From Meiothermus sp. (lineage in GTDB: Bacteria > Deinococcota > Deinococci > Deinococcales > Thermaceae): a DNA stretch of 64,000 bases. Within the stretch, counting starts at the first letter, position 1. Every line of letters begins with the position of its first letter. The position numbers were made by a program, and so were the translations under genes. The notes under the pieces were generated by a model. That model did not search any database, had not been told where the DNA came from, and saw only the letters and a program-made list of their open reading frames with translations. Below are positions 1 through 64,000 of this stretch, piece after piece. The DNA is taken from positions 435,803-499,802 of the forward strand of contig NZ_BPIJ01000002.1 in assembly GCF_026004055.1 (NCBI RefSeq). The letters run 5' to 3'.

Positions 1-33
1 CCTTGCCTCTGCATCCTGCAGGGCTTGCTCCAT
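1..33 (-). CDS. Possible 5' end of a gene leaving the window at its left edge
   Basis: On the minus strand an ATG at position 33 opens a frame that stays open to the window edge (reads MEQALQDAEAR). A plausible minus-strand promoter lies about 200 bases upstream, and no other gene occupies the interval. Eleven codons are too few to assign a family. The Shine-Dalgarno sequence is weak (CCAGG about 10 bases upstream). This is a tentative call that depends on the adjoining sequence. Confidence 0.3.
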   Translation of the reverse strand, partial: MEQALQDAEAR

Positions 34-230
34 GCTAAAAACCTGGGGTTCTTTTCCAGTTTCCACTGGAGTCTGGGTAGCTTGGTCTTCCATTCGCCTG
101 TTTCCTCTCTGCCTTTGCCGTTCGTCGCGTCAAAACTACGCCCAGATTGCTCTGGGGTTGGTTTTGGATGGTCTGCGCGACGGACTGTCTCCCCAAGGAT
201 ACTATCCCCTGTGCTGAGACATACCTGTCA

Positions 231-260
231 TTTATAGCACAGGTTTGAGGGTTTGTCCAA
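231..260 (-). promoter_or_regulatory. Putative sigma-70-type promoter reading leftwards
   Basis: On the minus strand TTGGAC (260-255) is followed after 18 bases by TATAAA (236-231). It reads toward the possible gene start at 33, giving a leader of roughly 190 bases. It was found by eye only. Confidence 0.4.
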
Positions 261-309
261 CCCGTCAAGGCCCTGTAGATACCGAGTCCAGCGCGGGGTT
301 TCTCATACC

Positions 310-366
310 GGATTCAAAAAGATAGTCTTCAAAACAAACCACCCTGGGGGCTATCTTTTTGAATCC
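310..366. repeat. Perfect 16-bp inverted repeat, 25-base loop
   Basis: GGATTCAAAAAGATAG at 310-325 is exactly mirrored by CTATCTTTTTGAATCC at 351-366. The right arm carries five T residues but no terminal U-run follows, so a simple intrinsic terminator is not the best reading. It could be an operator, an element end pair or a structured RNA. Confidence 0.6.
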
Positions 367-601
367 TAGAGCACACCCCTCCCTGACGGTCGGCGAAAAA
401 AACGTCTCCCTTCCAAGGGGCGGTATCGCCCTCCGCTACGCGGATAACTTCGGTCGGGTTAGTTCGTTACCGAACGGTGGCGAACTAACCGAATCTGGTA
501 TCAAATACATCTGGGCCGAACGTGCTGGAGAAAAAAGGCTATGGGGGCATAGCATCGCTTGCCGGCCCTGAACAGCTTTGAGTTTTTGACTATCTGTTGG
601 G

Positions 602-1315
602 CTAGAGCTGGTGGCCTTCGGGGGCATGCCCCTCCACCCAGTGCGAGCCATCGGGCAGAAATTCCTTTTTCCACACCGGCAGTATTTGTTTGACCCGCTC
701 AATGGCATAACGGCATGCCTCGAAAGCCTCGGGACGGTGCGGTGCCGAGACTACGATTAAAATGGAGCCCTCGCCGGGCATCACCCGGCCCAGGCGGTGC
801 CACAAAGCCACCCGGCCCAGCACCCAGCGCTCGCGCATCTCGGCAATAATTTGCTGCATGACCTTCTCGGCCATGCCGGGGTAGGCCTCGTATTCCAGGT
901 AGGTCACAGCAAGGCCTTTGTTGGGGCTGCGGGTGGTGCCCAGGAAACTCACCACCGCTCCGTAAGGGTCATCCGAGGCCCAGTCTACCCAGGGCTGCAC
1001 CAACAAAACTTGCTGGGTCAGGCCAAAGCTATCGCTGCCTGTAGTTTGCCGGACAAGCTCGGCCTGGCTCTGCTCGGACGAGCCCCCCGATACCGGCGGC
1101 AGGAAGGCCAGTTCATCGCCATCTTTGAGTGGGTCGCTGGGTTGAGCTAGTTGTTCGTTGATGGCCGCCAGCCCGCCCGCTAGTTGCAGGGGGTACTGGG
1201 CTTCCAGCAGGGCCTTGGCATCGGCAACGGTAGAACCGGGGGGAAGCTCGAGCTCGAGCCGGGCCTGCCCCGCCTGCTCACGAAAAAGGGCAAATAGCAA
1301 TATCCGAACACGCAT
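602..1315 (-). CDS. MoaD-MoaE fusion: molybdopterin synthase, both subunits in one chain
   Basis: Molybdopterin synthase inserts two dithiolene sulfurs into precursor Z (cPMP). Residues 1-80 are a beta-grasp MoaD domain (MRVRILLFALFREQAG) ending in a Gly-Gly at 77-78 (PPVSGGSS). Residues about 110-230 are MoaE, with GAVVSFLGTTR, HRLGRVMPGEGS, APHRPEAFEACRYAIE and the lysine-bearing VWKKEF segment that corresponds to the MoaE active site. A linker of about 25 residues joins them. In separate MoaD the terminal glycine must be free to carry the thiocarboxylate, so this internal Gly-Gly implies cleavage, as reported for mycobacterial MoaX. MoaA is encoded elsewhere in the window at 30.6 kb. It lies 57 bases downstream of hrcA on the same strand and may share its transcript. 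Confidence 0.9.
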   Translation of the reverse strand: MRVRILLFALFREQAGQARLELELPPGSTVADAKALLEAQYPLQLAGGLAAINEQLAQPSDPLKDGDELAFLPPVSGGSSEQSQAELVRQTTGSDSFGLTQQVLLVQPWVDWASDDPYGAVVSFLGTTRSPNKGLAVTYLEYEAYPGMAEKVMQQIIAEMRERWVLGRVALWHRLGRVMPGEGSILIVVSAPHRPEAFEACRYAIERVKQILPVWKKEFLPDGSHWVEGHAPEGHQL

Positions 1316-1372
1316 AGTTTTGATTGTCCTGGCTCGAGGGCCGAGTGTCTAGGGGTCAAAGGCTCAAAACGT

Positions 1373-2278
1373 TCACTTCCCCATATACGCCTGGCTCATG
1401 GTATAAGCCACCGACAACGCCCGTTCGTAGCGCATGCGCACCGGGCCCAAAAGGGTCAGTTCGCCGACTTGGTCGTTTGCCCCAAACCCCGCCTGTACCA
1501 GCGAGAGCCCCTCGTCCTCCCCCACCCGGACATTCACACCCCCTGGAGGGGTGAGGGTAGTGTCGCTGGGGCCTTCGTAGACCGCAATGGCCTGGCGCAA
1601 AAATAGGGGGTTCTGGGCCTCAGGCTCGCTTAGCAAAAGCCCCATGCCTTCGCGGTATTCTTCCTGGCCGCCTTGGGCAAACGCCCTGCCGATGGATTCG
1701 TACAGTTCCATCATGGCCGGCGTGCTAGCCCGCACCGGCCCGGGGGTTTTAAACAGGCGCTGCTCCGCTTCGTTCAACTGGGCTTCGGTGGGCGTGAAGG
1801 ATAACTCGATGCGGGCCTCGCGCACCCGCCCCCCTTCCAGCACGGCTACCGCCAGCACTTTGCCGGGTGTCAGGCTGGAAAGGTGCACCTGCAATAATTT
1901 GGGCGCACGCTGGGATTTGAGTCGCAGGATGGCAGGGTAGCCCGAGAGCCTGGAGGCCACCTGCACCAACAAAGCCTCGCGCCTCGAGCCCGCACCCTCC
2001 AGCACCTGGGCCAGTTTGTCGAGGGTGGCTTGGGGCAGAGGGCTGGGCGGCAGTTTGGACAGGGCATAGTGGCGGAACCCGGCACGGGTAGGAATACGAC
2101 CGGCCGAGGTGTGGGGCTTGCCGATCAAGCCTTGCTGCTCGAGCTCGATCAGCTCGTAGCGCACCGTGGCAGGCGACAGCGACAACTGCTGGGCCAGCAT
2201 CCCCGAGGGTACCGGGGTCTGGGTCTGGATATAACTATCCACCAGCAGGTGTAAGATGCGCCGCTGCCGCTCAGTCAT
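1373..2278 (-). CDS. hrcA: HrcA-type heat-inducible transcription repressor
   Basis: HrcA represses chaperone operons by binding CIRCE, with GroEL as corepressor. The N-terminal winged helix-turn-helix (residues 1-75) has MTERQRRILHLLVDSYIQT, SPATVRYELIELEQQGLI and HTSAGRIPTRAGFRHY, all characteristic of the family. A GAF-like central region and a C-terminal dimerisation part follow (GLLGPVRMRYERALS is close to the family's GPxRMxY ending). At 301 residues it is somewhat shorter than the roughly 340 of Bacillus HrcA. No CIRCE inverted repeat (TTAGCACTC-N9-GAGTGCTAA) is visible upstream, and no dnaK/grpE/groE gene is adjacent, so it presumably acts in trans. moaDE follows downstream. Confidence 0.9.
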   Translation of the reverse strand: MTERQRRILHLLVDSYIQTQTPVPSGMLAQQLSLSPATVRYELIELEQQGLIGKPHTSAGRIPTRAGFRHYALSKLPPSPLPQATLDKLAQVLEGAGSRREALLVQVASRLSGYPAILRLKSQRAPKLLQVHLSSLTPGKVLAVAVLEGGRVREARIELSFTPTEAQLNEAEQRLFKTPGPVRASTPAMMELYESIGRAFAQGGQEEYREGMGLLLSEPEAQNPLFLRQAIAVYEGPSDTTLTPPGGVNVRVGEDEGLSLVQAGFGANDQVGELTLLGPVRMRYERALSVAYTMSQAYMGK

Positions 2279-2596
2279 ACCTGGTTTTTAGTTTAGAGCC
2301 AAACCCGCCATGTGGGGTATTGCGGGTTCCATTGTGTGGTGGCTCCGGTTCTTCTTCCCGCTAGGGCATTTCGCTGCTAGACAACCCCTGTACAGTCCGA
2401 TTTTTTGGGGCGGCGCAACTCCATGGATATACCTCAAAGCACTCTTGTGAACGACAGATTGCTTTTTTGGCGCGCATTATTAGCAAAGATGGGGCAATAT
2501 AATGCAAAATGTACGCATATTTTTGTACATATGTTCGATAAATTATTGACAATATGCAAAAACCCGGGTAGTCTCTGCTCAGGGGGTGAAGGTTTG
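2279..2596. other. Intergenic regulatory region between divergent hrcA and amt
   Basis: No gene is supported here; an upstream extension of the amt frame to 2405 is rejected because a better start with a Shine-Dalgarno sequence lies at 2597. The AT-rich stretch 2470-2580 contrasts with the GC-rich neighbours. It contains ATGTAC and GTACAT arms (around 2509 and 2524) flanking an A/T-rich centre, which could be a nitrogen-regulator site, followed by a good promoter. Confidence 0.5.
2546..2574 (+). promoter_or_regulatory. Promoter of the amt-glnK operon
   Basis: TTGACA (2546-2551), a 17-base spacer and TAGTCT (2569-2574) match the sigma-70 consensus in spacing and in the TAnnnT form. Transcription would begin about 15 bases before the Shine-Dalgarno sequence of amt. 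Confidence 0.65.
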
Positions 2597-3958
2597 ATGA
2601 AAAACTTTCGACTGCTGCTATTCCTGGGGGCCACGCTCATGGGCCTGGCCTTTGCCGAAGACCTCGAGATCAGCGCAGCGGACACGGCTTGGATGCTGGT
2701 GGCCACCGGTCTGGTGCTGCTGATGACCCCGGCGCTGGCTTTCTTTTATGGCGGAATGGTGCGCTCCAAAAACGCCCTCAACACCATGATGATGAGCTTC
2801 TCGGCGCTGGGCTTCGTGGCGGTGGCCTGGGCTTTGCTGGGCTACACCCTGGCCCTGTCGGGCGACGGCAACTTTATCGGCGACCTACGCTACTTATTCC
2901 TGAACAACGTGGGCATGGAAAACAAAGGGGCCATCGCGTCCATCACCATTCCCCACATGCTTTGGATGATCTTCCAGGGTACCTTTGCCATCATTACCGC
3001 CGCCCTGATCTCGGGCGCGGTAGTGGAGCGGATGCGCTTCCCGGCCTTTTTGCTGTTCATCACGCTGTGGAGTCTCTTGGTCTATGCGCCCTTGGCCAAG
3101 TGGGTCTGGGGGGGCGGCTTCCTGGCCGACCTAGGGGCCTGGGACTTTGCCGGTGGCACGGTGGTGCACATCAACTCCGGAATTGCGGCGGTGGTAGCGG
3201 CTTTGGTGCTGGGGGCACGTAAGGATTTTGGGCGGCAGGCCACCTTGCCCCACAATGTGCCCTTTGTGCTGCTGGGGGCTGCCCTGCTCTGGTTTGGCTG
3301 GTTTGGTTTCAATGCGGGCAGCGCCTGGGCGGCCAGTGCCACCGCCGGGCTGGCCCTGACCAACACCATCCTGGCCCCGGCGGCCACCATTGTGGTCTGG
3401 TCGCTGATTGATCTGATGCGCACGGGCCGGGTAACCGCTGTGGGGCTGGCCACTGCAATTGTGGTGGGCCTGGTGGTGATCACCCCTGCCGCGGCGTTTG
3501 TCTCGCCCTTCTTTGCCCTGGTGATGGGCGCAATCGGGGCCTTCCCGAGCTACTACGTGCTGTTGTGGCGGGCCAAGAGCGGCATGGATGACTCGCTCGA
3601 TGTGTTTGCTGCCCACGGGGTAGGCGGCATCACCGGCGCCATCCTGACCGGGGTGTTTGCCCAGGAGTCGGTGAACGGATTGTTCAACGGCCTGATTGCG
3701 GGCAACCCAGCCCAGGTGTTGATTCAGGCCTTTGCAGTGTTGATTGCGGTGGTTTATAGCGCCGGCATGACCTTCGTGCTGCTGAAGCTGGTGGGGGCCA
3801 TCACCCCGCTCAAGGTTGCGGCCAAGGAGGAGGGGGTGGGGATGGACATCACCCAGCACGGCGAAGAAGCCTACACGAGTGGTGAGGGCGCCATCCTGGT
3901 CAAGAGCGAAGCCCCCATGCCGGTGGCCAGACCCAAGCCCGTAGGTGGCACCGATTAA
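2597..3958 (+). CDS. amtB: Ammonium transporter (Amt/AmtB family)
   Basis: This channel moves ammonium/ammonia across the inner membrane and is gated by PII. The chosen start gives 453 residues, usual for AmtB, with a signal peptide (MKNFRLLLFLGATLMGLAFA) and the Shine-Dalgarno sequence AGGGGGTGA just upstream. Family marks are MTPALAFFYGGMVRSKN near residues 44-59, DFAGGTVVHINSG (first pore histidine) and DDSLDVFAAHGVGGITG (second pore histidine). Eleven hydrophobic segments follow the signal. The C-terminal tail contains the cytoplasmic region that contacts GlnK. glnK starts 11 bases downstream, the classic amtB-glnK pair. The regulation is probably nitrogen-responsive, given the pairing and the AT-rich upstream region. 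Confidence 0.95.
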   Translation: MKNFRLLLFLGATLMGLAFAEDLEISAADTAWMLVATGLVLLMTPALAFFYGGMVRSKNALNTMMMSFSALGFVAVAWALLGYTLALSGDGNFIGDLRYLFLNNVGMENKGAIASITIPHMLWMIFQGTFAIITAALISGAVVERMRFPAFLLFITLWSLLVYAPLAKWVWGGGFLADLGAWDFAGGTVVHINSGIAAVVAALVLGARKDFGRQATLPHNVPFVLLGAALLWFGWFGFNAGSAWAASATAGLALTNTILAPAATIVVWSLIDLMRTGRVTAVGLATAIVVGLVVITPAAAFVSPFFALVMGAIGAFPSYYVLLWRAKSGMDDSLDVFAAHGVGGITGAILTGVFAQESVNGLFNGLIAGNPAQVLIQAFAVLIAVVYSAGMTFVLLKLVGAITPLKVAAKEEGVGMDITQHGEEAYTSGEGAILVKSEAPMPVARPKPVGGTD

Positions 3959-3969
3959 GGAGAACGTTG

Positions 3970-4320
3970 ATGAAACTGATTGTGGCCATCGTTCGAACCG
4001 AGAAGCTCAACGATGTGTTGGAGGCTCTTTTCAAGGCCGAGGTGCGGGGTCTTTCGATCAGCCGGGTACAGGGCCACGGCGGCGAGACCGAGCGGGTCGA
4101 GACCTACCGGGGCACCACCGTTAAGATGGAGCTTTCGGAAAAGGTGCGCCTGGAAATCGGCGTTTCCGACCACTTTGTGGAGCCCACCGTGCGGGCCATT
4201 CTGGCCGGTGCGCGAACCGGCGAGGTAGGAGACGGCAAAATTTTCGTGCTGCCGGTGGAAAAAGTCTACCGTATCCGCACCGGCGAGGAAGATACCGCGG
4301 CCGTGACTCCGGTTTCGTAG
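3970..4320 (+). CDS. glnK: PII nitrogen-signalling protein (GlnB/GlnK)
   Basis: This trimeric sensor of 2-oxoglutarate and ATP/ADP blocks AmtB and tunes nitrogen enzymes. It has 116 residues, full length for PII. The start is ATG 3970 with the Shine-Dalgarno sequence AAGGAG at the end of amtB. The signature elements are MKLIVAIVR, the T-loop (about 37-55), the B-loop TGEVGDGKIFV and the C-loop VYRIRTGEEDTAAV. In the T-loop the tyrosine of YRG (position 46) is kept. The position of the classical uridylylation site Tyr51 is valine (YRGTTVKME), so GlnD-type uridylylation is not expected. I recall the Thermus PII having the same feature. An intrinsic terminator follows at once. Confidence 0.95.
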   Translation: MKLIVAIVRTEKLNDVLEALFKAEVRGLSISRVQGHGGETERVETYRGTTVKMELSEKVRLEIGVSDHFVEPTVRAILAGARTGEVGDGKIFVLPVEKVYRIRTGEEDTAAVTPVS

Positions 4321-4336
4321 AGAAAGCAGAACCCGA

Positions 4337-4364
4337 CCAGGTGGGGTTTCCCACCTGGTTTTTT
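4337..4364 (+). terminator. Intrinsic terminator of amtB-glnK
   Basis: CCAGGTGGG (4337-4345), a four-base loop, CCCACCTGG (4350-4358) and a run of six T residues lie 16 bases after the glnK stop. Confidence 0.9.
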
Positions 4365-4404
4365 GTAGTACCTCCGACTACTGCGCCTCCCACGGTAAGA
4401 CGTT

Positions 4405-4675
4405 TTACAGCGCTCTTCACAGACGTGGCCGCCCACGAAAACGAGAAGGGACAAGCAGACGTGCCTCACCGAGGTGAGGCACGCTTGTCTGCGTTGCGTC
4501 TGGGCCAGGTTAGCCACGTTGTGGCTGTGGCATAAGCCATTCCCTGGCAGACGCATGTTACGCACTGGGGCGTGGGCCACGGGTGCTTGGGCTTCGAGTT
4601 TCCCGGCGGCCACTGTTCTGTCCAGGACAAAAGATTCTTACCACGATGGCTCGATATTTGTGAAGAGCGCTCTAA
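4405..4675. mobile_element. Element A, intact empty copy (about 270 bp, MITE-like)
   Basis: The ends are 13-base perfect terminal inverted repeats AGCGCTCTTCACA (4409-4421) and TGTGAAGAGCGCT (4659-4671). The similarity extends three more bases on each side (TTA). A second copy lies inverted at 41.1-41.7 kb and a degraded one at 25.3-26.0 kb. The interior is highly folded: GTGCCTCACC-GA-GGTGAGGCAC (4461-4482) with outer GACAAGC/GCTTGTC arms, and a longer stem 4495-4509 against 4543-4555 enclosing AGCCAC-GTT-GTGGCT. It has no credible coding region and no transposase. This copy lacks the element B insertion seen in the other two copies. Confidence 0.8.
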
Positions 4676-4677
4676 CC

Positions 4678-4698
4678 CGCCGTAGCAGGTATTCGTGG
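4678..4698. repeat. Short dispersed repeat D
   Basis: The 21 bases beginning CGCCGTAGCAGG and ending TATTCGTGG recur identically at 30013-30033 and partially, in inverse orientation, near 25425-25437. This copy abuts the end of element A and the 3' end of the aminopeptidase gene. Confidence 0.6.
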
Positions 4699-4707
4699 GA
4701 ACCGCCC

Positions 4708-5781
<1,074 letters not shown>

Positions 5782-5908
5782 GTCTCTGTTATACCCGTCC
5801 TATCACATCCGTCCCACAAAACCCCAAAAACAGCCGATAAAATCGGGCTGTTCGCCCCTATCCTGTATTCCGGTAGGCATATGTACGTGAAAACCCCCAC
5901 TTCTGCGC

Positions 5909-5914
5909 TATGAT
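5909..5914 (+). promoter_or_regulatory. -10 box of the 5924 gene, leaderless type
   Basis: TATGAT lies nine bases before the ATG at 5924, and no Shine-Dalgarno sequence intervenes. Transcription would start at or within a few bases of the start codon. No convincing -35 box is visible. The imperfect hairpin AACAGCCGAT/ATCGGGCTGTT (about 5828-5852) lies further upstream between the divergent genes. Confidence 0.5.
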
Positions 5915-5923
5915 GTAGAAAGC

Positions 5924-7279
5924 ATGAGCGAAGTCAAAATCACCCCGCTGGCCCGTCGTCTGGCGGAAGAGAACGGCATAGATTGGCGCCAAATTCAGGG
6001 CACCGGCCCCGACGGCACGGTGGTCGAACGGGATATTCTGGCCTTTTTAGCGCGGGTTATGGCCGGGGAGGTCAGCCTGCCGCCGGCCCCCGAAGAAACC
6101 GCCCCCCCGGCGGGTGTCATCCCCGATATGGCCCAGGCCCAGGTGGCTTTGCAGAAGGAAGGGGTCGAGCTGGGCGAGCTGGTACCCTCGGTTTCTGCGC
6201 CCCCATCTGCCTCGGCCTTGCCCACCCTGGAAGACATCGAGTTTGATCTCGACCTCGAGGCAGACACCCCCATCACCCCGGTACCCTCCGCCGCCGAGGC
6301 CTTCGAGGAGGTGCCCTCGCTGGCCCCCGAGCCCCCCGTTGTCCCGGACTTCGACGAACCCGAGCCGCTGGTGGCCGCCCCGCCCCTACCCACACTCCAG
6401 TGGGAGGAGCCGGAACCCCTGCCCTCTCCTGTGCCCCCCAACCCCGAGCTGGCCGATTTGCCGCCCCTCCCCACCGAGACCGACCTCGAGCCCCCCAGCA
6501 GCCCCAAGCTAATTTGGGAAACCCAAGAGGTCACGATAGCCCCCGAGACGCCCGCCCCCTCACCCGCCCCCCTGGAAGCGGGCATGAGTTTCGGCAACAT
6601 CCCCGAACCGCTGGAGACCCCGCCCGTTGCATCCGTGGAGCAGATACCACAGGCACCCTCGGTGGAAGAGCTTGCGCCTCCTCCGCCAGCCGAGCCGTTA
6701 ACACCCCCTGGGCCCGAACCCACGGTAGCGCCCCCCATTGCGCCCGTAACCCCACCCCTTACAGCCACCGGGCTGGCGGCCTCCCCTGTCGCGGAAGCTG
6801 CCCCCAGTCCCAAAATGCTGCGGGTGCAGGCCTGGCAACGCCTGGTGCAGATTGGGCCGGCCCAGGACGCTGCCTTGACCCTGAGCGAGGCCTGGCATAT
6901 GGAGGTGGGGCTGGACGCCCTGCTCTACCGCGCGGCAGACAAAGCCCTGTCCGACACCCAAACCCCCTTGCGCCCCACCAAGGGCCGCCTCGAGGGCGAC
7001 CAACTCCAGAGCCTGCGGGTGGCCCCCGCCCAGTCGCTGCGGGGTGCGCTGGACTCCTTGCGCATGGCCTCCGACCCCGCCGAAGGGTTGGTGGTGCTCT
7101 CGCTGGTAGACAGCGCCTTCGATCAGGTGATCTTCCCCGGCGCCTCCACCCTCACCCTGGGCCGGGCCACCGAGGGCCGGGCTCTGCTCACCCTGAGCGG
7201 GGAGATGCACCCCGACCTGGCCGGCAACCTCCTGGAGCGGGTGGCGTACTACCTCGAGCGCCCCATTTTGCTGGCCTAA
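5924..7279 (+). CDS. Protein with E3-binding (peripheral subunit-binding) domain, Pro-rich linker and degenerate E2-like tail
   Basis: Residues 1-45 (ITPLARRLAEENGIDW, IQGTGPDGTVVERDILAFL) are a clear peripheral subunit-binding domain, the module by which 2-oxoacid dehydrogenase E2 holds E1 or E3. Residues about 55-300 are a Pro/Glu/Ala-rich, probably disordered linker. Residues about 305-451 resemble a shrunken E2 acyltransferase core (LYRAADKALSDTQTPL, FPGASTLTLGRATEGRALL, LLERVAYYLERPILL). The HxxxDG active site is missing; the matching stretch reads GEMHPDLAG. There is no lipoyl domain. It may be an assembly or docking factor for a dehydrogenase complex, but no such genes are adjacent. 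The function is not known to me. Confidence 0.75.
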   Translation: MSEVKITPLARRLAEENGIDWRQIQGTGPDGTVVERDILAFLARVMAGEVSLPPAPEETAPPAGVIPDMAQAQVALQKEGVELGELVPSVSAPPSASALPTLEDIEFDLDLEADTPITPVPSAAEAFEEVPSLAPEPPVVPDFDEPEPLVAAPPLPTLQWEEPEPLPSPVPPNPELADLPPLPTETDLEPPSSPKLIWETQEVTIAPETPAPSPAPLEAGMSFGNIPEPLETPPVASVEQIPQAPSVEELAPPPPAEPLTPPGPEPTVAPPIAPVTPPLTATGLAASPVAEAAPSPKMLRVQAWQRLVQIGPAQDAALTLSEAWHMEVGLDALLYRAADKALSDTQTPLRPTKGRLEGDQLQSLRVAPAQSLRGALDSLRMASDPAEGLVVLSLVDSAFDQVIFPGASTLTLGRATEGRALLTLSGEMHPDLAGNLLERVAYYLERPILLA

Positions 7280-7347
7280 AGCTTGGTAGTCTGCTTTACC
7301 CCCTGGGGCAGGAAGCTACATCTTGAAAAACCGAATCACCAAACCTC

Positions 7348-7374
7348 GAGCCCCAGCGGAAGGGGCTCAGTTTT
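7348..7374 (+). terminator. Intrinsic terminator after the E3-binding-domain gene
   Basis: GAGCCCC (7348-7354) and GGGGCTC (7362-7368) form a stem followed by AGTTTT. The stem overlaps the stop codon of the convergent gene, so it may serve both strands. Confidence 0.6.
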
Positions 7375-8644
7375 GCGGCCTGCAGCCCGTACGAACCGTC
7401 ACCCCTCTGGCAACGAAAGACCCTACCCCACCACCAAAACGCCAGGTGTAGATGTTGTTGCTGTAAACCAGTTCGGGTGTGGTTTGTACTAGGCCTAAAG
7501 TCTGGAAGGCGTTATCGTAGAAAACCTGCACCTGATTCCCACTGACCCAGTTGACAACCAATCGTCCTCCCTCACATACATAGGTGATCCGCCCTGAAGG
7601 CACTGCGGGTACCGGCACTACGATGGGCGGCTGTGGCTGGGGCGGCGTGAAGGCTACCAAACTGGCAAAAACGTTGGTCACCCGACCCGCCTGTACCACT
7701 ACCGAGGTGCGGAAGTCTTGATAACCCCTTAGCCGAAGCACAACGGTGTAGCGCCCAGGCCGCAGGGTGAGGTTGAGGGGGGTATTGCCCACCACCCGGC
7801 CATCTATCAAGACCTGAGCCCCGCTCGGATTGGAGCTGACAGCCAGGGTGCCGGTGGCCGGGGCCTCGGGTTGCAAGTTGGCAAATACTCGGAAGGTGCC
7901 AGCACCGGGGATGTTGACATTGGTTCGGTAGGTCTGGTAGCCCAAGCGGCGCAGCTCAACAGTGTAGTTGCCAGGGTTCAGGCTGAAGGTGGCCGGGGTG
8001 CGGCCTCGCAATAGGCCGTTGATAAGGATGTCGGCCCCACTGGGATTGGAGTCTATCACCAGGGTACCCAAGGCCGGAGGCGGGGGTGGAGGAGCCACCA
8101 CTTGTTGCGCGATGTAATACGCTTCGTCGCTTACCCAATCCTGTTGAGGAATGGGCGTAACCACAATAGACAGAGAGCGGGCCAGGTTGTCAAAGCCCTG
8201 GATGCGGGCCCGCCCGGTTTGAATGTCCACAATTTCCGATACATCGAGCGGGCGGCGGCTGGCCACCGCCAGCACTCGATCCTGGCCTGCCGGTGGTTCT
8301 ACGTTGAAACTGTACCGCGCACCCGGGCTAGGGAAGCTGCGAACTTCGCCTGCAGCTAGTAAGTTGTTTTGTTCAAAAGCGTTTGGCAAGATACCGCTGA
8401 TCTGGCCCAGCGAGTTAACGCTAAACAAATATACGTAAGCCGGTTGGGTAACCGATACGCTGATGACGATGGGCTCGCCAAACTGGTAAACTGGATTGCC
8501 AGTCTTTCCAGGGTCTTTGTCTACCCATACCCGCACCTGAAGGTCAGAGGGGGGGTTAGGGTTGACGATAATAGATTGGGGCCGAAGCTGTGCCATTGCT
8601 GCAGCAATCACAAAAGCTAATATCAGGGTTATAGTTCGGTTCAT
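7367..8644 (-). CDS. Secreted surface protein: DUF4384-like, two PEGA domains, MliC-like C-terminus
   Basis: It has 425 residues. A signal peptide (MNRTITLILAFVIAAAMAQ) is followed by a DUF4384-like domain at about 35-140 (GEPIVISVSVTQPAYVYLFS, RVLAVASRRPLD). Two PEGA repeats follow at about 193-260 (GTLVIDSNPSGADILINGLL) and 265-330 (GTLAVSSNPSGAQVLIDGRV). A C-terminal domain at about 350-420 (ITYVCEGGRLVVNW, VQVFYDNAFQTL, YTWRFGGGVGSF) closely matches the small lipoprotein encoded at 9345. PEGA domains are typical of S-layer and cell-envelope proteins. The C-terminal domain looks like the MliC lysozyme-inhibitor fold but without its SGxxY motif. The start is supported by GAGGTG upstream. 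The role is unknown, presumably at the cell surface. Confidence 0.8.
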   Translation of the reverse strand: MNRTITLILAFVIAAAMAQLRPQSIIVNPNPPSDLQVRVWVDKDPGKTGNPVYQFGEPIVISVSVTQPAYVYLFSVNSLGQISGILPNAFEQNNLLAAGEVRSFPSPGARYSFNVEPPAGQDRVLAVASRRPLDVSEIVDIQTGRARIQGFDNLARSLSIVVTPIPQQDWVSDEAYYIAQQVVAPPPPPPALGTLVIDSNPSGADILINGLLRGRTPATFSLNPGNYTVELRRLGYQTYRTNVNIPGAGTFRVFANLQPEAPATGTLAVSSNPSGAQVLIDGRVVGNTPLNLTLRPGRYTVVLRLRGYQDFRTSVVVQAGRVTNVFASLVAFTPPQPQPPIVVPVPAVPSGRITYVCEGGRLVVNWVSGNQVQVFYDNAFQTLGLVQTTPELVYSNNIYTWRFGGGVGSFVARGVTVRTGCRPQN

Positions 8645-8802
8645 CTTTACACCTCAAAGATCCTTGCTCTCTAGGCTATACTTCTTTACCTATTCAGTCT
8701 ATCAGCAGTTTCTTAACCTCCTTCGAGGATGCCGTCTTTAGCATCACTTAAACTTTTCACCAGCGTAATTTCAAAACCAAACCCGTGTGGTACTCTAGAA
8801 CC

Positions 8803-9318
8803 ATGAGACCCATAAAGCCTTTTTATTTTTTGGCTGTTCTGATGCTTGCTTTTGGATTATCGGGCTGCATAATAGTTGCAGGAGGACTTCAAATATCTAA
8901 TGCAAGTTTTGCAACCAGCTACTGGGATGGAAACGCAAGTAATCCCACCTATTACATCTGCGACAATAAAACAACCCTAGTCGGTTACACCTTCCGCTAC
9001 AATGACCCAACCTTGTTAGAAGGATGGGACTCTTACCTCAGAGGTCTTGCCAGTGGAGGCATAGCCGGTTCTGTTTCATTTAACGCCAACGATCCCCGTA
9101 ATGATACAACCTCCCGTACCGTCTCGGTAACTTACAATGTACCCGCCGGAACCGCCCCACTCCGGGCAACCCCGCAAACTATAAACATTACCCCTACGCC
9201 GGTTCCAAGCCCCTCGGTAATCGGCAGAACTTATGTTGAAGTCAGGGTGCGCTCAACCACTGGCGCTACCCGCACTCTCACCTTCGGCCCAGCCCTTGTG
9301 ATTGACAATTGCCCTTGA
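8803..9318 (+). CDS. Small lipoprotein of unknown function
   Basis: It has 171 residues from ATG 8803. The signal sequence ends in a lipobox (GLSGC, Cys near residue 22), so it is a predicted lipoprotein. The mature part is rich in Thr, Ser and Asn and looks beta-stranded (TYYICDNKTTLVGYTFRY, TYVEVRVRSTTGATRTLTF), with only two cysteines after the lipid Cys, which could form a disulfide. I do not recognise the family. TACTCT lies six bases before the ATG, suggesting a leaderless transcript. Base composition is visibly poorer in GC than neighbouring genes, a possible sign of transfer. The MliC-like lipoprotein gene follows 26 bases downstream and is probably cotranscribed. Confidence 0.7.
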   Translation: MRPIKPFYFLAVLMLAFGLSGCIIVAGGLQISNASFATSYWDGNASNPTYYICDNKTTLVGYTFRYNDPTLLEGWDSYLRGLASGGIAGSVSFNANDPRNDTTSRTVSVTYNVPAGTAPLRATPQTINITPTPVPSPSVIGRTYVEVRVRSTTGATRTLTFGPALVIDNCP

Positions 9319-9344
9319 AAACTGTCCAGCACCCTAGGTGAAAT

Positions 9345-9698
9345 ATGATGCGCACCCTAATACTTTCAAGTCTTTTGCTGGCTCTTTCTTCCTGCATCTT
9401 ATTGGTTGATGACGAGCCTCGGCAAATCACCGTAACCGACCCGCAGCCTGTGCCTATTCCCTCCCCCAGGCCCGATACCTATACCTATAGCTGCAATGGC
9501 GGGCGTTTGGTGGTTAGTTACGTGGACAACAACACCGTGCGGGTATTCTATGACAACGCCTTTCAAACCCTTACCTTGACCCGCGTCACTCCGTTACGCA
9601 CATACGTAGGTGGGTCTTTTGTTTGGGAGCTGGATCGCAATGGTCTTGGTACCTTCCGGGTAGGCGGCACCCTGGTGCGCTCCAACTGTCGCATCTAA
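9345..9698 (+). CDS. Small lipoprotein with MliC-like domain
   Basis: It has 117 residues. A signal peptide has a lipobox (LALSSC), followed by a short Pro-rich spacer (DPQPVPIPSPRPD) and one beta domain. That domain (YSCNGGRLVVSYVDN, VRVFYDNAFQTLTL, GGSFVWELDR, TLVRSNC) parallels E. coli MliC (VYDN near the middle, VFW, NC at the end). The SGxxY inhibitory motif of MliC is replaced by TPLRTY, so lysozyme inhibition is doubtful. The same domain forms the C-terminus of the divergent PEGA protein at 7367-8644, so the cluster looks like one functional unit. Tandem ATG codons at 9345 and 9348 are both possible starts. A terminator follows. Confidence 0.7.
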   Translation: MMRTLILSSLLLALSSCILLVDDEPRQITVTDPQPVPIPSPRPDTYTYSCNGGRLVVSYVDNNTVRVFYDNAFQTLTLTRVTPLRTYVGGSFVWELDRNGLGTFRVGGTLVRSNCRI

Positions 9699-9709
9699 GG
9701 CCCCCGTGA

Positions 9710-9744
9710 CCTCGAGCCTTCATGGGGCTCGAGGTTCTCCTTTT
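9710..9744 (+). terminator. Intrinsic terminator after the lipoprotein pair
   Basis: CCTCGAGCC (9710-9718) and GGCTCGAGG (9726-9734) form a perfect stem with a TTCTCCTTTT tail. The stem is built from two copies of the CTCGAG palindrome that abounds in this genome. Confidence 0.85.
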
Positions 9745-9794
9745 GCGGATTAGTTTACAATCTTTGTAAGTTTTTCTCTGGATGATAGGGTTCT

Positions 9795-10358
9795 ATGGAA
9801 TGGCTTACCCATCCCTGGCCCTGGTATGTGGCGGGCCCCCTGATCGGCCTGACCGTGCCCCTCTTGCTTCTCATCGGCAACCGTCGCTTTGGCATCTCCT
9901 CCTCGCTGCGGCATGTGTGCGCTGCGCTGGGCAGCCGGCTGCCCTTCTTCCAGTACAACTGGCGGGCCGAAAGCTGGAACCTGGCCTTTGTGCTGGGCAT
10001 TGTGCTAGGGGGGTTTGTGGCCGGGGTGCTCTGGGCCAACCCCAACCCGGTGCAGCTTAGCCCCCAGACCACCGCCGCCCTCCAGCAGATGGGGGTTTCG
10101 GCGGACTCGGGTTTTTTGCCCCCCGAGCTTTTTTCCTGGCAGGCGGTGCTGAGCCTGCCGGGGGCGTTGTTTTTGTTGCTGGGCGGGTTCTTGATTGGCT
10201 TCGGAGCCCGCTGGGCGGCAGGGTGTACCTCGGGGCACTCCATTACCGGGCTGGCCGCGCTGCAACTGCCCTCGCTGCTGGCCACTCTGGGTTTCTTTGT
10301 GGGCGGGCTCATTTCGGCCCACCTGCTTTTGCCCTGGTTTCTCTTTTGGCTGAGGTGA
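9795..10358 (+). CDS. YeeE/YedE-family membrane protein, first half
   Basis: It has 187 residues and about four hydrophobic segments. It carries the family signature GARWAAGCTSGHSITGLA with its conserved cysteine. YeeE/YedE (DUF395, TsuA-like) proteins carry thiosulfate or other sulfur species across the inner membrane, using conserved cysteines. Many bacteria encode the transporter as two half-size proteins, which fits this gene and the one three bases downstream. No rhodanese or TusA gene adjoins to narrow the substrate. The start at 9795 is chosen over the out-of-frame ATG at 9782 because only this frame gives a membrane protein of the family. Confidence 0.85.
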   Translation: MEWLTHPWPWYVAGPLIGLTVPLLLLIGNRRFGISSSLRHVCAALGSRLPFFQYNWRAESWNLAFVLGIVLGGFVAGVLWANPNPVQLSPQTTAALQQMGVSADSGFLPPELFSWQAVLSLPGALFLLLGGFLIGFGARWAAGCTSGHSITGLAALQLPSLLATLGFFVGGLISAHLLLPWFLFWLR

Positions 10359-10361
10359 GGT

Positions 10362-10844
10362 ATGTCGCTTCCCATTTCCGATGAGTTCGACCTAAACGCA
10401 AAAACCGACCCCCAGGGCAGCCGGGCTGTTCTGGCCTATGTGCCCTATCTGCTGGCCGGGGCTTTTTTTGGGGTGGTGGCCATCCGCTCCGAGATCGCCT
10501 CGTGGTATCGCATCTACGAGATGTTCCGCTTCGAGTCGTTTCACATGTACGGCATCATTGGCAGCGCCGTGCTCACCGCAGCGTTCTCGCTCTGGCTGTT
10601 GCGGCGGCTGGGGGTCAAGGCCCGCGATGGTGAACCCCTGCGCGTTCGCCCGCCCGACCCCGGGCGCTACCGCTACGTGTGGGGCGGGGTGGTGTTTGGG
10701 CTGGGCTGGGGGCTGGTGGGGGCCTGCCCAGGGCCCATTTATGCGCTGCTGGGCAGCGGGTATGCGGGCGCGCTGCTGATTTTGCTGGGGGCGCTGTTGG
10801 GGACGTACGTGTATGGCCTCGTGCAGCCCAGGCTGCCCCATTGA
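10362..10844 (+). CDS. YeeE/YedE-family membrane protein, second half
   Basis: It has 160 residues and begins three bases after the stop of the first half, so the two are translationally coupled. The signature GLVGACPGPIYALLGSG holds the second conserved cysteine of the family. About four membrane segments are visible. Together with the preceding gene it should form the complete sulfur-species transporter. A soluble first 20 residues (MSLPISDEFDLNAKTD) precede the first membrane segment. Confidence 0.85.
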   Translation: MSLPISDEFDLNAKTDPQGSRAVLAYVPYLLAGAFFGVVAIRSEIASWYRIYEMFRFESFHMYGIIGSAVLTAAFSLWLLRRLGVKARDGEPLRVRPPDPGRYRYVWGGVVFGLGWGLVGACPGPIYALLGSGYAGALLILLGALLGTYVYGLVQPRLPH

Positions 10845-10866
10845 GACCCGGCCTATGGCGGATGGT

Positions 10867-11532
10867 TTACTCCTCCAGAAGCGCTAGGGCCTGCTCTAGC
10901 AGCTCGAGTTCGGCCCGCACCCGCTCTACCTGTCCCAGCTTTTGCAGATAACGCTGCCGCTCTTGCAGATGGGCTTTCAGCAAGGGGTGCCGGGCTTTAA
11001 TCAAGAGCGGCCCGTAGCGCAGGGCGGGCCCCTGCGGCAGCCCGGCATAAGCCGTACAGGCCCCGCGCTGGAGGGTCAGGATGGTATAGCGCCAGAAACC
11101 CTCCACCATCTGCTCATTCACCAGGGCCAGCCCGGCGGAGAGCGCCCAGCGGCGTAGGGGCTCGGGGCTGTCGTTGGGCTGGAGCACCAGGCGGGGGGGC
11201 AGCCGGGCCGGGTAGGCCGAGAGGATGCGAACCATGAGCTTAGCCCCCATCCCACACAGACTGAGCGAGTCGACCTCGCCCGCCCGCAAAACCGAAAGGC
11301 CATCGCCCAGGCGCACCTCGGCGTTCAGACCCAAAAGGGCCCGCCTCGAGTTCTCCCAGGGCCCCCGGTTTTTCTCCACCACAATCACGCGCTCGACGCG
11401 CCCGGACAAGAGCAGGTAGCGGGGCAACAGGGCATGGTCGGCCCCGATATCGGCGTGGGTGGGGGCTTCTATTTCCTGGGCCACCGCCCTTAGACGGGGC
11501 TCGAGGCTAGCGGTAAATCCAGCCATAAGCAA
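10867..11532 (-). CDS. trmK: tRNA (adenine(22)-N1)-methyltransferase TrmK
   Basis: It methylates N1 of A22 in tRNA with S-adenosylmethionine. It has 221 residues, normal for the family. A Rossmann methyltransferase core has ADIGADHALLPRYLL (SAM-binding motif I), VERVIVVEKNRGPW, LSLCGMGAKLMVRIL and LVLQPNDSPEPLRRW, the last being a hallmark of TrmK. A C-terminal coiled coil (about 180-221) completes the fold. The start overlaps the end of the upstream transporter gene by 26 bases, so the pair is probably cotranscribed, although their functions are unrelated. A shorter start at the second Met (residue 3) is possible. Confidence 0.85.
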   Translation of the reverse strand: MLMAGFTASLEPRLRAVAQEIEAPTHADIGADHALLPRYLLLSGRVERVIVVEKNRGPWENSRRALLGLNAEVRLGDGLSVLRAGEVDSLSLCGMGAKLMVRILSAYPARLPPRLVLQPNDSPEPLRRWALSAGLALVNEQMVEGFWRYTILTLQRGACTAYAGLPQGPALRYGPLLIKARHPLLKAHLQERQRYLQKLGQVERVRAELELLEQALALLEE

Positions 11533-12697
11533 TCAGCAAGGTTACCAGCGTGAGGGGCAGGCCAAAGCGCAGGTGCTCCAGAAAACTCAGGTGGTACCCC
11601 TCGCGCCGGGCCGCCTCGGCCACAATCAGGTTGGCCACCGAGCCCAGCAGGGTCAGGTTGCCCGCCAGGGTCGAGGCCGCCGCCAGCAGCAGCCAGCCCA
11701 GGGGGTCGCCGGCGGGAATTAAGGGGTACAAAAGCAGCACCGCCGGTACGTTGGAAATCAGGTTGGACAGCAGCACCGTCACGCCCGCCAGGCCCGGCGC
11801 ACTAGCGGCCAGAGGTTCTAGAATGCCCAGGAGGCCCAGTTCCTTGACCGCAGCCGTCACTATAAAAAGCCCCGAAAACAAGACCAAAAGCTCCCAGTCC
11901 ACCCGCATAAAAAAGCGCTCGGAGCGAATCCGGCGGCTCCACAAAAGCAACCCAGCGGCAATCAGGGCGGCCTGCGCCAGGGGGTAGCCCAGCAAAAAAG
12001 CCGCCAGCAGCGCCAGGGTAATCCAGAGACCCTTGAACAAAAGCGCCCGGTTGTAGCGAAAGCGCAAAGGCGGCAAGGGCGGCAGGGGCTTTAGGGAGCG
12101 CAGCGCCGGGTAAAGCAGATACAAAAGCCCCACCTGCACCAACAGACCCAGCAGGGCCACCGGGGTCAGGGCGGTGGCAAAGTCCAGATAGGCGATCTTG
12201 GAAAGGCTCCCCACCACAATGTTCTGGGGGTTGCCGGTCAGGGTAGCCACGCTGCCCAGGTTGGTGGCCCCGGCCAGGGCCAGCAGGTAGGGCACCGGCG
12301 GCAGCCCCAAGGTGCGGGTGAGGGCCAGCACCAGCGGGGTGAAGAGGATGGCGATGGTGTCGTTGAGGAACAGGGCCGAGAGCAGACCGGTGCCAAAGGT
12401 CAGCCAGACCAACAGGCCCAAAGGCGAGCGGGCCAGGTGCACCAGCCTGTTCAGCACCAGTTGAAAAAAACCCGCATAGCCCAGGTGGGTGTTGAGCACC
12501 ATCACCCCAAACAAAAAGCCCAGGGTATGGGGCTCCAAAGCCCGCCAGGCCTGCTCGAAGTCGAGCACTCCCAGCACAATCAGAAAAGCCGCACCGGTAA
12601 GGGCGATGGCCGCCCGGTTCATGCGGTAGCCGGGCCAGTAGCCCAGGCCCAGGCCCAGGTAGGTCAGCAGCAAGACGGCGTAGGCCAGAAAATCCAC
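11507..12697 (-). CDS. Ion transporter, ArsB/NhaD/SLC13 superfamily
   Basis: It has 396 residues and about eleven hydrophobic segments. The superfamily signature GATNLGSVATLTGNPQNIVV is near the middle, equivalent to the N-(I/L)-G-x-x-A-T-L-x-G-x-P-x-N motif of ArsB, NhaD and citrate-type carriers. FLNDTIAILFTPLVLAL and its C-terminal counterpart SNLISNVPAVLLLYPL are the two re-entrant hairpins typical of this fold. No arsenic genes adjoin, so arsenite export is not implied; Na+/H+ exchange or anion uptake are equally possible. It overlaps trmK downstream. Confidence 0.8.
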   Translation of the reverse strand: MDFLAYAVLLLTYLGLGLGYWPGYRMNRAAIALTGAAFLIVLGVLDFEQAWRALEPHTLGFLFGVMVLNTHLGYAGFFQLVLNRLVHLARSPLGLLVWLTFGTGLLSALFLNDTIAILFTPLVLALTRTLGLPPVPYLLALAGATNLGSVATLTGNPQNIVVGSLSKIAYLDFATALTPVALLGLLVQVGLLYLLYPALRSLKPLPPLPPLRFRYNRALLFKGLWITLALLAAFLLGYPLAQAALIAAGLLLWSRRIRSERFFMRVDWELLVLFSGLFIVTAAVKELGLLGILEPLAASAPGLAGVTVLLSNLISNVPAVLLLYPLIPAGDPLGWLLLAAASTLAGNLTLLGSVANLIVAEAARREGYHLSFLEHLRFGLPLTLVTLLIAYGWIYR

Positions 12698-12799
12698 AGC
12701 CTTATCCTACGCAACTCCTGGAGCAGCATCTGTTTTGCACTTCTTGTTGGGGTGGGGCCAGCGGGATTTGAGTTTTACATTTTTGGGCCAAAAACCGTG

Positions 12800-13201
12800 C
12801 TAGGAGGGAAGCCGCTTGGGGGTTCGTTTGCGGAGCTTGCCATCCAGGCTGGCAAGGCCCTCCCCTGAGGCCTGGGAACAACTGAGTAAAAAAGCATCTA
12901 CAAAGCTCAGCCCTCCTCTGGCAGCCTCGTTTAAAGCCTGCCGCACGGCCTCCTCGTCCAGGAGTTCCACCCCCTCTCGATCCAGCAGCTCGAGTAGCGC
13001 TAGCGCTGCTTCCCCCTTGCTGACCCGGTAAAAAGAGGTCAGGGTGTAGAAAGCTTCGGCCACTACCAAAGGATGGGTGCGGAGCACATAGGCCCCTTGC
13101 TCGGCTTTTTGGAAGACCTCGAGGGCTTTTTCTGCCAGGTTGTCCGGCTGTCCGGTGAGAAGACGCAGAATCAAGCTGGTGTCCAGCCAGTAGCGCCTCA
13201 C
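12800..13201 (-). CDS. vapC: PIN-domain ribonuclease toxin (VapC-like)
   Basis: A single PIN domain of 133 residues should cleave RNA using Mg ions. The acidic catalytic residues are all visible: YWLDTSLIL (Asp), PLVVAEAFYTL (Glu), LSFVDAFLLS (Asp) and GLASLDGKL (Asp). I chose GTG 13201 because it forms a GTGA overlap with the stop of the antitoxin gene and has AGGGGAG a few bases upstream; an in-frame GTG at 13219 would add six residues. The overlap implies coupled translation with the VapB-like partner. Confidence 0.85.
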   Translation of the reverse strand: MRRYWLDTSLILRLLTGQPDNLAEKALEVFQKAEQGAYVLRTHPLVVAEAFYTLTSFYRVSKGEAALALLELLDREGVELLDEEAVRQALNEAARGGLSFVDAFLLSCSQASGEGLASLDGKLRKRTPKRLPS

Positions 13202-13440
13202 CTCTCCCCTCTGGCCCACGCTACCTCCTTAGCTCTGGCTTCCTCTTCCTCCCCGGGATAGGCCCGACCCCCCAACCGCCCAAACAACAACGACAGGGGC
13301 ACCCCTCGCCTTGGCTTTAGGATCACCTCATCTCCCCGCAGCTCAAAGACCACCTCTTCCCCAGGGGAAAGCCGCAGGGCATTCCGTATGGATTTTGGAA
13401 GGGTGATCTGACCTTTACTACTTATGCGACTCTTTACCAT
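13198..13440 (-). CDS. vapB: AbrB/MazE-type antitoxin of the VapBC pair
   Basis: It has 80 residues. The N-terminal half is a swapped-hairpin AbrB DNA-binding domain (SRISSKGQITLPKSIRNALR, LSPGEEVVFELRGDEVILKP). The acidic tail (YPGEEEEARAKEVAWARGER) should block the toxin. It lies immediately upstream of vapC with a GTGA overlap, the standard order. The AbrB domain probably represses the pair's own promoter; the AT-rich stretch just upstream (13440-13480, with TACC/GGTA arms) is the likely site. Confidence 0.85.
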   Translation of the reverse strand: MVKSRISSKGQITLPKSIRNALRLSPGEEVVFELRGDEVILKPRRGVPLSLLFGRLGGRAYPGEEEEARAKEVAWARGER

Positions 13441-13577
13441 TGGAACAATATTTTACCTAAAACTTTTGGTAAAGCAAAATCTGCCCGGGGTGGCTTTATG
13501 GAAAAAAGCCGGCATCCCCCAACAACCGAAGAATCGGGCCTGCTGGCCCCAGCAAAAGGTCGGTTTTTTGGTCCAGG

Positions 13578-13781
13578 CTAAAGCGGCTGACTCACCTTTT
13601 GCCGTGCCTGCAACACTTCTAAAAGAGCCTGGGCCTGCTCGAGCCGCTCTAGGAAGTAACTCGAGCCGTTCTCGCTCAGGGCCTCGTACTCACCGCGCTC
13701 AGGATGGATGCGCACTGCCACCACCCGCCGAGATAGGATAAAAGTCTCGGCCCAGGGCAGGTACTCTTTGGTTCTGCTCAT
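13578..13781 (-). CDS. Small conserved-looking protein of unknown function
   Basis: It has 67 residues from ATG 13781, with the Shine-Dalgarno sequence GGAGGGG directly upstream. Longer upstream extensions read into GC-rich low-complexity sequence and are not credible. The protein has a beta-rich first half (ETFILSRRVVAVRIHPERGEY) and an amphipathic helix at the end (RLEQAQALLEVLQARQK). No family is recognised. It is divergent from hrpB. Confidence 0.55.
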   Translation of the reverse strand: MSRTKEYLPWAETFILSRRVVAVRIHPERGEYEALSENGSSYFLERLEQAQALLEVLQARQKVSQPL

Positions 13782-13931
13782 AACCCCTCCACCATAGCGG
13801 AGGCCGTGCAAGACCCTTGTCGAAATTCGACATAAAAACCCCCTCGAGCGTTTCTTGGACTCTGGCAGTCCAATAACCGCACCTTGGCCTGACCGGGCTC
13901 GTGCAAGAATACCGGTGCGGAGGCCTTCGCC

Positions 13932-16412
<2,481 letters not shown>

Positions 16413-16455
16413 CCGCCCCCACACCTAGTATGAAGCGGCCCCTCGACCTCCAGGC

Positions 16456-17061
16456 TTACGAGGATGATTCGGGCTGGATCGGGCCCGTGGGCTCATAGAT
16501 GGTCATCACCACGCCGGTACTCGAGACCCCACTGCCCACCAGTTTCAGGCTCCCTGGCGGCGTCCCCTCGCCAAAAATCCGCTTGCCCTGGCCCAGTACG
16601 AGCGGGAATATCTGCAAAATCAGCCGATCCAGCAGGCCCGCCGCCAGCAGTTGGGGGTAGAGCGTCGAGCTACCCTGCACCAGCAGGTCGGGGCCTTCGC
16701 TGGCCTTGAGTGCCCGCACCGCTTCGAGGTCGGAGAGCCGGTGGCTGTTGGGCCAGGGTGGGCTCAGGTCGCGGCTCGAGAGCACCCATTTGGCGGTGGG
16801 GTTGAACCGCGCCGCGATGGGGTTGTCCGGGGGCATTTGGGGCCAGTAGGGGGCAAAAATCTCGTAGGTTTTGCGCCCCAGCAACAGCTCATAGGGCGGC
16901 CCCAGCAGGTAGCCTCGCACCCACTCGCGGGTGAGGGCATCGGAGTACCCCTGCATCCAGCCACCCAGGACAAAGCCCCCACTGGGATCTTCCTCCGGCC
17001 CGGCGGGGGCTTGCATCACCCCGTCCAGCGAGACAAACACGGCTCCGGTGATCTTTCGCAT
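16456..17061 (-). CDS. Dihydrofolate reductase / RibD C-terminal family reductase
   Basis: It has 201 residues. The N-terminus MRKITGAVFVSLDGVMQAP and the central LLLGRKTYEIFAPYWP and LLVQGSSTLYPQLLAAGL mark the RibD_C/DHFR-like NADPH-dependent fold. ILQIFPLVLGQGKRIFGEG is another family block. Such stand-alone proteins are common, and their substrates are mostly unknown; it should not be taken as the folate DHFR. It begins ten bases after the MBL-hydrolase stop and is probably its operon partner. Confidence 0.8.
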   Translation of the reverse strand: MRKITGAVFVSLDGVMQAPAGPEEDPSGGFVLGGWMQGYSDALTREWVRGYLLGPPYELLLGRKTYEIFAPYWPQMPPDNPIAARFNPTAKWVLSSRDLSPPWPNSHRLSDLEAVRALKASEGPDLLVQGSSTLYPQLLAAGLLDRLILQIFPLVLGQGKRIFGEGTPPGSLKLVGSGVSSTGVVMTIYEPTGPIQPESSS

Positions 17062-17071
17062 TATGCCGACT

Positions 17072-18004
17072 TTACGTCATCACCTCTTCCGGATGATGCT
17101 TGTTCCAGTACCGCACCAGCCCGTCCACGCTCATCCAGGAAGGGTCGGCAAACTCGTACTCCTGCACCTCTTCTTCGGAGAGGCCCGCGGCCCGCAGGGT
17201 AGCGGCTACGTAAGCTCCGAACTCGAGCACCATCTGCTCGCGGGTCTGGCCCGCCTTGAGGCGCACCTTGATCCAGTCGGCCCACTCCAGCAGTTTGGCC
17301 TCCAGGGCGCTCAGGTGCGGCCCCACATCGTCGGTCTCGCCAAAGTGGGTCAGGTAGAGCTTGCGAGGGTTCAGGGCGCGGATTTTAGCCAGGGACTCGA
17401 GCCAGGTTTCGATATGAATCTCGGGCGGGGGACAGGGCGGCAGCACCGGGCCGCGCCCGATCTTCACCCCGGTCACGTCGCCGCCAATCAGGGCCTCGCC
17501 GATCAGATAGGCGTGGTGGTGGTAGGCATGGCCGGGGGTCTCGAGGGCCTGTATGGTGGCCTCGCCTACCTGCACGGTGTCGCCATCCTGCAAAATTTCA
17601 ATCTGGCCCTCCGGCACGTAGCCCATCTGACCCCAGAGGGCTTCCATCTGGTCGCCGTAGATGCGCGTGGCCGAGGCCCAGAGCTTGCTGGGGTCTACCA
17701 GGTGGGGCGCCCCTTTGGGGTGAACGTAGATGGTGGCCCCCCGCTCGGCCATGCGCCAGGCTGCGCCCGCATGGTCGAGGTGGATGTGGGTTACGAACAC
17801 GTGCCGGATGTCGGAGGCCGCGTAGCCCAGCGTATTGAGACCATCCAGCAGCACCGAGAAGCGCGACTCCGGCCCGGTCTCAAACAGCACCGGCCCCGCC
17901 TGGGTTTCTAGCACAAATGAGGCAATCACCCTGGGGGCCCGGTCGTGCAGGTCGAGGATGTGGATCACAGGGCTATTGTACGCAAGCCCCACATATACTC
18001 GCAA
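17072..18004 (-). CDS. MBL-fold metallo-hydrolase
   Basis: It has 310 residues. The metal-binding motif HVFVTHIHLDHAGAA (HxHxDH) is near residues 76-85. Further ligands appear in ETPGHAYHHHAYL, in GGDVTGV (Asp) and in LYLTHFGETD (His). A helical C-terminal third (WIKVRLKAGQTREQMVLEF) is unlike the small beta-lactamases and recalls glyoxalase II-like hydrolases. The exact substrate is not deducible. It is upstream of the RibD-like reductase gene on the same strand. Alternative starts a few codons downstream are possible. Confidence 0.8.
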   Translation of the reverse strand: MRVYVGLAYNSPVIHILDLHDRAPRVIASFVLETQAGPVLFETGPESRFSVLLDGLNTLGYAASDIRHVFVTHIHLDHAGAAWRMAERGATIYVHPKGAPHLVDPSKLWASATRIYGDQMEALWGQMGYVPEGQIEILQDGDTVQVGEATIQALETPGHAYHHHAYLIGEALIGGDVTGVKIGRGPVLPPCPPPEIHIETWLESLAKIRALNPRKLYLTHFGETDDVGPHLSALEAKLLEWADWIKVRLKAGQTREQMVLEFGAYVAATLRAAGLSEEEVQEYEFADPSWMSVDGLVRYWNKHHPEEVMT

Positions 18005-18062
18005 AGTTGCCCCATCGCGCCTTCACGGACTGGGCTTTTAGCCTTCGGCCCGCCGCTTTGGG

Positions 18063-19421
18063 CTAGCTCCAAATCTCCGCAAAACCGTCCAGAATGCGGG
18101 CGATGTGCCGCGCGGCATTGTGGAAGTCTTGGAGGCGGATGTTCTCGTTGGGGGCATGGGTGCGGTTGGTGATGCCAAAGCCCACCCCGGCGTCGATTAC
18201 CGGAATGCCCAAAGGCCCGGCAAAGGCATACACCGGCGAGCTGCCGCCGGTGAGGGGGATGAGCTGGTAGGGCTTCTGGTAGACCTCTTCGCCCGCTCGG
18301 GCGGCCAGCCGCACCAGGGGGTGCTTGGGGTCAGAGCGGGCCGGGAACATGTAGTCGGTGTAGGTGATGCGGATATCGGTAAAGCCCTCAGTGTCGAGGT
18401 GCGCGCGCAGCTTTTGCAGGATGTCGGTGGGGTCTTGGTCGGGCACTAAGCGGAAGTCTAGCTTGGCCGAGGCTTTGGCCGGGATGACGGTCTTGTTGCC
18501 GGGGCCCTGGTAGCCGGTGGTGATGCCCTGAATGTTACAGGTGGGGTTAAAAACGGCTTTGCGCAGCTCAAAACCGCTCAGGTTGTTCACAAAACCCCGC
18601 ACCCCAAAGGTCTCGCGCAGGTAGGGCTCGAGGTCGGGCAGCCGGCGCAGCAGCTCGAGGTCTTCCTCCGAGATGGGGCGCACCCGGTCGTAGAAGCCGG
18701 GAATCAGGATGCGCTCGTTCTCGTCCTTGAGCGAGGCCAGAGCCCGCACCATGCGCCAGGCCGCACTCGGCAGGATGTGGGCGCTACCGGAGTGGGCATC
18801 GCGCGAGAGGGTCTGGACTTCAAGCTCCACCGCCAGAATCCCCCGCCGCCCCAGCGAGGTGCCGGGCCGCCCCTCGAAGTCGATGCCCCCCTCCTCCCAG
18901 ATGGCCCCGTCGCACTTGAGCAAGTCCAGGTGATCCTGCACAAACCGGGCAATGCCGGGGCTGCCCACCTCCTCGTTGCCCTCCACCACGAAGAGCACCC
19001 CGCAGGGCAGCTCCCCCCCATGGGCAGCCCGCACCGCGTCCACCGCGGCCAGGCGGGCCATGAACTCGCCCTTGTCGTCCTTGGCTCCGCGGGCGTAGAG
19101 CTTTCCATCCCGGATTTGCGGCTCGAAGGGGGGCGAGTCCCAGAGTTCTAAAGGCTCGGGGGGTTGCACGTCGTAGTGGTTGTAAAAAAGCAGGGTGCGT
19201 TCGGAGCGGCCTTTGGCCCGGCCCACAATAACCGGGTTGCCGTAACCCTCGATGCACCAGGTCTGGAAGCCGTGTTGTTGTAAGGTCTGCTCCACCAGGC
19301 GGGCGCAGGCCTCCACGCCCTCGCCCGTGGCCGAGACGCTGGGCTGGGCGCAGAGCCGGATGGTTTCTTGCAGGTAGGTCTCGAGGTTTTGCTCCAGGAA
19401 GCGGTCTATAGCGTGGGACAT
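18063..19421 (-). CDS. M20-family dipeptidase / metallopeptidase
   Basis: It has 452 residues, the size of the dipeptidase/carnosinase-like M20 subgroup. Visible motifs are TLLFYNHYDVQPPEP (first zinc His and Asp), ARGAKDDKGEFMARL (bridging Asp), FVVEGNEEVGSPG (catalytic Glu pair), SAHILPSAAWRM in the lid region, and FGITNRTHAPNENI (last His ligand). It should hydrolyse dipeptides or short peptides in the cytoplasm. It is separated by about 46 bases from the acyl-CoA ligase upstream on the same strand and could be cotranscribed. Confidence 0.88.
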   Translation of the reverse strand: MSHAIDRFLEQNLETYLQETIRLCAQPSVSATGEGVEACARLVEQTLQQHGFQTWCIEGYGNPVIVGRAKGRSERTLLFYNHYDVQPPEPLELWDSPPFEPQIRDGKLYARGAKDDKGEFMARLAAVDAVRAAHGGELPCGVLFVVEGNEEVGSPGIARFVQDHLDLLKCDGAIWEEGGIDFEGRPGTSLGRRGILAVELEVQTLSRDAHSGSAHILPSAAWRMVRALASLKDENERILIPGFYDRVRPISEEDLELLRRLPDLEPYLRETFGVRGFVNNLSGFELRKAVFNPTCNIQGITTGYQGPGNKTVIPAKASAKLDFRLVPDQDPTDILQKLRAHLDTEGFTDIRITYTDYMFPARSDPKHPLVRLAARAGEEVYQKPYQLIPLTGGSSPVYAFAGPLGIPVIDAGVGFGITNRTHAPNENIRLQDFHNAARHIARILDGFAEIWS

Positions 19422-19467
19422 GGCTAGAATATACGCCCTGTCGTGGCTCCATGCGAAGATGAGCGGC

Positions 19468-21087
19468 TCAGGCTTGGGTCGTGCGAATCTTGTAATCGCT
19501 AAACTGCTCCCGCAACCTGGACTTCAAAAACTTGCCCGTGCTGGTGCGGGGAATTTCGTCTACAAACACATAGGCATCGGGCAGCCACCACTTGGCAAAG
19601 CGGGGCTCGAGGAAGGCCTGTAGCTCTTCGGGAGTGGCGCTAGCCCCCTCCTTCAGCACAATGGCGGCCAGGGGGCGTTCATCCCACTTGGGGTCGGGGA
19701 TGGCGATGACTGCGGCCTCCTTGACCGCGGGGTGGGCCATCAGGGCGTTCTCCAGATCAATCGAGCTAATCCACTCGCCCCCCGACTTAATCAGGTCTTT
19801 GGTGCGGTCGGCAATACGAATATAGCCCTCGGGGTCGATGGCCACCACGTCGCCGGTGCGGAACCAGCCGTCCGGGATCCACTTGTCCGACTCTGTCTCG
19901 AGGTTGTAGTAGCTCCTGGCCACCCAGGGCCCCCGCACCTGCAACTCCCCCAGCGAGCGCCCATCCCAGGGCACCTCGCCCTGCTCGCCCACCGCCCGGA
20001 TTTCCACCCAGGGGGTGGGCAGGCCCTGCTGGGCCCGGTAGCGGTAGGCCACCTCGGGGTCGCCCATCAGGTGCCGCTTGAGCCGGCTCACGGTGCCCAG
20101 GGGGCTCATCTCGGTCATGCCCCAGGCGTGGAGCACGGTGTGGCCCAGCCGGTCGAAGGCCCGGATCATGGCCTCGGGGGCCGCGCTGCCCCCCACCACC
20201 ATTTCCATGGGCTTGAGCCGCCAGCGAGTAGGCTCCTTTTCCAGGGCCTGCAACACCCCCAGCCAGATGGTGGGCACCCCGGCGGTCTTGTTCACCCTCT
20301 CCGACTCGAACAGATCCAGCAGGCTCACCGCATCCAGGTGTGGCCCCGGCAGCACCAGCTTGCTGCCCACCATCACCCCGGTGTAGGGCAACCCCCAGGC
20401 CAGCACGTGGAACATGGGCACCACCGGCAGGAGCACATCGCGGCTGGAGAGGTTCAGGGCGTCCGGCAGGGCCGAGCCCAGGCTGTGCAGGGCAATGGAG
20501 CGGTGGGAATACACCACCCCCTTGGGCTTTCCGGTGGTGCCGGAGGTGTAGCACATCCCGGCGGCCTCCTCCTCACTTAGCTCGGGGTAGGCGAAGCCCT
20601 CGTCTCCCGTGGTCAGGAAGTCCTCGTAGCTCTCCAAGCCCTCCGGCACCGGCTGCCCCGTGAGAGGCACCACCAGCACCCGCGCGAGCCGGACGTGGGG
20701 CCGGATAGCCTCGTAAAGCCCCAGGAGCACATCGTCCACGATCAGGATTTTGTCCTGGGCGTGGTTCACGATGTAGGCGATATCCGAGGGATGGAGCCTG
20801 AGGTTCAAAGGGTGCACCACGCCCCCCGCCACCGGAACCCCGAAGTAGGCCTCGAGGTGGGCGTAGGTGTTCCAGGAGAGGGTAGCCACCCGCTCGCCCC
20901 TTTGCAGCCCGGCTTTTTGCAGGGCCGAGGCCAGCCGGCGGGCCCGGCGATAGAACTCGGCATAGGTATAGCGGTGGAGCGATTTATCGGGCAGCCGGGT
21001 CACGATTTCTTCATTGGGGAAGAACTTTCCGGCCCGCTCCAGGATGTGCGATATGGTGAGGGGAAAATCCATCATGGTGGACTGCAT
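19468..21087 (-). CDS. Long-chain fatty acid-CoA ligase (AMP-binding family)
   Basis: It activates fatty acids to acyl-CoA through an acyl-AMP. The start at 21087 (MQSTMMDFPLTIS) has the Shine-Dalgarno sequence AAGGAGAAG and gives 539 residues, very near the structurally studied Thermus thermophilus enzyme; a frame extending upstream to 21345 reads non-coding sequence. Motifs are CYTSGTTGKPKGVVYSH (P-loop, about 179-195), HAWGMTEMSPLG (A5), GWFRTGDVVAIDPEGY and RTKDLIKSGGEWIS (A8 hinge), and the catalytic Lys in PRTSTGKFLK. No other fatty-acid genes are adjacent. Confidence 0.92.
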   Translation of the reverse strand: MQSTMMDFPLTISHILERAGKFFPNEEIVTRLPDKSLHRYTYAEFYRRARRLASALQKAGLQRGERVATLSWNTYAHLEAYFGVPVAGGVVHPLNLRLHPSDIAYIVNHAQDKILIVDDVLLGLYEAIRPHVRLARVLVVPLTGQPVPEGLESYEDFLTTGDEGFAYPELSEEEAAGMCYTSGTTGKPKGVVYSHRSIALHSLGSALPDALNLSSRDVLLPVVPMFHVLAWGLPYTGVMVGSKLVLPGPHLDAVSLLDLFESERVNKTAGVPTIWLGVLQALEKEPTRWRLKPMEMVVGGSAAPEAMIRAFDRLGHTVLHAWGMTEMSPLGTVSRLKRHLMGDPEVAYRYRAQQGLPTPWVEIRAVGEQGEVPWDGRSLGELQVRGPWVARSYYNLETESDKWIPDGWFRTGDVVAIDPEGYIRIADRTKDLIKSGGEWISSIDLENALMAHPAVKEAAVIAIPDPKWDERPLAAIVLKEGASATPEELQAFLEPRFAKWWLPDAYVFVDEIPRTSTGKFLKSRLREQFSDYKIRTTQA

Positions 21088-21489
21088 AAGCTTCTCCTTG
21101 GTGGTGGCTCGATTGTACGCCTTGGGCTGCTTTAAAAACATGGGGGTGAAAAGAAAAAACACCCTTGCTATCCGGCCCTGGCCACAAAAATGGGATTGAG
21201 CCCCAACAAGACCGGATTCGGCTACTTCGTCACCACGAGCTACTGTGAACGGCTGTGATAGCGGCCCAAAGGTCATCGAATCAAACAAAGGCACGCCCGT
21301 CTTTCCGAGGCGGCGTTCGTCGGCAGGGAATCTGGTACGACGCAAGGCTTGTGAAGGTGGGGCGGCAAGGCATCGGATTCCTCGCTGTGGGAATGAACCC
21401 TTTTGACTGGTTTTTGATCCCTTTCACGTGACCGTTTTGAGCAGGCGGGCCGAGTTGGTTTCTAGTCGCAGGCTTGGTAAACTCACGCC
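21088..21489. other. Intergenic region between divergent acyl-CoA ligase and ABC permease genes
   Basis: About 400 bases carry no credible gene. Apart from the ABC-operon promoter at the right end, I see no strong hairpin, repeat or RNA gene. Confidence 0.5.
21455..21483 (+). promoter_or_regulatory. Promoter of the ABC importer operon, leaderless
   Basis: TTGGTT (21455-21460), 17 bases, TAAACT (21478-21483), then only six bases to the GTG start at 21490 and no Shine-Dalgarno sequence. The transcript would start at the start codon. Confidence 0.65.
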
Positions 21490-22749
21490 GTGCAGAAGCC
21501 TTCGGTACCCACCCCTCAGCGTTCTGTGGGGAACCGCCCGGCGCTGGTACTGGGCGTAGCGGTGCTGCTGGTTTTGGTTCGGCTGGCGGTAGTGCTCGAG
21601 CTTCTCGGTGGCTGGGCCTATGGGCTGGCAGCAGGGCTCTTATTGGGGGTGAGCCTCGAGGCCACCTTAAGAGCCCCTCGGCTTAGCTTGCTGCCGGGGC
21701 TGGGCCTGGTGCTGGCAGGTATGGGGCTGGGCTACGGCTTCTTCCCCGCGGTTTTGCTGGTGCTGGCCGGGGTGGGGGTCTTTTATCTGGCCTGGGCCCC
21801 CCAGATGTCCGAGCGCGAACAGGCGGCTTTCTGGGGTTGGTTGCTGGTGTGGCCTGCGGTGGGGCTGCTGCTGGTGTGGCAGATTGTGCCCAGCCTGTAC
21901 GCCCTGTGGCTCTCGCTTTTGGATCGCTTTAACTTCATTGGTCAGAGCAAGTTTGCGGGGCTGCTCAATTACGAAATCCTGCTCACCCGCGACCCTCTGT
22001 TCTGGAAGGCCCTGAGCAACACTTTTTGGTTCGTGGCTTTGACGGTTCCCACGGGCATTCTGCTGGCCACTACGCTGGCCATCCTGCTCAACGAGAAGGT
22101 GCGCCTGCTGGGGCTTTATCGCACACTGTACTTCCTGCCTTATATCACCGCCCTGACCGCTGCAGCAGCCGTGTGGGGCTGGATCTACCACCCCGAGTTC
22201 GGCTTTCTCAACTGGCTGCTGGGTACCCCTGGGCTGGACTGGCTCTCCACCCCACAGGGCATCTTCGCTTTGGCCCTGGCCCCTTTGGGTATCAAGCTGC
22301 AAGGCTTCTGGGCCGGGCCCAGTGTGGCTTTTGTGGCGATTATGGCCATGAGCCTTTGGCATCTGCTGGGCTATCAGGTGGTGGTAATTCTGGCCGGGCT
22401 GCAAAACATTCCCCAGCAGTACTACGAGGCCGCCCAGCTCGATGGGGCCAGTTGGTGGCAGCAGCAGCGCTACATCACCTGGCCGCTGCTCTCTCCTACC
22501 ACATTTTTCCTGTTTACCCTGGGTCTGATCGGGGCCTTCCAGGTCTTCACCCAGGTACTCATTATGACCCCCACCGGAGGGGTTTTGCAGGACACCCTCA
22601 CCATTACCCTCTATCTGTACAACAAAGGCTTCCGCGACTCGAACTTCTCCTACGCCAGCGCCATTGCGGTAGTGGTGTTCGTGATCATCCTGGTTCTTAC
22701 GCTGGTGCAGCAACGGGTGCTCGAGCGAAAGGTGACCTATGAGGCCTAA
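21490..22749 (+). CDS. ABC sugar-type importer permease, MalF/UgpA-like
   Basis: This inner-membrane permease of 419 residues starts with GTG. The first 110 residues add three or four membrane segments before the conserved permease core, as in MalF-type subunits. The core includes the EAA loop (QYYEAAQLDGASWWQQQRY, TWPLLSP) that docks the ATPase. A hydrophilic insertion (LGTPGLDWLSTPQGIF) lies between two core segments. The next permease overlaps it by 11 bases, and the binding protein follows. No ATPase gene is present in the window, so a shared MsmX/MalK-type ATPase elsewhere is inferred. Confidence 0.87.
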   Translation: MQKPSVPTPQRSVGNRPALVLGVAVLLVLVRLAVVLELLGGWAYGLAAGLLLGVSLEATLRAPRLSLLPGLGLVLAGMGLGYGFFPAVLLVLAGVGVFYLAWAPQMSEREQAAFWGWLLVWPAVGLLLVWQIVPSLYALWLSLLDRFNFIGQSKFAGLLNYEILLTRDPLFWKALSNTFWFVALTVPTGILLATTLAILLNEKVRLLGLYRTLYFLPYITALTAAAAVWGWIYHPEFGFLNWLLGTPGLDWLSTPQGIFALALAPLGIKLQGFWAGPSVAFVAIMAMSLWHLLGYQVVVILAGLQNIPQQYYEAAQLDGASWWQQQRYITWPLLSPTTFFLFTLGLIGAFQVFTQVLIMTPTGGVLQDTLTITLYLYNKGFRDSNFSYASAIAVVVFVIILVLTLVQQRVLERKVTYEA

Positions 22750-23959
22750 CCTCCGCCTGGCCCTGGCCCGCTTTCTGATCTACTTGGTGCTGAGCATGGG
22801 CGCGGTAGGGATGGCTTTTCCCTTTTACTGGATGCTGGCCACAAGCCTCAAAAGCCCCCAGGAGGCCCAGCAAAGCCAGCCGATCTGGGTGCCCGAGCGG
22901 CTCAAGCCCGCCAACTGGGGGGTTGCCGCCCGGCTGGGAGCCCAAGGGGGCAGTGCCCTGTGGGGCGGCTTTGGGGTGGGCCAGACGGTCACTTTGCGCA
23001 TCTTTACCGGGGAGGTGGGGCCGCCCCCCCAGGTGAGCATTCCCGTTGCGGTAGGGGCTTTTTCCGACCCCCGGGCCGAGGGCACCCTCATCCGCACCCG
23101 CTACGCCGAGGGCTACTGGGAAGTCTCCTTTACCAACCGCTCGAGCGAGTCCTTTCGGCTGCTGCCGGTGGTGGTACGCATCTCCAAGAGCTACCCCCGC
23201 TACCAGCCCGAGCTGCCTCCCGACGCGGTGCGCTCGAGCGGCGAGGACTGGCGGCTGGAGTGGGTTAATGTGGCTCCCGGAAGCCTGGGGTACGTGTTTC
23301 ACAACTACCGCGAGGCCTGGCATGCCGCCCCCTTCGGGCGCTACTTCTTCAACAGCTTTTTCACAGCGGGAACCCAGGTCTTGGTGGGGCTCTTGCTGGC
23401 GGCGATGGCCGCTTTCGCCCTGGCCCGCATCGAGTTCCCCGGCAAGGGCCTGGTGTGGCTTTTGATCCTGGCCACCCTGATGATTCCCGGCGAGGTTTTG
23501 CTGATTCCCAACTACATCCTGCTCTCCAAGCTGGGCTGGCTCAACACCTACTACGCTCTGATTGTGCCCTGGCTGGCCTCGGTTTTCGGGATTTTTCTGC
23601 TAAGGCAGTTTTACCTATCTTTACCCAGCGATCTCTTCGACGCCGCACGCATCGACGGAGCGAGTTACTGGATTCAGCTGGTGCGCATTGCCCTGCCGCT
23701 TTCGGTGCCGGGGCTGGTCACCTATGGCATCTTCACCTTTTTGGGGGCCTACAACGCTTTGATATGGCCTTTGATCGTGACCGATAGGCCCGAAATCTAT
23801 ACCATCCAGCGGGGTTTGCAGGTCTTTATCGGCGAAGCCGGCAGCGACTACGGGGCTCTGATGGCAGCCTCGACCCTTTCGATACTGCCCATCGTGCTGG
23901 GGTACTTCTTCGCCCAGCGACAGTTCATTCAAGGGGTGGCCCGCAGCGGCATCAAGTAA
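22739..23959 (+). CDS. ABC sugar-type importer permease, MalG/UgpE-like, with large inserted domain
   Basis: It has 406 residues, about 110-130 more than usual for this subunit. The first membrane segment (LARFLIYLVLSMGAVGMAF) and the family block FYWMLATSLKSPQEA are followed by a soluble insertion at about 60-190, predicted periplasmic and beta-rich (GQTVTLRIFTGEVGPPPQV, GYWEVSFTNRSSESFRLLP). The ordinary core then resumes at FNSFFTAGTQVLVGLLLA. The EAA loop reads LFDAARIDGASYWIQLVRIA. The first gene overlap and shared strand place it in the importer operon. Confidence 0.87.
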   Translation: MRPNLRLALARFLIYLVLSMGAVGMAFPFYWMLATSLKSPQEAQQSQPIWVPERLKPANWGVAARLGAQGGSALWGGFGVGQTVTLRIFTGEVGPPPQVSIPVAVGAFSDPRAEGTLIRTRYAEGYWEVSFTNRSSESFRLLPVVVRISKSYPRYQPELPPDAVRSSGEDWRLEWVNVAPGSLGYVFHNYREAWHAAPFGRYFFNSFFTAGTQVLVGLLLAAMAAFALARIEFPGKGLVWLLILATLMIPGEVLLIPNYILLSKLGWLNTYYALIVPWLASVFGIFLLRQFYLSLPSDLFDAARIDGASYWIQLVRIALPLSVPGLVTYGIFTFLGAYNALIWPLIVTDRPEIYTIQRGLQVFIGEAGSDYGALMAASTLSILPIVLGYFFAQRQFIQGVARSGIK

Positions 23960-23972
23960 GCAAGCGCATCAT

Positions 23973-24003
23973 TTGACAAGGCTACCGGAAGGTGACTTAG
24001 ACT
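23973..24003 (+). promoter_or_regulatory. Possible internal promoter for the binding-protein gene
   Basis: A full-consensus TTGACA (23973-23978) lies 19 bases before TAGACT (23998-24003). A strong Shine-Dalgarno sequence (AAGGAGGTG) follows before the ATG at 24047. An extra promoter would allow the binding protein to be made in excess of the permeases. Confidence 0.45.
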
Positions 24004-24046
24004 TTGGCTGACACCGCCGTGAGATATACGGCAAGGAGGTGTACGT

Positions 24047-25306
24047 ATGCGATACACACTGATGACCTTGGTAGTACTGGGCTTGGGTCTAGGGCTGGCC
24101 CAGCAAAGACCCGAGGACGTGATCAAAGGCCAGTGCGAAAAAGCCGGGGTGGTGGCCGAGCTGTGGCATGGTTTTACCGGCGGGGCGCCCAAAACCGCCC
24201 TCGAGAATCTGGTGGTGGAGTTCAACAAAACCCAAAGCGGCCAGGCCTGCGTGCGGCCCATCTCGCAAGGCAACTACCGCGACCTCTCCACCAAGATCAA
24301 AGCCGCGTTTGCCGGGGGCAAAGTACCGGCATTGGCCCAGGCTTTCGAAAACAACATGGCCCTCTACCTCGAGGCCGATGCCCTGGTGCCGATGTCGGCG
24401 CTGGGGGTGGATCTGAAGGGGGTCAACCCGCTTTTCGTGAACGCGGTAACCTTCAACAAACAAGTCTATGGGGTGCCCTTCAACAAAAGCATCCAGATCC
24501 TCTACTACAACCGCGACCTGCTCAAGAAATACGGCGCCAAAGTGCCCGCTACCCTAGACGAGTTTATAGCCACCGCCAAGCAGATCTCGCAAGGCGAAAA
24601 GGCCCCGGTTTACTTCTTCCAGCCCGACACCTCGACCTTCTCCTACTGGTTCTTCACGCTGGGCGGCAACTACTTACAAAACGGCAAGCTGGTGCTTAAC
24701 TCGCCCAAAGCCCTCGAGGCCCTCGAGCTGTTGGTGCAAGGGGTCAAAGATGGTTGGGCACGCCCCATCACCAGCGGCTTTATCAACACCAACTTTGGCG
24801 CGGGGCCCTTCGCTTTTTCCACCGACACCTCGGCCGGCTATAGTTTTTACCTGCAAGCCGCCAAATTCGACCTGGGTGTGGCCACCTTGCCGGGCCGAAC
24901 CAACAAGCAACCCGGCTTCGGGCTGGTGCAAGGCACCAATTTGGTGGTCTTTAAGCGGGCCGACGAAAAAGAGAAAAAGGTCGCTGCCGACTTCCTAAAG
25001 TTCGTCATCTCACCCAAGGCCCAGGCGGTGTTTGGGGTAGCTACCAACTACGTGCCGGTCAGCTTGGGTTCCGGGGCCGACCCGCTGGTAACCCGCTACA
25101 TCAAGGAAAGCCCGGCTTTCGGTGTGGCCATTACCCAGGCCCGCTATGCCAAGTTCGAACCGGCCCTGGCCGAGTGGGAGCAGATCCGCTTCGACATCCT
25201 GGGGCAGGCCATCAAAGAGGCGGTGTTAGGCCAAGCAACTCCCAAAGCCGCCCTGGACAAAGCCCAGAAAGCAGCCGAGGATCTACTGTCGGGCCGAACC
25301 CGCTAG
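24047..25306 (+). CDS. ABC importer extracellular solute-binding protein, family 1 (UgpB-like)
   Basis: It has 419 residues. A signal peptide is cleaved near LGLGLGLAQ, without a lipobox Cys. The mature start AELWHGFTGGAPKTALENLV and the GNYRDLSTKIKAAFAGGKVPALAQ stretch resemble UgpB-type proteins, which bind glycerol-3-phosphate, its diesters or sugars. Other family blocks are VYGVPFNKSIQILYYNRDLLKKYG and KKVAADFLKFVISPKAQAVF. It is the third gene of the importer operon. Element A begins on the base directly after its stop codon, so no native terminator remains. Confidence 0.87.
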   Translation: MRYTLMTLVVLGLGLGLAQQRPEDVIKGQCEKAGVVAELWHGFTGGAPKTALENLVVEFNKTQSGQACVRPISQGNYRDLSTKIKAAFAGGKVPALAQAFENNMALYLEADALVPMSALGVDLKGVNPLFVNAVTFNKQVYGVPFNKSIQILYYNRDLLKKYGAKVPATLDEFIATAKQISQGEKAPVYFFQPDTSTFSYWFFTLGGNYLQNGKLVLNSPKALEALELLVQGVKDGWARPITSGFINTNFGAGPFAFSTDTSAGYSFYLQAAKFDLGVATLPGRTNKQPGFGLVQGTNLVVFKRADEKEKKVAADFLKFVISPKAQAVFGVATNYVPVSLGSGADPLVTRYIKESPAFGVAITQARYAKFEPALAEWEQIRFDILGQAIKEAVLGQATPKAALDKAQKAAEDLLSGRTR

Positions 25307-25342
25307 AGCAATCTTCACAACTATCGAACCAGGCGGGACTAC

Positions 25343-25620
25343 GTGCCCTGGTAACAAAGTATGTGATGCCGGCCTTCTCCCGTCATTGCAAACATCCGCA
25401 GAATGCGAAGCAATCCAGAACGAACTCCCACGAATACCCGGTACAGCGAACTTTGCTGTACCGGGGACATTACGGTGGGAGACGCGACAGAATCTCTGGC
25501 CCGGCCAGCCTGCACAAGGCTATCTGGATTGCTTCGTCGGCGGGGGCCTCCTCGCAATGACAAGGTGCTCACGTTTGGATTTGTAAGGGCAAAGTGACAT
25601 AAAAAAAGTTACCAGACCAC
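25343..25620. mobile_element. Element B-like copy B1, divergent interior
   Basis: The left end GTGCCCTGGTAACAAAGTATG and the right end GTTACCAGACCAC form the B-type terminal repeats. The interior differs from the other B copies: it is occupied by a REP-like inverted sequence and the hairpin GGTACAGC/GCTGTACC (25440-25462). It abuts copy B2 with only TA between them. Confidence 0.6.
25381..25562. repeat. REP-like inverted sequence
   Basis: CGTCATTGC (25381-25389) mirrors GCAATGACA (25554-25562), and GCAATCCAGA (25410-25419) mirrors TCTGGATTGC (25523-25532). This GTCATTGC...GCAATCC pattern resembles the REP/MITE sequences scattered in many bacterial genomes. Confidence 0.5.
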
Positions 25621-25622
25621 TA

Positions 25623-25960
25623 GTGGTCTGGTAACTAAATTTCCGAAGTTTTGTACCACACACCGAATACATCAGTTGTAGAGATTCCATCCCACTTCGG
25701 CCCCCGAGATGGCCTAAAAACGCCCTCCCTACCGCGTAGGGAGGGTGGGGGAGGGTATCAGGCAAGGCCCCCAAGCTGCGTGAAGGGCCAGGTCAGCCAC
25801 CCCACCTTCCCTCCCCTACGCAGTAGGGGAGGGAAGGGGCGAAGCGGGGTGGGGTGCTTTTTGCATGACCGTACAGGCAAGGCACCGAAGGCCCAGGTTT
25901 ACGAGACACGGCGCGTTCTGAAGGCTAAACCCCATACTGCGTATTTTGTTACCAGACCAC
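25623..25960. mobile_element. Element B copy B2 (338 bp, non-autonomous)
   Basis: The terminal inverted repeats are GTGGTCTGGTAAC (25623-25635) and GTTACCAGACCAC (25948-25960), flanked by TA and TAA. The interior is nearly identical to the copies at 41156-41486 and 48326-48665. It includes strong purine/pyrimidine hairpins (CCCTCCCTAC...GTAGGGAGGG and CCCTCCCCTACGC...AGTAGGGGAGGG). No transposase is encoded. Confidence 0.8.
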
Positions 25961-26044
25961 TAAGAATCTTTTGCCCTGGACAGAACAGTGGCCGCGGGGA
26001 TGGCGGCCACGTTGATGAAGGGCGCGATATTTGAACGAACTGCT

Positions 26045-26959
26045 CTAGAAGGTAAAGAACGCCGGCACATACTCGTAGGCGTTGCCGGCCCGCCGCACAA
26101 AGCCCACCCCTGGCCAGGCAAAGTGGTAGCCCACCACCATAATCCGCTCCGCCGCCGCAGCCTGCCAAAGCCGGGCCCGGGTGGCTACCGCCTGCTGGGG
26201 GTTGGCGTCAAAGCCCAGGTAATGGTCGGGGAAGCGCAGGGAGAGGATGTAGTGCCCACCGGCATCGCCCAGGTGCCATAGCGTCCGGCCACCCGAACTG
26301 ACCTGTACCGCCAGGTGCCCCACGGTGTGCCCAGGGGTGTCCACCACCGTCACCCCGGGGGCAATCTCGACCCCACCGCGCACCCGGGTAAAGCGGTTCT
26401 GAAGGGCGGCCAGGTTGGCCGGAGGCGTGGCCTGGGAGAGCCAGAACTGGAGCTCGGTCTCGCCAATGAGGTGCTGGGCGTTTGCAAAAACCGGCTGGCC
26501 GTCCCGCACCAGACCGCCGATGTGGTCGCCGTGGCCATGGGTGATGAAAACGGTGTTGATGTCGGCAGGTCGGAGGCCCGCATTGGCCATATTCGCCAGG
26601 AGCTGCCCGGCCTGGCCTCGGCCGGTATCGATTAGAATCTTGGCCCGACCGGTGTCAATCACCATGGGGTTGAAGTTGTTGATGAACTGGGCGGGATCGA
26701 GGAAGTTCTCCCGCAAAGCCGCCTCGAACTCGGCCTGCTTGCCGGGGGTGGCACCCCAGTTGGGGAAGGCATTGCCGGGGGGGGTTTGGCCGTCGCTCAA
26801 CACGGTAAGGGTATAGTCGCCCAGCTTGAAGCGATAGAAACCCGCCCCGTTGGGCATGGAAGTGGTTGGTTGGGCCATGGCCGGTAGTGTACCTGCAGCA
26901 GCTACCGCACCGGTAGCACCCATTAGCTTTAGGGCCTGACGGCGAGAAACTTTACTCAT
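26045..26959 (-). CDS. Tat-exported MBL-fold metallo-hydrolase
   Basis: It has 304 residues. The N-terminus MSKVSRRQALKLMGATGAVA is a twin-arginine (SRRQALK) export signal ending near MAQ, so it acts outside the cytoplasm. The MBL core has TVFITHGHGDHIGGLV (HxHxDH), VDTPGHTVGHLAV, WHLGDAGGHY and VVGYHFAWPGVG. The overall layout resembles the lactonase-like (AHL/PNGM) branch, but the substrate cannot be fixed from sequence. Export of a folded metalloenzyme through Tat is consistent with cytoplasmic metal loading. No obvious operon partner is present. Confidence 0.85.
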   Translation of the reverse strand: MSKVSRRQALKLMGATGAVAAAGTLPAMAQPTTSMPNGAGFYRFKLGDYTLTVLSDGQTPPGNAFPNWGATPGKQAEFEAALRENFLDPAQFINNFNPMVIDTGRAKILIDTGRGQAGQLLANMANAGLRPADINTVFITHGHGDHIGGLVRDGQPVFANAQHLIGETELQFWLSQATPPANLAALQNRFTRVRGGVEIAPGVTVVDTPGHTVGHLAVQVSSGGRTLWHLGDAGGHYILSLRFPDHYLGFDANPQQAVATRARLWQAAAAERIMVVGYHFAWPGVGFVRRAGNAYEYVPAFFTF

Positions 26960-27051
26960 ATGATCCTCCTCAAGGTTTTCTCATTTTGCTTCACGAAATA
27001 AAGTACAAGAAAAACCATAGTTTAGGATGCGGCGCTTAATGTGGGCGCATT

Positions 27052-27747
27052 TCACTTTTCTACCAACCGCCGTCTGGCCACCCCGGCTTCTAGATGGGCC
27101 CTGCGTAAAGGCTCGGGTAGGCGGGTTTTGCCCATCAGGGAGTGCACAAAAGCCAGGCTCTCTATCATCCCAACCCGGTGCCCCGGCGAGATAAAAAGGG
27201 GTTGTACTCCGGTGCGGCTGCGGTAAACCCAACCGATCTGCACCTCGCCGTCCAGAAGTCGTACCGCCGAACCGGCTTCTGTAGGCAGCTCGTGCTCCGG
27301 TTTGCCAAACAGCAAGGTCTTGGCGACCCCAATGGCTGGTAGATCCAGGTGCACCCCTAGGTGGGCTGCAATCCCCAACCGCCTGGGATGGGCAATGCCC
27401 TGCCCATCTACCAGCAACACCCCAGGCGGGTGGGATAGCCTGGCCAGGGCTGCTAAGTAGAGGGGGGCTTCGCGAAAGGATAGGTAGCCGGGAATGTAGG
27501 GGAACAGCTCGGTTTCTTCCATCTGTGCGATGGCAACCTCGAGCACCTCCCCCCGCTCCTTATCCCACAACACCGCCGCCGCTACCGAGGGGCCTTTTTG
27601 CTTGGAAAAGCGGGTCGGGTGAGAGGCGTCCAGAGCGGCAATGTAGCGAGCTGCCGGATTGCCCTGTAAGAGCACGGACTCCGCCAACAACCTCTGCATT
27701 GCGGCAGCTTCGTGCAGGTGTTTGGGGTGGGGAAAGGGGGCCGGCAT
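27052..27747 (-). CDS. nfi: Endonuclease V (deoxyinosine 3' endonuclease)
   Basis: It nicks DNA one base 3' of deoxyinosine to start repair of deaminated adenine, a useful function in a thermophile. It has 231 residues. The catalytic acids are visible: ALDASH (Asp40), YIPGYLSFREAP (Glu93) and LLVDGQGIAHPRR (Asp114). LGIAAHLGVHLDLPAIGVAK is another family block, and YRSRTGVQPLFISPGHRVG completes the active-site region. It is monocistronic. Confidence 0.92.
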   Translation of the reverse strand: MPAPFPHPKHLHEAAAMQRLLAESVLLQGNPAARYIAALDASHPTRFSKQKGPSVAAAVLWDKERGEVLEVAIAQMEETELFPYIPGYLSFREAPLYLAALARLSHPPGVLLVDGQGIAHPRRLGIAAHLGVHLDLPAIGVAKTLLFGKPEHELPTEAGSAVRLLDGEVQIGWVYRSRTGVQPLFISPGHRVGMIESLAFVHSLMGKTRLPEPLRRAHLEAGVARRRLVEK

Positions 27748-27951
27748 GGACAGTCTTTGGTGTTTGGAAACCCGGTCAGAACCCAGGGGTACCCTCCAAC
27801 GAATCCCAAAGCCCCATCGCCGGATATGCTACAATCGGCCCTTGGTGTAGGTTCGCTGACGCTTAACCCTGGTCTTACCAAGTCGGGGTACAAAGGGTTC
27901 AGTGGAGCGATGCTACCGGAAAAGGCCGGGACGAACCCGACCCAATAAAAA

Positions 27952-28027
27952 TGGCGCACCCGACAGGACTCGAACCTGTGGCCTTTCGCTCCGGAGGCGA
28001 ACGCTCTATCCACTGAGCTACGGGTGC
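27952..28027 (-). tRNA. tRNA-Arg (anticodon CCG)
   Basis: A cloverleaf of 76 bases on the minus strand. The acceptor GCACCCG pairs with CGGGTGC, and CCA is encoded. The anticodon loop CTCCGGA within TTCGC/GCGAA gives CCG, reading CGG. The T arm has GGTTCGAATCC. Confidence 0.95.
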
Positions 28028-28070
28028 ATCAGCACAGAGAAGGGTAGCACCGCATAGAGGAGGCAGTCAA

Positions 28071-29921
28071 GTGTTTGGAATCAACAGAAGGGTCGTTGCG
28101 ATTATCTTTGGGGTTCTTGCCCTGGCTTTTGTGGTGGGTTCGGTTTTGCTGTTTACCCCCCAGGGCCAGAGCAGCACCCAGGGCAAAACCGAACTAACCG
28201 TAAACGGTCGTCCCGTCTACGAGCTCGACGTCGCCAGGGCTCAGCAGAGCGACCCCATCCTGAGCGCCAACCCCCAAGGGCTCTTGAAGAACCTGGCCAC
28301 CATCAACTTGGTTGAAAGCCTTATTATGGTAAACGCCCTTCGGCAGGATACTGCACGGATAGGGGTCTCGAGCGGAGAACTCAAGAAGGAGCTCGACACC
28401 ATCAAAGAGCGCTTTGGCCTGCAAAAGAAAGAAGACTACGACCGCTTCCTGACCCAGGTGGGCTACACCGACTCGAAGCTTCGCGGCGAACTGCGCGACC
28501 AGATCCGCATCAATAAGCGCTTCGAGGAGATTCAGAAAAAAGCCGAGCCCACCGAAGAGGAAATGAGGCTGTACTTCGAGCTCAACCGCGAGCAGTACAG
28601 GAGCGAAGAGCGGGTACAAGCCCGCCAGATTGTGCTCGACGACAAGGCTACCGCCGACAAAATTTATGCCGATGCAAGCGCGCCCGGTGCCGATTTCGCC
28701 GCTCTTGCCAAGGCCCACTCCAAGCTCAACGCCGAACAGGGCGGGGCCCTAGGGGCCGAAGCGGGCAAGAGCGAGCCCGGCCCGGTTACCCGGGTGGTCT
28801 TCCCCAACGCGGTGGCCGAGGCCGTGTTCAAACTGCGCGATGGGCAGATGAGCAAGCCCATCGAGGCCGGGGGGCGCTTCTACATCGTGAAGGTGGAGAA
28901 GTACCTGCCGGCAAGCGATGTGAAATTTGAAGAGGTCAAGGATCGGGTCAAGGAGGACGCCAAGCGCATCAAGGGCCAGGGCGCGCTAGAAGCCTACCTC
29001 GAGGACTTGCGGGCCAAGGCCAACGTGAAGTTTGCCGAAGGCTCGAGCCTCAAGCTTGAAAACCCGGTGGTTGCCAAGGTGGGCGAGGCCGAGATCAAGC
29101 TCTCCGAGGTGACCCAGCGGGTCTTTGCCAACCCGCAGGTGCCCCAAGCGGTGCAGCAGGGCCTGGGGGAGATAGTCATACAGTTCCTCATACCCCGAAC
29201 GCTCGAGCAGCTCATCAGCCGCGAGGCCATCTACCAGGCGGCCAAGGGCCTGGGCCAGCCCTTCTTCGGCTCCAAGGACGACATCACCAACCAGGCCCAG
29301 CAGTGGAAGACCCGCGATATCACGGTTTCGGATGCCGATGTGCGCAAGCACTACGACTCCAACTTAGCCAACTTCACCATCCCGGCCTCGGCCAGGGTAC
29401 AGGCGGTGAGCTTCAAGAAGGAAGATAAGGCCAAGGCCGACGCTTTCCGGGCCGCGGCCCTCAAGGGCGGCAAGCTAGAGGATCTGGCCAAGGCCAACGG
29501 CGGCACCCTGCAAGACTACGGCGTGGTCAACCCAGGCACCCTACCCCCCGTGCCCAACCGGCTGGTCTTCATGACCCGCGGTAGTTTCCCCAAAGGTCCC
29601 TTGGGCGAGGTGAGCGAGGTTGTCAAGCTCGAGGACGGAAGCTTCGAGGTGCTCATCGTGAACGACCGCAAGGCCGAGGTGTTGCGTCCTTTTGAAGAAG
29701 TGAAGGAGCAAGCCCGCCAGCAGGCGCTGGCCACCCGCCGGGCCGAAGCCGCTCAGAAATGGGTCGAGGAAGTACGCAAAGCCGCCAAGGTGGAAAATAA
29801 CCTGCAAAAGGCGTTGGACTCGCTCACCCCCAAGGAAGAACCCAAGACCAACGGCAACCAGCCGGGCGCCGACACCCCGAGTAACCCCTCCACCCCGGCC
29901 AACCCACCGGCCAATCGCTAG
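28071..29921 (+). CDS. Membrane-anchored PpiD/SurA-like peptidyl-prolyl isomerase foldase
   Basis: It has 616 residues and a GTG start with GGAGG ten bases upstream. One N-terminal membrane segment (VVAIIFGVLALAFVVGSVLLF) anchors it. A SurA_N-like helical chaperone region follows (about 45-170: NLVESLIMVNALRQDTARIG, RGELRDQIRINKRFEEIQKK). The first parvulin domain is at about 175-280 (AQGQARQIVLDDKAT-like start, EAVFKLRDGQMSKPIEAGGR). A second, weaker parvulin-like region is at about 440-540 (VVNPGTLPPVPNRLVFMTRG). It probably assists envelope protein folding outside the membrane. The C-terminus is Pro/Asn-rich. A strong terminator follows. Confidence 0.85.
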   Translation: MFGINRRVVAIIFGVLALAFVVGSVLLFTPQGQSSTQGKTELTVNGRPVYELDVARAQQSDPILSANPQGLLKNLATINLVESLIMVNALRQDTARIGVSSGELKKELDTIKERFGLQKKEDYDRFLTQVGYTDSKLRGELRDQIRINKRFEEIQKKAEPTEEEMRLYFELNREQYRSEERVQARQIVLDDKATADKIYADASAPGADFAALAKAHSKLNAEQGGALGAEAGKSEPGPVTRVVFPNAVAEAVFKLRDGQMSKPIEAGGRFYIVKVEKYLPASDVKFEEVKDRVKEDAKRIKGQGALEAYLEDLRAKANVKFAEGSSLKLENPVVAKVGEAEIKLSEVTQRVFANPQVPQAVQQGLGEIVIQFLIPRTLEQLISREAIYQAAKGLGQPFFGSKDDITNQAQQWKTRDITVSDADVRKHYDSNLANFTIPASARVQAVSFKKEDKAKADAFRAAALKGGKLEDLAKANGGTLQDYGVVNPGTLPPVPNRLVFMTRGSFPKGPLGEVSEVVKLEDGSFEVLIVNDRKAEVLRPFEEVKEQARQQALATRRAEAAQKWVEEVRKAAKVENNLQKALDSLTPKEEPKTNGNQPGADTPSNPSTPANPPANR

Positions 29922-29938
29922 TACGGTAAGGCGCATGG

Positions 29939-29965
29939 CCCTCCCCATCCAGGGGAGGGTTTTTC
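29939..29965 (+). terminator. Intrinsic terminator of the foldase gene
   Basis: CCCTCCCC (29939-29946), a five-base loop, GGGGAGGG (29952-29959) and TTTTT form a textbook terminator. Confidence 0.9.
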
Positions 29966-29997
29966 GCCGTTTGGAAATTGTTGTGCGTTTCCCACCC

Positions 29998-30130
29998 CTG
30001 TGCGGTGAAACTCGCCGTAGCAGGTATTCGTGGAAACCGTTCGATCGAGTTGCATATGCCTTGAACAGAAGTGAAGCGCACGATATACCGGGAACTTCTA
30101 GCAAAATTTGTAGATTTCACCCCGCAACAG
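29998..30130. repeat. Possible small element containing repeat D
   Basis: The imperfect ends CTGTGCGGTGAAACT (from 29998) and GATTTCACCCCGCAACAG (to 30130) are inversely related. Inside lies repeat D at 30013-30033, identical over 21 bases to the copy at 4678-4698. It has no coding capacity. Confidence 0.4.
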
Positions 30131-30144
30131 ACACGTGCGTTAGC

Positions 30145-30175
30145 TTGACCACCTAGGGGCATTTGTGGTTATGTA
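30145..30175 (+). promoter_or_regulatory. Possible promoter of the acidic orphan gene
   Basis: TTGACC (30145-30150) is followed 18-19 bases later by a TTATGTA sequence, 15 bases before the ATG at 30191. No Shine-Dalgarno sequence is evident. Confidence 0.4.
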
Positions 30176-30190
30176 TCAAACGAGCTACTT

Positions 30191-30625
30191 ATGGCCTTGC
30201 AGCAGCGAATCGAATCTTTACTAAAAGCGCTCGAGGTGCCCGACCTGAACATCGAGGTGCCCAGCCAAATAGCCGATGAAGACGGCTTTCTCGAGGGCCT
30301 GGAGGCGGCCATCCGTAGCTTCATCGAAGATGACGCGGACGACGAAAGCCCCTTGGGCCTGATCGAGGCCGATCCCTCGGCCTACGACCTTTCCGACGAG
30401 CCCGACCGCGACGAGTTACAAAACGCCGTGCGGGACTTCATGAATGCGGGCGACTCCCAGCTCACCCTCATCACCCCCGAAAGCCCCCTCCAGCCCGATG
30501 GCGGCGAAAACCCCGACAAATTCTGGGTCTTTTTGCTCCAGATGCCCACCCTCTCCGAACACCGTTGGTGGGCCATCGTGGATAAAAACGGACGCAACGA
30601 AACCTACAACTACGGCATTCTTTGA
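30191..30625 (+). CDS. Acidic protein of unknown function
   Basis: It has 144 residues and is strongly acidic ([37 protein letters not shown]). It has a beta-rich C-terminal half ([36 protein letters not shown]). There is no signal peptide, membrane segment or cysteine. The codon use and base composition match its neighbours, so it is a real gene, but I do not recognise the family. It converges on moaA, with 19 bases between the stop codons. Confidence 0.65.
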
Positions 30626-30644
30626 AAAGTCTGCTTGGAGGGCT

Positions 30645-31622
30645 CTAGCCTCCAATGCCCACCATCACCCGCTCGCGCAGGGTGGGTAAGGTGTTGCCAA
30701 AAGCGGGTTTGCGGTCGGTGGCCAGTAGAATAGCGTCTACCAGTGCTTCCACAGGGTTTTCGGCCGCAAAAGCCCAGGCGATGTCCATTTCTAGGTCGGT
30801 GAGCAAACAGGGGCGGATTTTTTTGTCGGAGGTGAGGCGCAGGCGGGAACACTTGGAGCAGAAGGGCTCGGTAACGGGATTAATGAAACCTACGGTGCCC
30901 ACCGCACCGGGGATGCGGTAAACCCGGGCAGGGGCGGTGGGGTCGTTATCTACCGGCTCGAGGGGGCCAAAGTGGGCCTCTATTTTGGCTTTGGTTTCGG
31001 CTCCGGCAATAAAACGGGCACGGTAGAGCTCGGGGTTGGAGTTATCGAGGTGCATGTACTCCAAAAAGCGCACCTCCAGCGGCTTATCCAGCGTCAGCGA
31101 GGCCAGCGGGATGACCTCTTGCTCGTTCATGCCCCGGATCATCACCGCATTGATTTTGACCGGGTGCAGCTCCAGCTCCCAGGCGGTCTCGATGGCCTGC
31201 CAAACCTTTTCGACCTGACCCCCCCGGGTCATGGTTTTGAAGACCTCGGGGGTTACGGCGTCCATCGAAAGATTAATGCGGCGCAGGCCGGCGGCGACCA
31301 GCTCCCGGGCTTTGCGGGCAAACAACAGGCCATTGGTGGTGATGGCAATGTCTGGAATGCCGAGCTCGCTGGCCACGGCAATCATCTGAGGTAGTTCTTT
31401 GCGCACCAAGGGCTCGCCCCCGGTAAAGCGCACCGACTCCAGGCCCAGCATCTGCATGGCCTTTAGGAAGTGGCGGGTGTCCTCTACCGAAATGGTGCCG
31501 GGAGGCTCGGACTGCTCCCAGTCCAGCGGGTGACAGTACAGGCAGTGCAGGTTGCAGCGGGGCGTGACCGAAAGCCGCAAGTCTTTGATGATGCGCCCGT
31601 AAGAGTCAATCAGTTTGTCCAT
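30645..31622 (-). CDS. moaA: GTP 3',8-cyclase MoaA (molybdenum cofactor biosynthesis)
   Basis: This radical SAM enzyme converts GTP to 3',8-cyclo-GTP, the first step to molybdopterin. It has 325 residues. The N-terminal cluster motif is RCNLHCLYC (Cys23, 27, 30), with RFTGGEPLVRKEL as the SAM-binding GGE. The C-terminal second cluster motif is EPFCSKCSRLRLTSDKKIRPCLL. The protein ends in Gly-Gly (MVGIGG), as functional MoaA requires. The MoaD-MoaE fusion at 602-1315 acts two steps later in the same pathway. A perfect palindrome lies just upstream of the start. Confidence 0.95.
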   Translation of the reverse strand: MDKLIDSYGRIIKDLRLSVTPRCNLHCLYCHPLDWEQSEPPGTISVEDTRHFLKAMQMLGLESVRFTGGEPLVRKELPQMIAVASELGIPDIAITTNGLLFARKARELVAAGLRRINLSMDAVTPEVFKTMTRGGQVEKVWQAIETAWELELHPVKINAVMIRGMNEQEVIPLASLTLDKPLEVRFLEYMHLDNSNPELYRARFIAGAETKAKIEAHFGPLEPVDNDPTAPARVYRIPGAVGTVGFINPVTEPFCSKCSRLRLTSDKKIRPCLLTDLEMDIAWAFAAENPVEALVDAILLATDRKPAFGNTLPTLRERVMVGIGG

Positions 31623-31630
31623 AATTAAGA

Positions 31631-31656
31631 CCGTGTTGCATATTCTAACAACACGG
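31631..31656 (-). promoter_or_regulatory. Palindrome over the moaA promoter
   Basis: CCGTGTTG (31631-31638) and CAACACGG (31649-31656) are perfect inverted arms eight bases long. They enclose TAGAAT (minus strand, 31647-31642), a likely -10 box 20 bases before the start codon. An operator is inferred; no regulator is identified. Confidence 0.45.
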
Positions 31657-31877
31657 GTAGCCTAATACGCAAGGGGAGTTACAAATATCCCTCGAGGTGG
31701 TTGGGCGTAAAGCGATTGGGGCTCCAGTGTGTGGTGGCAATCCAGCCCGCGTGCCCGAGCCCAGAAGCGTAGGAACGGGTCAGGGTGAAAAAAGCAGTGC
31801 GATGAGGATGGTAACGTCTTGGTAATGTTTGGGCGGCAGAGTGATGGCTGCAGAAACCGCCGGAAGCGAGGTGTGTC

Positions 31878-32552
31878 ATGCGTGCAGCCCAACCCGTTCA
31901 AATTCCGCTGGATTCCGGAGCCACCCTTCAAGGTGATCTTGGTATCCCCCCGATGGCCTTGGGGGTAGTGGTTTTTGCCCACGGTAGCGGCAGTAGCCGG
32001 TACAGCCCGCGCAACCGCTATGTCGCTCAGGAACTGCAAAAAGCCGGTTTGGCGACCCTGTTGTTCGATTTGCTAACCACCGAAGAAGAAAAACTAGACG
32101 AATACACCCGGCAGTACCGCTTCGATATTGACTTGCTGGCCGAACGCCTGATGACCTCGAGCGACTGGCTGGCCCACTACTCCCTAACAGCCTCCCTGGA
32201 GCAAGCCTACTTTGGGGCCAGCACCGGGGCCGCGGCGGCGCTGGTGGCGGCAGCGCGGCTTCCAGACCGAATCCGGGCGGTGGTTTCCCGTGGTGGACGA
32301 CCCGACCTGGCGGGGGAGGCCCTGGCAAGGGTCAGGGCCCCTACGCTGCTGATTGTGGGGGCCTGGGACGAGGCGGTGCTGCGGCTCAACCAACAGGCCT
32401 TAGAGCGACTTACATGCGAGAAAAAGCTGGTGGTGGTGCCGGGGGCCACCCACCTCTTTGAGGAACCGGGCAAGCTGGAGGAGGTGGCCTCCCTGGCACG
32501 GGACTGGTTTGTCCAACACCTGGGCGCTGCAAAGGGGGCCGAGCATGCTTGA
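31878..32552 (+). CDS. Alpha/beta hydrolase, dienelactone-hydrolase-like
   Basis: It has 224 residues. The N-terminal block VVVFAHGSGSSRYSPRNRYV and LATLLFDLLTTEEEKLDEYT are typical of the DLH-type hydrolases often fused to phosphoribosyltransferase domains; here the hydrolase stands alone. The nucleophile elbow is YFGASTGAAAA, the acid is in IVGAWDEAV, and the His is in PGATHLFEEPG. The substrate is unknown. The 3' end overlaps the start of the Lon-like gene by eight bases (ATGCTTGA), so it opens the long coupled operon that runs to 41087. Confidence 0.82.
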   Translation: MRAAQPVQIPLDSGATLQGDLGIPPMALGVVVFAHGSGSSRYSPRNRYVAQELQKAGLATLLFDLLTTEEEKLDEYTRQYRFDIDLLAERLMTSSDWLAHYSLTASLEQAYFGASTGAAAALVAAARLPDRIRAVVSRGGRPDLAGEALARVRAPTLLIVGAWDEAVLRLNQQALERLTCEKKLVVVPGATHLFEEPGKLEEVASLARDWFVQHLGAAKGAEHA

Positions 32553-34980
32553 ACCGAAAGCCCTCCAGACCAACCTGTTGCCGGTGGCATCGCTCCGCAA
32601 GACCTGCGATGTGGGCCGGTTCGACTTTCATACCACGGCGGAGCTAAAGCCCCTGCTCGAGTTCCCCGGACAGACACGGGCCATCCAGGCGGTGCAGTTT
32701 GGCCTGAAAATGCCCCACGAGGGCTACAACCTGTTCGCCCTGGGGCCGATGGGGGTGGGCAAGCTGAGCCTGGTGCGGTACTTCACCCAGGCGCAGGCCC
32801 AGCAAGAGCCCTCCGCCCCGGACTGGGCGTATGTGCACAACTTCCTCGAGCCCCACAAACCCCAGGCCCTGCGGCTGCCTGCCGGGCGCGGGGCGGAACT
32901 CAAGGAACGCATGGAGCGGCTGGTGGAGGAGCTGCGGGTGGCCATCCCGGCGGCCTTCGAGAGCGAGGACTACCGCACCCGGCGGCAGATCATAGACGAG
33001 GAACTCAAGCAAAAGCAGCAGGCCAGCTTTGATGCCCTCCAGGCCGAAGCCAACCAGCAGGGCATCGCCATCATCCGCACCCCCATGGGCATGGGGCTGG
33101 CCCCGGTGCGCGAGCGTGAGATCCTCACCCCCGAGGCCTTTGAGCAACTCCCCGAGGAGGAGCAAAAGCGCATCCGGGAGGCCATGGAGGCCCTGCACCA
33201 GAAATTGCAGGCCATCCTGCAGCAGGCCCCGCAGTGGGAGAGCGAGCGACGCCAGAAAATCCGCGAACTCAACCGCGAGGTGACCCGCCACGCCATTGCC
33301 CACCTGCTGAACGGGGTGCGTGAACCCTACCACGACCTGGCCGAGGTGCAGAGCTATCTGGAGGTGGTGGAGCAGGATCTGATTGAAAACGCCGGGCAGT
33401 TCCTGGCGAACCCCAGCGATTCGGAGAACCCTCTAGAGGCGGCCCTGGGCAAGATGCTGGCCGACAGCCGCAGCCTCGACCGTTACCGGGTGAACCTGCT
33501 GGTGGATCAGACCGGCCAGCAAGGGGCCCCGGTGGTGGAGGAAGACCACCCCTCGCTGGCCAACCTGCTGGGCCGCATCGAGTACCGGGCCCAGCTTGGT
33601 AACCTGGTCACCGACTTCACCCTGATTCGCCCAGGCGCCCTACACCGCGCCAACGGGGGCTACTTGATTCTGGATGCCCGGCGGGTGCTGTTGCAGCCTT
33701 ATGCCTGGGAGGAACTCAAACGGGCTTTGCGGGCCAAAGAGATCCAGATTCGCTCGGTGAGCGACGTGCTGGGCCTGAGCAGCACCATGACCCTGCAACC
33801 CGCCCCCATCCCCCTGCGGGTGAAGGTAATTCTGCTGGGCGACCGGCTCTTGTACTACCTGCTCTCGGCCTACGACCCCGATTTTTTGGAGCTTTTCAAG
33901 GTGGCTGCCGACTTCGAGGAGACTCTGGAGCGCACCCCCGAGGGAGAGGCGGCCTATGCCCGCCTGATTGCCTCGCTAGCCCAGCGCGAGCAGCTACGGC
34001 CCCTGGACAAAGAGGCGGTCGCACGGGTGATCGAGCACGGTTCACGCCTGGCTGCCGATGCCCACAAAGTCTCGGCGGCCCTCGAGGCCCTCCTCGACCT
34101 GTTGCGCGAGGCCGACTTCTGGGCAGCCCGGGCCCAGCACGAGGTCATGACCGCCCAGGACATCGAGCAGGCCATCGCCCAGCAGGTCTACCGGGCCAGC
34201 CGTGCCCGGGAGCGCTTGCAGGAGGCGGTGCGGCGGGGCACCCTGCTGGTGGACACCAGCGGGGCCCGGGTGGGGCAGATCAACGGCCTCTCGGTGCTGA
34301 ACCTGGGGGGCTACAGCTTTGGCCACCCCACCCGCATCACCGCCCGGGTGCGGCTGGGCAAGGGCGAGGTGGTGGACATCGAACGCGAGGTGGAGCTCGG
34401 CGGCCCCCTGCACTCCAAGGGGGTGCTGATCCTGGCCGGGTTCCTGGGCGAACGCTACGCCCGCGAGCGGCCCCTCTCGCTCTCGGCCAGCCTGGTCTTC
34501 GAGCAGTCCTACAGTGGCGTGGAGGGCGACAGCGCCTCCATGGCCGAGCTGTGTGCAATTCTCTCGGCCCTGGCCCAGGTGCCCATCCGCCAGGGCATCG
34601 CCATCACCGGCTCGGTCAACCAGCACGGCCAGGCCCAGCCCATTGGCGGGGTCAACGAGAAAATCGAGGGCTTCTTCGAGGTCTGCCGCGACGCGGGCCT
34701 GAACGGGGAGCAGGGGGTCATCATCCCCCGCTCGAACGTACAGCACCTGATGCTGCGTCCTGAGGTGGTGGAGGCGGTGGCGAAGGGGCAGTTCCGGGTC
34801 TGGGCGGTGGACACGGTAGACGAAGCCCTGAGCATTCTGACCGGCCTCGAGGCCGGAGAGCGGGGCGCCGATGGGCGCTTCCCCGAGGGCAGCCTGAACG
34901 CCAAAGTGGAGGCCCAGCTGATAGCCTTTGCCGAGCAGGTGCGGGCCTTTGCCGCCCCGCCCGCAGGAGGGAACCCATGA
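32545..34980 (+). CDS. Lon-like ATP-dependent protease (AAA_32/S16, YcbZ/LonB type)
   Basis: It has 811 residues from ATG 32545 (MLEPKALQTNLLPVASLRK); the overlap with the preceding gene supports this start. The AAA_32 domain opens with GQTRAIQAVQFGLKMPHEGYN. The P-loop at about 67-75 reads GPMGVGKLS, with Leu where Ser/Thr normally follows the Lys. A long coiled region (about 110-270) is inserted. The S16 protease domain at the C-terminus has the catalytic dyad: Ser663 in VEGDSASMAE and Lys706 in GGVNEKIEGF, 43 residues apart as in E. coli Lon. It should degrade misfolded or regulated proteins in the cytosol. It is followed by a Usp-like gene through an ATGA overlap. Confidence 0.88.
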   Translation: MLEPKALQTNLLPVASLRKTCDVGRFDFHTTAELKPLLEFPGQTRAIQAVQFGLKMPHEGYNLFALGPMGVGKLSLVRYFTQAQAQQEPSAPDWAYVHNFLEPHKPQALRLPAGRGAELKERMERLVEELRVAIPAAFESEDYRTRRQIIDEELKQKQQASFDALQAEANQQGIAIIRTPMGMGLAPVREREILTPEAFEQLPEEEQKRIREAMEALHQKLQAILQQAPQWESERRQKIRELNREVTRHAIAHLLNGVREPYHDLAEVQSYLEVVEQDLIENAGQFLANPSDSENPLEAALGKMLADSRSLDRYRVNLLVDQTGQQGAPVVEEDHPSLANLLGRIEYRAQLGNLVTDFTLIRPGALHRANGGYLILDARRVLLQPYAWEELKRALRAKEIQIRSVSDVLGLSSTMTLQPAPIPLRVKVILLGDRLLYYLLSAYDPDFLELFKVAADFEETLERTPEGEAAYARLIASLAQREQLRPLDKEAVARVIEHGSRLAADAHKVSAALEALLDLLREADFWAARAQHEVMTAQDIEQAIAQQVYRASRARERLQEAVRRGTLLVDTSGARVGQINGLSVLNLGGYSFGHPTRITARVRLGKGEVVDIEREVELGGPLHSKGVLILAGFLGERYARERPLSLSASLVFEQSYSGVEGDSASMAELCAILSALAQVPIRQGIAITGSVNQHGQAQPIGGVNEKIEGFFEVCRDAGLNGEQGVIIPRSNVQHLMLRPEVVEAVAKGQFRVWAVDTVDEALSILTGLEAGERGADGRFPEGSLNAKVEAQLIAFAEQVRAFAAPPAGGNP

Positions 34981-35774
34981 GTAAGAGCCGCCGGGTCATC
35001 CTGGCCCTGGATCTAGCCGCCCGCGACGAGGAGAGCATTACCGCCGCAGTGGAGCTGGCAGCCCGGCTGGGAGCCGAGGTGTTGGGGCTTTTTCTGGAAG
35101 ACTCCCGCTTGTTGCGCTCGGTGGTGCGGCAGGTGAGCCCCTGGGGAAAGGCCCTGGAGGAGGTGCACCTCGAGGCCCAGCTCCAGGCCCTGGCAGCCCA
35201 GGCTCAGGCCGCCCTCGAGCAGGCTGCTCGCCGGCTGGGGGTGAGCTGGAGGGCTCAGGTGCTGCGGGGGGAGCCCGAACAAGCTCTGAGCGAAGGGATG
35301 CTGCAAGAAGATATATGGGTCATCGGCACGGCAAGCCGGGTAATGGGTTTGACGGTACCGACCCCCTCTGCACTGCGCCTGGTACTGCCCGAGGCGGCCC
35401 GGTGGGTACTGTTGCAGCCGCGCGGGAGGGCCTTTCGGCATCCGATGGTGGTTCTGCACCCCCAGTCAAAGCAGCCCGAAGCCGTGCTGGATGCAGCTCT
35501 GGCCTGGATGGAAAGCCGCGCGGAACCTCTGACGGTTCTGATGCTGGGGCCTGGCAGCGAGCTGGCGGCTCGGGTGCAGGCCTGGCAGGGTCGGCAGGGG
35601 GCCCTGATCCGGCCCGTGCACCTGGGGGCGGCCACCCTGGAACAACTCGCACAGGTCTTCGAGCGCAGCGGCTGCGACGGGCTGGTGCTGGGAGCCGACC
35701 TGCCCTTGCTGGAAGGTGAAGGGCTTTCACGGTTGCTGACCCTGTCCCGTGCTCCGCTGCTGTTGATGCGATGA
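34977..35774 (+). CDS. Tandem universal-stress-protein-like protein
   Basis: It has 265 residues and appears to contain two Usp/Rossmann-like halves. The first opens SRRVILALDLAARDEESITA, with a helical middle (AQLQALAAQAQAALEQAA) and DIWVIGTASRV. The second half is shorter (LTVLMLGPGSELAARV, GCDGLVLGADLPLL, LLTLSRAPLLLMR). The last block is the usual Usp ending. The ATP-binding GxxG(9)GS motif is not obvious. Both ends are coupled by ATGA overlaps to the Lon-like and PolX genes, supporting a shared stress role. The family call is moderate. Confidence 0.6.
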   Translation: MSKSRRVILALDLAARDEESITAAVELAARLGAEVLGLFLEDSRLLRSVVRQVSPWGKALEEVHLEAQLQALAAQAQAALEQAARRLGVSWRAQVLRGEPEQALSEGMLQEDIWVIGTASRVMGLTVPTPSALRLVLPEAARWVLLQPRGRAFRHPMVVLHPQSKQPEAVLDAALAWMESRAEPLTVLMLGPGSELAARVQAWQGRQGALIRPVHLGAATLEQLAQVFERSGCDGLVLGADLPLLEGEGLSRLLTLSRAPLLLMR

Positions 35775-37498
35775 AAAACGCCGAGATTGCCAAGCAGTTC
35801 CAGGAAATGGCCGAGATGCTCTCTTTCCTGGGCGAGAACCCCTTCCGGGTGCGGGCCTACACCCAGGCCGCCCGCACCCTGGCCGACCTCGAGGCCCCCA
35901 TCGAGGCGGTGGCGGCCCAGGGAACCGAAGCCCTGGAGGCCCTCCCCGGCATAGGCCCCGACCTGGCCGCCAAAATTCAGGAATATCTGCACACTGGCGC
36001 TATTGCGGCTCATACCAAGCTGGCCCGCCAGGTGCCCCCGGGGGTGCTAGAGGTACTGCGGGTGCCGGGGGTGGGGCCCAAGACCGCCAGGCTGCTGTGG
36101 GACAGGCTGGGGGTGGACTCGCTGCAAAAACTCCAGGCCGTGCTGGAGTCTAAGCAAGTACTGGGCTTGCCCGGCTTTGGCGAGAAGAAACGCCAGCGCT
36201 TGTTAGAAAATCTGGCCTTGGCCGAGGCTGCTACCCGGCGCCGACCGCTGGGCGCGGTGCTGGGGCAGGCCCGGGCCTTGCTCCTTCAGGTGCGGGCCCA
36301 GCCGGGGGTGGTGCAGGCCGAGATCTGCGGCTCGCTCCGGCGCTACCGCGAGACGGTGGGCGACCTGGATTTTCTGATTGCCACCGAAAAGCCTGCCGAG
36401 GTACTGGCGGCCCTGGTGCGGTTGCCGGGCATTGCCGATGTGGAGGCGGTGGGGGAGAACCGGGCCACGGTCTTTTTGCGGGAAGGCTTGCAGGTGGACT
36501 TCAAGACCGTGCCCCCGGAAGCCTGGGGCAGCGGCTTGCAGTATCTGACCGGCTCCAAGGCCCACAGCATCAAGCTGCGCACCCTGGCCCAAAAGCAGGG
36601 CCTCAAGCTCAACGAGTACGGGGTCTGGCGGGGGGAGGCCCGTGTGGCTGGCGAGGACGAGGCCGGGGTCTACCGGGCCCTGGGCCTGCCCTGGATTCCG
36701 CCCCCTTTGCGGGAGGACAGCGGCGAGATTGAGGCCGCCCAGGCCGGACGGCTGCCCCGGCTGGTGCAGCTCGAGGAGATTCAGGGCGACCTCCAGGTGC
36801 ACTCCCGGTGGTCCGACGGCAAGGCCAGTTTGCTCGAGCTGGCCCAGGCCGCCGGGAAGCTGGGCTATGCGTACCTGGCCGTCACCGACCACTCCCAGAG
36901 CCTCAAGGTAGCCCACGGGGTGCCGCTTCACCGGGTGCAGGCCCGGTTGCGGGAAATCCGCAAGGTCAACGAACAAACCGGTGGCAAGCCCTACCTCTTA
37001 GCCGGAGCCGAGGTGGAAATTCTGCCCGATGGCTCGCTGGACTACCCCGAGGAAGTGCTGCGGGGGCTCGAGGTGGTGCTGGTAGCGGTGCACTCCCACT
37101 TCAATCTGAGCCCGGCCCAGCAAACCCGCCGCCTCTTGCGGGCGCTGGAACACCCCGCAGTGCACATCCTGGCCCACCCCACTGCCCGCCTGCTGGGCCA
37201 GCGCAAGGGCTTGGAGGCCGACTGGGAGAAGGTATTCCAGAAGGCCAAGGCGCTGGGGAAAGCCCTCGAGATCAACGGCCACTACGACCGCATGGACTTG
37301 CCCGACACCCTGGCCCGGCAGGCTGGGGGCCTGGGCCTGCTTTTTTCTCTTTCCACCGATACCCACCAGCTCGACCACCTGCGCTTCATGGAGCTGGCCG
37401 TGGGTACCGCCCAACGGGCCTGGCTGGGGCCCCAGCAGATTCTCAACACCCGCTCCCTGGCGGCCCTGCTGGAATGGCTCCGGGCCGTGCGGGGGTAA
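35771..37498 (+). CDS. polX: DNA polymerase X with C-terminal PHP nuclease domain
   Basis: This is a repair polymerase with 3'-5' exonuclease activity. It has 575 residues. The N-terminal 8-kDa-like and helix-hairpin-helix regions contain LPGIGPDLAAKIQEYL and VPGVGPKTARLLWDRLG. The Pol beta-type palm has CGSLRRYRETVGDLDFLI (GS and metal-binding Asp pair, about 184-200) and LQVDFKTVPPEAWGSGLQYL. The PHP domain from about residue 340 has LQVHSRWSDGKASLLEL, AVTDHSQSLKVAHG, AGAEVEILPDG, HSHFNLSP and STDTHQLDHL, whose His/Asp/Glu residues bind metals. The same architecture and length are known from Thermus. It fills gaps and repairs bases in DNA. Confidence 0.93.
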   Translation: MKNAEIAKQFQEMAEMLSFLGENPFRVRAYTQAARTLADLEAPIEAVAAQGTEALEALPGIGPDLAAKIQEYLHTGAIAAHTKLARQVPPGVLEVLRVPGVGPKTARLLWDRLGVDSLQKLQAVLESKQVLGLPGFGEKKRQRLLENLALAEAATRRRPLGAVLGQARALLLQVRAQPGVVQAEICGSLRRYRETVGDLDFLIATEKPAEVLAALVRLPGIADVEAVGENRATVFLREGLQVDFKTVPPEAWGSGLQYLTGSKAHSIKLRTLAQKQGLKLNEYGVWRGEARVAGEDEAGVYRALGLPWIPPPLREDSGEIEAAQAGRLPRLVQLEEIQGDLQVHSRWSDGKASLLELAQAAGKLGYAYLAVTDHSQSLKVAHGVPLHRVQARLREIRKVNEQTGGKPYLLAGAEVEILPDGSLDYPEEVLRGLEVVLVAVHSHFNLSPAQQTRRLLRALEHPAVHILAHPTARLLGQRKGLEADWEKVFQKAKALGKALEINGHYDRMDLPDTLARQAGGLGLLFSLSTDTHQLDHLRFMELAVGTAQRAWLGPQQILNTRSLAALLEWLRAVRG

Positions 37499-37542
37499 TG
37501 GGCCGGTAACGCCGAAGGCCCAGGCTGGAGTGGGAGGAAGGC

Positions 37543-38511
37543 ATGGTTTCCCTTTGCCTGACCGGCGACCTGATGCTGGGCCGCCTGGTGAACGAGGCCC
37601 TCTTGCGCTACGGGGCGTCCTATCCCTTTGGCAATGTGCTGGCGGTGTTTCACCAGGCCCACCTGCGGGTGGTGAACCTCGAGTGCGTCATCTCTGACCG
37701 GGGCCGGCCCTTTAGTCGCTGGGAAAAGGTCTTTCACTTCCGCGCCCATCCCCGCGCCCTCGAGGCGCTCAAGTTGGCCCGCATAGACTGCGTGGTGCTG
37801 GCCAACAACCACGTGCTGGACTACGAAGAGGAGGCCTTCTTGCAGATGCTGGAGCTGCTCGAGGAAGCTCAGATCTCCTATGTGGGGGCCGGGCGCAACC
37901 TGGCCGAGGCCCGCCGCCCGGTGCTCCTATCCGCAGGGGCCTGCAAGGTGGGGGTGGTGGCCTTTACCGACAACGAGCCGGGCTGGAAAGCGGGCCCCCA
38001 CACTCCCGGCATCCACTACCTGCCGGTAGCCCCAGAATCGCTCTCGGTGCTGCGCGAACAGATCAGCCAGGCCCGGGCCCAGGGGGCCGACTGGGTGGTG
38101 GTCTCGGCCCACTGGGGGCCCAACATGCGTCTCTACCCCCCGCCCCACTTTCGCGCTTTTGCCCATGCGCTCATAGAAGCCGGAGCCGACGTGTTCCACG
38201 GGCATAGCGCCCATGTGTTCCAGGGCCTCGAGGTCTACCGGGGCAGGCCCATCCTCTACGACTGCGGCGAGTTCGTGGACGACTATGCGGTAGACCCAGT
38301 GCTGCGCAACGACTGGGGCCTGTTGTACCGGGTTGGGCTCGACAAACACCTTCGGGAAGTGGAGCTGATACCCCTCTTCATCGAAAACTGCCAGGTCAAC
38401 CTGGCTACGGGCCCCACCTGGGAGGCCATCGCAAAACGGGTGCAGAGGCTCTCGGCAGAACTGGATACCCCCGTTTTGCGCGAGGGGGAGCGGCTCTGGG
38501 TGGTTTGTTGA
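37543..38511 (+). CDS. CapA-family metallophosphatase-like protein
   Basis: It has 322 residues with the PGA_cap fold. The N-terminus VSLCLTGDLMLGRLVNEALL (GD metal motif), VVNLECVISDRG, CVVLANNHVLDYEEEA (NNH motif), VVSAHWGPNMRL and VFHGHSAHVFQGLEVYRG are the standard metallophosphatase-like blocks. There is no signal peptide, whereas many poly-gamma-glutamate CapA proteins are membrane-anchored, so capsule synthesis is unlikely and the substrate is unknown. GGGAGGAAG precedes the ATG. It lies 44 bases after polX and 11 bases before the P-type ATPase gene. Confidence 0.85.
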   Translation: MVSLCLTGDLMLGRLVNEALLRYGASYPFGNVLAVFHQAHLRVVNLECVISDRGRPFSRWEKVFHFRAHPRALEALKLARIDCVVLANNHVLDYEEEAFLQMLELLEEAQISYVGAGRNLAEARRPVLLSAGACKVGVVAFTDNEPGWKAGPHTPGIHYLPVAPESLSVLREQISQARAQGADWVVVSAHWGPNMRLYPPPHFRAFAHALIEAGADVFHGHSAHVFQGLEVYRGRPILYDCGEFVDDYAVDPVLRNDWGLLYRVGLDKHLREVELIPLFIENCQVNLATGPTWEAIAKRVQRLSAELDTPVLREGERLWVVC

Positions 38512-38522
38512 AGGAGATAACC

Positions 38523-41087
38523 ATGGATCCACATGTGCGCCTTCCGTCAGCCTCAGTTCCTTACTGGGCAGAGGAGATACGGACGCTTTGGATCCGGCTG
38601 GACAGCCAGCCAGCAGGGCTCGACCCTACCGAAGCCCGCCGCCGTTTGCAACAGGGGGGCCCCAACACCCTGCAAACCCGGCGGCGCACCACGGCCCTGG
38701 CGGTTTTGCTGGCCCAGTTCAAAAGCCCCCTGGTGCTGATGCTAGTTTTTGCAGCCTCTGTCTCGGCGCTGGTGCAGGAGTGGGTCGATGCCTTCATTGT
38801 GCTCCTGATTGTGCTGGGTAGTGCCCTGCTCTCCTTTGTGCAGGAGTACAGCGCCAGTCGGGCGGTGGAGAAGCTCCTGGCCAGAGTCCAGGTTCGGGTT
38901 TCGGTGCTGCGCGGGGGCCAGACCCAGCAAATTCCCGCCGAGGAGGTGGTGCCTGGCGATGTGGTGCTGCTTTCGGCGGGCAACCTGATTCCCGCCGATG
39001 GCCGGGTGCTGGAGGCCAAAGACTTCTTCGTCAGCCAGGCGGCCCTCACCGGAGAGACCTTTCCGGTGGAGAAGCGCCCCGGAGTGGTGCCACCGCAAGC
39101 CAGCCTGAGCGAGCGCACCAACTGCGTTTTTATGGGCACCAGCGTGCGTAGCGGTACGGCCAGCGTGCTGGTGGTCGAGACCGGGGTCAACACCGCGTTT
39201 GGGCAGGTTGCCGATCGGCTCGCCCTGCGCCCCCCCGAGACCGACTTCGAGCGGGGCATCCGGCAGTTTGGCTTTTTGCTGACCCAGGTGATGTTGCTGA
39301 TGGTGCTATTGGTGTTTACAGTCAATGTATTTGGCGAAAAGCCCCCCGTAGACTCGCTGCTTTTTGCCATTGCGCTGGCGGTAGGCCTGACTCCCGAGTT
39401 GCTGCCGGCCATCGTGGGGGTGAACCTGGCCAAGGGGGCCCAGCGCATGGCCCACCACGGGGTGATTGTGCGCCGCCTGAGCGCCATCGAGAACCTGGGC
39501 AGCATGGATGTGCTCTGCACCGACAAAACCGGTACCCTGACCGAAGGGGTGGTTCAGTTGGACGGTGCGCTGGACGCCAGGGGCCAGCCCTCTCCCCAAG
39601 CCCTGCGCCATGCCTTCTGGAACGCTTATTTCCAGACCGGGCTCGCCAACCCGCTCGACCAGGCCATCGTGGAGGCCGCCTCCCAGGCGGGCCTGGACGC
39701 ATCTGATGTGCAAAAAGTGGACGAGATTCCCTACGACTTCAGCCGCAAGCGCCTGAGTGTGGTGGTGGAGCAGGCCGGGGCGCGGCTTCTGGTGACCAAA
39801 GGGGCCCTGGAGCCACTCCTCGAGGTCTGCACCGACCTCCAGGACGAGGGCCCGGCCCGGCCTCTGGACGACGCCGACCTCGAGCGCCTCGAGGCGCTCT
39901 ACAGCCATTACAGCGAGCAGGGCTACCGGGTGCTGGGGTTGGCCTATAAGCCGGTCTCTACCCAGCAGGCGGTCTTCACCCGCGACGACGAACAGGGCCT
40001 TACCTTCCTGGGGTTCTTGCTGTTCTTCGACCCCCCCAAGGCCGGTGTGCAGGACACCCTGGCCCATCTGGCCCGCCTGGGCGTGGATCTCAAGATCATC
40101 ACCGGGGACAACCGCAAGGTAGCGGCCCACCTGGCCGTGCAGGTGGGGATGGAGGTGCGGGGGCTGCTCACCGGGCGGGAACTCGCCACCCTCCCCGATG
40201 AAGCCCTATGGCACCAGGCCGAGCGTTGCAACCTGTTTGTGGAGGTGGATCCCAGCCAGAAGGAACGCCTGATTCTGGCCCTGCAAAAGACTGGGCACGT
40301 GGTGGGCTACATGGGTGATGGCATCAACGATGCCCCGGCCCTGCACACTGCCGATGTGGGCATCTCGGTGGATCAGGCGGTAGATGTGGCCAAGGAAGCC
40401 GCCGACCTGGTGCTGCTCGAGTCCGACCTAGATGTTCTGCGTGAAGGCATCGAGGAAGGGCGCAGAACCTTCGCCAACACCCTCAAATACATCTTCACCA
40501 CCACCAGCGCCAACTTCGGCAACATGTTCAGTATGGCCGGTGCCTCGGCTTTTTTGCCCTTCTTGCCACTCTTGGCCAAACAAATCCTGCTCAACAACTT
40601 TCTTTCCGACCTGCCGGCGGTGGGGCTTGCCACCGATAACGTAGACCGCGAATGGCTGGAAAAACCCCACCGCCTGGAGATGCGCTTCATCCGCAATTTT
40701 ATGGTGGTGTTTGGCCTGATCAGCTCGGTCTTCGACTATCTGACCTTCGGCTTGCTGCTATGGGTTTTTCGTGCGAGTCCCGAGCAGTTTCGCACCGGCT
40801 GGTTCATGGAATCGTTGCTCACCGAGCTGCTGGTGGCGCTGGTGGTGCGCACCCGCCGTCCCTTCTTCCAGAGCCGACCCGGCCGCCTGTTGCTCTGGTC
40901 CACCCTGCTGCTGACCGTGCTGGCCGTGCTGATTCCCTATCTCCCTTTTAGCGATGCTTTTGGTTTCGTACCCTTGCCCTACCCCCTACTGCTGGGGCTC
41001 CTGGGCCTAACCTTGCTCTACGTCTTGCTGGTGGAGTGGGTCAAGGGCGTTTTCTACCACGGCCAGAAGTTAGCCGAGATAATGTAG
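38523..41087 (+). CDS. mgtA: Magnesium-translocating P-type ATPase (MgtA/MgtB type)
   Basis: It has 854 residues from ATG 38523 with the Shine-Dalgarno sequence AAGGAGATAACC; a TTG six codons upstream is less likely. P-type motifs are TGETFPVEKRPG (actuator), VLCTDKTGTLTEG (phosphorylated Asp near 332), FDPPKAGVQDTL, KIITGDNRKVAAHL and YMGDGINDAPALHTADVGIS. The type IIIB/MgtA subfamily is indicated by the PxLLxxFxSPLVLML-like first pair (LLAQFKSPLVLML), GLTPELLPAIVG in segment 4, and the NFGNMFSMAGASAFLPFLPL and NNFLSDLPAVGLATDNVD blocks. It should import Mg2+. No Mg-sensing leader is evident, because it lies within the coupled operon. Confidence 0.93.
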   Translation: MDPHVRLPSASVPYWAEEIRTLWIRLDSQPAGLDPTEARRRLQQGGPNTLQTRRRTTALAVLLAQFKSPLVLMLVFAASVSALVQEWVDAFIVLLIVLGSALLSFVQEYSASRAVEKLLARVQVRVSVLRGGQTQQIPAEEVVPGDVVLLSAGNLIPADGRVLEAKDFFVSQAALTGETFPVEKRPGVVPPQASLSERTNCVFMGTSVRSGTASVLVVETGVNTAFGQVADRLALRPPETDFERGIRQFGFLLTQVMLLMVLLVFTVNVFGEKPPVDSLLFAIALAVGLTPELLPAIVGVNLAKGAQRMAHHGVIVRRLSAIENLGSMDVLCTDKTGTLTEGVVQLDGALDARGQPSPQALRHAFWNAYFQTGLANPLDQAIVEAASQAGLDASDVQKVDEIPYDFSRKRLSVVVEQAGARLLVTKGALEPLLEVCTDLQDEGPARPLDDADLERLEALYSHYSEQGYRVLGLAYKPVSTQQAVFTRDDEQGLTFLGFLLFFDPPKAGVQDTLAHLARLGVDLKIITGDNRKVAAHLAVQVGMEVRGLLTGRELATLPDEALWHQAERCNLFVEVDPSQKERLILALQKTGHVVGYMGDGINDAPALHTADVGISVDQAVDVAKEAADLVLLESDLDVLREGIEEGRRTFANTLKYIFTTTSANFGNMFSMAGASAFLPFLPLLAKQILLNNFLSDLPAVGLATDNVDREWLEKPHRLEMRFIRNFMVVFGLISSVFDYLTFGLLLWVFRASPEQFRTGWFMESLLTELLVALVVRTRRPFFQSRPGRLLLWSTLLLTVLAVLIPYLPFSDAFGFVPLPYPLLLGLLGLTLLYVLLVEWVKGVFYHGQKLAEIM

Positions 41088-41114
41088 TACCTGTCGTTTG
41101 GAGCGCATTCAGGA

Positions 41115-41718
41115 ATTAGAGCACTCTTCAAAAATATCGAGCCATCAGGGACTAAGTGGTCTGGTAACTAAATTTCCGAAGTTTTGTACCGCACACCGAA
41201 TACATCGTTGTAGAGATTCCATCCCACTTCGGCCCCCGAGATGGCCTAAAAACACCCTCCCTACGCGGTAGGGAGGGTGGGGGAGGGTATCAGGCAAGGC
41301 CCCCAATCCGCTGCCAGGTCAGCCACCCCACCTGGCCTCCCCTACGCAGTAGGGGAGGGAAGGGGCGAAGCGGGGTGGGGTGCTTTTTGCATGACCGTAC
41401 AGGCAAGACACCGAAGGCCCAGGTTTACGAGACACGGCGCGTTCTGAAGGCTAAACCCCATACTGCGTATTTTGTTACCAGAGCACTAAGAATCTTTTTT
41501 TCTGGACAGAACAGTAGCCGCCGGGAAACTCGAAACCCAAGCACCCGTGGCCCACGCCCCAGTGCGTAACATGCGTCTGCCAGGGAATGGCTTATGCCAT
41601 AGCCACAACGTGGCTAACCTGGCCCAGGCGCAACGCAGACAAGCGTGCCTCACCGAGGTGAGGCACGTCTGCTTGTCCCTTCTCGTTTTGGTGGGCGGCC
41701 AGGTCTGTGAAGGGCGCT
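41115..41718. mobile_element. Element A, second copy (inverted), interrupted by element B
   Basis: The sequence is the reverse complement of 4405-4675. Left end TTAGAGCACTCTTCA (41115-41129), right end TGTGAAGGGCGCT (41706-41718). The hairpin GTGCCTCACC-GA-GGTGAGGCAC (41645-41666) is conserved. Element B (41156-41486) sits at the TAA preceding GAATC, exactly where the 4.6 kb copy is empty. The interval from the ATPase stop (41087) to 41832 contains no gene. Confidence 0.8.
41156..41486. mobile_element. Element B copy (331 bp) inserted in element A
   Basis: The ends are GTGGTCTGGTAAC (41156-41168) and GTTACCAGAGCAC (41474-41486, one mismatch), flanked on both sides by TAA (41153-41155, 41487-41489). 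The interior matches B2 at 25623-25960. Confidence 0.85.
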
Positions 41719-41832
41719 TTGATTTTTGGGTAAAAATAGCGCACTTTTCGCATTCCCTACCAGTACACCTCACCGCAAACCAGCACGGCAAAGCAGGGTA
41801 TTCGAGGGAGGCCGCCCTGGCATCAGGACGGC

Positions 41833-42372
41833 CTAGCGGTCTTTGACCTCCCTGAACCGCTCGATGCAGGCCTGCACCTCGGCCACTGCACCGGCTTTGT
41901 CCTTCCAACCCGCCACCTTGACCCACTTGCCTTTGTGAGCCTCCAGAGCCTTATAGGTCTCGAAGAAGTTCTGGATTTCCTGTTTGTGGGCGGTGGGTAG
42001 GTCGCCGAGGTCTTGAATGTGGTCGAAGCGCGGGTCTTCGGCCACCACCCCGATAATCTTGGCGTCGCCGCCCTTTTCGTCCTGCATGTCCACCATGCCA
42101 ATAATCCGCACATCCACCACCACCCCCGGCAATAGCGGGTAGGTGGAGAGGATGATGCCGTCCAGGGGGTCGCCGTCCTCGGCCAGGGTGGAGGGGATGA
42201 AGCCATAGTCGCCGGGATAGAACTGGGCCGTGGGGAGCACCCGGTCGAGCTTGACGGCCTCGAGGTCGGGGTCGTACTCGTACTTGTTGGAAGAGCCGCG
42301 CGGCACTTCGATCACCATATGGACAATTTCGGGGGCTTTTTTGCCAACCGGCAGGTTCTTGAGGTTCGCCAT
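41833..42372 (-). CDS. ppa: Inorganic pyrophosphatase (family I)
   Basis: It hydrolyses pyrophosphate to orthophosphate, pulling biosynthetic reactions forward. It has 179 residues, the usual size. Active-site blocks are VIEVPRGSSNKYEYD, FYPGDYGFIPSTLAEDGDPLDGI interrupted only by conserved spacing (the DGDPLD signature binds Mg), and DEKGGDAKIIGVVAEDPRF. The C-terminus includes FFETYKALEAHKGKWVKVAG. Element A ends about 115 bases downstream of its stop. It is divergent from the TetR gene. Confidence 0.95.
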   Translation of the reverse strand: MANLKNLPVGKKAPEIVHMVIEVPRGSSNKYEYDPDLEAVKLDRVLPTAQFYPGDYGFIPSTLAEDGDPLDGIILSTYPLLPGVVVDVRIIGMVDMQDEKGGDAKIIGVVAEDPRFDHIQDLGDLPTAHKQEIQNFFETYKALEAHKGKWVKVAGWKDKAGAVAEVQACIERFREVKDR

Positions 42373-42440
42373 AGCGCCCCTATTCTGACATCCTCCCGCC
42401 TAAGCGGCAAAGGCTCGGCGCAAAGAACGATGCGCAAAGG

Positions 42441-42489
42441 TTGCACGGCTTGGACAAAAGCCTTAGCATGGATGTAAGTATGTACTTAC
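42441..42489 (+). promoter_or_regulatory. TetR-gene promoter with overlapping palindromic operator
   Basis: TTGCAC (42441-42446), 17 bases, TAGCAT (42464-42469). The near-perfect palindrome GTAAGTATGTACTTAC (42474-42489, 7-base arms around TG) covers the likely transcription start and the ATG. This suggests autoregulation by the TetR protein it precedes. Confidence 0.7.
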
Positions 42490-43073
42490 TTGCAGCCTTC
42501 GACGAAAGGGACTCCACCCGAACCGCCCTGATGCGCTCGGGGCTGGAACTCCTGGCCGAGAAGGGCTACAAAGGCGCCACCACCCGCGAAATCGCGGCCA
42601 GGGCGGGGGTCTCCGAGGTCACGCTGTTTCGGCACTTTGGCAACAAAGAAGCGCTCTTGCAAGAAGCCGTACAGAAGCTCCACCCTCCGGTGGAGCGGGT
42701 ACTGCCCCGGCCTACGGGCAGCCTCGAGGCCGACCTGCTTTTTCTGACCGAACACTACGTCCAGATGCTCGAGGCCAACCAAGGCCTCTTGGTGCGGCTC
42801 TTGCCCGAGCTGGCCCGCCACCCGGAGTTGCGCGGCCCGGCGGGGCCTGCGGGCTTCAACCGGGCCATCTCCAGCGTGTTGGAGTACCTCGGCGGGTTGC
42901 AAAAAGCAGGCTTGCTGCGCTCGGATGAATCTCCTTTTCAGGCCGCCATCGCTCTTTTGGGCCCGCTTTTTGCCCGGGGGCTGCTGCTCGGGGCGATGGG
43001 GATTCATCCCCCGTTCGATTTGCAGGCCCACGTGCGGGGTTTTCTAGAGGGGAGGCAACGTGGTCAGCGTTGA
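42480..43073 (+). CDS. TetR-family transcriptional regulator
   Basis: It has 197 residues from ATG 42480, the start nearest the operator; upstream ATG and TTG codons would place the palindrome inside the gene. The N-terminal helix-turn-helix is standard: GLELLAEKGYKGATTREIAA, RAGVSEVTLFRHFGNKEALL. The C-terminal ligand-binding part (about 75-195) is all helical (LLFLTEHYVQMLEANQGLLV). It heads an operon with an ABC exporter, a barrel-like protein and a LolA-like protein, and likely represses it. Start-codon choice is uncertain by a few residues. Confidence 0.87.
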   Translation: MYLLAAFDERDSTRTALMRSGLELLAEKGYKGATTREIAARAGVSEVTLFRHFGNKEALLQEAVQKLHPPVERVLPRPTGSLEADLLFLTEHYVQMLEANQGLLVRLLPELARHPELRGPAGPAGFNRAISSVLEYLGGLQKAGLLRSDESPFQAAIALLGPLFARGLLLGAMGIHPPFDLQAHVRGFLEGRQRGQR

Positions 43074-43935
43074 GCAGGTCTCGAGGCGGTTTGGCCAGCT
43101 ACTGGCCCTGGACAAGGTGAGCTTGCAGGTTCGCCCCGGTGAGGTGTTCGGCCTCTTGGGGCCCAACGGTTCGGGCAAAACCACCCTCATCCGCATTCTG
43201 AGCGGGGTGTTGCTGCCCAGTGCAGGGGGGGCCCAGGTAGCGGGGTTGGACGTGCGCCGCCAGCCCGAGCAGGTCAAGGCAGCCATCGGCTACGCCACCC
43301 AGGAGGCCAGCGTCTACCGCGACCTCACGGTGCGCGAAAACCTGGAATTCCGCGCCCGGCTCTATCTGGAAACCCGCAACGTGCCCCAGGCCGTCGAAGA
43401 AACCATCCAGCGCTTTGGCTTGCAGGACTTTGCCCACCAACTCGCCGGGGCCCTCTCGGGAGGTTGGCGGCAACGGCTGGCCATCGCCCAGGCCGTGGTA
43501 CACCGGCCCCAGGTGGTGTTTCTGGACGAGCCCACCACCGGCCTCGACCCGGTCTCGCGCCGCACCATCTGGGACTTGATCCATCAGGAAGCCGCCCGCG
43601 GCGCGGTGGTGCTGGTCACCACCCATTACATGGACGAGGCCGAGCGCTGCCACCGGCTGGCGCTGCTCTTTGGCGGCCAGGTGATTGCCCAGGGAACCCC
43701 CCTCGAGCTGGTGCAGCAGGCCTTGCAACAGGCCCGGGTAGCCTACTGCGAGACCCCCTTGCCGCTGGAGCAGCTCCGCGCCCTGCCCGGCGTGCTGGAC
43801 GGCTGGCCCAGCGGCAATGGGGTGCGGCTAATCCTGGAACAAAAGGCCCACCCCAACCTCCCCCTCCAGACCGTGCACCCCAACCTGGAAGATGTCTTCA
43901 TCATCCTGACCCGCTCCAAGGGAGGTACCGCGTGA
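43060..43935 (+). CDS. ABC exporter ATPase (DrrA/CcmA type)
   Basis: It has 291 residues and a GTG start overlapping the tetR stop by 14 bases, with GGGGAGG upstream. Walker A GPNGSGKTT is at about 34-42, the signature is ALSGGWRQRLAIAQ, and Walker B is VVFLDEPTTGLDPVSRR; the H-loop is LVTTHYMDEAERC. The C-terminal extension with LEDVFIILTRSKGG is typical of DrrA-like ATPases, which pair with ABC-2 permeases. It energises the permease encoded by the next gene, to which it is linked by a GTGA overlap. Confidence 0.93.
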   Translation: MVSVEQVSRRFGQLLALDKVSLQVRPGEVFGLLGPNGSGKTTLIRILSGVLLPSAGGAQVAGLDVRRQPEQVKAAIGYATQEASVYRDLTVRENLEFRARLYLETRNVPQAVEETIQRFGLQDFAHQLAGALSGGWRQRLAIAQAVVHRPQVVFLDEPTTGLDPVSRRTIWDLIHQEAARGAVVLVTTHYMDEAERCHRLALLFGGQVIAQGTPLELVQQALQQARVAYCETPLPLEQLRALPGVLDGWPSGNGVRLILEQKAHPNLPLQTVHPNLEDVFIILTRSKGGTA

Positions 43936-45053
43936 ACCGCATTGTGGCCCTGGCCCAGAAGGAGTTCACCCAGATCCGGCGCGACCACGTGCTCTCGAGG
44001 CTGATTGTGGGCCTGCCCATCGTTATGACCCTGCTGTTCGGCTACGCCATCAACTTCACCCTCTCGGGCATCCGGCTCTCGCTCTACGACGGCTCACAAG
44101 ACCGCATCAGCCAGTACCTGCTGCAAGAGCTGCAAAAGGAAAACCGCTTTACCCTCAGCCACACCGCGCAAAGCCCCGAACAGGTTCCCGAGGCCATCCA
44201 GCAGGGCAAGGCCCGGGTGGGGCTCATCATTCCGCCGGGCGCTTTGCAGGCCGTGCGGCAGGATAAGGCGGTGGTGCTCGAGGTCTATGTGGATGGCTCC
44301 GACCCCAACTTTGCTTTTCAGACCCAGGCCGCTTTGCGCAAGGTGCTGGGCGATGTGAACAGCCGGTTGCTGGCCGGCAAGGTACTGGCCGGAACCGCCA
44401 CCACCCCCCCTCTTACCCCCACCCTGCACATCCTCTTCAACCCCGACAACAAGACCGCCTGGTTCATGATCCCCGGCATCATCGGCCTGATCATGACCAT
44501 TTTTACCGTGCTGCTCACGGCCCTTTCGATTGTGCGCGAAAACGAGAGCCGCACCATGGAGGCCCTGATTGCCAGCCCCATCAAGCCCTACGAGGTGGTG
44601 CTGGGGAAGGTGCTGCCCTATTTTGTGATAGCCACCCTGGTGAGCCTGGGGGTGCTCTCGATTGGCCACTTTGTGTTTGGCGTGCCGGTGCGCGGCAGCG
44701 TTTTGCTGTTGTTTGGGCTCATTGTGCTCTTTGTGCTGGGCTCGCTGGGGGTGGGGGTGCTGATTTCCACCCTGGCCCGTACCCAGATTCAGGCGGTGTT
44801 TGGCACCTTCGCCTATATTCTGCCCACCATCTTTTTGTCGGGGTTTGTGTTCCCGGTAGACGGCATGCCCCTCTTCTTCAAGGCCTTGTCGACGGTCATC
44901 CCGGCCCGCTATCTGATCGACGGTACGCGCGGGGTGATGCTGCGGGGAGCGGGCCTCGAGACCCTCTGGATTGACCTGGTGGCCCTCATCGTTTTTAGTG
45001 TGGCGGTGCTAGGCTTGGCCAGCCTGCGCTTTGGCAAACGACTGGCGGCTTAG
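43932..45053 (+). CDS. ABC-2-type exporter permease
   Basis: It has 373 residues from GTG 43932 (VNRIVALAQKEFTQIRRDHV), coupled to the ATPase by a GTGA overlap. One N-terminal membrane segment is followed by a large extracytoplasmic domain (about 45-165: RVGLIIPPGALQAVRQDKAV, LEVYVDGSDPNFAFQTQAAL) and five C-terminal segments. The block IVRENESRTMEALIASPIK is the coupling region of YhhJ/NatB-like permeases. This architecture suits export of drugs or lipophilic molecules across the inner membrane. Confidence 0.9.
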   Translation: MNRIVALAQKEFTQIRRDHVLSRLIVGLPIVMTLLFGYAINFTLSGIRLSLYDGSQDRISQYLLQELQKENRFTLSHTAQSPEQVPEAIQQGKARVGLIIPPGALQAVRQDKAVVLEVYVDGSDPNFAFQTQAALRKVLGDVNSRLLAGKVLAGTATTPPLTPTLHILFNPDNKTAWFMIPGIIGLIMTIFTVLLTALSIVRENESRTMEALIASPIKPYEVVLGKVLPYFVIATLVSLGVLSIGHFVFGVPVRGSVLLLFGLIVLFVLGSLGVGVLISTLARTQIQAVFGTFAYILPTIFLSGFVFPVDGMPLFFKALSTVIPARYLIDGTRGVMLRGAGLETLWIDLVALIVFSVAVLGLASLRFGKRLAA

Positions 45054-45069
45054 CTCGGAAGGAAATTAC

Positions 45070-45924
45070 ATGATTCGGATGGGATTTCACCGATACCGGC
45101 ACTGGTTGCGCTTTGCCCTTGTCGTTTTGGGCCTTCCGCTTTCGGCTTCTGGCCTGGCCCAGTCCCTCAGCTTCGGGATATACAGCCGCCTGTCGCCCGA
45201 CTATCTGACACCTACCGTAGAGGTCACACTCCCACTGGGCGATTTGGATCTACATGCCCGGCTTCAGCGGGACGCGCTGGGGGTGGGTTTGGGGAGCGCA
45301 CTGGAGTTTAGTGCCCTGGGGCGGGTGAGTTACCAGGTGCAGGCCAGTCTGGGTTTTGCGGGTTGGGGTGTACGGGGCAACGCCAGTGGAACCTTTGGGC
45401 CGGTCGCAGCCAATGTAGAAGCCCTTTACAGCAATACCCTGCGCAACAGCCTGTGGGTGGGTGAGGAAGCCGAGGGTGGATTGAAGGCGGGGATCTTGGG
45501 GCGTTACCGTCTCGACCCCCGGCAAACCCTGGGCTTGCAGGTGGGTTTCAAAAGCGATTTAGCCGGCATTGCGAGGGGCGCGGCCGAGCTAAGCTATGCG
45601 CTGCGCCAAACCCAGACCTACACCTTTGGGCTGGGAATAGATGACGCCCGCATCTACGGCCTGCTGGGCTGGCGGGGCGAGCTCGACGAGGCCGGGACGC
45701 TGCTCGAGGCCACCCTGCGGGCCGGGCAGCTCTGGCGGCTCGAGGCGGCCCTCACCGCACCCCTGGACGAGGAACTCAACAATCTTAAGCTGCGCCTAAC
45801 CGTGGCCTACCCCTGGACGACTACCCTGGGGGTGGAGGCCTACGGCTTCCGCGCCGATGCAAGCTACGACGGTGGGTTTTCGCTATGGCTACGCTACACG
45901 CTCAGTTTTGGAGGCAATGAATGA
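45070..45924 (+). CDS. Predicted outer-membrane beta-barrel-like protein
   Basis: It has 284 residues from ATG 45070 with the Shine-Dalgarno sequence AAGGAAAT. A signal peptide (WLRFALVVLGLPLSASGLAQ) is followed by alternating amphipathic strands rich in Gly, Tyr and Leu (VSYQVQASLGFAGWGVRGNA, YALRQTQTYTFGLGIDDARI). It ends with an aromatic strand (FSLWLRYTLSFGGNE), as barrels do. No specific family is recognised. It is tied by an ATGA overlap to the LolA-like gene and follows the ABC exporter, so it may be the outer-envelope part of the same export route. Confidence 0.6.
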   Translation: MIRMGFHRYRHWLRFALVVLGLPLSASGLAQSLSFGIYSRLSPDYLTPTVEVTLPLGDLDLHARLQRDALGVGLGSALEFSALGRVSYQVQASLGFAGWGVRGNASGTFGPVAANVEALYSNTLRNSLWVGEEAEGGLKAGILGRYRLDPRQTLGLQVGFKSDLAGIARGAAELSYALRQTQTYTFGLGIDDARIYGLLGWRGELDEAGTLLEATLRAGQLWRLEAALTAPLDEELNNLKLRLTVAYPWTTTLGVEAYGFRADASYDGGFSLWLRYTLSFGGNE

Positions 45925-46571
45925 AGAAGTGGTTGGCAATCGCCGTTTTATCGGGCCTGGCTGTGGCCCAGACCATCGCCGACATCACCCGCCAGGTGCA
46001 AGCCAACCTGGAGCGCGCGCCCTGGGAGGCCACCCTCACCGGCAGGGTGCAGCTCCCCGACGGTAGCACCCAAGAGGCCGAGTTCCGGCTGCAGGTGATT
46101 CCGGGTAAGGAGCGACTGGCCCGGGTGGAGTTCAAAAAGCCCGCCGCGCTCGAGGGCAACTTTGTGGTGATCTCGGACAAGGAGGTCTGGAACTACCTGT
46201 TCCTGACCAACCAGCTCATCATCCAGCCTCGAGCCAAGGCCCGCGTGGAGGGCCTGGGGATTAACCTGACCGACCTGGGCGACTTCGAACAGCTCTCCGA
46301 GCGGGTCACGCTCAGGCTGTTGGGCGAGCAAACCACCCCCGCCGGGGCCGCCTGGCGCATTGGCGGGGTTCCCAAGGACGCCTCGCTGGGCTTTGCCAGC
46401 ATGGAAATCCTGGTGCTCAAGGCCGACCCCCGGCCTGTCTCCATCACCCTGCGCGACAGCAACAACAAGGTGCTGGCCGACCTCAGCTTTAGCAACTTCC
46501 GCCGGGCCAACCTGACCCCTCAAATCCTCCGCAAGCGCCCCGCCGATGCCGAGGTGCTGCGGCGCAACTGA
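45921..46571 (+). CDS. LolA-like outer-membrane lipoprotein-sorting protein
   Basis: It has 216 residues. The signal peptide is MKKWLAIAVLSGLAVAQ. The body matches the LolA/LolB-like half-barrel (YEATLTGRVQLPDG-like opening, FRLQVIPGKERLARVEFKKP, KEVWNYLFLTNQLIIQPRAK) and the DUF-type lipid-binding proteins that follow ABC systems. It should shuttle a lipid or lipoprotein between envelope layers. It overlaps the barrel gene upstream and lies 64 bases before the broken lnt gene, the lipoprotein N-acyltransferase, which strengthens the envelope-lipid theme. Confidence 0.72.
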   Translation: MKKWLAIAVLSGLAVAQTIADITRQVQANLERAPWEATLTGRVQLPDGSTQEAEFRLQVIPGKERLARVEFKKPAALEGNFVVISDKEVWNYLFLTNQLIIQPRAKARVEGLGINLTDLGDFEQLSERVTLRLLGEQTTPAGAAWRIGGVPKDASLGFASMEILVLKADPRPVSITLRDSNNKVLADLSFSNFRRANLTPQILRKRPADAEVLRRN

Positions 46572-46635
46572 GCCAACCCGCTACATCCGCCGACAAGGTA
46601 ATGCCCCGGTAATTGGGCGGCGCTACAAAAAAAGC

Positions 46636-48084
46636 GTGAGGTTCTCTGTACGCCTCCTGCTGGGCCTGGGCCTCGCGGCCCTGAGCGGGGGTCTGCTGGT
46701 GCTGGCCTATCCGCCCTACAACCTCTGGCCCCTGGCCTGGGTGGCCCTGTTGCCCATGATTCTGGCGCAGTTTTGGCTGATGCCGCGAAGGCTCTCGAGC
46801 CTGGCCTCGGCCACCACCATGGGCTTGTGGGGGCTGGGCTACTTTGGCCCGGTGTTTGGCGGCAGCGGGCTTTACATGGAGTGGCTGCCCCTGGCCATTT
46901 TTCTGATTGCCCTGCTAGGTGATATGGGCGTGCGAGCCTTCCACGAGCGCACCGGCTACCGCTACTTCGTGTGGCAGGGGGTGAGCAACTGGGTGGGCAT
47001 CGAGATGATCCGGGGCTTTGTGCCCATCGCGGCCACCTGGGGCTTCATCGCCTACACCCAGCACACCCAGCCCTGGCTGATCCAGCCCGTGAGCGTCTTT
47101 AGCATTTACGGCATGAGCGCCCTGATTGTGCTGGTGAACTTCGTGCTGGGGCAGGGGCTGCTGGGACTGCTCTACAAAGAAGCCCCTCTCTCGCCCCTGC
47201 GGGTGCGGCGCTGGCTCTGGGCCGGCGCGCTGGCCCTTTTGGGCTGGGTGAGCCTCTCGCTCTGGCTCTACCGGCCCGAGCCAGGCACGCTGCGGGTGGC
47301 CGCCATCCAGCCCGCCACCTCTCCCATCCTGACGCAAAACCGGGGCCAGACCGCCCTAGCCCAGGCCACCTTGGAGCGCATGAAGGCGCAGACGCTCGAG
47401 GCCGCCCGCCAGGGCGCTCGGCTCATCGTCTGGCCCGAGGGGGCCTTCACCTTCGACCCCTAACTCGAAGACCGGCTGGGCCTGGTGGCGCTGGCGAGGG
47501 AGAGCGGGGCCTACCTGGTGGTGGGCTATGTGGTGGTGATAGGCGAGCGGCTCTTCCGCAACGAGGCCACCGTGATAAGCCCCGCAGGCGAGTTCCTGGG
47601 TGTGTATGGCAAAGACCACCCGGTCATCTTTGCCGGCGAAACCAGCCCCACCCGCGGCACCTACCCGGTCTATTCCACTGCCATAGGCCACCTGGCCACC
47701 CTCATCTGCTACGACCTCGACTTTACCGACACCGCCCGCAAGATGGCCCGCCAGGGCGCGCAGATGGTGGCCGTTCCCTCGCAGGACTGGGCCACCATCG
47801 CCGACAAGCACTACACCCACCTGGTCTTCCGCGCGGTGGAGAACCGCCTCAGCATGGTCAAGGCCGACGGCGGCTTCGACTCGGCCATCCTTGACCCCTG
47901 GGGCCGGGTGCTGAAACTCGCCAGCTTCCCCCAGGGCGGCGAGGCCACTTTGGTGGCCGACGTACCCCTGGGCCGGGCCGATGCCCCGGTGGTGCGGCTG
48001 GGCGACTGGGTAGGGTGGCTGGGGCTGTTGGGCCTGGTGGGGTTTGCGGTGGCCGACCCGATAAGCAGACGCAAGGGCAAATAG
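46636..48084 (+). pseudogene. lnt: Apolipoprotein N-acyltransferase (Lnt) interrupted by an in-frame TAA
   Basis: Lnt adds the third acyl chain to lipoproteins. The reading frame runs from GTG 46636 for 482 codons plus one internal stop, close to the 512 of E. coli Lnt. The membrane half (LLGLGLAALSGGLLVLAYPP, GIEMIRGFVPIAATWGF) is complete. The nitrilase half has the full triad when read through: Glu268 (IVWPEGAF), Lys326 (VYGKDHPV) and Cys358 (LICYDLDF). A TAA at 47461-47463 (codon 276, after FTFDP) splits it, and the same frame continues with LEDRLGLVALARESGAYLVV. There is no frameshift. It may be a recent pseudogene, a sequencing error (for example GAA to TAA) or readthrough. Confidence 0.85.
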
Positions 48085-48139
48085 AGCGAACTTGCTCCCG
48101 GCTCATTTTTGAGGAGCCAGTAAAAGCTTCTTCCAAAGC

Positions 48140-48815
48140 TCAAACCTCGAGCCCCTCCCGCAAAAAACCCAAAGCCCCTTTGGCCTCGAGCCGGTCAAAC
48201 TCTTCGGGCAAAAGCCCCTTGGGCTCGAGCCGCCCCCAGGACAAACCCACCAGGAAACGCTGACGCTCGAGGGGGTCGGTCGGCAGGTTTGGCGCTACTA
48301 CCAAAATGTCCACATCACTCGCTAAGTGGTCTGGTAACAAAATACGCAGTATGGGGTTTAGCCTTCAGAACGCGCCGTGTCTCGTAAACCTGGGCCTTCG
48401 GTGCCTTGCCTGTACGGTCATGCAAAAAGCACCCCACCCCGCTTCGCCCCTTCCCTCCCCTACTGCCTAGGGGAGGCCAGGTGGGGTGGCTGACCTGGCC
48501 CTTCACCCAGGGGATTGCGGGCCTTGCCTGATACCCTCCCCCACCCTCCCTACGCGGTAGGGAGGGCGTTTTTAGGCCATCTCGGGGGCCGAAGTGGGAT
48601 GGAATCTCTACATCGATGTATTCGGTGTGCGGTACATAACTTCGGAAATTTAGTTACCAGACCACTAAGTTGAAGTCGCCGCGTACCACCGAGCCAAATA
48701 CATAAACCTGGGCCTCCCCCAGCCGCTCGCGAACACGCCTGGCAAATACCCGCGCCTCTTCCAGCAGCGCTTCTTGCTCCCCGGCTCGGCGTTCTAAGGC
48801 AGCCTTAAGCGACAC
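48140..48815 (-). pseudogene. MNT-type nucleotidyltransferase (antitoxin of HEPN-MNT pair) split by element B
   Basis: The N-terminal part starts at GTG 48815 (VSLKAALERRAGEQEALLEE), with GGGAGG upstream, and overlaps the HEPN stop. It reads YVFGSVVRGDFNL and stops being native at 48666. Element B occupies 48326-48665. The frame resumes with ASDVDILVVAPNLPTDPLE and ends at 48140. With the element and one TAA removed the frame joins exactly to GSVVRGDFNLASDVDILV, the nucleotidyltransferase signature GSxxRGDxxxxSDxD. Rebuilt length is about 110 residues. MNT proteins neutralise HEPN toxins, in some systems by adding AMP to them. As it stands, no functional protein is expected. Confidence 0.85.
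48326..48665. mobile_element. Element B copy (340 bp) inserted in the MNT gene
   Basis: The ends are GTGGTCTGGTAAC (48326-48338) and GTTACCAGACCAC (48653-48665), with TAA on both sides (48323-48325, 48666-48668). It is in reverse orientation to the copies at 25.6 and 41.2 kb. It has no transposase. Confidence 0.87.
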
Positions 48816-49113
48816 CCTGCACCTCCCGCTCAACCCAGTCCAGCACCTGCTGGGCAGCCTCGAGGGCGCCTTCAGCCCGCTTGCGCGAGTAAAACTGGAA
48901 TGGACTTCCTGTCGGGAAAGCATCGGGGTAGCGAGCCGGAATGTAGTGGGGGTCAAGCTCTCGTGCGGCCTCCCAGATGGCTTCTGGCACTGCGATGCCC
49001 ATCTGTGAAAACGACTCCAGCAGCCGTAGCAGGGCATCCCGCCGGGCCGAGTTCAGCGTGTGCCGGGCCTGATCCCACCAGCGGGCGTACTCCTCCTGGT
49101 CGAAGAGCCTCAC
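48805..49113 (-). CDS. HEPN-domain protein, toxin of a HEPN-MNT module
   Basis: It has 102 residues and a GTG start. The helical HEPN fold is shown by YARWWDQARHTLNSARR, ELDPHYIPARYPDAFPTG and YSRKRAEGALEAAQQVL, a sequence pattern typical of HEPN partners of minimal nucleotidyltransferases. An R-x4-H (RELDPH) agrees with the RNase motif of the superfamily. TAGAAT lies six bases before the GTG on the minus strand, giving a leaderless transcript. The antitoxin gene downstream overlaps by 11 bases but is disrupted, so this toxin appears intact without its native partner. Confidence 0.82.
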   Translation of the reverse strand: MRLFDQEEYARWWDQARHTLNSARRDALLRLLESFSQMGIAVPEAIWEAARELDPHYIPARYPDAFPTGSPFQFYSRKRAEGALEAAQQVLDWVEREVQGVA

Positions 49114-49218
49114 AGCTCGATTCTAGCCCGTGCCTCTTTCTTTTTCTGGGATGCGTCTGTCTGCTGTTTGAGAGCCCGCTTTACCTGCCCACAAGATTCA
49201 AAGGCAAAGTACGCGCTG

Positions 49219-49224
49219 TATCCT
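49219..49224 (+). promoter_or_regulatory. -10 box of the ICMT-like gene, leaderless
   Basis: TATCCT lies six bases before the ATG at 49231. No Shine-Dalgarno sequence fits in the gap. The -35 region is weak. Confidence 0.45.
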
Positions 49225-49230
49225 ATCCCC

Positions 49231-49686
49231 ATGCGCTTTGGCGAGCGGGGCGAGTGGTATGTGGTGGGGCAGTTTGGCCTGCTGGGCCTGCTGGGGTTGG
49301 CCCTGTGGCTCACGCCTTCTTGGAGCCCCCCCTGGCTCGGCGGGCTGGGGCGGGGGCTGGCCTGGGTGGGCCTTTTGGTTTTGTTATTGGCGGCCTGGCA
49401 ACTCGGGCGCAACCTGACCGCGCTGCCCAAGCCCCGGCCCGGGGGGTATCTGGTGCAGGAAGGGTTGTACCGCGTGGTGCGGCATCCCATCTACTGCGGG
49501 GTGCTGCTGTGGGCCATGGGGAGCAGCCTGGCACACCTCAACCTCTGGACGGTGGGGTTGAGCGGGCTTCTGTTTGGGTTACTGAACTGGAAGGCGGCGC
49601 TCGAGGAGCGCTTTTTGGAGCAACTCTACCCCGAGTACCCAAGCTACAAGCGCCGGGTCAAAAAGCTGATTCCCTGGGTTTATTAG
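49231..49686 (+). CDS. Membrane methyltransferase, isoprenylcysteine O-methyltransferase (ICMT)-like
   Basis: It has 151 residues from ATG 49231 and four hydrophobic segments. The C-terminal signature YLVQEGLYRVVRHPIYCGVL (RHPxY) and EERFLEQLYPEYPSYKRRVK (E-x(n)-Y-x-x-Y-K-x-x-V) is that of the ICMT/PEMT membrane methyltransferases. It probably methylates a lipid or small molecule with SAM; protein prenylation is not expected in this host. The 3' end overlaps the stop of the convergent HAD gene by three bases. Confidence 0.8.
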   Translation: MRFGERGEWYVVGQFGLLGLLGLALWLTPSWSPPWLGGLGRGLAWVGLLVLLLAAWQLGRNLTALPKPRPGGYLVQEGLYRVVRHPIYCGVLLWAMGSSLAHLNLWTVGLSGLLFGLLNWKAALEERFLEQLYPEYPSYKRRVKKLIPWVY

Positions 49687-50345
49687 GGCTTGGCTGGGTC
49701 GTGACGCTCGAGCCAGTCCCACAGGCGCGCGTCGGTAAAGTCGGGGATGCAGAGGAAGGCCCCGGCCCCGGCCAGGGCTTCAGGCCGGTGTCCGGTGGTG
49801 AGGGCTACCGTGCGGATACCGGCCCCTACCGCGGCCCGCACCCCCGAGGGGGAGTCCTCGAAGGCCAGCGCCGCATCCGGGCCTATGCCCAGGTGTTGCA
49901 GCGCGGTACGGTAGGGCAGCGGGTCGGGCTTTCCGGCGGGGAGTTCTTCGGACAGCACAATGGGGTCGAACTCGAGCCCCAACATTTGTAGCATGTAGAG
50001 CGCATTCACCCTGGGCGCGTTGCTCACCAGGGCACACTTCAGGCCTTTTTCTTGCGCCCACCCCAAAAGCTCCACCAACCCCGGCAGCGGCCCAACCTCC
50101 GCAGCCAGCTCGCGAAAGCGGGCCTCTTTTTGCGCCAGAAACGCCTCGCCCTCGGCCTCGGAGAGCTGGGGCAGCACGCGGCGCACAATCTCGGGGTTGA
50201 GGCCCCCGCTGATCTGGGTCTGATAGTAGTGTTGGTCGGCCTGGATGCCATGCCGTGCCAGGCCCTCGAGCCAGGCCTGCTCGTGCAGACGGTCGGTATC
50301 GGCCAGGGTGCCGTCTAAGTCAAATAGAAGGGCTTTGAGCTTCAC
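49683..50345 (-). CDS. HAD-superfamily phosphatase, beta-phosphoglucomutase-like
   Basis: It has 220 residues. HAD motif I is LLFDLDGTLADTD (nucleophile Asp), motif II is CALVSNAPRVN (Ser), motif III is ELPAGKPDPLPYR (Lys), and motif IV is ALAFEDSPSGVRAAVGAG (Asp pair). The helical cap between about 15 and 80 gives the PGM-like subfamily. It dephosphorylates or isomerises a small sugar phosphate or similar. It overlaps the MFS gene by 26 bases upstream, so they are cotranscribed. Confidence 0.85.
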   Translation of the reverse strand: MKLKALLFDLDGTLADTDRLHEQAWLEGLARHGIQADQHYYQTQISGGLNPEIVRRVLPQLSEAEGEAFLAQKEARFRELAAEVGPLPGLVELLGWAQEKGLKCALVSNAPRVNALYMLQMLGLEFDPIVLSEELPAGKPDPLPYRTALQHLGIGPDAALAFEDSPSGVRAAVGAGIRTVALTTGHRPEALAGAGAFLCIPDFTDARLWDWLERHDPAKP

Positions 50346-51417
50346 CGTTTCTCCGGAGCAGGTAGGTCATACCGGCCATCCAGGCCGCTACCAAGAGCAT
50401 ACCCAGGGCCAGGGCCTCCTTGGGCACCAGGGCAAAGGCCGCCGGCACCAGGTTGCCCCCCACCGCCGCAGCATAAAACAAATAGGCCAGGCCGGCGTAG
50501 CCGATGTGCCGCTGGGTAAAGGCGTACAGGGTGGGAAAGGTGGGGGCCACCAAGAACCCCACCAGGGGAAAAAGCCAGGCCAGCGGCGGCACCCAGTAGC
50601 ACAGCACCACCCCCATGGCCCCCAGGTGCAGCCCGGCCAGCCGGGCCAGCGGACGGGCCGCGATGAAGTCGGCCAGCAGCCAGCGCCCCAGCGTGAGCCC
50701 CACCCAGTACAGCGAGAGCAACAGCCCCACCAGGCGGGGGTCGTAGCCCAGGTGGCGCAAGTACAGACCGGAGAAACTCGAGACCACCAGCTCCACCGCC
50801 ACATACGCCACCACCGCCAGCAGCACAAAGGGAAGCAGGCTGGAACGCTGTTTGGTTTCCGGTTCCCGTCGTGCTGCCGGGGCGGGTGCCTTCCACAAAA
50901 GTAGAGCCGCCCCCAGGGCCACCAACGCCAGCACCCCATAGCCCATGCGCCAGGGCAGCCAGACCATCAGCAAGGGCGCCAGCACCGCCCCCACCCCAAA
51001 AGCCGCGTTGATGCGGTTGAGCAGGGCCATCTGGCCCTTGGGGTATAGCTCGAGCGGAAGGGCATTGCAGTGAAAATTGGCCACCGCCACCCCCAACCCC
51101 AACAACCAGGCCGCCAGAAACACCCCACCCACCTGGGGGGTGAAGGCCATCAGCAACAACCCCAGCCCCTCTGCCGCCAGGGCCAGCGAGAGCCAGGGGT
51201 GGCGAAGGCGCATCCGGCTGCTCAGGAAGATGCCCAGCAAAGCCCCCACAAAAAACAGGTTGAAATACCAGGCCAGCTCGCGGCTCACCCCAAACTCGGC
51301 CTGCCACTGCGGTATCACCGCCCCCACCGCCGCCCCAATGGCCCCGGTCATGAACAGCCCTAGGGCACTCCCCAGGGTGAGGCGAGAACGTACCGAAGAA
51401 TGTACTGGCGGGCTCAT
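50320..51417 (-). CDS. Major facilitator superfamily transporter
   Basis: It has 365 residues with about eleven to twelve hydrophobic segments and a central cytoplasmic loop (APAARREPETKQRSS). The inner repeat (FFVGALLGIFLSSRMRLRHP) resembles the MFS A-loop. No substrate-specific motif is visible; it is near the smaller drug/sugar-like transporters. The 3' end overlaps the HAD phosphatase start, so a shared pathway (uptake of a phosphorylatable sugar, for instance) is possible but unproven. Confidence 0.75.
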   Translation of the reverse strand: MSPPVHSSVRSRLTLGSALGLFMTGAIGAAVGAVIPQWQAEFGVSRELAWYFNLFFVGALLGIFLSSRMRLRHPWLSLALAAEGLGLLLMAFTPQVGGVFLAAWLLGLGVAVANFHCNALPLELYPKGQMALLNRINAAFGVGAVLAPLLMVWLPWRMGYGVLALVALGAALLLWKAPAPAARREPETKQRSSLLPFVLLAVVAYVAVELVVSSFSGLYLRHLGYDPRLVGLLLSLYWVGLTLGRWLLADFIAARPLARLAGLHLGAMGVVLCYWVPPLAWLFPLVGFLVAPTFPTLYAFTQRHIGYAGLAYLFYAAAVGGNLVPAAFALVPKEALALGMLLVAAWMAGMTYLLRRNGEAQSPSI

Positions 51418-51507
51418 AAAAAGGGGAAAAACCTACACTATTGGCTATGAATCATGGACTGCTAGCATCCTCAAAACTAAAACCCCCGGCCCAGACCGAG
51501 GGTTTTC

Positions 51508-51582
51508 TGGTGACCCCAAGGGGATTCGAACCCCTGCCGCCGCCTTGAAAGGGCGGTGACCTAACCGCTAGTCGATGGGGCC
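51508..51582 (-). tRNA. tRNA-Glu (anticodon TTC)
   Basis: It is a cloverleaf of 75 bases. The acceptor GGCCCCA pairs with TGGGGTC (one G-U), and CCA is encoded. The anticodon loop CTTTCAA between CCGCC and GGCGG gives TTC. The T arm is GGGGTTCGAATCCCC. Confidence 0.95.
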
Positions 51583-51629
51583 GGATTGGGTTTATCTCGA
51601 AGTGCTATAACAGACCTTCAAGATAAATC

Positions 51630-51703
51630 TGGCTGGGGCACGTGGATTCGAACCACGATTGACGGAGCCAGAATCCGTAGTCCTGCCGTTAGACGATGCC
51701 CCA
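51630..51703 (-). tRNA. tRNA-Gln (anticodon CTG)
   Basis: It is a cloverleaf of 74 bases. The acceptor TGGGGCA pairs with TGCCCCA, followed by G and encoded CCA. The anticodon loop TTCTGGC between ACGGA and TCCGT gives CTG. It is a neighbour of tRNA-Glu, 47 bases apart on the same strand. Confidence 0.93.
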
Positions 51704-51833
51704 AAGGACGAAGCCTGTCCAAGCAGGCAACGGGTATGGTACAAGATGACCCGAGTTTTGACAAGAGCTTCCCTATAATCTTCTCCAGGCCGGCTTAGAC
51801 TAGCTTGTCTGAGCCTGCGCCCTTGGAGGACGA

Positions 51834-52472
51834 TTGAACAACACCGAACAAAAAATCGTCGAGGCTCTCTCGCAGGTGGTCTCGCCCTGGGCCGCCCACA
51901 ACCTGCTTCGGCGGGCCTTGCGGGGTCATTCACCGGATTTGCTGGAGCCCGCGGGCTGGGCAGCACTCATCGAAGGGCCGCTCCAGCAGGAACTGAAGGG
52001 GGTTCTGCCCACCGTTGGCCTGCTGCCCGAGCTACAAACGCTGGTAAAACAGCTCCGGGCCCAAAAGCAACGCCCAGCGGAGGTGCGTCCCCCCACCCAG
52101 CCCACCCTCGAGACCACCAACCTGACCGAGTACGTGGATCTCGAGCGAGCGCAAGACCGTGAGAAGCTGGTGTTGGATCTGGCTCGGGGCGAGGGCGTGC
52201 TGGCGGTGGTGCTGGATTCGGTTCACGGGCAGGAATGCCGGCTGGGGGTGCATAACGAGGGCCTGGTGGGCTTGCTCTCCATCGTGCACCGGTTACTTGA
52301 CCGTAAAGGGAGTTACCGGGTGTTTTACACTGTGTTCAGGGAAGCGCAGCTGGTACTCCGCCCATTAGAGCGCGGCTACCTGGCTGTGCTCACACGCAAC
52401 GAGGCCAATCTGGGGCAATTGCTGTACCGCATGAGCAAGATCGAAGCCATCCAGGTGGGCGCCGAGCGATAG
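51834..52472 (+). CDS. Unknown protein with possible roadblock/LC7-like C-terminal domain
   Basis: It has 212 residues from a TTG start with the Shine-Dalgarno sequence GGAGGAC. The N-terminal half is helical (VEALSQVVSPWAAHNLLRRA) with a Pro/Thr-rich hinge near 95. From about 110 a compact alpha/beta domain (GVLAVVLDSVHGQECRLGVH, LVLRPLERGYLAVLTRNEAN) resembles the roadblock/LC7 (MglB-like) fold found with small GTPases. The assignment is a guess from pattern. It lies 13 bases before the large membrane protein gene and is probably its partner. Confidence 0.5.
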   Translation: MNNTEQKIVEALSQVVSPWAAHNLLRRALRGHSPDLLEPAGWAALIEGPLQQELKGVLPTVGLLPELQTLVKQLRAQKQRPAEVRPPTQPTLETTNLTEYVDLERAQDREKLVLDLARGEGVLAVVLDSVHGQECRLGVHNEGLVGLLSIVHRLLDRKGSYRVFYTVFREAQLVLRPLERGYLAVLTRNEANLGQLLYRMSKIEAIQVGAER

Positions 52473-52485
52473 GAGGTTAGTAAAG

Positions 52486-54348
52486 ATGAAGCGTTGGCTT
52501 GCAATCATCGCGCTGTGGAGCATAGCCTGGGCCGCTCCGGCCCTCGCTCTGTACGACCAGCTCGCACCCACCTTAGACCAGGTGCGTTCGCTACAAAAGA
52601 GCAACCCCGCCCGGGCCCTAGAACTCTTGACCAAGGCCGAGGACGACTTCCGCAAGGGGGCCGGCGACCTGGCCCCGGTACTGCGCGAGGGGGTGCAGCA
52701 GTCGCTGGCCGATGCCCGCCAGGCCCTGGCCCGCCGCAGCAACGCCGACCTCGAGGCCCGCATCCAGATCATCAAGGCCATCCTGGGCAAGGCCCTCTAC
52801 GACACCTATTTCAGTGCCCTCACCGCAGGCAACAGCGCCGACGCCAACCGCCTGCTGCCCAAGGTACTCTCGGCCAGCGGGCTGCCCAGCAGCCTGCAAG
52901 CCCAGGCCCAGACCCTGGCCGCCGCCAACAACTTAGATGGCCTGCGTCGCCTCTTTGAGCGCACCTACGCCCAGGGCATCACCAACGCCCTGCAGCGGGC
53001 CCAGGCCCAGACCAGCGCGGTGCAGGCCTACCTCGAGGCCACCCGGGCCTATGCCCTCTACCTGGTCGTACAGGACTCGCCCCGGGCCCGGGGCCTCAGC
53101 GCCAAGGGCTTCGTGGATGCTTTGGGCAAGCTTTCCAGCGGCAACCTGAGCGGCTTCAAAACCGATGTACAAGGGCTGGTAGCCCAGGCCCAAAACTTCC
53201 TCAAGGCGGTCTCGGCCCCCCAAAGCCAGCGGCGAAGTAGCCCCGCCACCACCGCCCAAACCCCCCCCGCCTCAGGGGGGGTTCGCCTACAGGCCCCCCG
53301 CACCCCTCCGGCGCCCCAGGAAGTCACGCCCGCCAGGGCCGCCATGACCCCGCCTGCCCGCCCGGTAGCTACCGCCACACCCAAACCCACCCCTGCCCCC
53401 CGCCCTGTCCAAGCAGCAGCTCCCATCGCTGACTCCTACCAGCAGCTATTGGGCGACCTACGCTTCGTCCTCAAAGACAGCCGCAAGGCAGAGCAGGTAG
53501 CCGACAGCCTCTCGGGCGCGGGCATCTACAGCATGGACGACTGGAAACGGGCCTTGCTCGAGGTGCGGGGGCGTCTGCTGGAAGCCCAGACCCAGGCCGA
53601 AATCGGCCAGAGCGACGCGGCCCGCCGTACCCTGGCCCAGGTAGGCGCTCGCTACAAGACCGCCATCCAGCCCCTGGTAGCGGCCCTGCGGCCCGAGCTG
53701 GCGCAGCGCACCAGCCGGGTTCTGGCCCAAGCCGAAGACGCGGTAGGCCTGCGTACCAGCGACTTTACGGTGCTCTCGGGGGAGCTGCTCGAGAATGGCC
53801 TGGCCCTGGAGGGTAAAAGCCTGGGCCGCTTTCACGACCTTCAGGTCTGGCTACTGCAAACCATCCTGGGCATTCCACGGGCCTTTTTGTTCATCTTGGC
53901 CGGGATGCTGGCCTTCTTTCCCCTGTATCTGCTAACCCTCACCTTTGGGGGACGCAACCTCTACTGGCGCTTTTTGGGGCTGGCCTTCTTCTTCCTGTTG
54001 CTGCCGGCCATGATGGAAGGGCTTTCCTACATCGGTTCGATTCTGTCCGATTCACGCTACGGACGGCTGCCCTTCCTAAGCGCCCTGACCCACCTCTCCA
54101 TCCAGCAGAACTTAGCAGCCCAGTTGTTCTGGGGCCTGACGGTGTTTTTGGTGATCATCTTTGCCACCATTGGTCTGCGCGGCATTGCGGCCCAGTTTGG
54201 TCTGCTGCAAAACCAGCGGGTTCCCCTGCGGCGCAGCCGCAACTCCACCGTTAGCACCAGCGCGGTAGCTGCCGGAGCCGGGGCCACGGCCAAGCCCAAC
54301 CCCGGCCTGACCAGCGAGACCATCGTGGAGTGGGACGAGGAGTTCTGA
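52486..54348 (+). CDS. Large secreted/membrane protein of unknown function
   Basis: It has 620 residues. A signal peptide (MKRWLAIIALWSIAWAAPALA) is followed by a mostly helical extracytoplasmic part at about 25-240 (LLTKAEDDFRKGAGDLAPVL). A Pro/Ala-rich linker lies at about 245-310, with a further helical region to about 450. Three membrane segments follow at about 465-575 (PRAFLFILAGMLAFFPLYLL, FFFLLLPAMMEGLSYIGSIL, LFWGLTVFLVIIFATIGLRG). A short cytoplasmic tail ends in ETIVEWDEEF. No family is recognised. A short gap to the roadblock-like gene suggests a two-gene unit, perhaps a surface or motility-type structure. Confidence 0.65.
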   Translation: MKRWLAIIALWSIAWAAPALALYDQLAPTLDQVRSLQKSNPARALELLTKAEDDFRKGAGDLAPVLREGVQQSLADARQALARRSNADLEARIQIIKAILGKALYDTYFSALTAGNSADANRLLPKVLSASGLPSSLQAQAQTLAAANNLDGLRRLFERTYAQGITNALQRAQAQTSAVQAYLEATRAYALYLVVQDSPRARGLSAKGFVDALGKLSSGNLSGFKTDVQGLVAQAQNFLKAVSAPQSQRRSSPATTAQTPPASGGVRLQAPRTPPAPQEVTPARAAMTPPARPVATATPKPTPAPRPVQAAAPIADSYQQLLGDLRFVLKDSRKAEQVADSLSGAGIYSMDDWKRALLEVRGRLLEAQTQAEIGQSDAARRTLAQVGARYKTAIQPLVAALRPELAQRTSRVLAQAEDAVGLRTSDFTVLSGELLENGLALEGKSLGRFHDLQVWLLQTILGIPRAFLFILAGMLAFFPLYLLTLTFGGRNLYWRFLGLAFFFLLLPAMMEGLSYIGSILSDSRYGRLPFLSALTHLSIQQNLAAQLFWGLTVFLVIIFATIGLRGIAAQFGLLQNQRVPLRRSRNSTVSTSAVAAGAGATAKPNPGLTSETIVEWDEEF

Positions 54349-54381
54349 TTGCGCTTCTCCGACAGGCCCCAGACCGGCAAG

Positions 54382-55677
54382 CTACCCCCGACGCCGCACC
54401 CGCATCGGCAACCCCCCGTGGGCGCAAAGGGTGAAGTTGGGCTCGGGGCGGACGGGGGCAGGCCGGGCGAGCTCGAGGTCGAACTTTTGCAGCACCGTGG
54501 CCACGATTAGTTTGTACTCGAGGGTGGCAAAGCCCTGGCCCGTGCACACCCGAGGCCCCAGGCTAAAAGGGAAATAGGCCCCGCGCGGCAGCGACTTTTC
54601 GAACGCCGGCGTCCAGCGCTCGGGCCGGAAGGCATCGGGCTGTTCGAAATAGCGCGGGTCGCGGTGGAGGGCCCACTGGCTCATCACAATCTGGGTCTTG
54701 GGGGATAGTTGCAAGCCCCCCAGCTCCAACGCTTCTACGTTTTCGCGTCCGATAATCCAAACCGGCGGAAAGAGCCGCAGGCTTTCCTTGAAGACCTGAT
54801 CCAGATAGGGCAGACGTTGCACCTCTTCAAAGCCCGGTAGCCTGCCCAGGCTGTCCACCTCGGCCTTTAGTTTGGCCTTTACCTCGGGGTGCTGGTCGAG
54901 CAGGTACCACGTCCAGATCAGGGCGTTCGCGGTGGTCTCGAGGCCCGCGGTAATCACGGTGAGCACCTCGTCGCGCACCTGCCGGTCGGAAAGCGCCACG
55001 CCGGGCTGGCTTTGGGCCTCCAACAACATAGAAAGCAGGTCGTCGCCCAGGTCGCCGCGCTCCCGCCGGAAGGCGATGTGACGGCTCACCATCTCGTTCA
55101 GGGCCCGCACCACCCGGATACCGTCGCGGTTCAGGCCCGGGTGCCAGTCGGGCAGGTTGAGCCAGCCGTAGACCATCTGCCCCACCACCTTCTGCCCCAG
55201 CATGATGGCCCGGTGCATGATCTCGCGGTCTTCGCCGGCCTCTACATCGAACATGCACTTGGCCACTACCCGCAGCGTGAGGGCGTTCATATCTTCGTCG
55301 ATGTGCCGAATCTCGCTGTTTTGCCAGTGTGAAAGCATCTCCAAAGTAAACCGGCTCATCACCTCGGCATAGCCCTGAAGCCGCTTGTAGTGGAAGGCCG
55401 GCCGCATGAGCCGCACCTGCTGCTTCCAGAACTCGCCCTCCGAGAGCAAAATCCCGTTGCCCATGCCCCCGGCAAAAGCGCGGGTCAGGTCAGACTTGTG
55501 GAACTGCTCGGCCCGCTCGACGAGCACCTCGCGAACCAGGTCGGGGTGGTTGAGAAACACCACCTCCTTGCCCGAAGCGAAGCGAAACGTGGTGATGTCG
55601 GGGCTGGTGCGCGAAAGATGAAGGAAGAATTGCAAAGGGTCTTGGCGCAACTCGAGTTCGGTAGGATCCAAGATCAT
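54382..55677 (-). CDS. Cytochrome P450 (CYP175-like)
   Basis: It is a heme-thiolate monooxygenase of 431 residues. The I-helix oxygen-binding motif reads ITAGLETTANAL, the K-helix ExxR is KESLRLFPP, and the heme-binding loop is FPFSLGPRVCTGQGFA, with Cys near residue 378. The overall style and thermophile setting resemble Thermus CYP175A1, a beta-carotene hydroxylase, but this protein is about 40 residues longer, so carotenoid oxidation is only inferred. No ferredoxin, reductase or carotenoid gene is adjacent. It is divergent from the PIG-L gene. Confidence 0.9.
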   Translation of the reverse strand: MILDPTELELRQDPLQFFLHLSRTSPDITTFRFASGKEVVFLNHPDLVREVLVERAEQFHKSDLTRAFAGGMGNGILLSEGEFWKQQVRLMRPAFHYKRLQGYAEVMSRFTLEMLSHWQNSEIRHIDEDMNALTLRVVAKCMFDVEAGEDREIMHRAIMLGQKVVGQMVYGWLNLPDWHPGLNRDGIRVVRALNEMVSRHIAFRRERGDLGDDLLSMLLEAQSQPGVALSDRQVRDEVLTVITAGLETTANALIWTWYLLDQHPEVKAKLKAEVDSLGRLPGFEEVQRLPYLDQVFKESLRLFPPVWIIGRENVEALELGGLQLSPKTQIVMSQWALHRDPRYFEQPDAFRPERWTPAFEKSLPRGAYFPFSLGPRVCTGQGFATLEYKLIVATVLQKFDLELARPAPVRPEPNFTLCAHGGLPMRVRRRG

Positions 55678-55748
55678 CCCAATAAGAATACCTCTTGGCA
55701 GAGACCCTCCGGGGCCCTGGGGGCCTTACGTACGGGGGTTGTGCCTGG

Positions 55749-55777
55749 TTGGGTGGGGTTTACACCCAAGGTAAACT
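55749..55777 (+). promoter_or_regulatory. Promoter of the PIG-L gene
   Basis: TTGGGT (55749-55754), 17 bases, TAAACT (55772-55777), then seven bases (AGAAAGG) to the ATG at 55785. The gap may contain a short Shine-Dalgarno sequence or be leaderless. Confidence 0.5.
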
Positions 55778-55784
55778 AGAAAGG

Positions 55785-56558
55785 ATGCGCCTACTAGCCA
55801 TTTTTGCTCACCCCGACGACGAGTCTTTTTTTTGCGCCGGAACCCTGGCCAAGTATGCCTCCCAAGGGCACGAGGTGTATCTAATCTGCGCCACCCGAGG
55901 CGAACAGGGCCGTATTCGACACCCAACCCTCGATCCTTCGCTCTATCCCAAAGGTGAAGCGCTGGGTCGGCTGCGCGAAGAGGAGCTAAAGGCCGCCTGC
56001 CAAATCCTGGGCCTGCGCCCGCCCATCTTTTTGGGTTACCAGGACTCGGGTTACCCGCTCGAGGTAGCCCAGGCCAATCCCCAGGGCTTCATGCACCAAA
56101 ACCTGGAACAAGTGGAGCGGGTTTTGCTCGAGCACATCGCACACCTAAAGCCTCAGGTGATCATTGGCTTCGACCCCCAGGGCTTCTACGGCCATGCCGA
56201 TCACATTCACCTCCACCGGGCCACCCTGGGGGCTTTCTGGCGAGCCGGTAACGTTATGTCTGCACCGCCTAAGCGCCTGTTTTTTCCGGTGCGCCTGCGG
56301 GAGCGGGTGGCCCAGACCAGGTTCGACCCCGACCGTTACGGAGTTTCGGCCTGCTCGGTGGCTGTGCGCGTGGACGTACGGCCCTACGCCCAGACCATCA
56401 AAGCAGCCGTGCTGGCCCACGCTTCGCAGGCCGGGCCGGAGGAAAACTTCCCCCAGGTTTTGCAAGACTGGCCCGGTCTACTGGAGGAGGAAACCTTTGT
56501 GCTGGGTGGGCTTCGGGGGGCTTTCCCGGCCATGCCGGTAGACGACCTGGAAGCTTAG
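55785..56558 (+). CDS. PIG-L family zinc deacetylase
   Basis: It has 257 residues from ATG 55785; an upstream extension to 55695 would run through the promoter. Zinc and catalytic motifs are LLAIFAHPDDESFFCAGTLA (HPDDE), ATRGEQGRIRH, and FYGHADHIHLHRATLGAF (HxDH). PIG-L enzymes remove acetyl groups from N-acetylglucosamine conjugates such as those in GPI, mycothiol and bacillithiol synthesis. A bacillithiol-type role is possible but no neighbour supports it. Two conserved loops (ICATRGE, GFDPQGFYGH) match the family well. Confidence 0.88.
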   Translation: MRLLAIFAHPDDESFFCAGTLAKYASQGHEVYLICATRGEQGRIRHPTLDPSLYPKGEALGRLREEELKAACQILGLRPPIFLGYQDSGYPLEVAQANPQGFMHQNLEQVERVLLEHIAHLKPQVIIGFDPQGFYGHADHIHLHRATLGAFWRAGNVMSAPPKRLFFPVRLRERVAQTRFDPDRYGVSACSVAVRVDVRPYAQTIKAAVLAHASQAGPEENFPQVLQDWPGLLEEETFVLGGLRGAFPAMPVDDLEA

Positions 56559-56677
56559 CCTAAGGGGAGGTAGGGGCTGGCCCGATTGGTTTTGGAGTGG
56601 TTTGTATAGAGGGAGGTGCTTTGGCCTACCTCGAGCCGGACTGCGCCGGCGCGGTCGCTCTTTTCCCCCCGCTTCGC

Positions 56678-57547
56678 TCACCGCCGCACCACCAGCGCCA
56701 CCCCTACCACTGCCAAAGCCATGCCCAGCAAGGCCCATTCCCCCAGCCGCTCGCCAAACAAAAAGTAGGCTTCCAGTGCCGTAGCGGGCGGCACCAGGTA
56801 GAACAAGCTGGCCACCGCGCTGGCCGAGTTGTGGCGGATCAGGTACATCAGCAGCAAAATAGCCCCCATCGAGAGCACCAGCACCAGCCAGGCCATGGCC
56901 AGTACAAACTGGGGCGTCCACTGAATCTGCATGGTTTCGTGGAACAAGAGGGCCAGTACAAAAAGACCCACCGAGGCCGCCAGGTACTGCACCACCGTAC
57001 CGGCCACCAGGGGCATCTGCACTGCAAAGCGCTTCTGGTATAGGGTACCCAGGGTGGTAGAGAGCAAGGCCAGTACAATGGCCACAAACGCCGAGGGCTC
57101 GATGTGCAACTCTCGGGCCAAGAGGGCCTTCTCGCCCACCACCAGCCCCACCCCCCCAAAGCCCAGCAACAGCCCGGCCCACTGCACCCCGCTTACCCGC
57201 TCGCGCAGCAAAAACTGCGCCAAAATGGCGGTCAGGATGGGCTGCAAGCCCACAATCAGGGCCGAAAGACCCGCCGGGAGGCCCCTCGAGATGGCAAAGA
57301 ACACCCCGCCCAGATAGCCCGCGTGCAGCAAGAGCCCCGAGACGCCAATGTGCAGGTTCAGGGCCCGGCCACGGGGCCAGGGGGCCCGCAGCAAAAAGGC
57401 CAGGGCCGCCAGGAGCCCTACCACAATGACCATCCGCACCCACAAAAAGGTGAAGGGCTCCGCATAGGGCAGGCCCAGCTTGGCCCCCACAAAGCCGGTG
57501 CTCCACAAGAGCACAAACAGGACGGGGGCCAGGGTGGAAAGCCGCAT
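56678..57547 (-). CDS. EamA/DMT-family transporter
   Basis: It has 289 residues from ATG 57547 and ten hydrophobic segments in two five-segment repeats. The first opens LAPVLFVLLWSTGFVGAKLG and ends with LIVGLQPILTAILAQFLLRE. The second runs to LVPPATALEAYFLFGERLGE and VVGVALVVRR. These are the EamA hallmarks. Substrates are usually amino acids, nucleosides or drugs. It overlaps or abuts azlD upstream, so it may be transcribed with the branched-chain amino acid exporter genes. Confidence 0.85.
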   Translation of the reverse strand: MRLSTLAPVLFVLLWSTGFVGAKLGLPYAEPFTFLWVRMVIVVGLLAALAFLLRAPWPRGRALNLHIGVSGLLLHAGYLGGVFFAISRGLPAGLSALIVGLQPILTAILAQFLLRERVSGVQWAGLLLGFGGVGLVVGEKALLARELHIEPSAFVAIVLALLSTTLGTLYQKRFAVQMPLVAGTVVQYLAASVGLFVLALLFHETMQIQWTPQFVLAMAWLVLVLSMGAILLLMYLIRHNSASAVASLFYLVPPATALEAYFLFGERLGEWALLGMALAVVGVALVVRR

Positions 57548-57548
57548 G

Positions 57549-57875
57549 CTAAACCCCCATCCATTGCAGCAACCACAAAGCCCCCATCCCCACCAAAAGC
57601 GTGAGGAGGATATTGCGGAAGCGCCAGGCCACCAGGGCCGCAATAATGCCCGCCAGCAAGCGCTCGTTAGAGAGCCCAAGGGCCCACTGCCCGCCAGGGG
57701 CCAGCAAGGCCGGAAACACCAGCCCGGCCAGGGTGGCGGCAGGCACATAGCGCAGGGCCTGTTGCAGGTTAGGGGGCAACCGGAAGCGCTCGAGCATGAC
57801 CAAGGGCCCATAGCGCAGCGCGAAGGCGATCAGGGTCATACCCAGGAGGGTGAGGTAGAACTCGAGGTCACCCAT
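57549..57875 (-). CDS. azlD: AzlD-type branched-chain amino acid transport protein
   Basis: This small membrane protein has 108 residues with three to four hydrophobic segments (FYLTLLGMTLIAFALRYGPL, RLLAGIIAALVAWRFRNILL). It is the usual small partner of AzlC, and the pair exports branched-chain amino acids in Bacillus and other bacteria. Its start overlaps the 3' end of azlC by eight bases, and it ends one base before the EamA gene. Confidence 0.85.
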   Translation of the reverse strand: MGDLEFYLTLLGMTLIAFALRYGPLVMLERFRLPPNLQQALRYVPAATLAGLVFPALLAPGGQWALGLSNERLLAGIIAALVAWRFRNILLTLLVGMGALWLLQWMGV

Positions 57876-58587
57876 TATTCTCCCTCTGCCCTCCCCTATT
57901 CTCCAGCCACACCCCTACCCAGATGCCCACCATGGCCCCAATAAAGAGCCCCGAGCGATAGGGCAGGCCGATCAGGGCCGTAGATACCAGCCCCCCCACC
58001 AGGGCGGCCGCCAGGCTAGGCCGATCCTGTACCGCCGGCACCAGCAGCACCAGAAAACACAGCGGCACCGCAAAGTCCAGCGCCCAGGCCTCGGGCAGCC
58101 GCGCCCCCAAAAGTGCCCCCAGGTAGGTAGCGACCACCCAGTTCAGCCACAACACCGCGCCAATCCCCAGATAAAACCAGGGCGTGAGGCGCGGGCCCAG
58201 CACCCCATACTGGTTCAGTGCCAGGGCGAAGTTCTGATCCACCATCAAGAAAGCTGCCAGCAATTTCATCCGCCCGGACAGGGCTTCCAGGGGCCGGGCC
58301 AGGGCGCTGCTGTACATGAGGTAGCGTAGATTCACCACCAGGCTGGCCAGCCACACGAAGAAGATAGAGGCCCCCGCCCCCATCAGTTGCAGGGCCACCA
58401 GCTGGGCCGCCCCGGCGAAGACCAGCCCCGACATCAGGGTGACCTCGGCTGCGGTTAGGCCCGCCTTGATACCCGCGATACCGGTGACCAGCCCAAATGG
58501 CACGATGCCCACCGCAATGGGCAGCGAAACCAGCATCCCCCGTCCAAAAGCCGCCTGGGGTGTGGGGGGAAGGGGATGGACAGCCAT
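57868..58587 (-). CDS. azlC: AzlC-type branched-chain amino acid exporter subunit
   Basis: It has 239 residues from ATG 58587 with the Shine-Dalgarno sequence AGGAG; a longer frame upstream to 58764 reads non-coding sequence. Family blocks are FGRGMLVSLPIAVGIVPFGL, LVFAGAAQLVALQLMGAGAS and VVNLRYLMYSSALARPLEAL, typical of AzlC/YgaZ. It should form the larger subunit of the exporter with AzlD. Confidence 0.9.
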   Translation of the reverse strand: MAVHPLPPTPQAAFGRGMLVSLPIAVGIVPFGLVTGIAGIKAGLTAAEVTLMSGLVFAGAAQLVALQLMGAGASIFFVWLASLVVNLRYLMYSSALARPLEALSGRMKLLAAFLMVDQNFALALNQYGVLGPRLTPWFYLGIGAVLWLNWVVATYLGALLGARLPEAWALDFAVPLCFLVLLVPAVQDRPSLAAALVGGLVSTALIGLPYRSGLFIGAMVGIWVGVWLENRGGQRENNG

Positions 58588-58840
58588 TCTTTCTCCTCTC
58601 GGGGGTTGGAACCACCCCGTACTGCCACCCATCTGGCGGAAAAGATGGCCATCGAGTGGCTCGTAGTGGATTTGTGGCAGATAGAAAGCCGGCTCCATGC
58701 TATAGCTGGCTTCCAACCCCGATGTTGTACCATAGCCCATCCCTGGGTGCAAACCCAACAGCACCTTGCAGCATGGCTCCAGACTTCGAAATACCCGGTT
58801 CGGTTACGCCGTTGTGGGGAGACTTTCTACCCAAACTTGA

Positions 58841-58846
58841 TATAAC
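58841..58846 (+). promoter_or_regulatory. -10 box of the DNA methyltransferase gene, leaderless
   Basis: TATAAC lies nine bases before the ATG at 58856. No Shine-Dalgarno sequence is visible. The -35 region is weak. Confidence 0.45.
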
Positions 58847-58855
58847 ATCTGGCCG

Positions 58856-60529
58856 ATGAAGCCGGGTTCGCTCCCACCCAGCCCGACTGGCACAGCCGCC
58901 AAAACGTGGGGCGCCTACTACACCGATGAAGCCGTGGCCCGCTTCCTGGTGCGCTGGGCTTTGCGTTCCCCGCACGAGACCCTCGCCGACCCCGCCTTTG
59001 GCGGCGGGGTTTTTTTAGCCGCTGCCAGCGAGCGACTACGGCAGTTGGGCGGCGATGTGGGTCGGCAAATTTTTGGCGTGGAATTAGATAAAGAAGTGCA
59101 TGGGCGCACGGCTACAGCCCTGGAAGCCCATTTCGCCATCAACCCGGCGCGGCTTTTTTGTGAGGATTTTTTTGACCTAAGCCCCCCCGAGATGCCCGTG
59201 GATATTGTGGTTGGGAACCCCCCTTTCATCCGCTACCAGCGCTTTAGCGGGGCAGCGCGTGAGAAAGCCCTCTGGCGGGCCGCCGAACGGGGCGTGAGGC
59301 TCAACAAACTGGCCGGTTCCTGGGCGGCTTTCGTGGTTCATGCCACTGCCTTTCTCCGTCCTGGTGGGCGGTTGGGCATGGTGCTTCCTGCTGAGCTAGG
59401 ACACGCCGCCTACGCCAGGCCCGTGCTGGAATATCTGGCCCGGTCTTTTGAGCAGGTCTCGCTCCTCACCTTCCGCAACCAACTCTTTCCCCACCTGAGC
59501 CAGGACGCGCTGCTTTTGCTGGCGGAGGGTCGGGGAGAACACCCCCAATCTACGGTGGCCTTTTCGTTGCTGGATCTGCATAGTGCCGCCGACCTAGATA
59601 GGCCCCAACTGCCACAGGGCACGGTGCGGCTCGAGGTCTCTGCCCTCGCCTCGGGGCAAGAGCGTTTGCCGCTGTACTGGATTCCCCCCGCCGCCCGCGA
59701 ACTCTACCGGGGCTTGCGCAGAGCCCCCCAAACCTTTCGCCTGGGCGCGGTGGCCGAGGTGGGCATCGGATACGTGACCGGCCACAATGATTTTTTTCAC
59801 CTGAGCCCTGAGGAGGCCCGGCACTGGAATATCCCGCTCGAGTTTCTCCGGCCAGCGGTGCGGCGTGGGCGGGCCTTGCGCGGTTTGCGCTTTACCCCGT
59901 CCGACTGGGAACAGGCCCTACCGCAAGGCGAGGCCGGGTTCTTGCTGCACCTCCCACCCGATGCAACCGTGCCTGCAAGTGTGTGGGCCTACCTCGAGCA
60001 GGGCCGGGCAAGGGGCATTCCCCAGGCCTACAAGTGTCGGGTGCGAACACCCTGGTATAGCGTGCCCCACGTCCACCGGCCCGACGCCTTCCTCACCTAC
60101 ATGAGCGGTTCTATGCCACATCTGGTCACCAACGAGGCCGGGGCGGTAGCACCCAATAGCCTGCACCTCGTGCGGCTCACGGCCCCCGGGTGGAGCGCCA
60201 AAGCCCTGGCGGCTTTGTGGCAGACCTCGCTCACCCGGCTGAGCGTGGAGCTCGAGGGCCACGCCATGGGGGGGGGCATGCTTAAAATCGAGCCGGGCGA
60301 GGCCGAGCGAATTGTGCTGGCCAAACCGGCGGATACAACCGAACTCGAGGCCCTGGCCGACGAACTCGATATCCTTATAAAAAAAGGCCGGGCCGAACAA
60401 GCACAGACTCTGGCCGACCAGGTCATTTTGCGGGAGGGCCTGGGACTGACTAAAAAGGAGATTGCAGCCCTGTCCCAAGCCGGCCAGTACCTGAGGCTGC
60501 GCCGCCAGCGCAAGCTAGCGGGTTTCTAG
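58856..60529 (+). CDS. N6-adenine DNA methyltransferase, TaqI/Eco57I-like (orphan)
   Basis: It has 557 residues. The SAM-binding motif is TLADPAFGGGVFLAAASERL (motif I), and the catalytic motif IV is DIVVGNPPFIRYQRF (NPPF), about residue 120. GMVLPAELGHAAYARPVLEY is motif X-like. The C-terminal half (about 270-520) looks like a target-recognition domain. The order is that of the gamma-class adenine methyltransferases of type II and IIG systems. No restriction endonuclease is adjacent, and the chain is too short for a built-in nuclease of type IIG, so it is probably an orphan or regulatory methyltransferase. Confidence 0.87.
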   Translation: MKPGSLPPSPTGTAAKTWGAYYTDEAVARFLVRWALRSPHETLADPAFGGGVFLAAASERLRQLGGDVGRQIFGVELDKEVHGRTATALEAHFAINPARLFCEDFFDLSPPEMPVDIVVGNPPFIRYQRFSGAAREKALWRAAERGVRLNKLAGSWAAFVVHATAFLRPGGRLGMVLPAELGHAAYARPVLEYLARSFEQVSLLTFRNQLFPHLSQDALLLLAEGRGEHPQSTVAFSLLDLHSAADLDRPQLPQGTVRLEVSALASGQERLPLYWIPPAARELYRGLRRAPQTFRLGAVAEVGIGYVTGHNDFFHLSPEEARHWNIPLEFLRPAVRRGRALRGLRFTPSDWEQALPQGEAGFLLHLPPDATVPASVWAYLEQGRARGIPQAYKCRVRTPWYSVPHVHRPDAFLTYMSGSMPHLVTNEAGAVAPNSLHLVRLTAPGWSAKALAALWQTSLTRLSVELEGHAMGGGMLKIEPGEAERIVLAKPADTTELEALADELDILIKKGRAEQAQTLADQVILREGLGLTKKEIAALSQAGQYLRLRRQRKLAGF

Positions 60530-61780
60530 CTTCACGCCCAGCGTGGTGCGCGGCTTGAAACCCGACAGGCCAGGGCTCAAGAAAGCCCCTGCTTCTCGGT
60601 GATTTTGTAAAAAACGCATGAAGAATGCGGCAGCAAAATGCCGGGCTAGGTCGTGGGAACGTTCCAAATCCCACACCGGCTCCCAGCAACGCCAGTAGTC
60701 CTCTTCGCGGCTGCGCACCTCGGGTGGGCACTCCACAAAGGGGTTGTGTTGGGCTGCGGCCAGGGTCAGCAGGTATTTGTCCACCGAGCCCGCCTTGCGG
60801 AAGTATTCCAGCCCGTCGCGCCGGTAGGTAGCCACATCGTCGGCCTCGCCCACCGCCACAAACAGGGGTAGCTTGAAGTTGGCCAGCGAGCGGGCCCCAA
60901 TCCAGGGCTGGCCGTAGGGGGCCATGGCAAACACCGCCTTGATGCGCGGGTCGGGCCGGGCAGCGTTCAAGCCGCGCTGGGCTTCTAGTTGGGCAAAAAA
61001 CGGCAGGGCAAAACAGGGCCCCTCGTTGTTGCTGCGGCAGTATTCACGCAAGGCGTCCCCATCGAGCCCGGCGCCGGCCGCATTAATCACCGAGTATCCA
61101 CCATAGCTGTAGCCCAGCAGGCCCACGTTGTGGGCATCCGCACCGGGCACCTGCCTGGCCACTTCGGCAATAGCAAACAGAATATCCAGCGGCCTATCCA
61201 CAATGCTGGTGAGGTAGTTCTGCTGGGTGAGGGTCTGGTAGGTCGAGCCGGGATGCTCGAGGGCCGCCACCACAAAGCCCCGGCTGGCCAGGTGTTCGTT
61301 CAGGTAGGCAAACTGGAAACGGGTACCGGGCTGCCCGTGCGAGGCCACAATTAGGGGAAATCGGCCATTCGCAGGTGTAGCGTCCCGGTTGGCGCGGCCG
61401 GCAATCCGAACCGGGGTTTGCCCTACCACGCTTTCGTACACGAGGCTCTGCTGGGTTCCGATGGTGGGATACCAAACCTCGGCGGTAATGGTTCGGTTTT
61501 GGCGGCTGACATCGGTCAATTGCAGGGTCTTGACCCCCACCACCCAGGTGCCTCGTGTCGCTAAAGGCGGCGCATCCGGACGTTTCATGCTCACTCCTTG
61601 GGCTTGGGCCACGATCCCATTCAGCATCAACACCATCAGCAAGATTACAGTCTCCCAACCGATGTTTATTGGGGCTCGAGACTCCCACGGTAGTCGCAAC
61701 TTCCCACCGGTAGATGAGATTGCCCGTAGCAAGCCAAGTAACACCGCTACCCTGGGACGACCCACAGCATGATCTCGCAT
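60515..61780 (-). CDS. Exported alpha/beta hydrolase (PAF-acetylhydrolase/dienelactone-like)
   Basis: It is about 420 residues long if it starts at ATG 61780, but the first 60 are uncertain. A hydrophobic stretch (TVILLMVLMLNGIVAQAQG) near 42-62 could be a signal peptide or anchor. The hydrolase core has IVASHGQPGTRFQFAYL, LDILFAIAEVARQVPGAD, GLLGYSYGGYSVINAAG (nucleophile GYSYGG), FVAVGEADDVATYR and LAAAQHNPFVECP (probable His). It resembles the platelet-activating-factor acetylhydrolase branch. The 3' end overlaps the methyltransferase gene tail by 15 bases, convergently. Confidence 0.78.
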   Translation of the reverse strand: MRDHAVGRPRVAVLLGLLRAISSTGGKLRLPWESRAPINIGWETVILLMVLMLNGIVAQAQGVSMKRPDAPPLATRGTWVVGVKTLQLTDVSRQNRTITAEVWYPTIGTQQSLVYESVVGQTPVRIAGRANRDATPANGRFPLIVASHGQPGTRFQFAYLNEHLASRGFVVAALEHPGSTYQTLTQQNYLTSIVDRPLDILFAIAEVARQVPGADAHNVGLLGYSYGGYSVINAAGAGLDGDALREYCRSNNEGPCFALPFFAQLEAQRGLNAARPDPRIKAVFAMAPYGQPWIGARSLANFKLPLFVAVGEADDVATYRRDGLEYFRKAGSVDKYLLTLAAAQHNPFVECPPEVRSREEDYWRCWEPVWDLERSHDLARHFAAAFFMRFLQNHREAGAFLSPGLSGFKPRTTLGVKLETR

Positions 61781-61813
61781 AAGTCCTTTCAAACCCAGTT
61801 TACGGTGTAGCAA

Positions 61814-61834
61814 AGGCCCCAAGCGGGGCCTCTA
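61814..61834 (-). terminator. Intrinsic terminator of eno-pyk
   Basis: On the minus strand AGGCCCC-GCTT-GGGGCCT (61831-61814) is followed by TTTG. It lies about 30 bases after the pyk stop codon. Confidence 0.7.
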
Positions 61835-61862
61835 GCAATGGAGTCGTGCGGGTTGCCGCGCT

Positions 61863-64000
<2,138 letters not shown>

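Follow-up and report, generated by a model that had tools for sequence, protein, structure and literature searches.

A candidate E3BP-like subunit of 2-oxoacid dehydrogenase complexes, without a lipoyl domain, in Meiothermus and its phylum

The window, a stretch of 64,000 nucleotides that forms part of the Meiothermus-type genome G000, carries on its plus strand an open reading frame (5924..7279) that begins with ATG, encodes 451 amino acids plus a stop codon and has orthologues throughout the phylum. Just upstream lies a promoter-like site, GTGAAA-16-TATGAT (5887..5914, plus strand), whose -10-like box stands 9 nt before the ATG; at this spacing, TATGAT or TATCAT is kept in the aligned Meiothermus and Thermus orthologues. 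Read from the nucleotide sequence, this arrangement agrees with an mRNA whose leader is short or absent. The initial annotation had proposed a leaderless start, a claim that fits the box in these orthologues but is less well matched at three other loci (L041, L055 and L061), where the start-proximal box differs from the TATGAT/TATCAT pattern.

The same annotation had described the gene as standing alone and had advised a search for orthologues and their neighbours. Indeed, no 2-oxoacid dehydrogenase gene was found beside it in any of the lineages examined, nor an operon shared with such genes, and a search of plasmids gave no match. Its divergent neighbour encodes an M29 aminopeptidase (4708-5781, minus strand), an arrangement that recurs across the Thermaceae and at some deeper loci while the other neighbours vary; the two genes may have a common control region. 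The convergent neighbour (7367-8644, minus strand) encodes a protein with a DUF4384 and two PEGA domains, beyond which lie two small lipoprotein-like ORFs at 8785-9698. Genomic context, which consists of the M29 aminopeptidase and of UvrB, an S-layer protein or a PEGA protein, was dropped as a functional clue.

The protein is built from three parts. At its N-terminus, a peripheral subunit-binding domain (PSBD; PF02817, residues 4-39, 5933..6040, plus strand, E=1.8e-14) is the sole Pfam match in the 451 residues; no lipoyl domain was found with Pfam, and the PSBD already starts at residue 4. In Foldseek, the modelled PSBD fold matches its counterparts in E2 and in human E3BP. There follows a tether rich in Pro, Ala and acidic residues (residues 59-297, 6098..6814, plus strand), delimited by composition and orthologue comparison, whose 239 amino acids include 61 Pro and only 3 Lys or Arg. 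Both its length and its sequence are poorly conserved among orthologues, and its length varies widely; in one orthologue of about 1,430 amino acids (L130, G072:C224:3800-9600, ORF 942-5246), the acidic tether exceeds 1,100 residues. The remaining tail (residues 298-451, 6815..7276, plus strand) is a putative reduced, non-catalytic E2-core-like domain, assigned by predicted fold and profile alignment. This layout bears out the initial annotation in each of its parts, namely a PSBD at the extreme N-terminus, no lipoyl domain, a Pro-rich tether of about 250 residues and a reduced E2-like core without the HxxxDG motif.

For the tail, neither Pfam nor PDB sequence searches gave a credible match, with PF00198 absent; Pfam searches with 24 tail members returned weak unrelated matches only, a PDB profile search with the tail likewise yielded nothing credible, and a shallow hhalign comparison with three E2s matched 23 columns. 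Since these sequence-only searches were uninformative, a deeper alignment and a fold search were required. The AlphaFold2 model of the tail, computed with 24 aligned tails, has a pLDDT of 92.9 and a pTM of 0.89, and its best PDB matches in Foldseek are E2 cores, with E about 1e-6. With a second aligner (VIA), superposition on E2 cores covers 152-154 of the 154 tail residues at a Z of up to 17.1, and the model also matches human E3BP (6h60) with a Z of 16.0 at 17% identity. Furthermore, in a deeper profile comparison, 54 tails and 49 E2 cores matched co-linearly through 148 columns at a pairwise E of 8e-5, and the reversed control reached a probability of 0.1. The model begins about 25 residues into the E2 core fold and lacks two elements of E2 cores, the N-terminal arm and the first helix; its 154 residues cover about 205 of E2, so that the tail is shorter by roughly 50 residues. 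HxxxDG occurs in none of 36 tails and none of 20 deep orthologues (0/56 in all), and in the profile alignment the E2 catalytic stretch falls at a gap in the tail. The C-terminus, LERPILLA, is conserved and belongs to the most conserved parts of the protein. Altogether, the modelled tail is an E2/CAT fold along its full length. The initial annotation had named a C-terminal fold unrelated to E2 as the outcome that would speak against it, yet the fold found was that of E2, and the structural comparison it had proposed yielded matches to E2 cores and E3BP alike.

This is an old and selected family, because a single-copy orthologue, recognized by PSBD or tail evidence, is present in 77 of 85 good genomes of the phylum. 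Searching with the tail alone recovered a single copy in 47 of the 50 genomes of the taxonomic family, while the tail profile was present in 87 of 111 phylum genomes, at coordinates belonging to the same ORF as the PSBD; searches at phylum and at class level covered an identical set of 111 genomes, with no Deinococcaceae identified among them. In most genomes the number of PSBD genes equals that of E2 genes plus one, and all but one of the 20 deep orthologues that were read have the same architecture. Relative to two Meiothermus orthologues, dN/dS is about 0.05 in the PSBD, 0.19 in the tail and 0.3-0.35 in the tether; judged by these coding sequences, both end domains are under strong constraint and the tether is less so. 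A degenerate core and absent domains could suggest an E2 gene decaying into a pseudogene, or a spurious ORF, but to this we give virtually no chance: it is ruled out by the phylum-wide single-copy conservation, and the confident fold and the purifying selection on both end domains speak against it as well. A different construction is seen at L125 (G108:C1:2761000-2765000), where a minus-strand ORF of 259 amino acids encodes an N-terminal PSBD followed by a coiled coil and ends in KTRPRWKFWG; there, the E2-like anchor may have been swapped for another oligomerising module.

In animals and fungi, E3BP is told from E2 by a Leu at position D+2 of the PSBD, a hydrophobic residue at D+5 and a GxI end, the corresponding human E3BP residues being D215, L217, V220 and I228 (PMC10156792). 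Orthologue alignment against this motif places an E3BP-type counterpart, D37-x-L39-xx-L42 ... G48-x-V50, in PSBD helix 2 and its end in the window protein (6032..6073, plus strand), where D37, L39, L42, G48 and V50 are spaced as in human E3BP. Among 56 distinct orthologues, 55 have Leu at D+2, and all have Leu at D+5 together with Gly at D+11; the third residue of GxI is V, I or L in only 40. In 54 of 55 E2s of the same group, by comparison, position D+2 is occupied by Arg, Lys, Gln or Glu, and the one exception is a member of the E3BP-like family that the script counted as an E2. These motifs are to be read as correlates only, since they make no contact with the canonical E3 interface (PMC10156792).

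Given that PSBDs are able to bind either E1 or E3, an adaptor of the same architecture might recruit E1 and not E3. Such a role would fit the Foldseek results, in which the PSBD matches the E1-bound form (1w85) as well as E3-bound forms, and also the loss of the usual loop residue: the Arg beside the loop glycine, which has been called universal (PMC10156792), is replaced by Thr in the window protein and in most Thermaceae. The helix-2 motifs, however, are of the E3BP type, and we hold recruitment of E1 to be quite unlikely. It weighs against an E3BP-like role that Thermus E3 has, by the PDB titles, been crystallised with the PSBDs of all three E2 types (2eq7, 2eq8 and 2eq9).

Which complex might the protein serve? 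The window genome encodes three ordinary E2s, one of branched-chain type (L001, with E1beta and E3 adjoining), one of oxoglutarate type (L003) and one of pyruvate type (L004, with a homodimeric E1), and the E2s of these genomes bear PSBDs of their own. We searched the class with each E2 core and then tabulated the good genomes. The branched-chain-type E2 occurs in 76 of the 77 gene-positive good genomes, the exception being a draft of 390 contigs, while 13 of the 77 are without a pyruvate-type and 13 without an oxoglutarate-type E2. In several lineages, one of them a genus represented by a complete genome, no E2 other than the branched-chain type was found, and the E3BP-like gene is kept; at these loci E1beta adjoins the E2 gene, as does E3 in 5 of the 8 loci read. 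Conversely, three good genomes have neither the branched-chain-type E2 nor the E3BP-like gene, a joint absence that rests on a single genus. Five good genomes possess this E2 and are without the full E3BP-like protein; two of them, from one genus, retain a PSBD match but lack the tail; of these two, L125 was read, and it has the coiled-coil end. Because related genomes are not independent, the co-occurrence is suggestive and no proof. Provided that the protein works like E3BP, these gene distributions make the branched-chain-type complex its probable partner. Two further observations concern the E2s themselves: one genome holds two E2 genes of pyruvate type, each on its own contig and with the same score (G016:C1:2475224 and G016:C2:21276), and in another, two adjacent PSBD matches (G083:C1:3019287-3019568) lie in one frame of 477 residues, an E2 with tandem PSBDs.

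The missing genomic linkage to dehydrogenase genes, together with the conserved neighbouring M29 aminopeptidase gene, would also suit a repurposed protein in which the PSBD and the E2 fold serve a new role with a partner outside the 2-oxoacid dehydrogenases. Yet the PSBD, at a dN/dS of about 0.05, is the most conserved part of the protein, and the gene persists where the branched-chain-type E2 stands alone and is missing in the single genus where good genomes are without that E2; repurposing is therefore improbable.

In well-studied bacterial complexes, one PSBD binds E1 or E3, never both, and the catalytic domains of E2 are arranged as trimers, each of which contacts its neighbours through packed C-termini. 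On these two properties rests our inference of a tail that joins or docks on the core and of a PSBD that is offered to E3. Hence, we consider that the protein probably serves a 2-oxoacid dehydrogenase complex as a bacterial structural subunit akin to E3BP, and it seems fairly likely that it works as E3BP, the organiser of mitochondrial 2-oxoacid dehydrogenase complexes, does, where E3 binding, core docking, partner and benefit are what we infer. The reduced E2-fold tail would associate with the E2 core, either taking a subunit's place within its trimers or docking at the two-fold interface, where the E2 C-termini are packed, and the long tether would carry the N-terminal PSBD outward, holding E3 or, less likely, E1 at the periphery. 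Since the protein lacks both lipoyl domain and active site, it would add docking capacity outside the acyl relay. E3 would no longer have to compete with E1 for the E2 PSBD, and E3 occupancy could be raised while E1 occupancy is not lowered. The likeliest partner would be the branched-chain-type complex of E1alpha, E1beta, E2 and E3. A role akin to E3BP, or protein X, had been one of several options in the initial annotation, and it is the one favoured by the PSBD motifs and the co-occurrence.

Alternatively, the tail might trimerise alone or stay monomeric outside E2 cores, and the protein would then be a soluble linker that bridges E3 or E1 between complexes or builds a metabolon. The N-terminal arm and first helix that the tail lacks help to build E2 cores, and the wide variation in tether length would likewise be compatible with a soluble linker; however, the C-terminus, which mediates trimer-trimer packing in E2 cores, is highly conserved, as core docking predicts. 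We thus regard a soluble linker as unlikely and retain the core-bound E3BP-like subunit as the preferred reading.

Unlike the Meiothermus protein, mammalian PDHX (6h60, 2f60 and 1zy8) possesses a lipoyl domain, and its core domain is nearly of full length. The two are alike in their inactive E2 fold (Z 16.0 and 17% identity, as above) and in a PSBD with Leu at D+2, a hydrophobic residue at D+5 and an aliphatic one at D+13. In fungal E3BP (protein X, PX; Neurospora crassa Q7RWS2), a flexible linker likewise joins a PSBD with E3BP-type motifs to a core-binding domain of about 165 residues that derives from E2 but is reduced and inactive (PMC7494870, PMC10156792). Fungal PX, however, is part of the pyruvate complex and has a lipoyl domain in addition, whereas the bacterial protein is lipoyl-less and most consistent with a branched-chain-type complex. 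MRPS36/KGD4 of the eukaryotic OGDHC resembles it in its proposed role as a non-catalytic E3 adaptor, yet has neither PSBD nor E2 fold and stands in for the PSBD missing from E2o (PMC9974300), in contrast to the E2s of the Meiothermus-side genomes, which keep theirs. The branched-chain-, oxoglutarate- and pyruvate-type E2s of the same genome share the PSBD and the predicted core fold and differ by their lipoyl domain, HxxxDG motif and charged or polar PSBD residue at D+2. Measured against an E2 (dihydrolipoamide acyltransferase), the protein thus has the PSBD and is without lipoyl domain and HxxxDG; measured against E3BP, it has the domain order PSBD-linker-E2-derived domain, the inactive E2 homologue and the PSBD motifs, and is without the lipoyl domain present in both fungal PX and mammalian PDHX.

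In summary, the protein is E3BP-like in layout, and in view of the taxonomic gap we assume that it arose independently of eukaryotic E3BP. E3BP has been described as a eukaryotic gene, with bacteria sharing one PSBD between E1 and E3 (PMC10156792), and our literature search found no paper describing such a bacterial E3BP-like protein. That bacteria evolved their own lipoyl-less E3BP for a branched-chain-type complex, conserved in the Thermus/Meiothermus phylum and bearing the eukaryotic PSBD motifs, is a proposition we see as evenly balanced; a bacterial E3BP that evolved separately would mean that the E3BP solution is not confined to eukaryotes. Whether branched-chain-type complexes use E3BP is a question already raised for the eukaryotic protein (PMC9974300). 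If true, our reading would give a second example in which E3 recruitment is decoupled, with heat-stable proteins producible in E. coli, by which it could be tested why E3BP evolves, whether PSBD motifs set E3 specificity, and whether branched-chain-type complexes employ an E3BP-like subunit.

Follow-up and report, generated by a model that had tools for sequence, protein, structure and literature searches.

A variable locus of predicted MliC-fold proteins in Meiothermus with the known lysozyme-contact residues missing

Background

The MliC/PliC proteins (PF09864, COG3895), known for blocking lysozyme, are small exported proteins with an eight-stranded barrel, as in the structures of E. coli YdhA/MliC (2f09), P. 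aeruginosa MliC (3f6z) and Salmonella PliC (3oe3). They begin with a Y-x-C pattern, share a first and a last cysteine, and have a tryptophan before the second of two lysozyme-contact motifs; MliC is a lipoprotein. Two other exported or wall-related proteins share the fold. Neisseria ACP (5my7, 6gq4) is exported and, in the excerpted text of its description, lacks both motifs and a recognisable lipobox and still inhibits lysozyme (PMC5507604). Brucella PhiA (7dpy, 7dsg) has been called a peptidoglycan hydrolase inhibitor (PMC12354254).

Stand-alone DUF4384-PEGA proteins of the Thermales form a second point of comparison. A third is given by the CDI/Rhs-type polymorphic cassettes, which swap a C-terminal domain together with downstream genes.

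Here we describe a locus that resembles all of these in part. It lies in a window of 64,000 nucleotides from Meiothermus sp. (GCF_026004055.1, contig NZ_BPIJ01000002.1, positions 435,803 to 499,802); "the window" refers to this whole stretch, and coordinates are counted from its first letter. Unlike MliC and PliC, one copy of the MliC-type domain is fused here to DUF4384 and PEGA domains and is linked to a second lipoprotein gene.

Gene content of the locus

The ORFs of the genes called F and M here, with the gene L between them, lie where the original prediction had placed them. It was silent on strand – the two genes are encoded on opposite strands, F on minus and M on plus. The features are:

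7367..8644, minus strand: F, ORF for an exported protein of 425 aa, DUF4384-PEGA-PEGA-predicted MliC fold
8249..8491, minus strand: DUF4384 domain of F, residues 52-132 (PF14326, 94.2 bits)
7868..8065, minus strand: first PEGA repeat of F (PF08308, two stretches in F); position approximate, inferred from sequence
7658..7852, minus strand: second PEGA repeat of F, residues 265-329 (best PF08308 stretch)
7370..7585, minus strand: C-terminal predicted MliC-fold domain of F, residues 354-425 (homology to M; family profile against MliC)
8645..8802, no strand: intergenic region of 158 bp between the divergent F and L-M, from the coordinates
8803..9318, plus strand: L, lipoprotein, 171 aa, lipobox LSGC
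9345..9698, plus strand: M, free lipoprotein with predicted MliC fold, 117 aa, lipobox LSSC
9483..9695, plus strand: predicted MliC-fold domain of M, residues 47-117 (eight-stranded model)
9708..9736, plus strand: possible terminator 3' of M, 13-pair stem

F has a signal peptide with no lipobox, and there is no cysteine in its first 45 residues. The DUF4384 and PEGA assignments, first made by eye, are both above the Pfam cut-off (94.2 and 124.3 bits). L and M are separated by 26 bp, and each has a lipobox in all 19 genomes that have M. With these signals for export and lipidation, F, L and M may be located at the cell surface. Promoters presumably lie in the divergent intergenic region; a scan of 7250-9850 gave 3 promoter matches (1.6 in shuffled sequence), with none inside 8645-8802. 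The region's terminator count, one, is not above that of shuffled sequence (mean 2.7).

When F, M and L were scanned against Pfam and NCBIfam, neither the domain shared by F and M nor L had a match above any cut-off. Matches to models such as GPR15L, ATP-synt_J and MrkDrd, at E 0.0053 for the best, were taken as chance. The relatives of L also had no Pfam or NCBIfam match above cut-off. L has two conserved cysteines in addition to that of its lipobox. It is possibly an Ig-like beta sandwich, judging from a weak model (pLDDT 77.3, best Z 8.6, to unrelated sandwiches) that shares just a common sandwich arrangement with its matches. Profile comparison gave no homology of L to the MliC domain (hhalign probability 0.4%).

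The domain common to F and M

When the whole genome was searched with M, the only match at E<=10 was the C-terminus of F, with 49% identity over 85 residues (M residues 32-116, E 2.1e-19). The common strings that had drawn attention to the pair – FYDNAFQTL (F 375, M 68), GGRLVV (F 359, M 52) and a last cysteine (F 421, M 115) – were all found, and the similarity is beyond chance. The identity of FYDNAFQTL in the two genes is not due to recent copying, because 6 of its 9 codons differ synonymously; on this ground a recent gene conversion of one by the other is rejected.

The MliC-like fold that had been proposed for this domain is supported by structure prediction and by profiles. An AF2 model of M has eight strands (mean pLDDT 85.8, block means of 91-97 over the domain); the fold of the F domain is assigned through homology to M, the protein that was modelled. 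In the comparison with MliC and PliC structures that the original prediction had called for, the nine top chains were all MliC, PliC, ACP or PhiA (Z 9.8-12.0; the next match had 8.3). The best was PliC 3oe3 (Z 12.0, rmsd 1.6 over 73 residues (VIA)), the second ACP 5my7 (Z 11.3), and PhiA 7dpy and 7dsg reached 10.9 and 10.3. A Foldseek search with the same model gave its lowest E value to an unrelated alpha-xylosidase (0.10), followed by PhiA (0.11) and MliC (0.13), with none below 0.001. The profile of the domain family matched the MliC proteins of the same bacterial group (hhalign probability 95, E 4e-8), and its top PDB match was E. coli YdhA/MliC (E 0.001).

A Pfam scan gave no PF09864 match for F or M of the window. 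PF09864 is above cut-off in the F domains of seven relatives, two of them only when neighbouring matches are counted, and Nm-ACP gave a weak match in one of 18 members (E 0.054). As judged from these profiles, homology of the window's domains to MliC is clear, though below PF09864 membership.

Lysozyme-contact motifs

Motif columns were counted in 37 MliC-fold domains of F and M from 19 genomes (two domains in 18 of the 19), with 10 MliC rows for comparison. The residues of the barrel are kept: the first cysteine, the tryptophan and an aromatic residue at the motif tyrosine are present in 37 of 37 domains, and the last cysteine in all 36 that are untruncated. The cysteine pair is read here as conserved columns, and a disulphide between them, linking the first and last strands, is predicted. 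In contrast to MliC and PliC, the contact residues are off their columns in every domain. In the first motif (SxSGAxY, loop 4), Ser and Gly are each found in 0 of 37 domains and in 10 of 10 MliC rows; in the second (YxxxTKG type), Lys is found in 0 and Arg in 1 of 37, where 9 of the 10 MliC rows have Lys. As had been reported, the SGxxY position is occupied by other strings, TPLRTY in M and TPELVY in F. A separate MliC encoded elsewhere in the same genome has both motifs.

Loss of the motif across the family is less uniform than these column counts imply. In 8 of 18 F domains (those of G002, G003, G008, G009, G011, G013, G014 and G020, not that of the window) this loop does contain Ser-Gly, displaced upstream by one or two residues. 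An SGxxY string occurs away from the motif columns in 11 of the 37 domains, again not in the window's F or M. By alignment, the one insertion at the motif columns is of a single residue, in the F domain of G023. Directly behind the motif, the M proteins of allele type B in four species (G007, G008, G011 and G013) have three extra residues.

Linkage and distribution

Whether the three genes occur together in related genomes had been suggested as a check, and the neighbourhood proved to be conserved. Neither result that had been named in advance as refuting the prediction, a non-MliC fold or a neighbourhood that is not kept, was thus obtained. L and F are at the locus in all 19 genomes that have M, in three gene orders, although in G001 and G012 the MliC domain and the N-terminal part of F are on different contigs, and in G004 the contig holds just 58 residues of F. 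In G008, F is broken into two overlapping frames. M is absent from the fragmented assembly of G005, where the F-type matches resemble paralogues.

The first ~350 residues of F, which the stand-alone DUF4384-PEGA proteins of the Thermales share, have homologues in 61 of the 61 genomes searched. Six of these paralogues were inspected (13 loci tried); they end in further PEGA-like repeats, with no MliC-fold domain.

Within allele type A, the M and F domains are 51% identical; the F domains of type A are closer to those of type B (57%). In a tree of 36 rows, from which the F domain of G017 was left out as it is cut by a contig end, the domains of M are not cleanly separated from those of F (AU p 0.012).

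Replacement of the F domain with L and M

Divergence around the locus was assessed from DNA blocks (matches of 250 bases or more), in place of a gene-by-gene baseline in which many reciprocal matches were paralogues outside synteny, and which missed M in G020/G023 and every locus gene in G008/G016. The congeners G020 and G023 are 90% and 86% identical in the flanking DNA. Over 1.33 kb spanning the MliC domain of F, L and M, their identity falls to 33-57% (60-base windows), while the flanks and the DUF4384-PEGA scaffold of F are retained. In ~30 kb of collinear sequence this locus is the sole gap of at least 1 kb on both sides (1.33 and 1.25 kb), and all other gaps between the listed matches are at most 0.37 kb on the shorter side. 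The trees concur with block replacement in this pair, the only one with a clean break inside F.

The locus thus appears to exchange alleles, with the MliC domain of F, L and M replaced as one block between lineages. The original prediction had proposed that domains were exchanged. This stands for the block passing between lineages, and the lack of two clean groups in the tree of M and F domains fits it too. For the two genes of the window itself, the codons do not support a recent swap.

L may also have been replaced on its own in G013/G016 and G011/G013, where its dS (1.14 and 1.30) compares with 0.08-0.30 in the measured neighbours. Between G008 and G016, L differs where identity also shifts from 81-83% to 94%, which may be an ordinary tract edge. 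Wherever synonymous sites are unsaturated dN/dS is low (0.00-0.36), and therefore positive selection has no codon-level sign.

A tree built from the joined sequences of two flank proteins, covering 12 of the 19 genomes and among them 7 of the 12 with type B, rejected type B as a single clade (p 0.006) and a grouping of G000 with G006 (p 0.019). These rejections fit transfer of the module, in a tree in which several forks are weak. Concordance of alleles is not proof of joint function, because linkage alone makes neighbouring allele types agree.

A candidate recognition module

Our tentative reading, with a probability of roughly 0.48, is that F, L and M make up a single module for recognition at the envelope, variable and built on an MliC barrel that has been retooled. 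The barrels of F and M would keep a protein-binding role, with a ligand other than c-type lysozyme – perhaps a protein of a phage or a competitor, or a foreign enzyme that acts on peptidoglycan. The barrel of F would be displayed on a PEGA stalk, and M and L would be held in a membrane by lipid. The specificity of the barrels would be matched to the L and M inherited with them, and because the partner varies, homologous recombination that exchanges the whole set would be favoured. The closest parallel in organisation is the CDI/Rhs cassette, with a constant N-terminus and a replaced C-terminal domain and neighbour genes (one clean case here, G020/G023). Unlike those cassettes, the locus has no toxin domain, and what F swaps at its C-terminus is an MliC-type barrel, a homologue of the neighbour M that is swapped with it. 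Several results count against this reading: the low dN/dS, the displaced Ser-Gly of 8 F domains, the single genome pair with a clean break inside F, and the F domains of types A and B being closer to each other than M and F are within type A.

A less likely alternative, though the leading one, is that these proteins restrain the host's own peptidoglycan-cleaving enzymes (lytic transglycosylases), with the contact surface rebuilt to fit. Vertebrate lysozyme is probably not something that a free-living thermophile encounters, the genome codes for an SLT-family protein (31.7 bits, Pfam cut-off 21.3), and PhiA ranks with the nearest structural matches. In vitro, MltA and MltB are partly inhibited by MliC of E. 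coli, but the effect was weak and direct binding was not detected (PMC10139938). A constant internal target would also leave the block replacement and the extra turnover of L unexplained, and a motif-bearing MliC is already encoded elsewhere in the genome. As to PhiA itself, we know of no fusion and no partner lipoprotein.

It is slightly less likely again that a tandem duplication left two linked paralogues and that the replacements are neutral recombination, with no cooperation among F, L and M. Linked genes are co-inherited anyway, competent bacteria commonly show recombination tracts, dN/dS is low and gene order differs between lineages; against this, the trio has stayed together through all three gene orders, and the only large two-sided gap in the G020/G023 alignment falls here.

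That the F and M domains are still c-type lysozyme inhibitors, through other contacts as in ACP or through the shifted Ser-Gly of some F domains, is the least probable of these alternatives. In its favour, ACP is second among the structural matches and inhibits lysozyme without either motif. Against it, Ser-Gly and Lys are both missing from F and M of the window, and the activity of ACP has been put down to three additional residues in its loop 4, which are not seen at the motif columns, with the qualification of the four type B M proteins noted above. The non-inhibitory role that was first suggested may apply: the contact residues are off their columns in all 37 domains, but the displaced Ser-Gly and the example of ACP speak for caution. 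M also differs from ACP in having a lipobox. We know of no lysozyme-bearing host for these organisms.

The recognition module could be taken further, as a matched self/non-self set in which two retooled barrels and a fast-turning L are traded between thermophile lineages as sets, moving whole because the right barrel would need the right L and M; we regard this as quite improbable. To our knowledge there is no earlier case of a lysozyme-inhibitor fold serving as a polymorphic recognition module against the wall enzymes of phage or competitors. Among viral contigs there were 30 and 47 pattern matches, none of them confirmed as a relative by tblastn, so a phage link has no direct support. No paper joining Meiothermus and MliC was found, the titles and abstract openings of 16 papers on DUF4384/PEGA describe no fusion of the kind in F, and excerpts of a paper on Meiothermus ruber vesicles (PMC8674399) mention neither PEGA nor DUF4384.

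In a fold whose known activity is to block lysozyme, the locus shows a lineage in which the fold appears to be kept, the known blocking residues are missing, one copy is joined to a repeat scaffold and copies are replaced in sets, and an ordinary MliC is encoded elsewhere in the genome. The locus may thus serve as a natural test of what MliC-fold proteins do besides inhibiting lysozyme, a question already posed by ACP and by E. coli MliC, which acts weakly on enzymes of its own cell (PMC10139938). It also marks a variable envelope locus in the Thermales.

An MliC-type domain shared by two neighbouring genes

ORFs were found at the positions originally predicted for three genes: an exported protein (F), a free lipoprotein (M), and a lipoprotein gene between them (L).

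7367-8644, minus strand: F, with DUF4384 at residues 52-132 and two PEGA repeats (Pfam)
8803-9318, plus strand: L
9345-9698, plus strand: M

F and L are divergent, with 158 bp between their starts, and 26 bp separate the L stop from the M start. The C-terminal domain predicted to be common to F and M is real – in a whole-genome search with M, the C-terminus of F matched with an E-value of 2.1e-19 and 49% identity over 85 residues, and there was no second match at E ≤ 10. Six of the nine FYDNAFQTL codons differ synonymously between F and M, which points to older common ancestry under constraint and rules out recent copying of this motif.

An AlphaFold2 model of mature M, built from an alignment of 18 window and Meiothermus-type sequences, has eight strands, a mean pLDDT of 85.8, and domain block means of 91-97. 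Foldseek E-values with this model were weak: the lowest, 0.10, was for an unrelated alpha-xylosidase, followed by the Brucella protein PhiA (0.11) and MliC (0.13). The Foldseek probability for chains of the lysozyme inhibitors MliC/PliC reached 1.00. When the Foldseek chains were re-ranked with VIA, the top nine all belonged to the MliC/PliC superfamily (Z 12.0 down to 9.8; the tenth had 8.3), in agreement with the original prediction. PliC 3oe3 ranked first (rmsd 1.6 over 73 residues, Z 12.0), and both YdhA and P. aeruginosa MliC scored Z 9.8. At the sequence level, the family profile could be aligned along its length to MliC proteins from Meiothermus and its relatives (E 4e-8, hhalign probability 95), and its best PDB match was E. 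coli YdhA/MliC (E 0.001). Seven relatives have an F domain that scores above the PF09864 cut-off, two of them only together with neighbouring matches in the reading frame; in the Pfam scan the window's F and M were below it. The domain has an MliC-type fold, as modelled for M and as profile matches indicate for F.

Changes in the lysozyme-contact motifs

According to PMC5507604, MliC/PliC proteins recognise lysozyme through two motifs, SxSGAxY and YxxxTKG. The 37 divergent domains of F and M were aligned with ten MliC sequences (eight from Meiothermus, two from other families). At the motif columns, the MliC sequences have Ser in 10/10, Gly in 10/10 and Lys in 9/10, and the divergent domains have none of the three (0/37 each). 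The first Cys, the Trp and, in untruncated domains, the last Cys are retained throughout.

A Ser-Gly shifted 1-2 residues upstream in the same loop (e.g. RSGAELVY) is found in 8 of 18 F domains (G002, G003, G008, G009, G011, G013, G014, G020); among the 37 domains, none occurs in those of the window or in any M. It could be a remnant or displaced form of the inhibitory motif. The string SGxxY occurs elsewhere in the sequence in 11 of the 37.

The window's genome (G000) also encodes a separate exported MliC (G000:C1:759093-759257; 2016-2336 of locus L060) with EAASGVKY and WWVKG. SGVKY and WW are kept in all 11 Meiothermus MliC proteins examined, this one and ten relatives from other Meiothermus genomes, with Arg replacing Lys in two. 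Lys loss is thus specific to the F/M lineage, and Ser-Gly loss nearly so. Motif loss is not proof of lost activity, because the Neisseria adhesin complex protein (ACP) is described as inhibiting lysozyme without both motifs (PMC5507604, available text).

Distribution and neighbourhood

Of 111 genomes of the order, 19 carry the domain; they belong to two genera (17 of 18 listed g1 genomes and two g4 genomes). Eighteen of them have two domains each, and G004, whose contig ends within F, has one. The trio holds together beyond the window: every genome with M also has L and F. Twelve genomes have the gene order L-M-F, F is divergent from L-M in five (G000, G001, G004, G006, G017), and two have F-L-M (G020, G023). 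Contig ends cut F in G001, G004, G012 and G017, and the MliC domain is on a separate contig in G001 and G012. In G008, F is split into two overlapping frames between DUF4384 and PEGA (L047 5497-6769), a frameshift or an assembly error. A lipobox is present in M and in L in 19/19 genomes each. DUF4384-PEGA homologues occur in 61/61 genomes; the MliC domain was absent from all six whose C-terminus was examined, of 13 tried. No phage copy of the module was confirmed in the viral contigs searched.

The window gene at 5924-7279 (plus strand) encodes an N-terminal E3-binding domain (PF02817, residues 4-39), then a long segment rich in Pro and a C-terminal part; the Pfam scan found no acyltransferase domain. 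In 18 of the 19 genomes, a homologue is located near the module. A flank gene that we take to be aminopeptidase-like is at 12 of 19 fetched loci, and a sulphur-transport gene on the other side was found at 10 of 19, the window included; a flank gene missing from a fetched locus can reflect a contig end. Two small overlapping ORFs at 12800-13440 (minus strand) resemble an antitoxin of the AbrB type and a toxin of the PIN type; no counterpart was seen at the G002 or G003 loci.

Allele types and block replacement

In trees, the F domain, L and M each sort into the same three groups.

Allele types of the F domain, L and M (support in the order F domain; L; M)
Type A: G000, G006, G020, plus G004 for L and M; 95/93; 100/99; 83/77
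Type B: twelve genomes
Type C: G001, G017, G023; 100/99; 91/87; 100/98

Trees of the aminopeptidase-like protein, the E3-binding protein and the F N-terminal part place G020 and G023 as sisters (100/99 to 100/100). The same pairing was rejected when imposed on the trees of M (p 5e-4), L (p 0.009) and the F domain (p 4e-7). At the protein level the two genomes share 91 and 79% identity in the two flank proteins and 92% in the F N-terminal part, versus 44% in the F domain, 37% in L and 47% in M. Their DNA is 90% identical as far as the linker preceding F's MliC domain, 33-57% across 1.33 kb (60-base windows, forced alignment), and 86% directly behind M. Within about 30 kb of collinear DNA, this block is the sole gap of at least 1 kb on both sides. 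dS is saturated inside it and 0.28-0.36 in the neighbours measured, which points to replacement rather than fast protein evolution. F's MliC domain, L and M have been replaced as a block between these two related genomes.

L alone shows the same pattern in other pairs, with dS of 1.14 (G013/G016) and 1.30 (G011/G013) against 0.08-0.30 in the neighbours measured. When L of G008 (G008:C2 377586-378095) is compared with G016, DNA identity changes from 81-83% on one side to 94% on the other, which suggests a recombination edge inside this gene.

M and F domains are not two clean clades – a constraint placing all F domains together was rejected (p 0.012). Mean M-F identity is 51, 61 and 64% inside types A, B and C; across types, M has 46-49% and the F domain 57 (A-B), 51 (B-C) and 44% (A-C), and in type A the M-F likeness (51%) is not above the A-B likeness of F (57%). 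Such a pattern could come from conversion, from joint replacement or from repeated duplication, with none preferred over 70 columns.

Possible function

Building on the established fold, export signals, motif changes, linkage and block replacement, we propose that the barrel may bind a protein other than c-type lysozyme, that the F, L and M products may act jointly, and that the binding partner may differ between strains. The main alternative is that the F and M barrels control the cell's own wall enzymes, a role with precedents in MliC and PhiA and a candidate target in an SLT-family protein encoded in the genome, although a constant target suits block replacement less well. Overall, the F/M domain adds a new form to an established fold family, and its genetic context is unusual.
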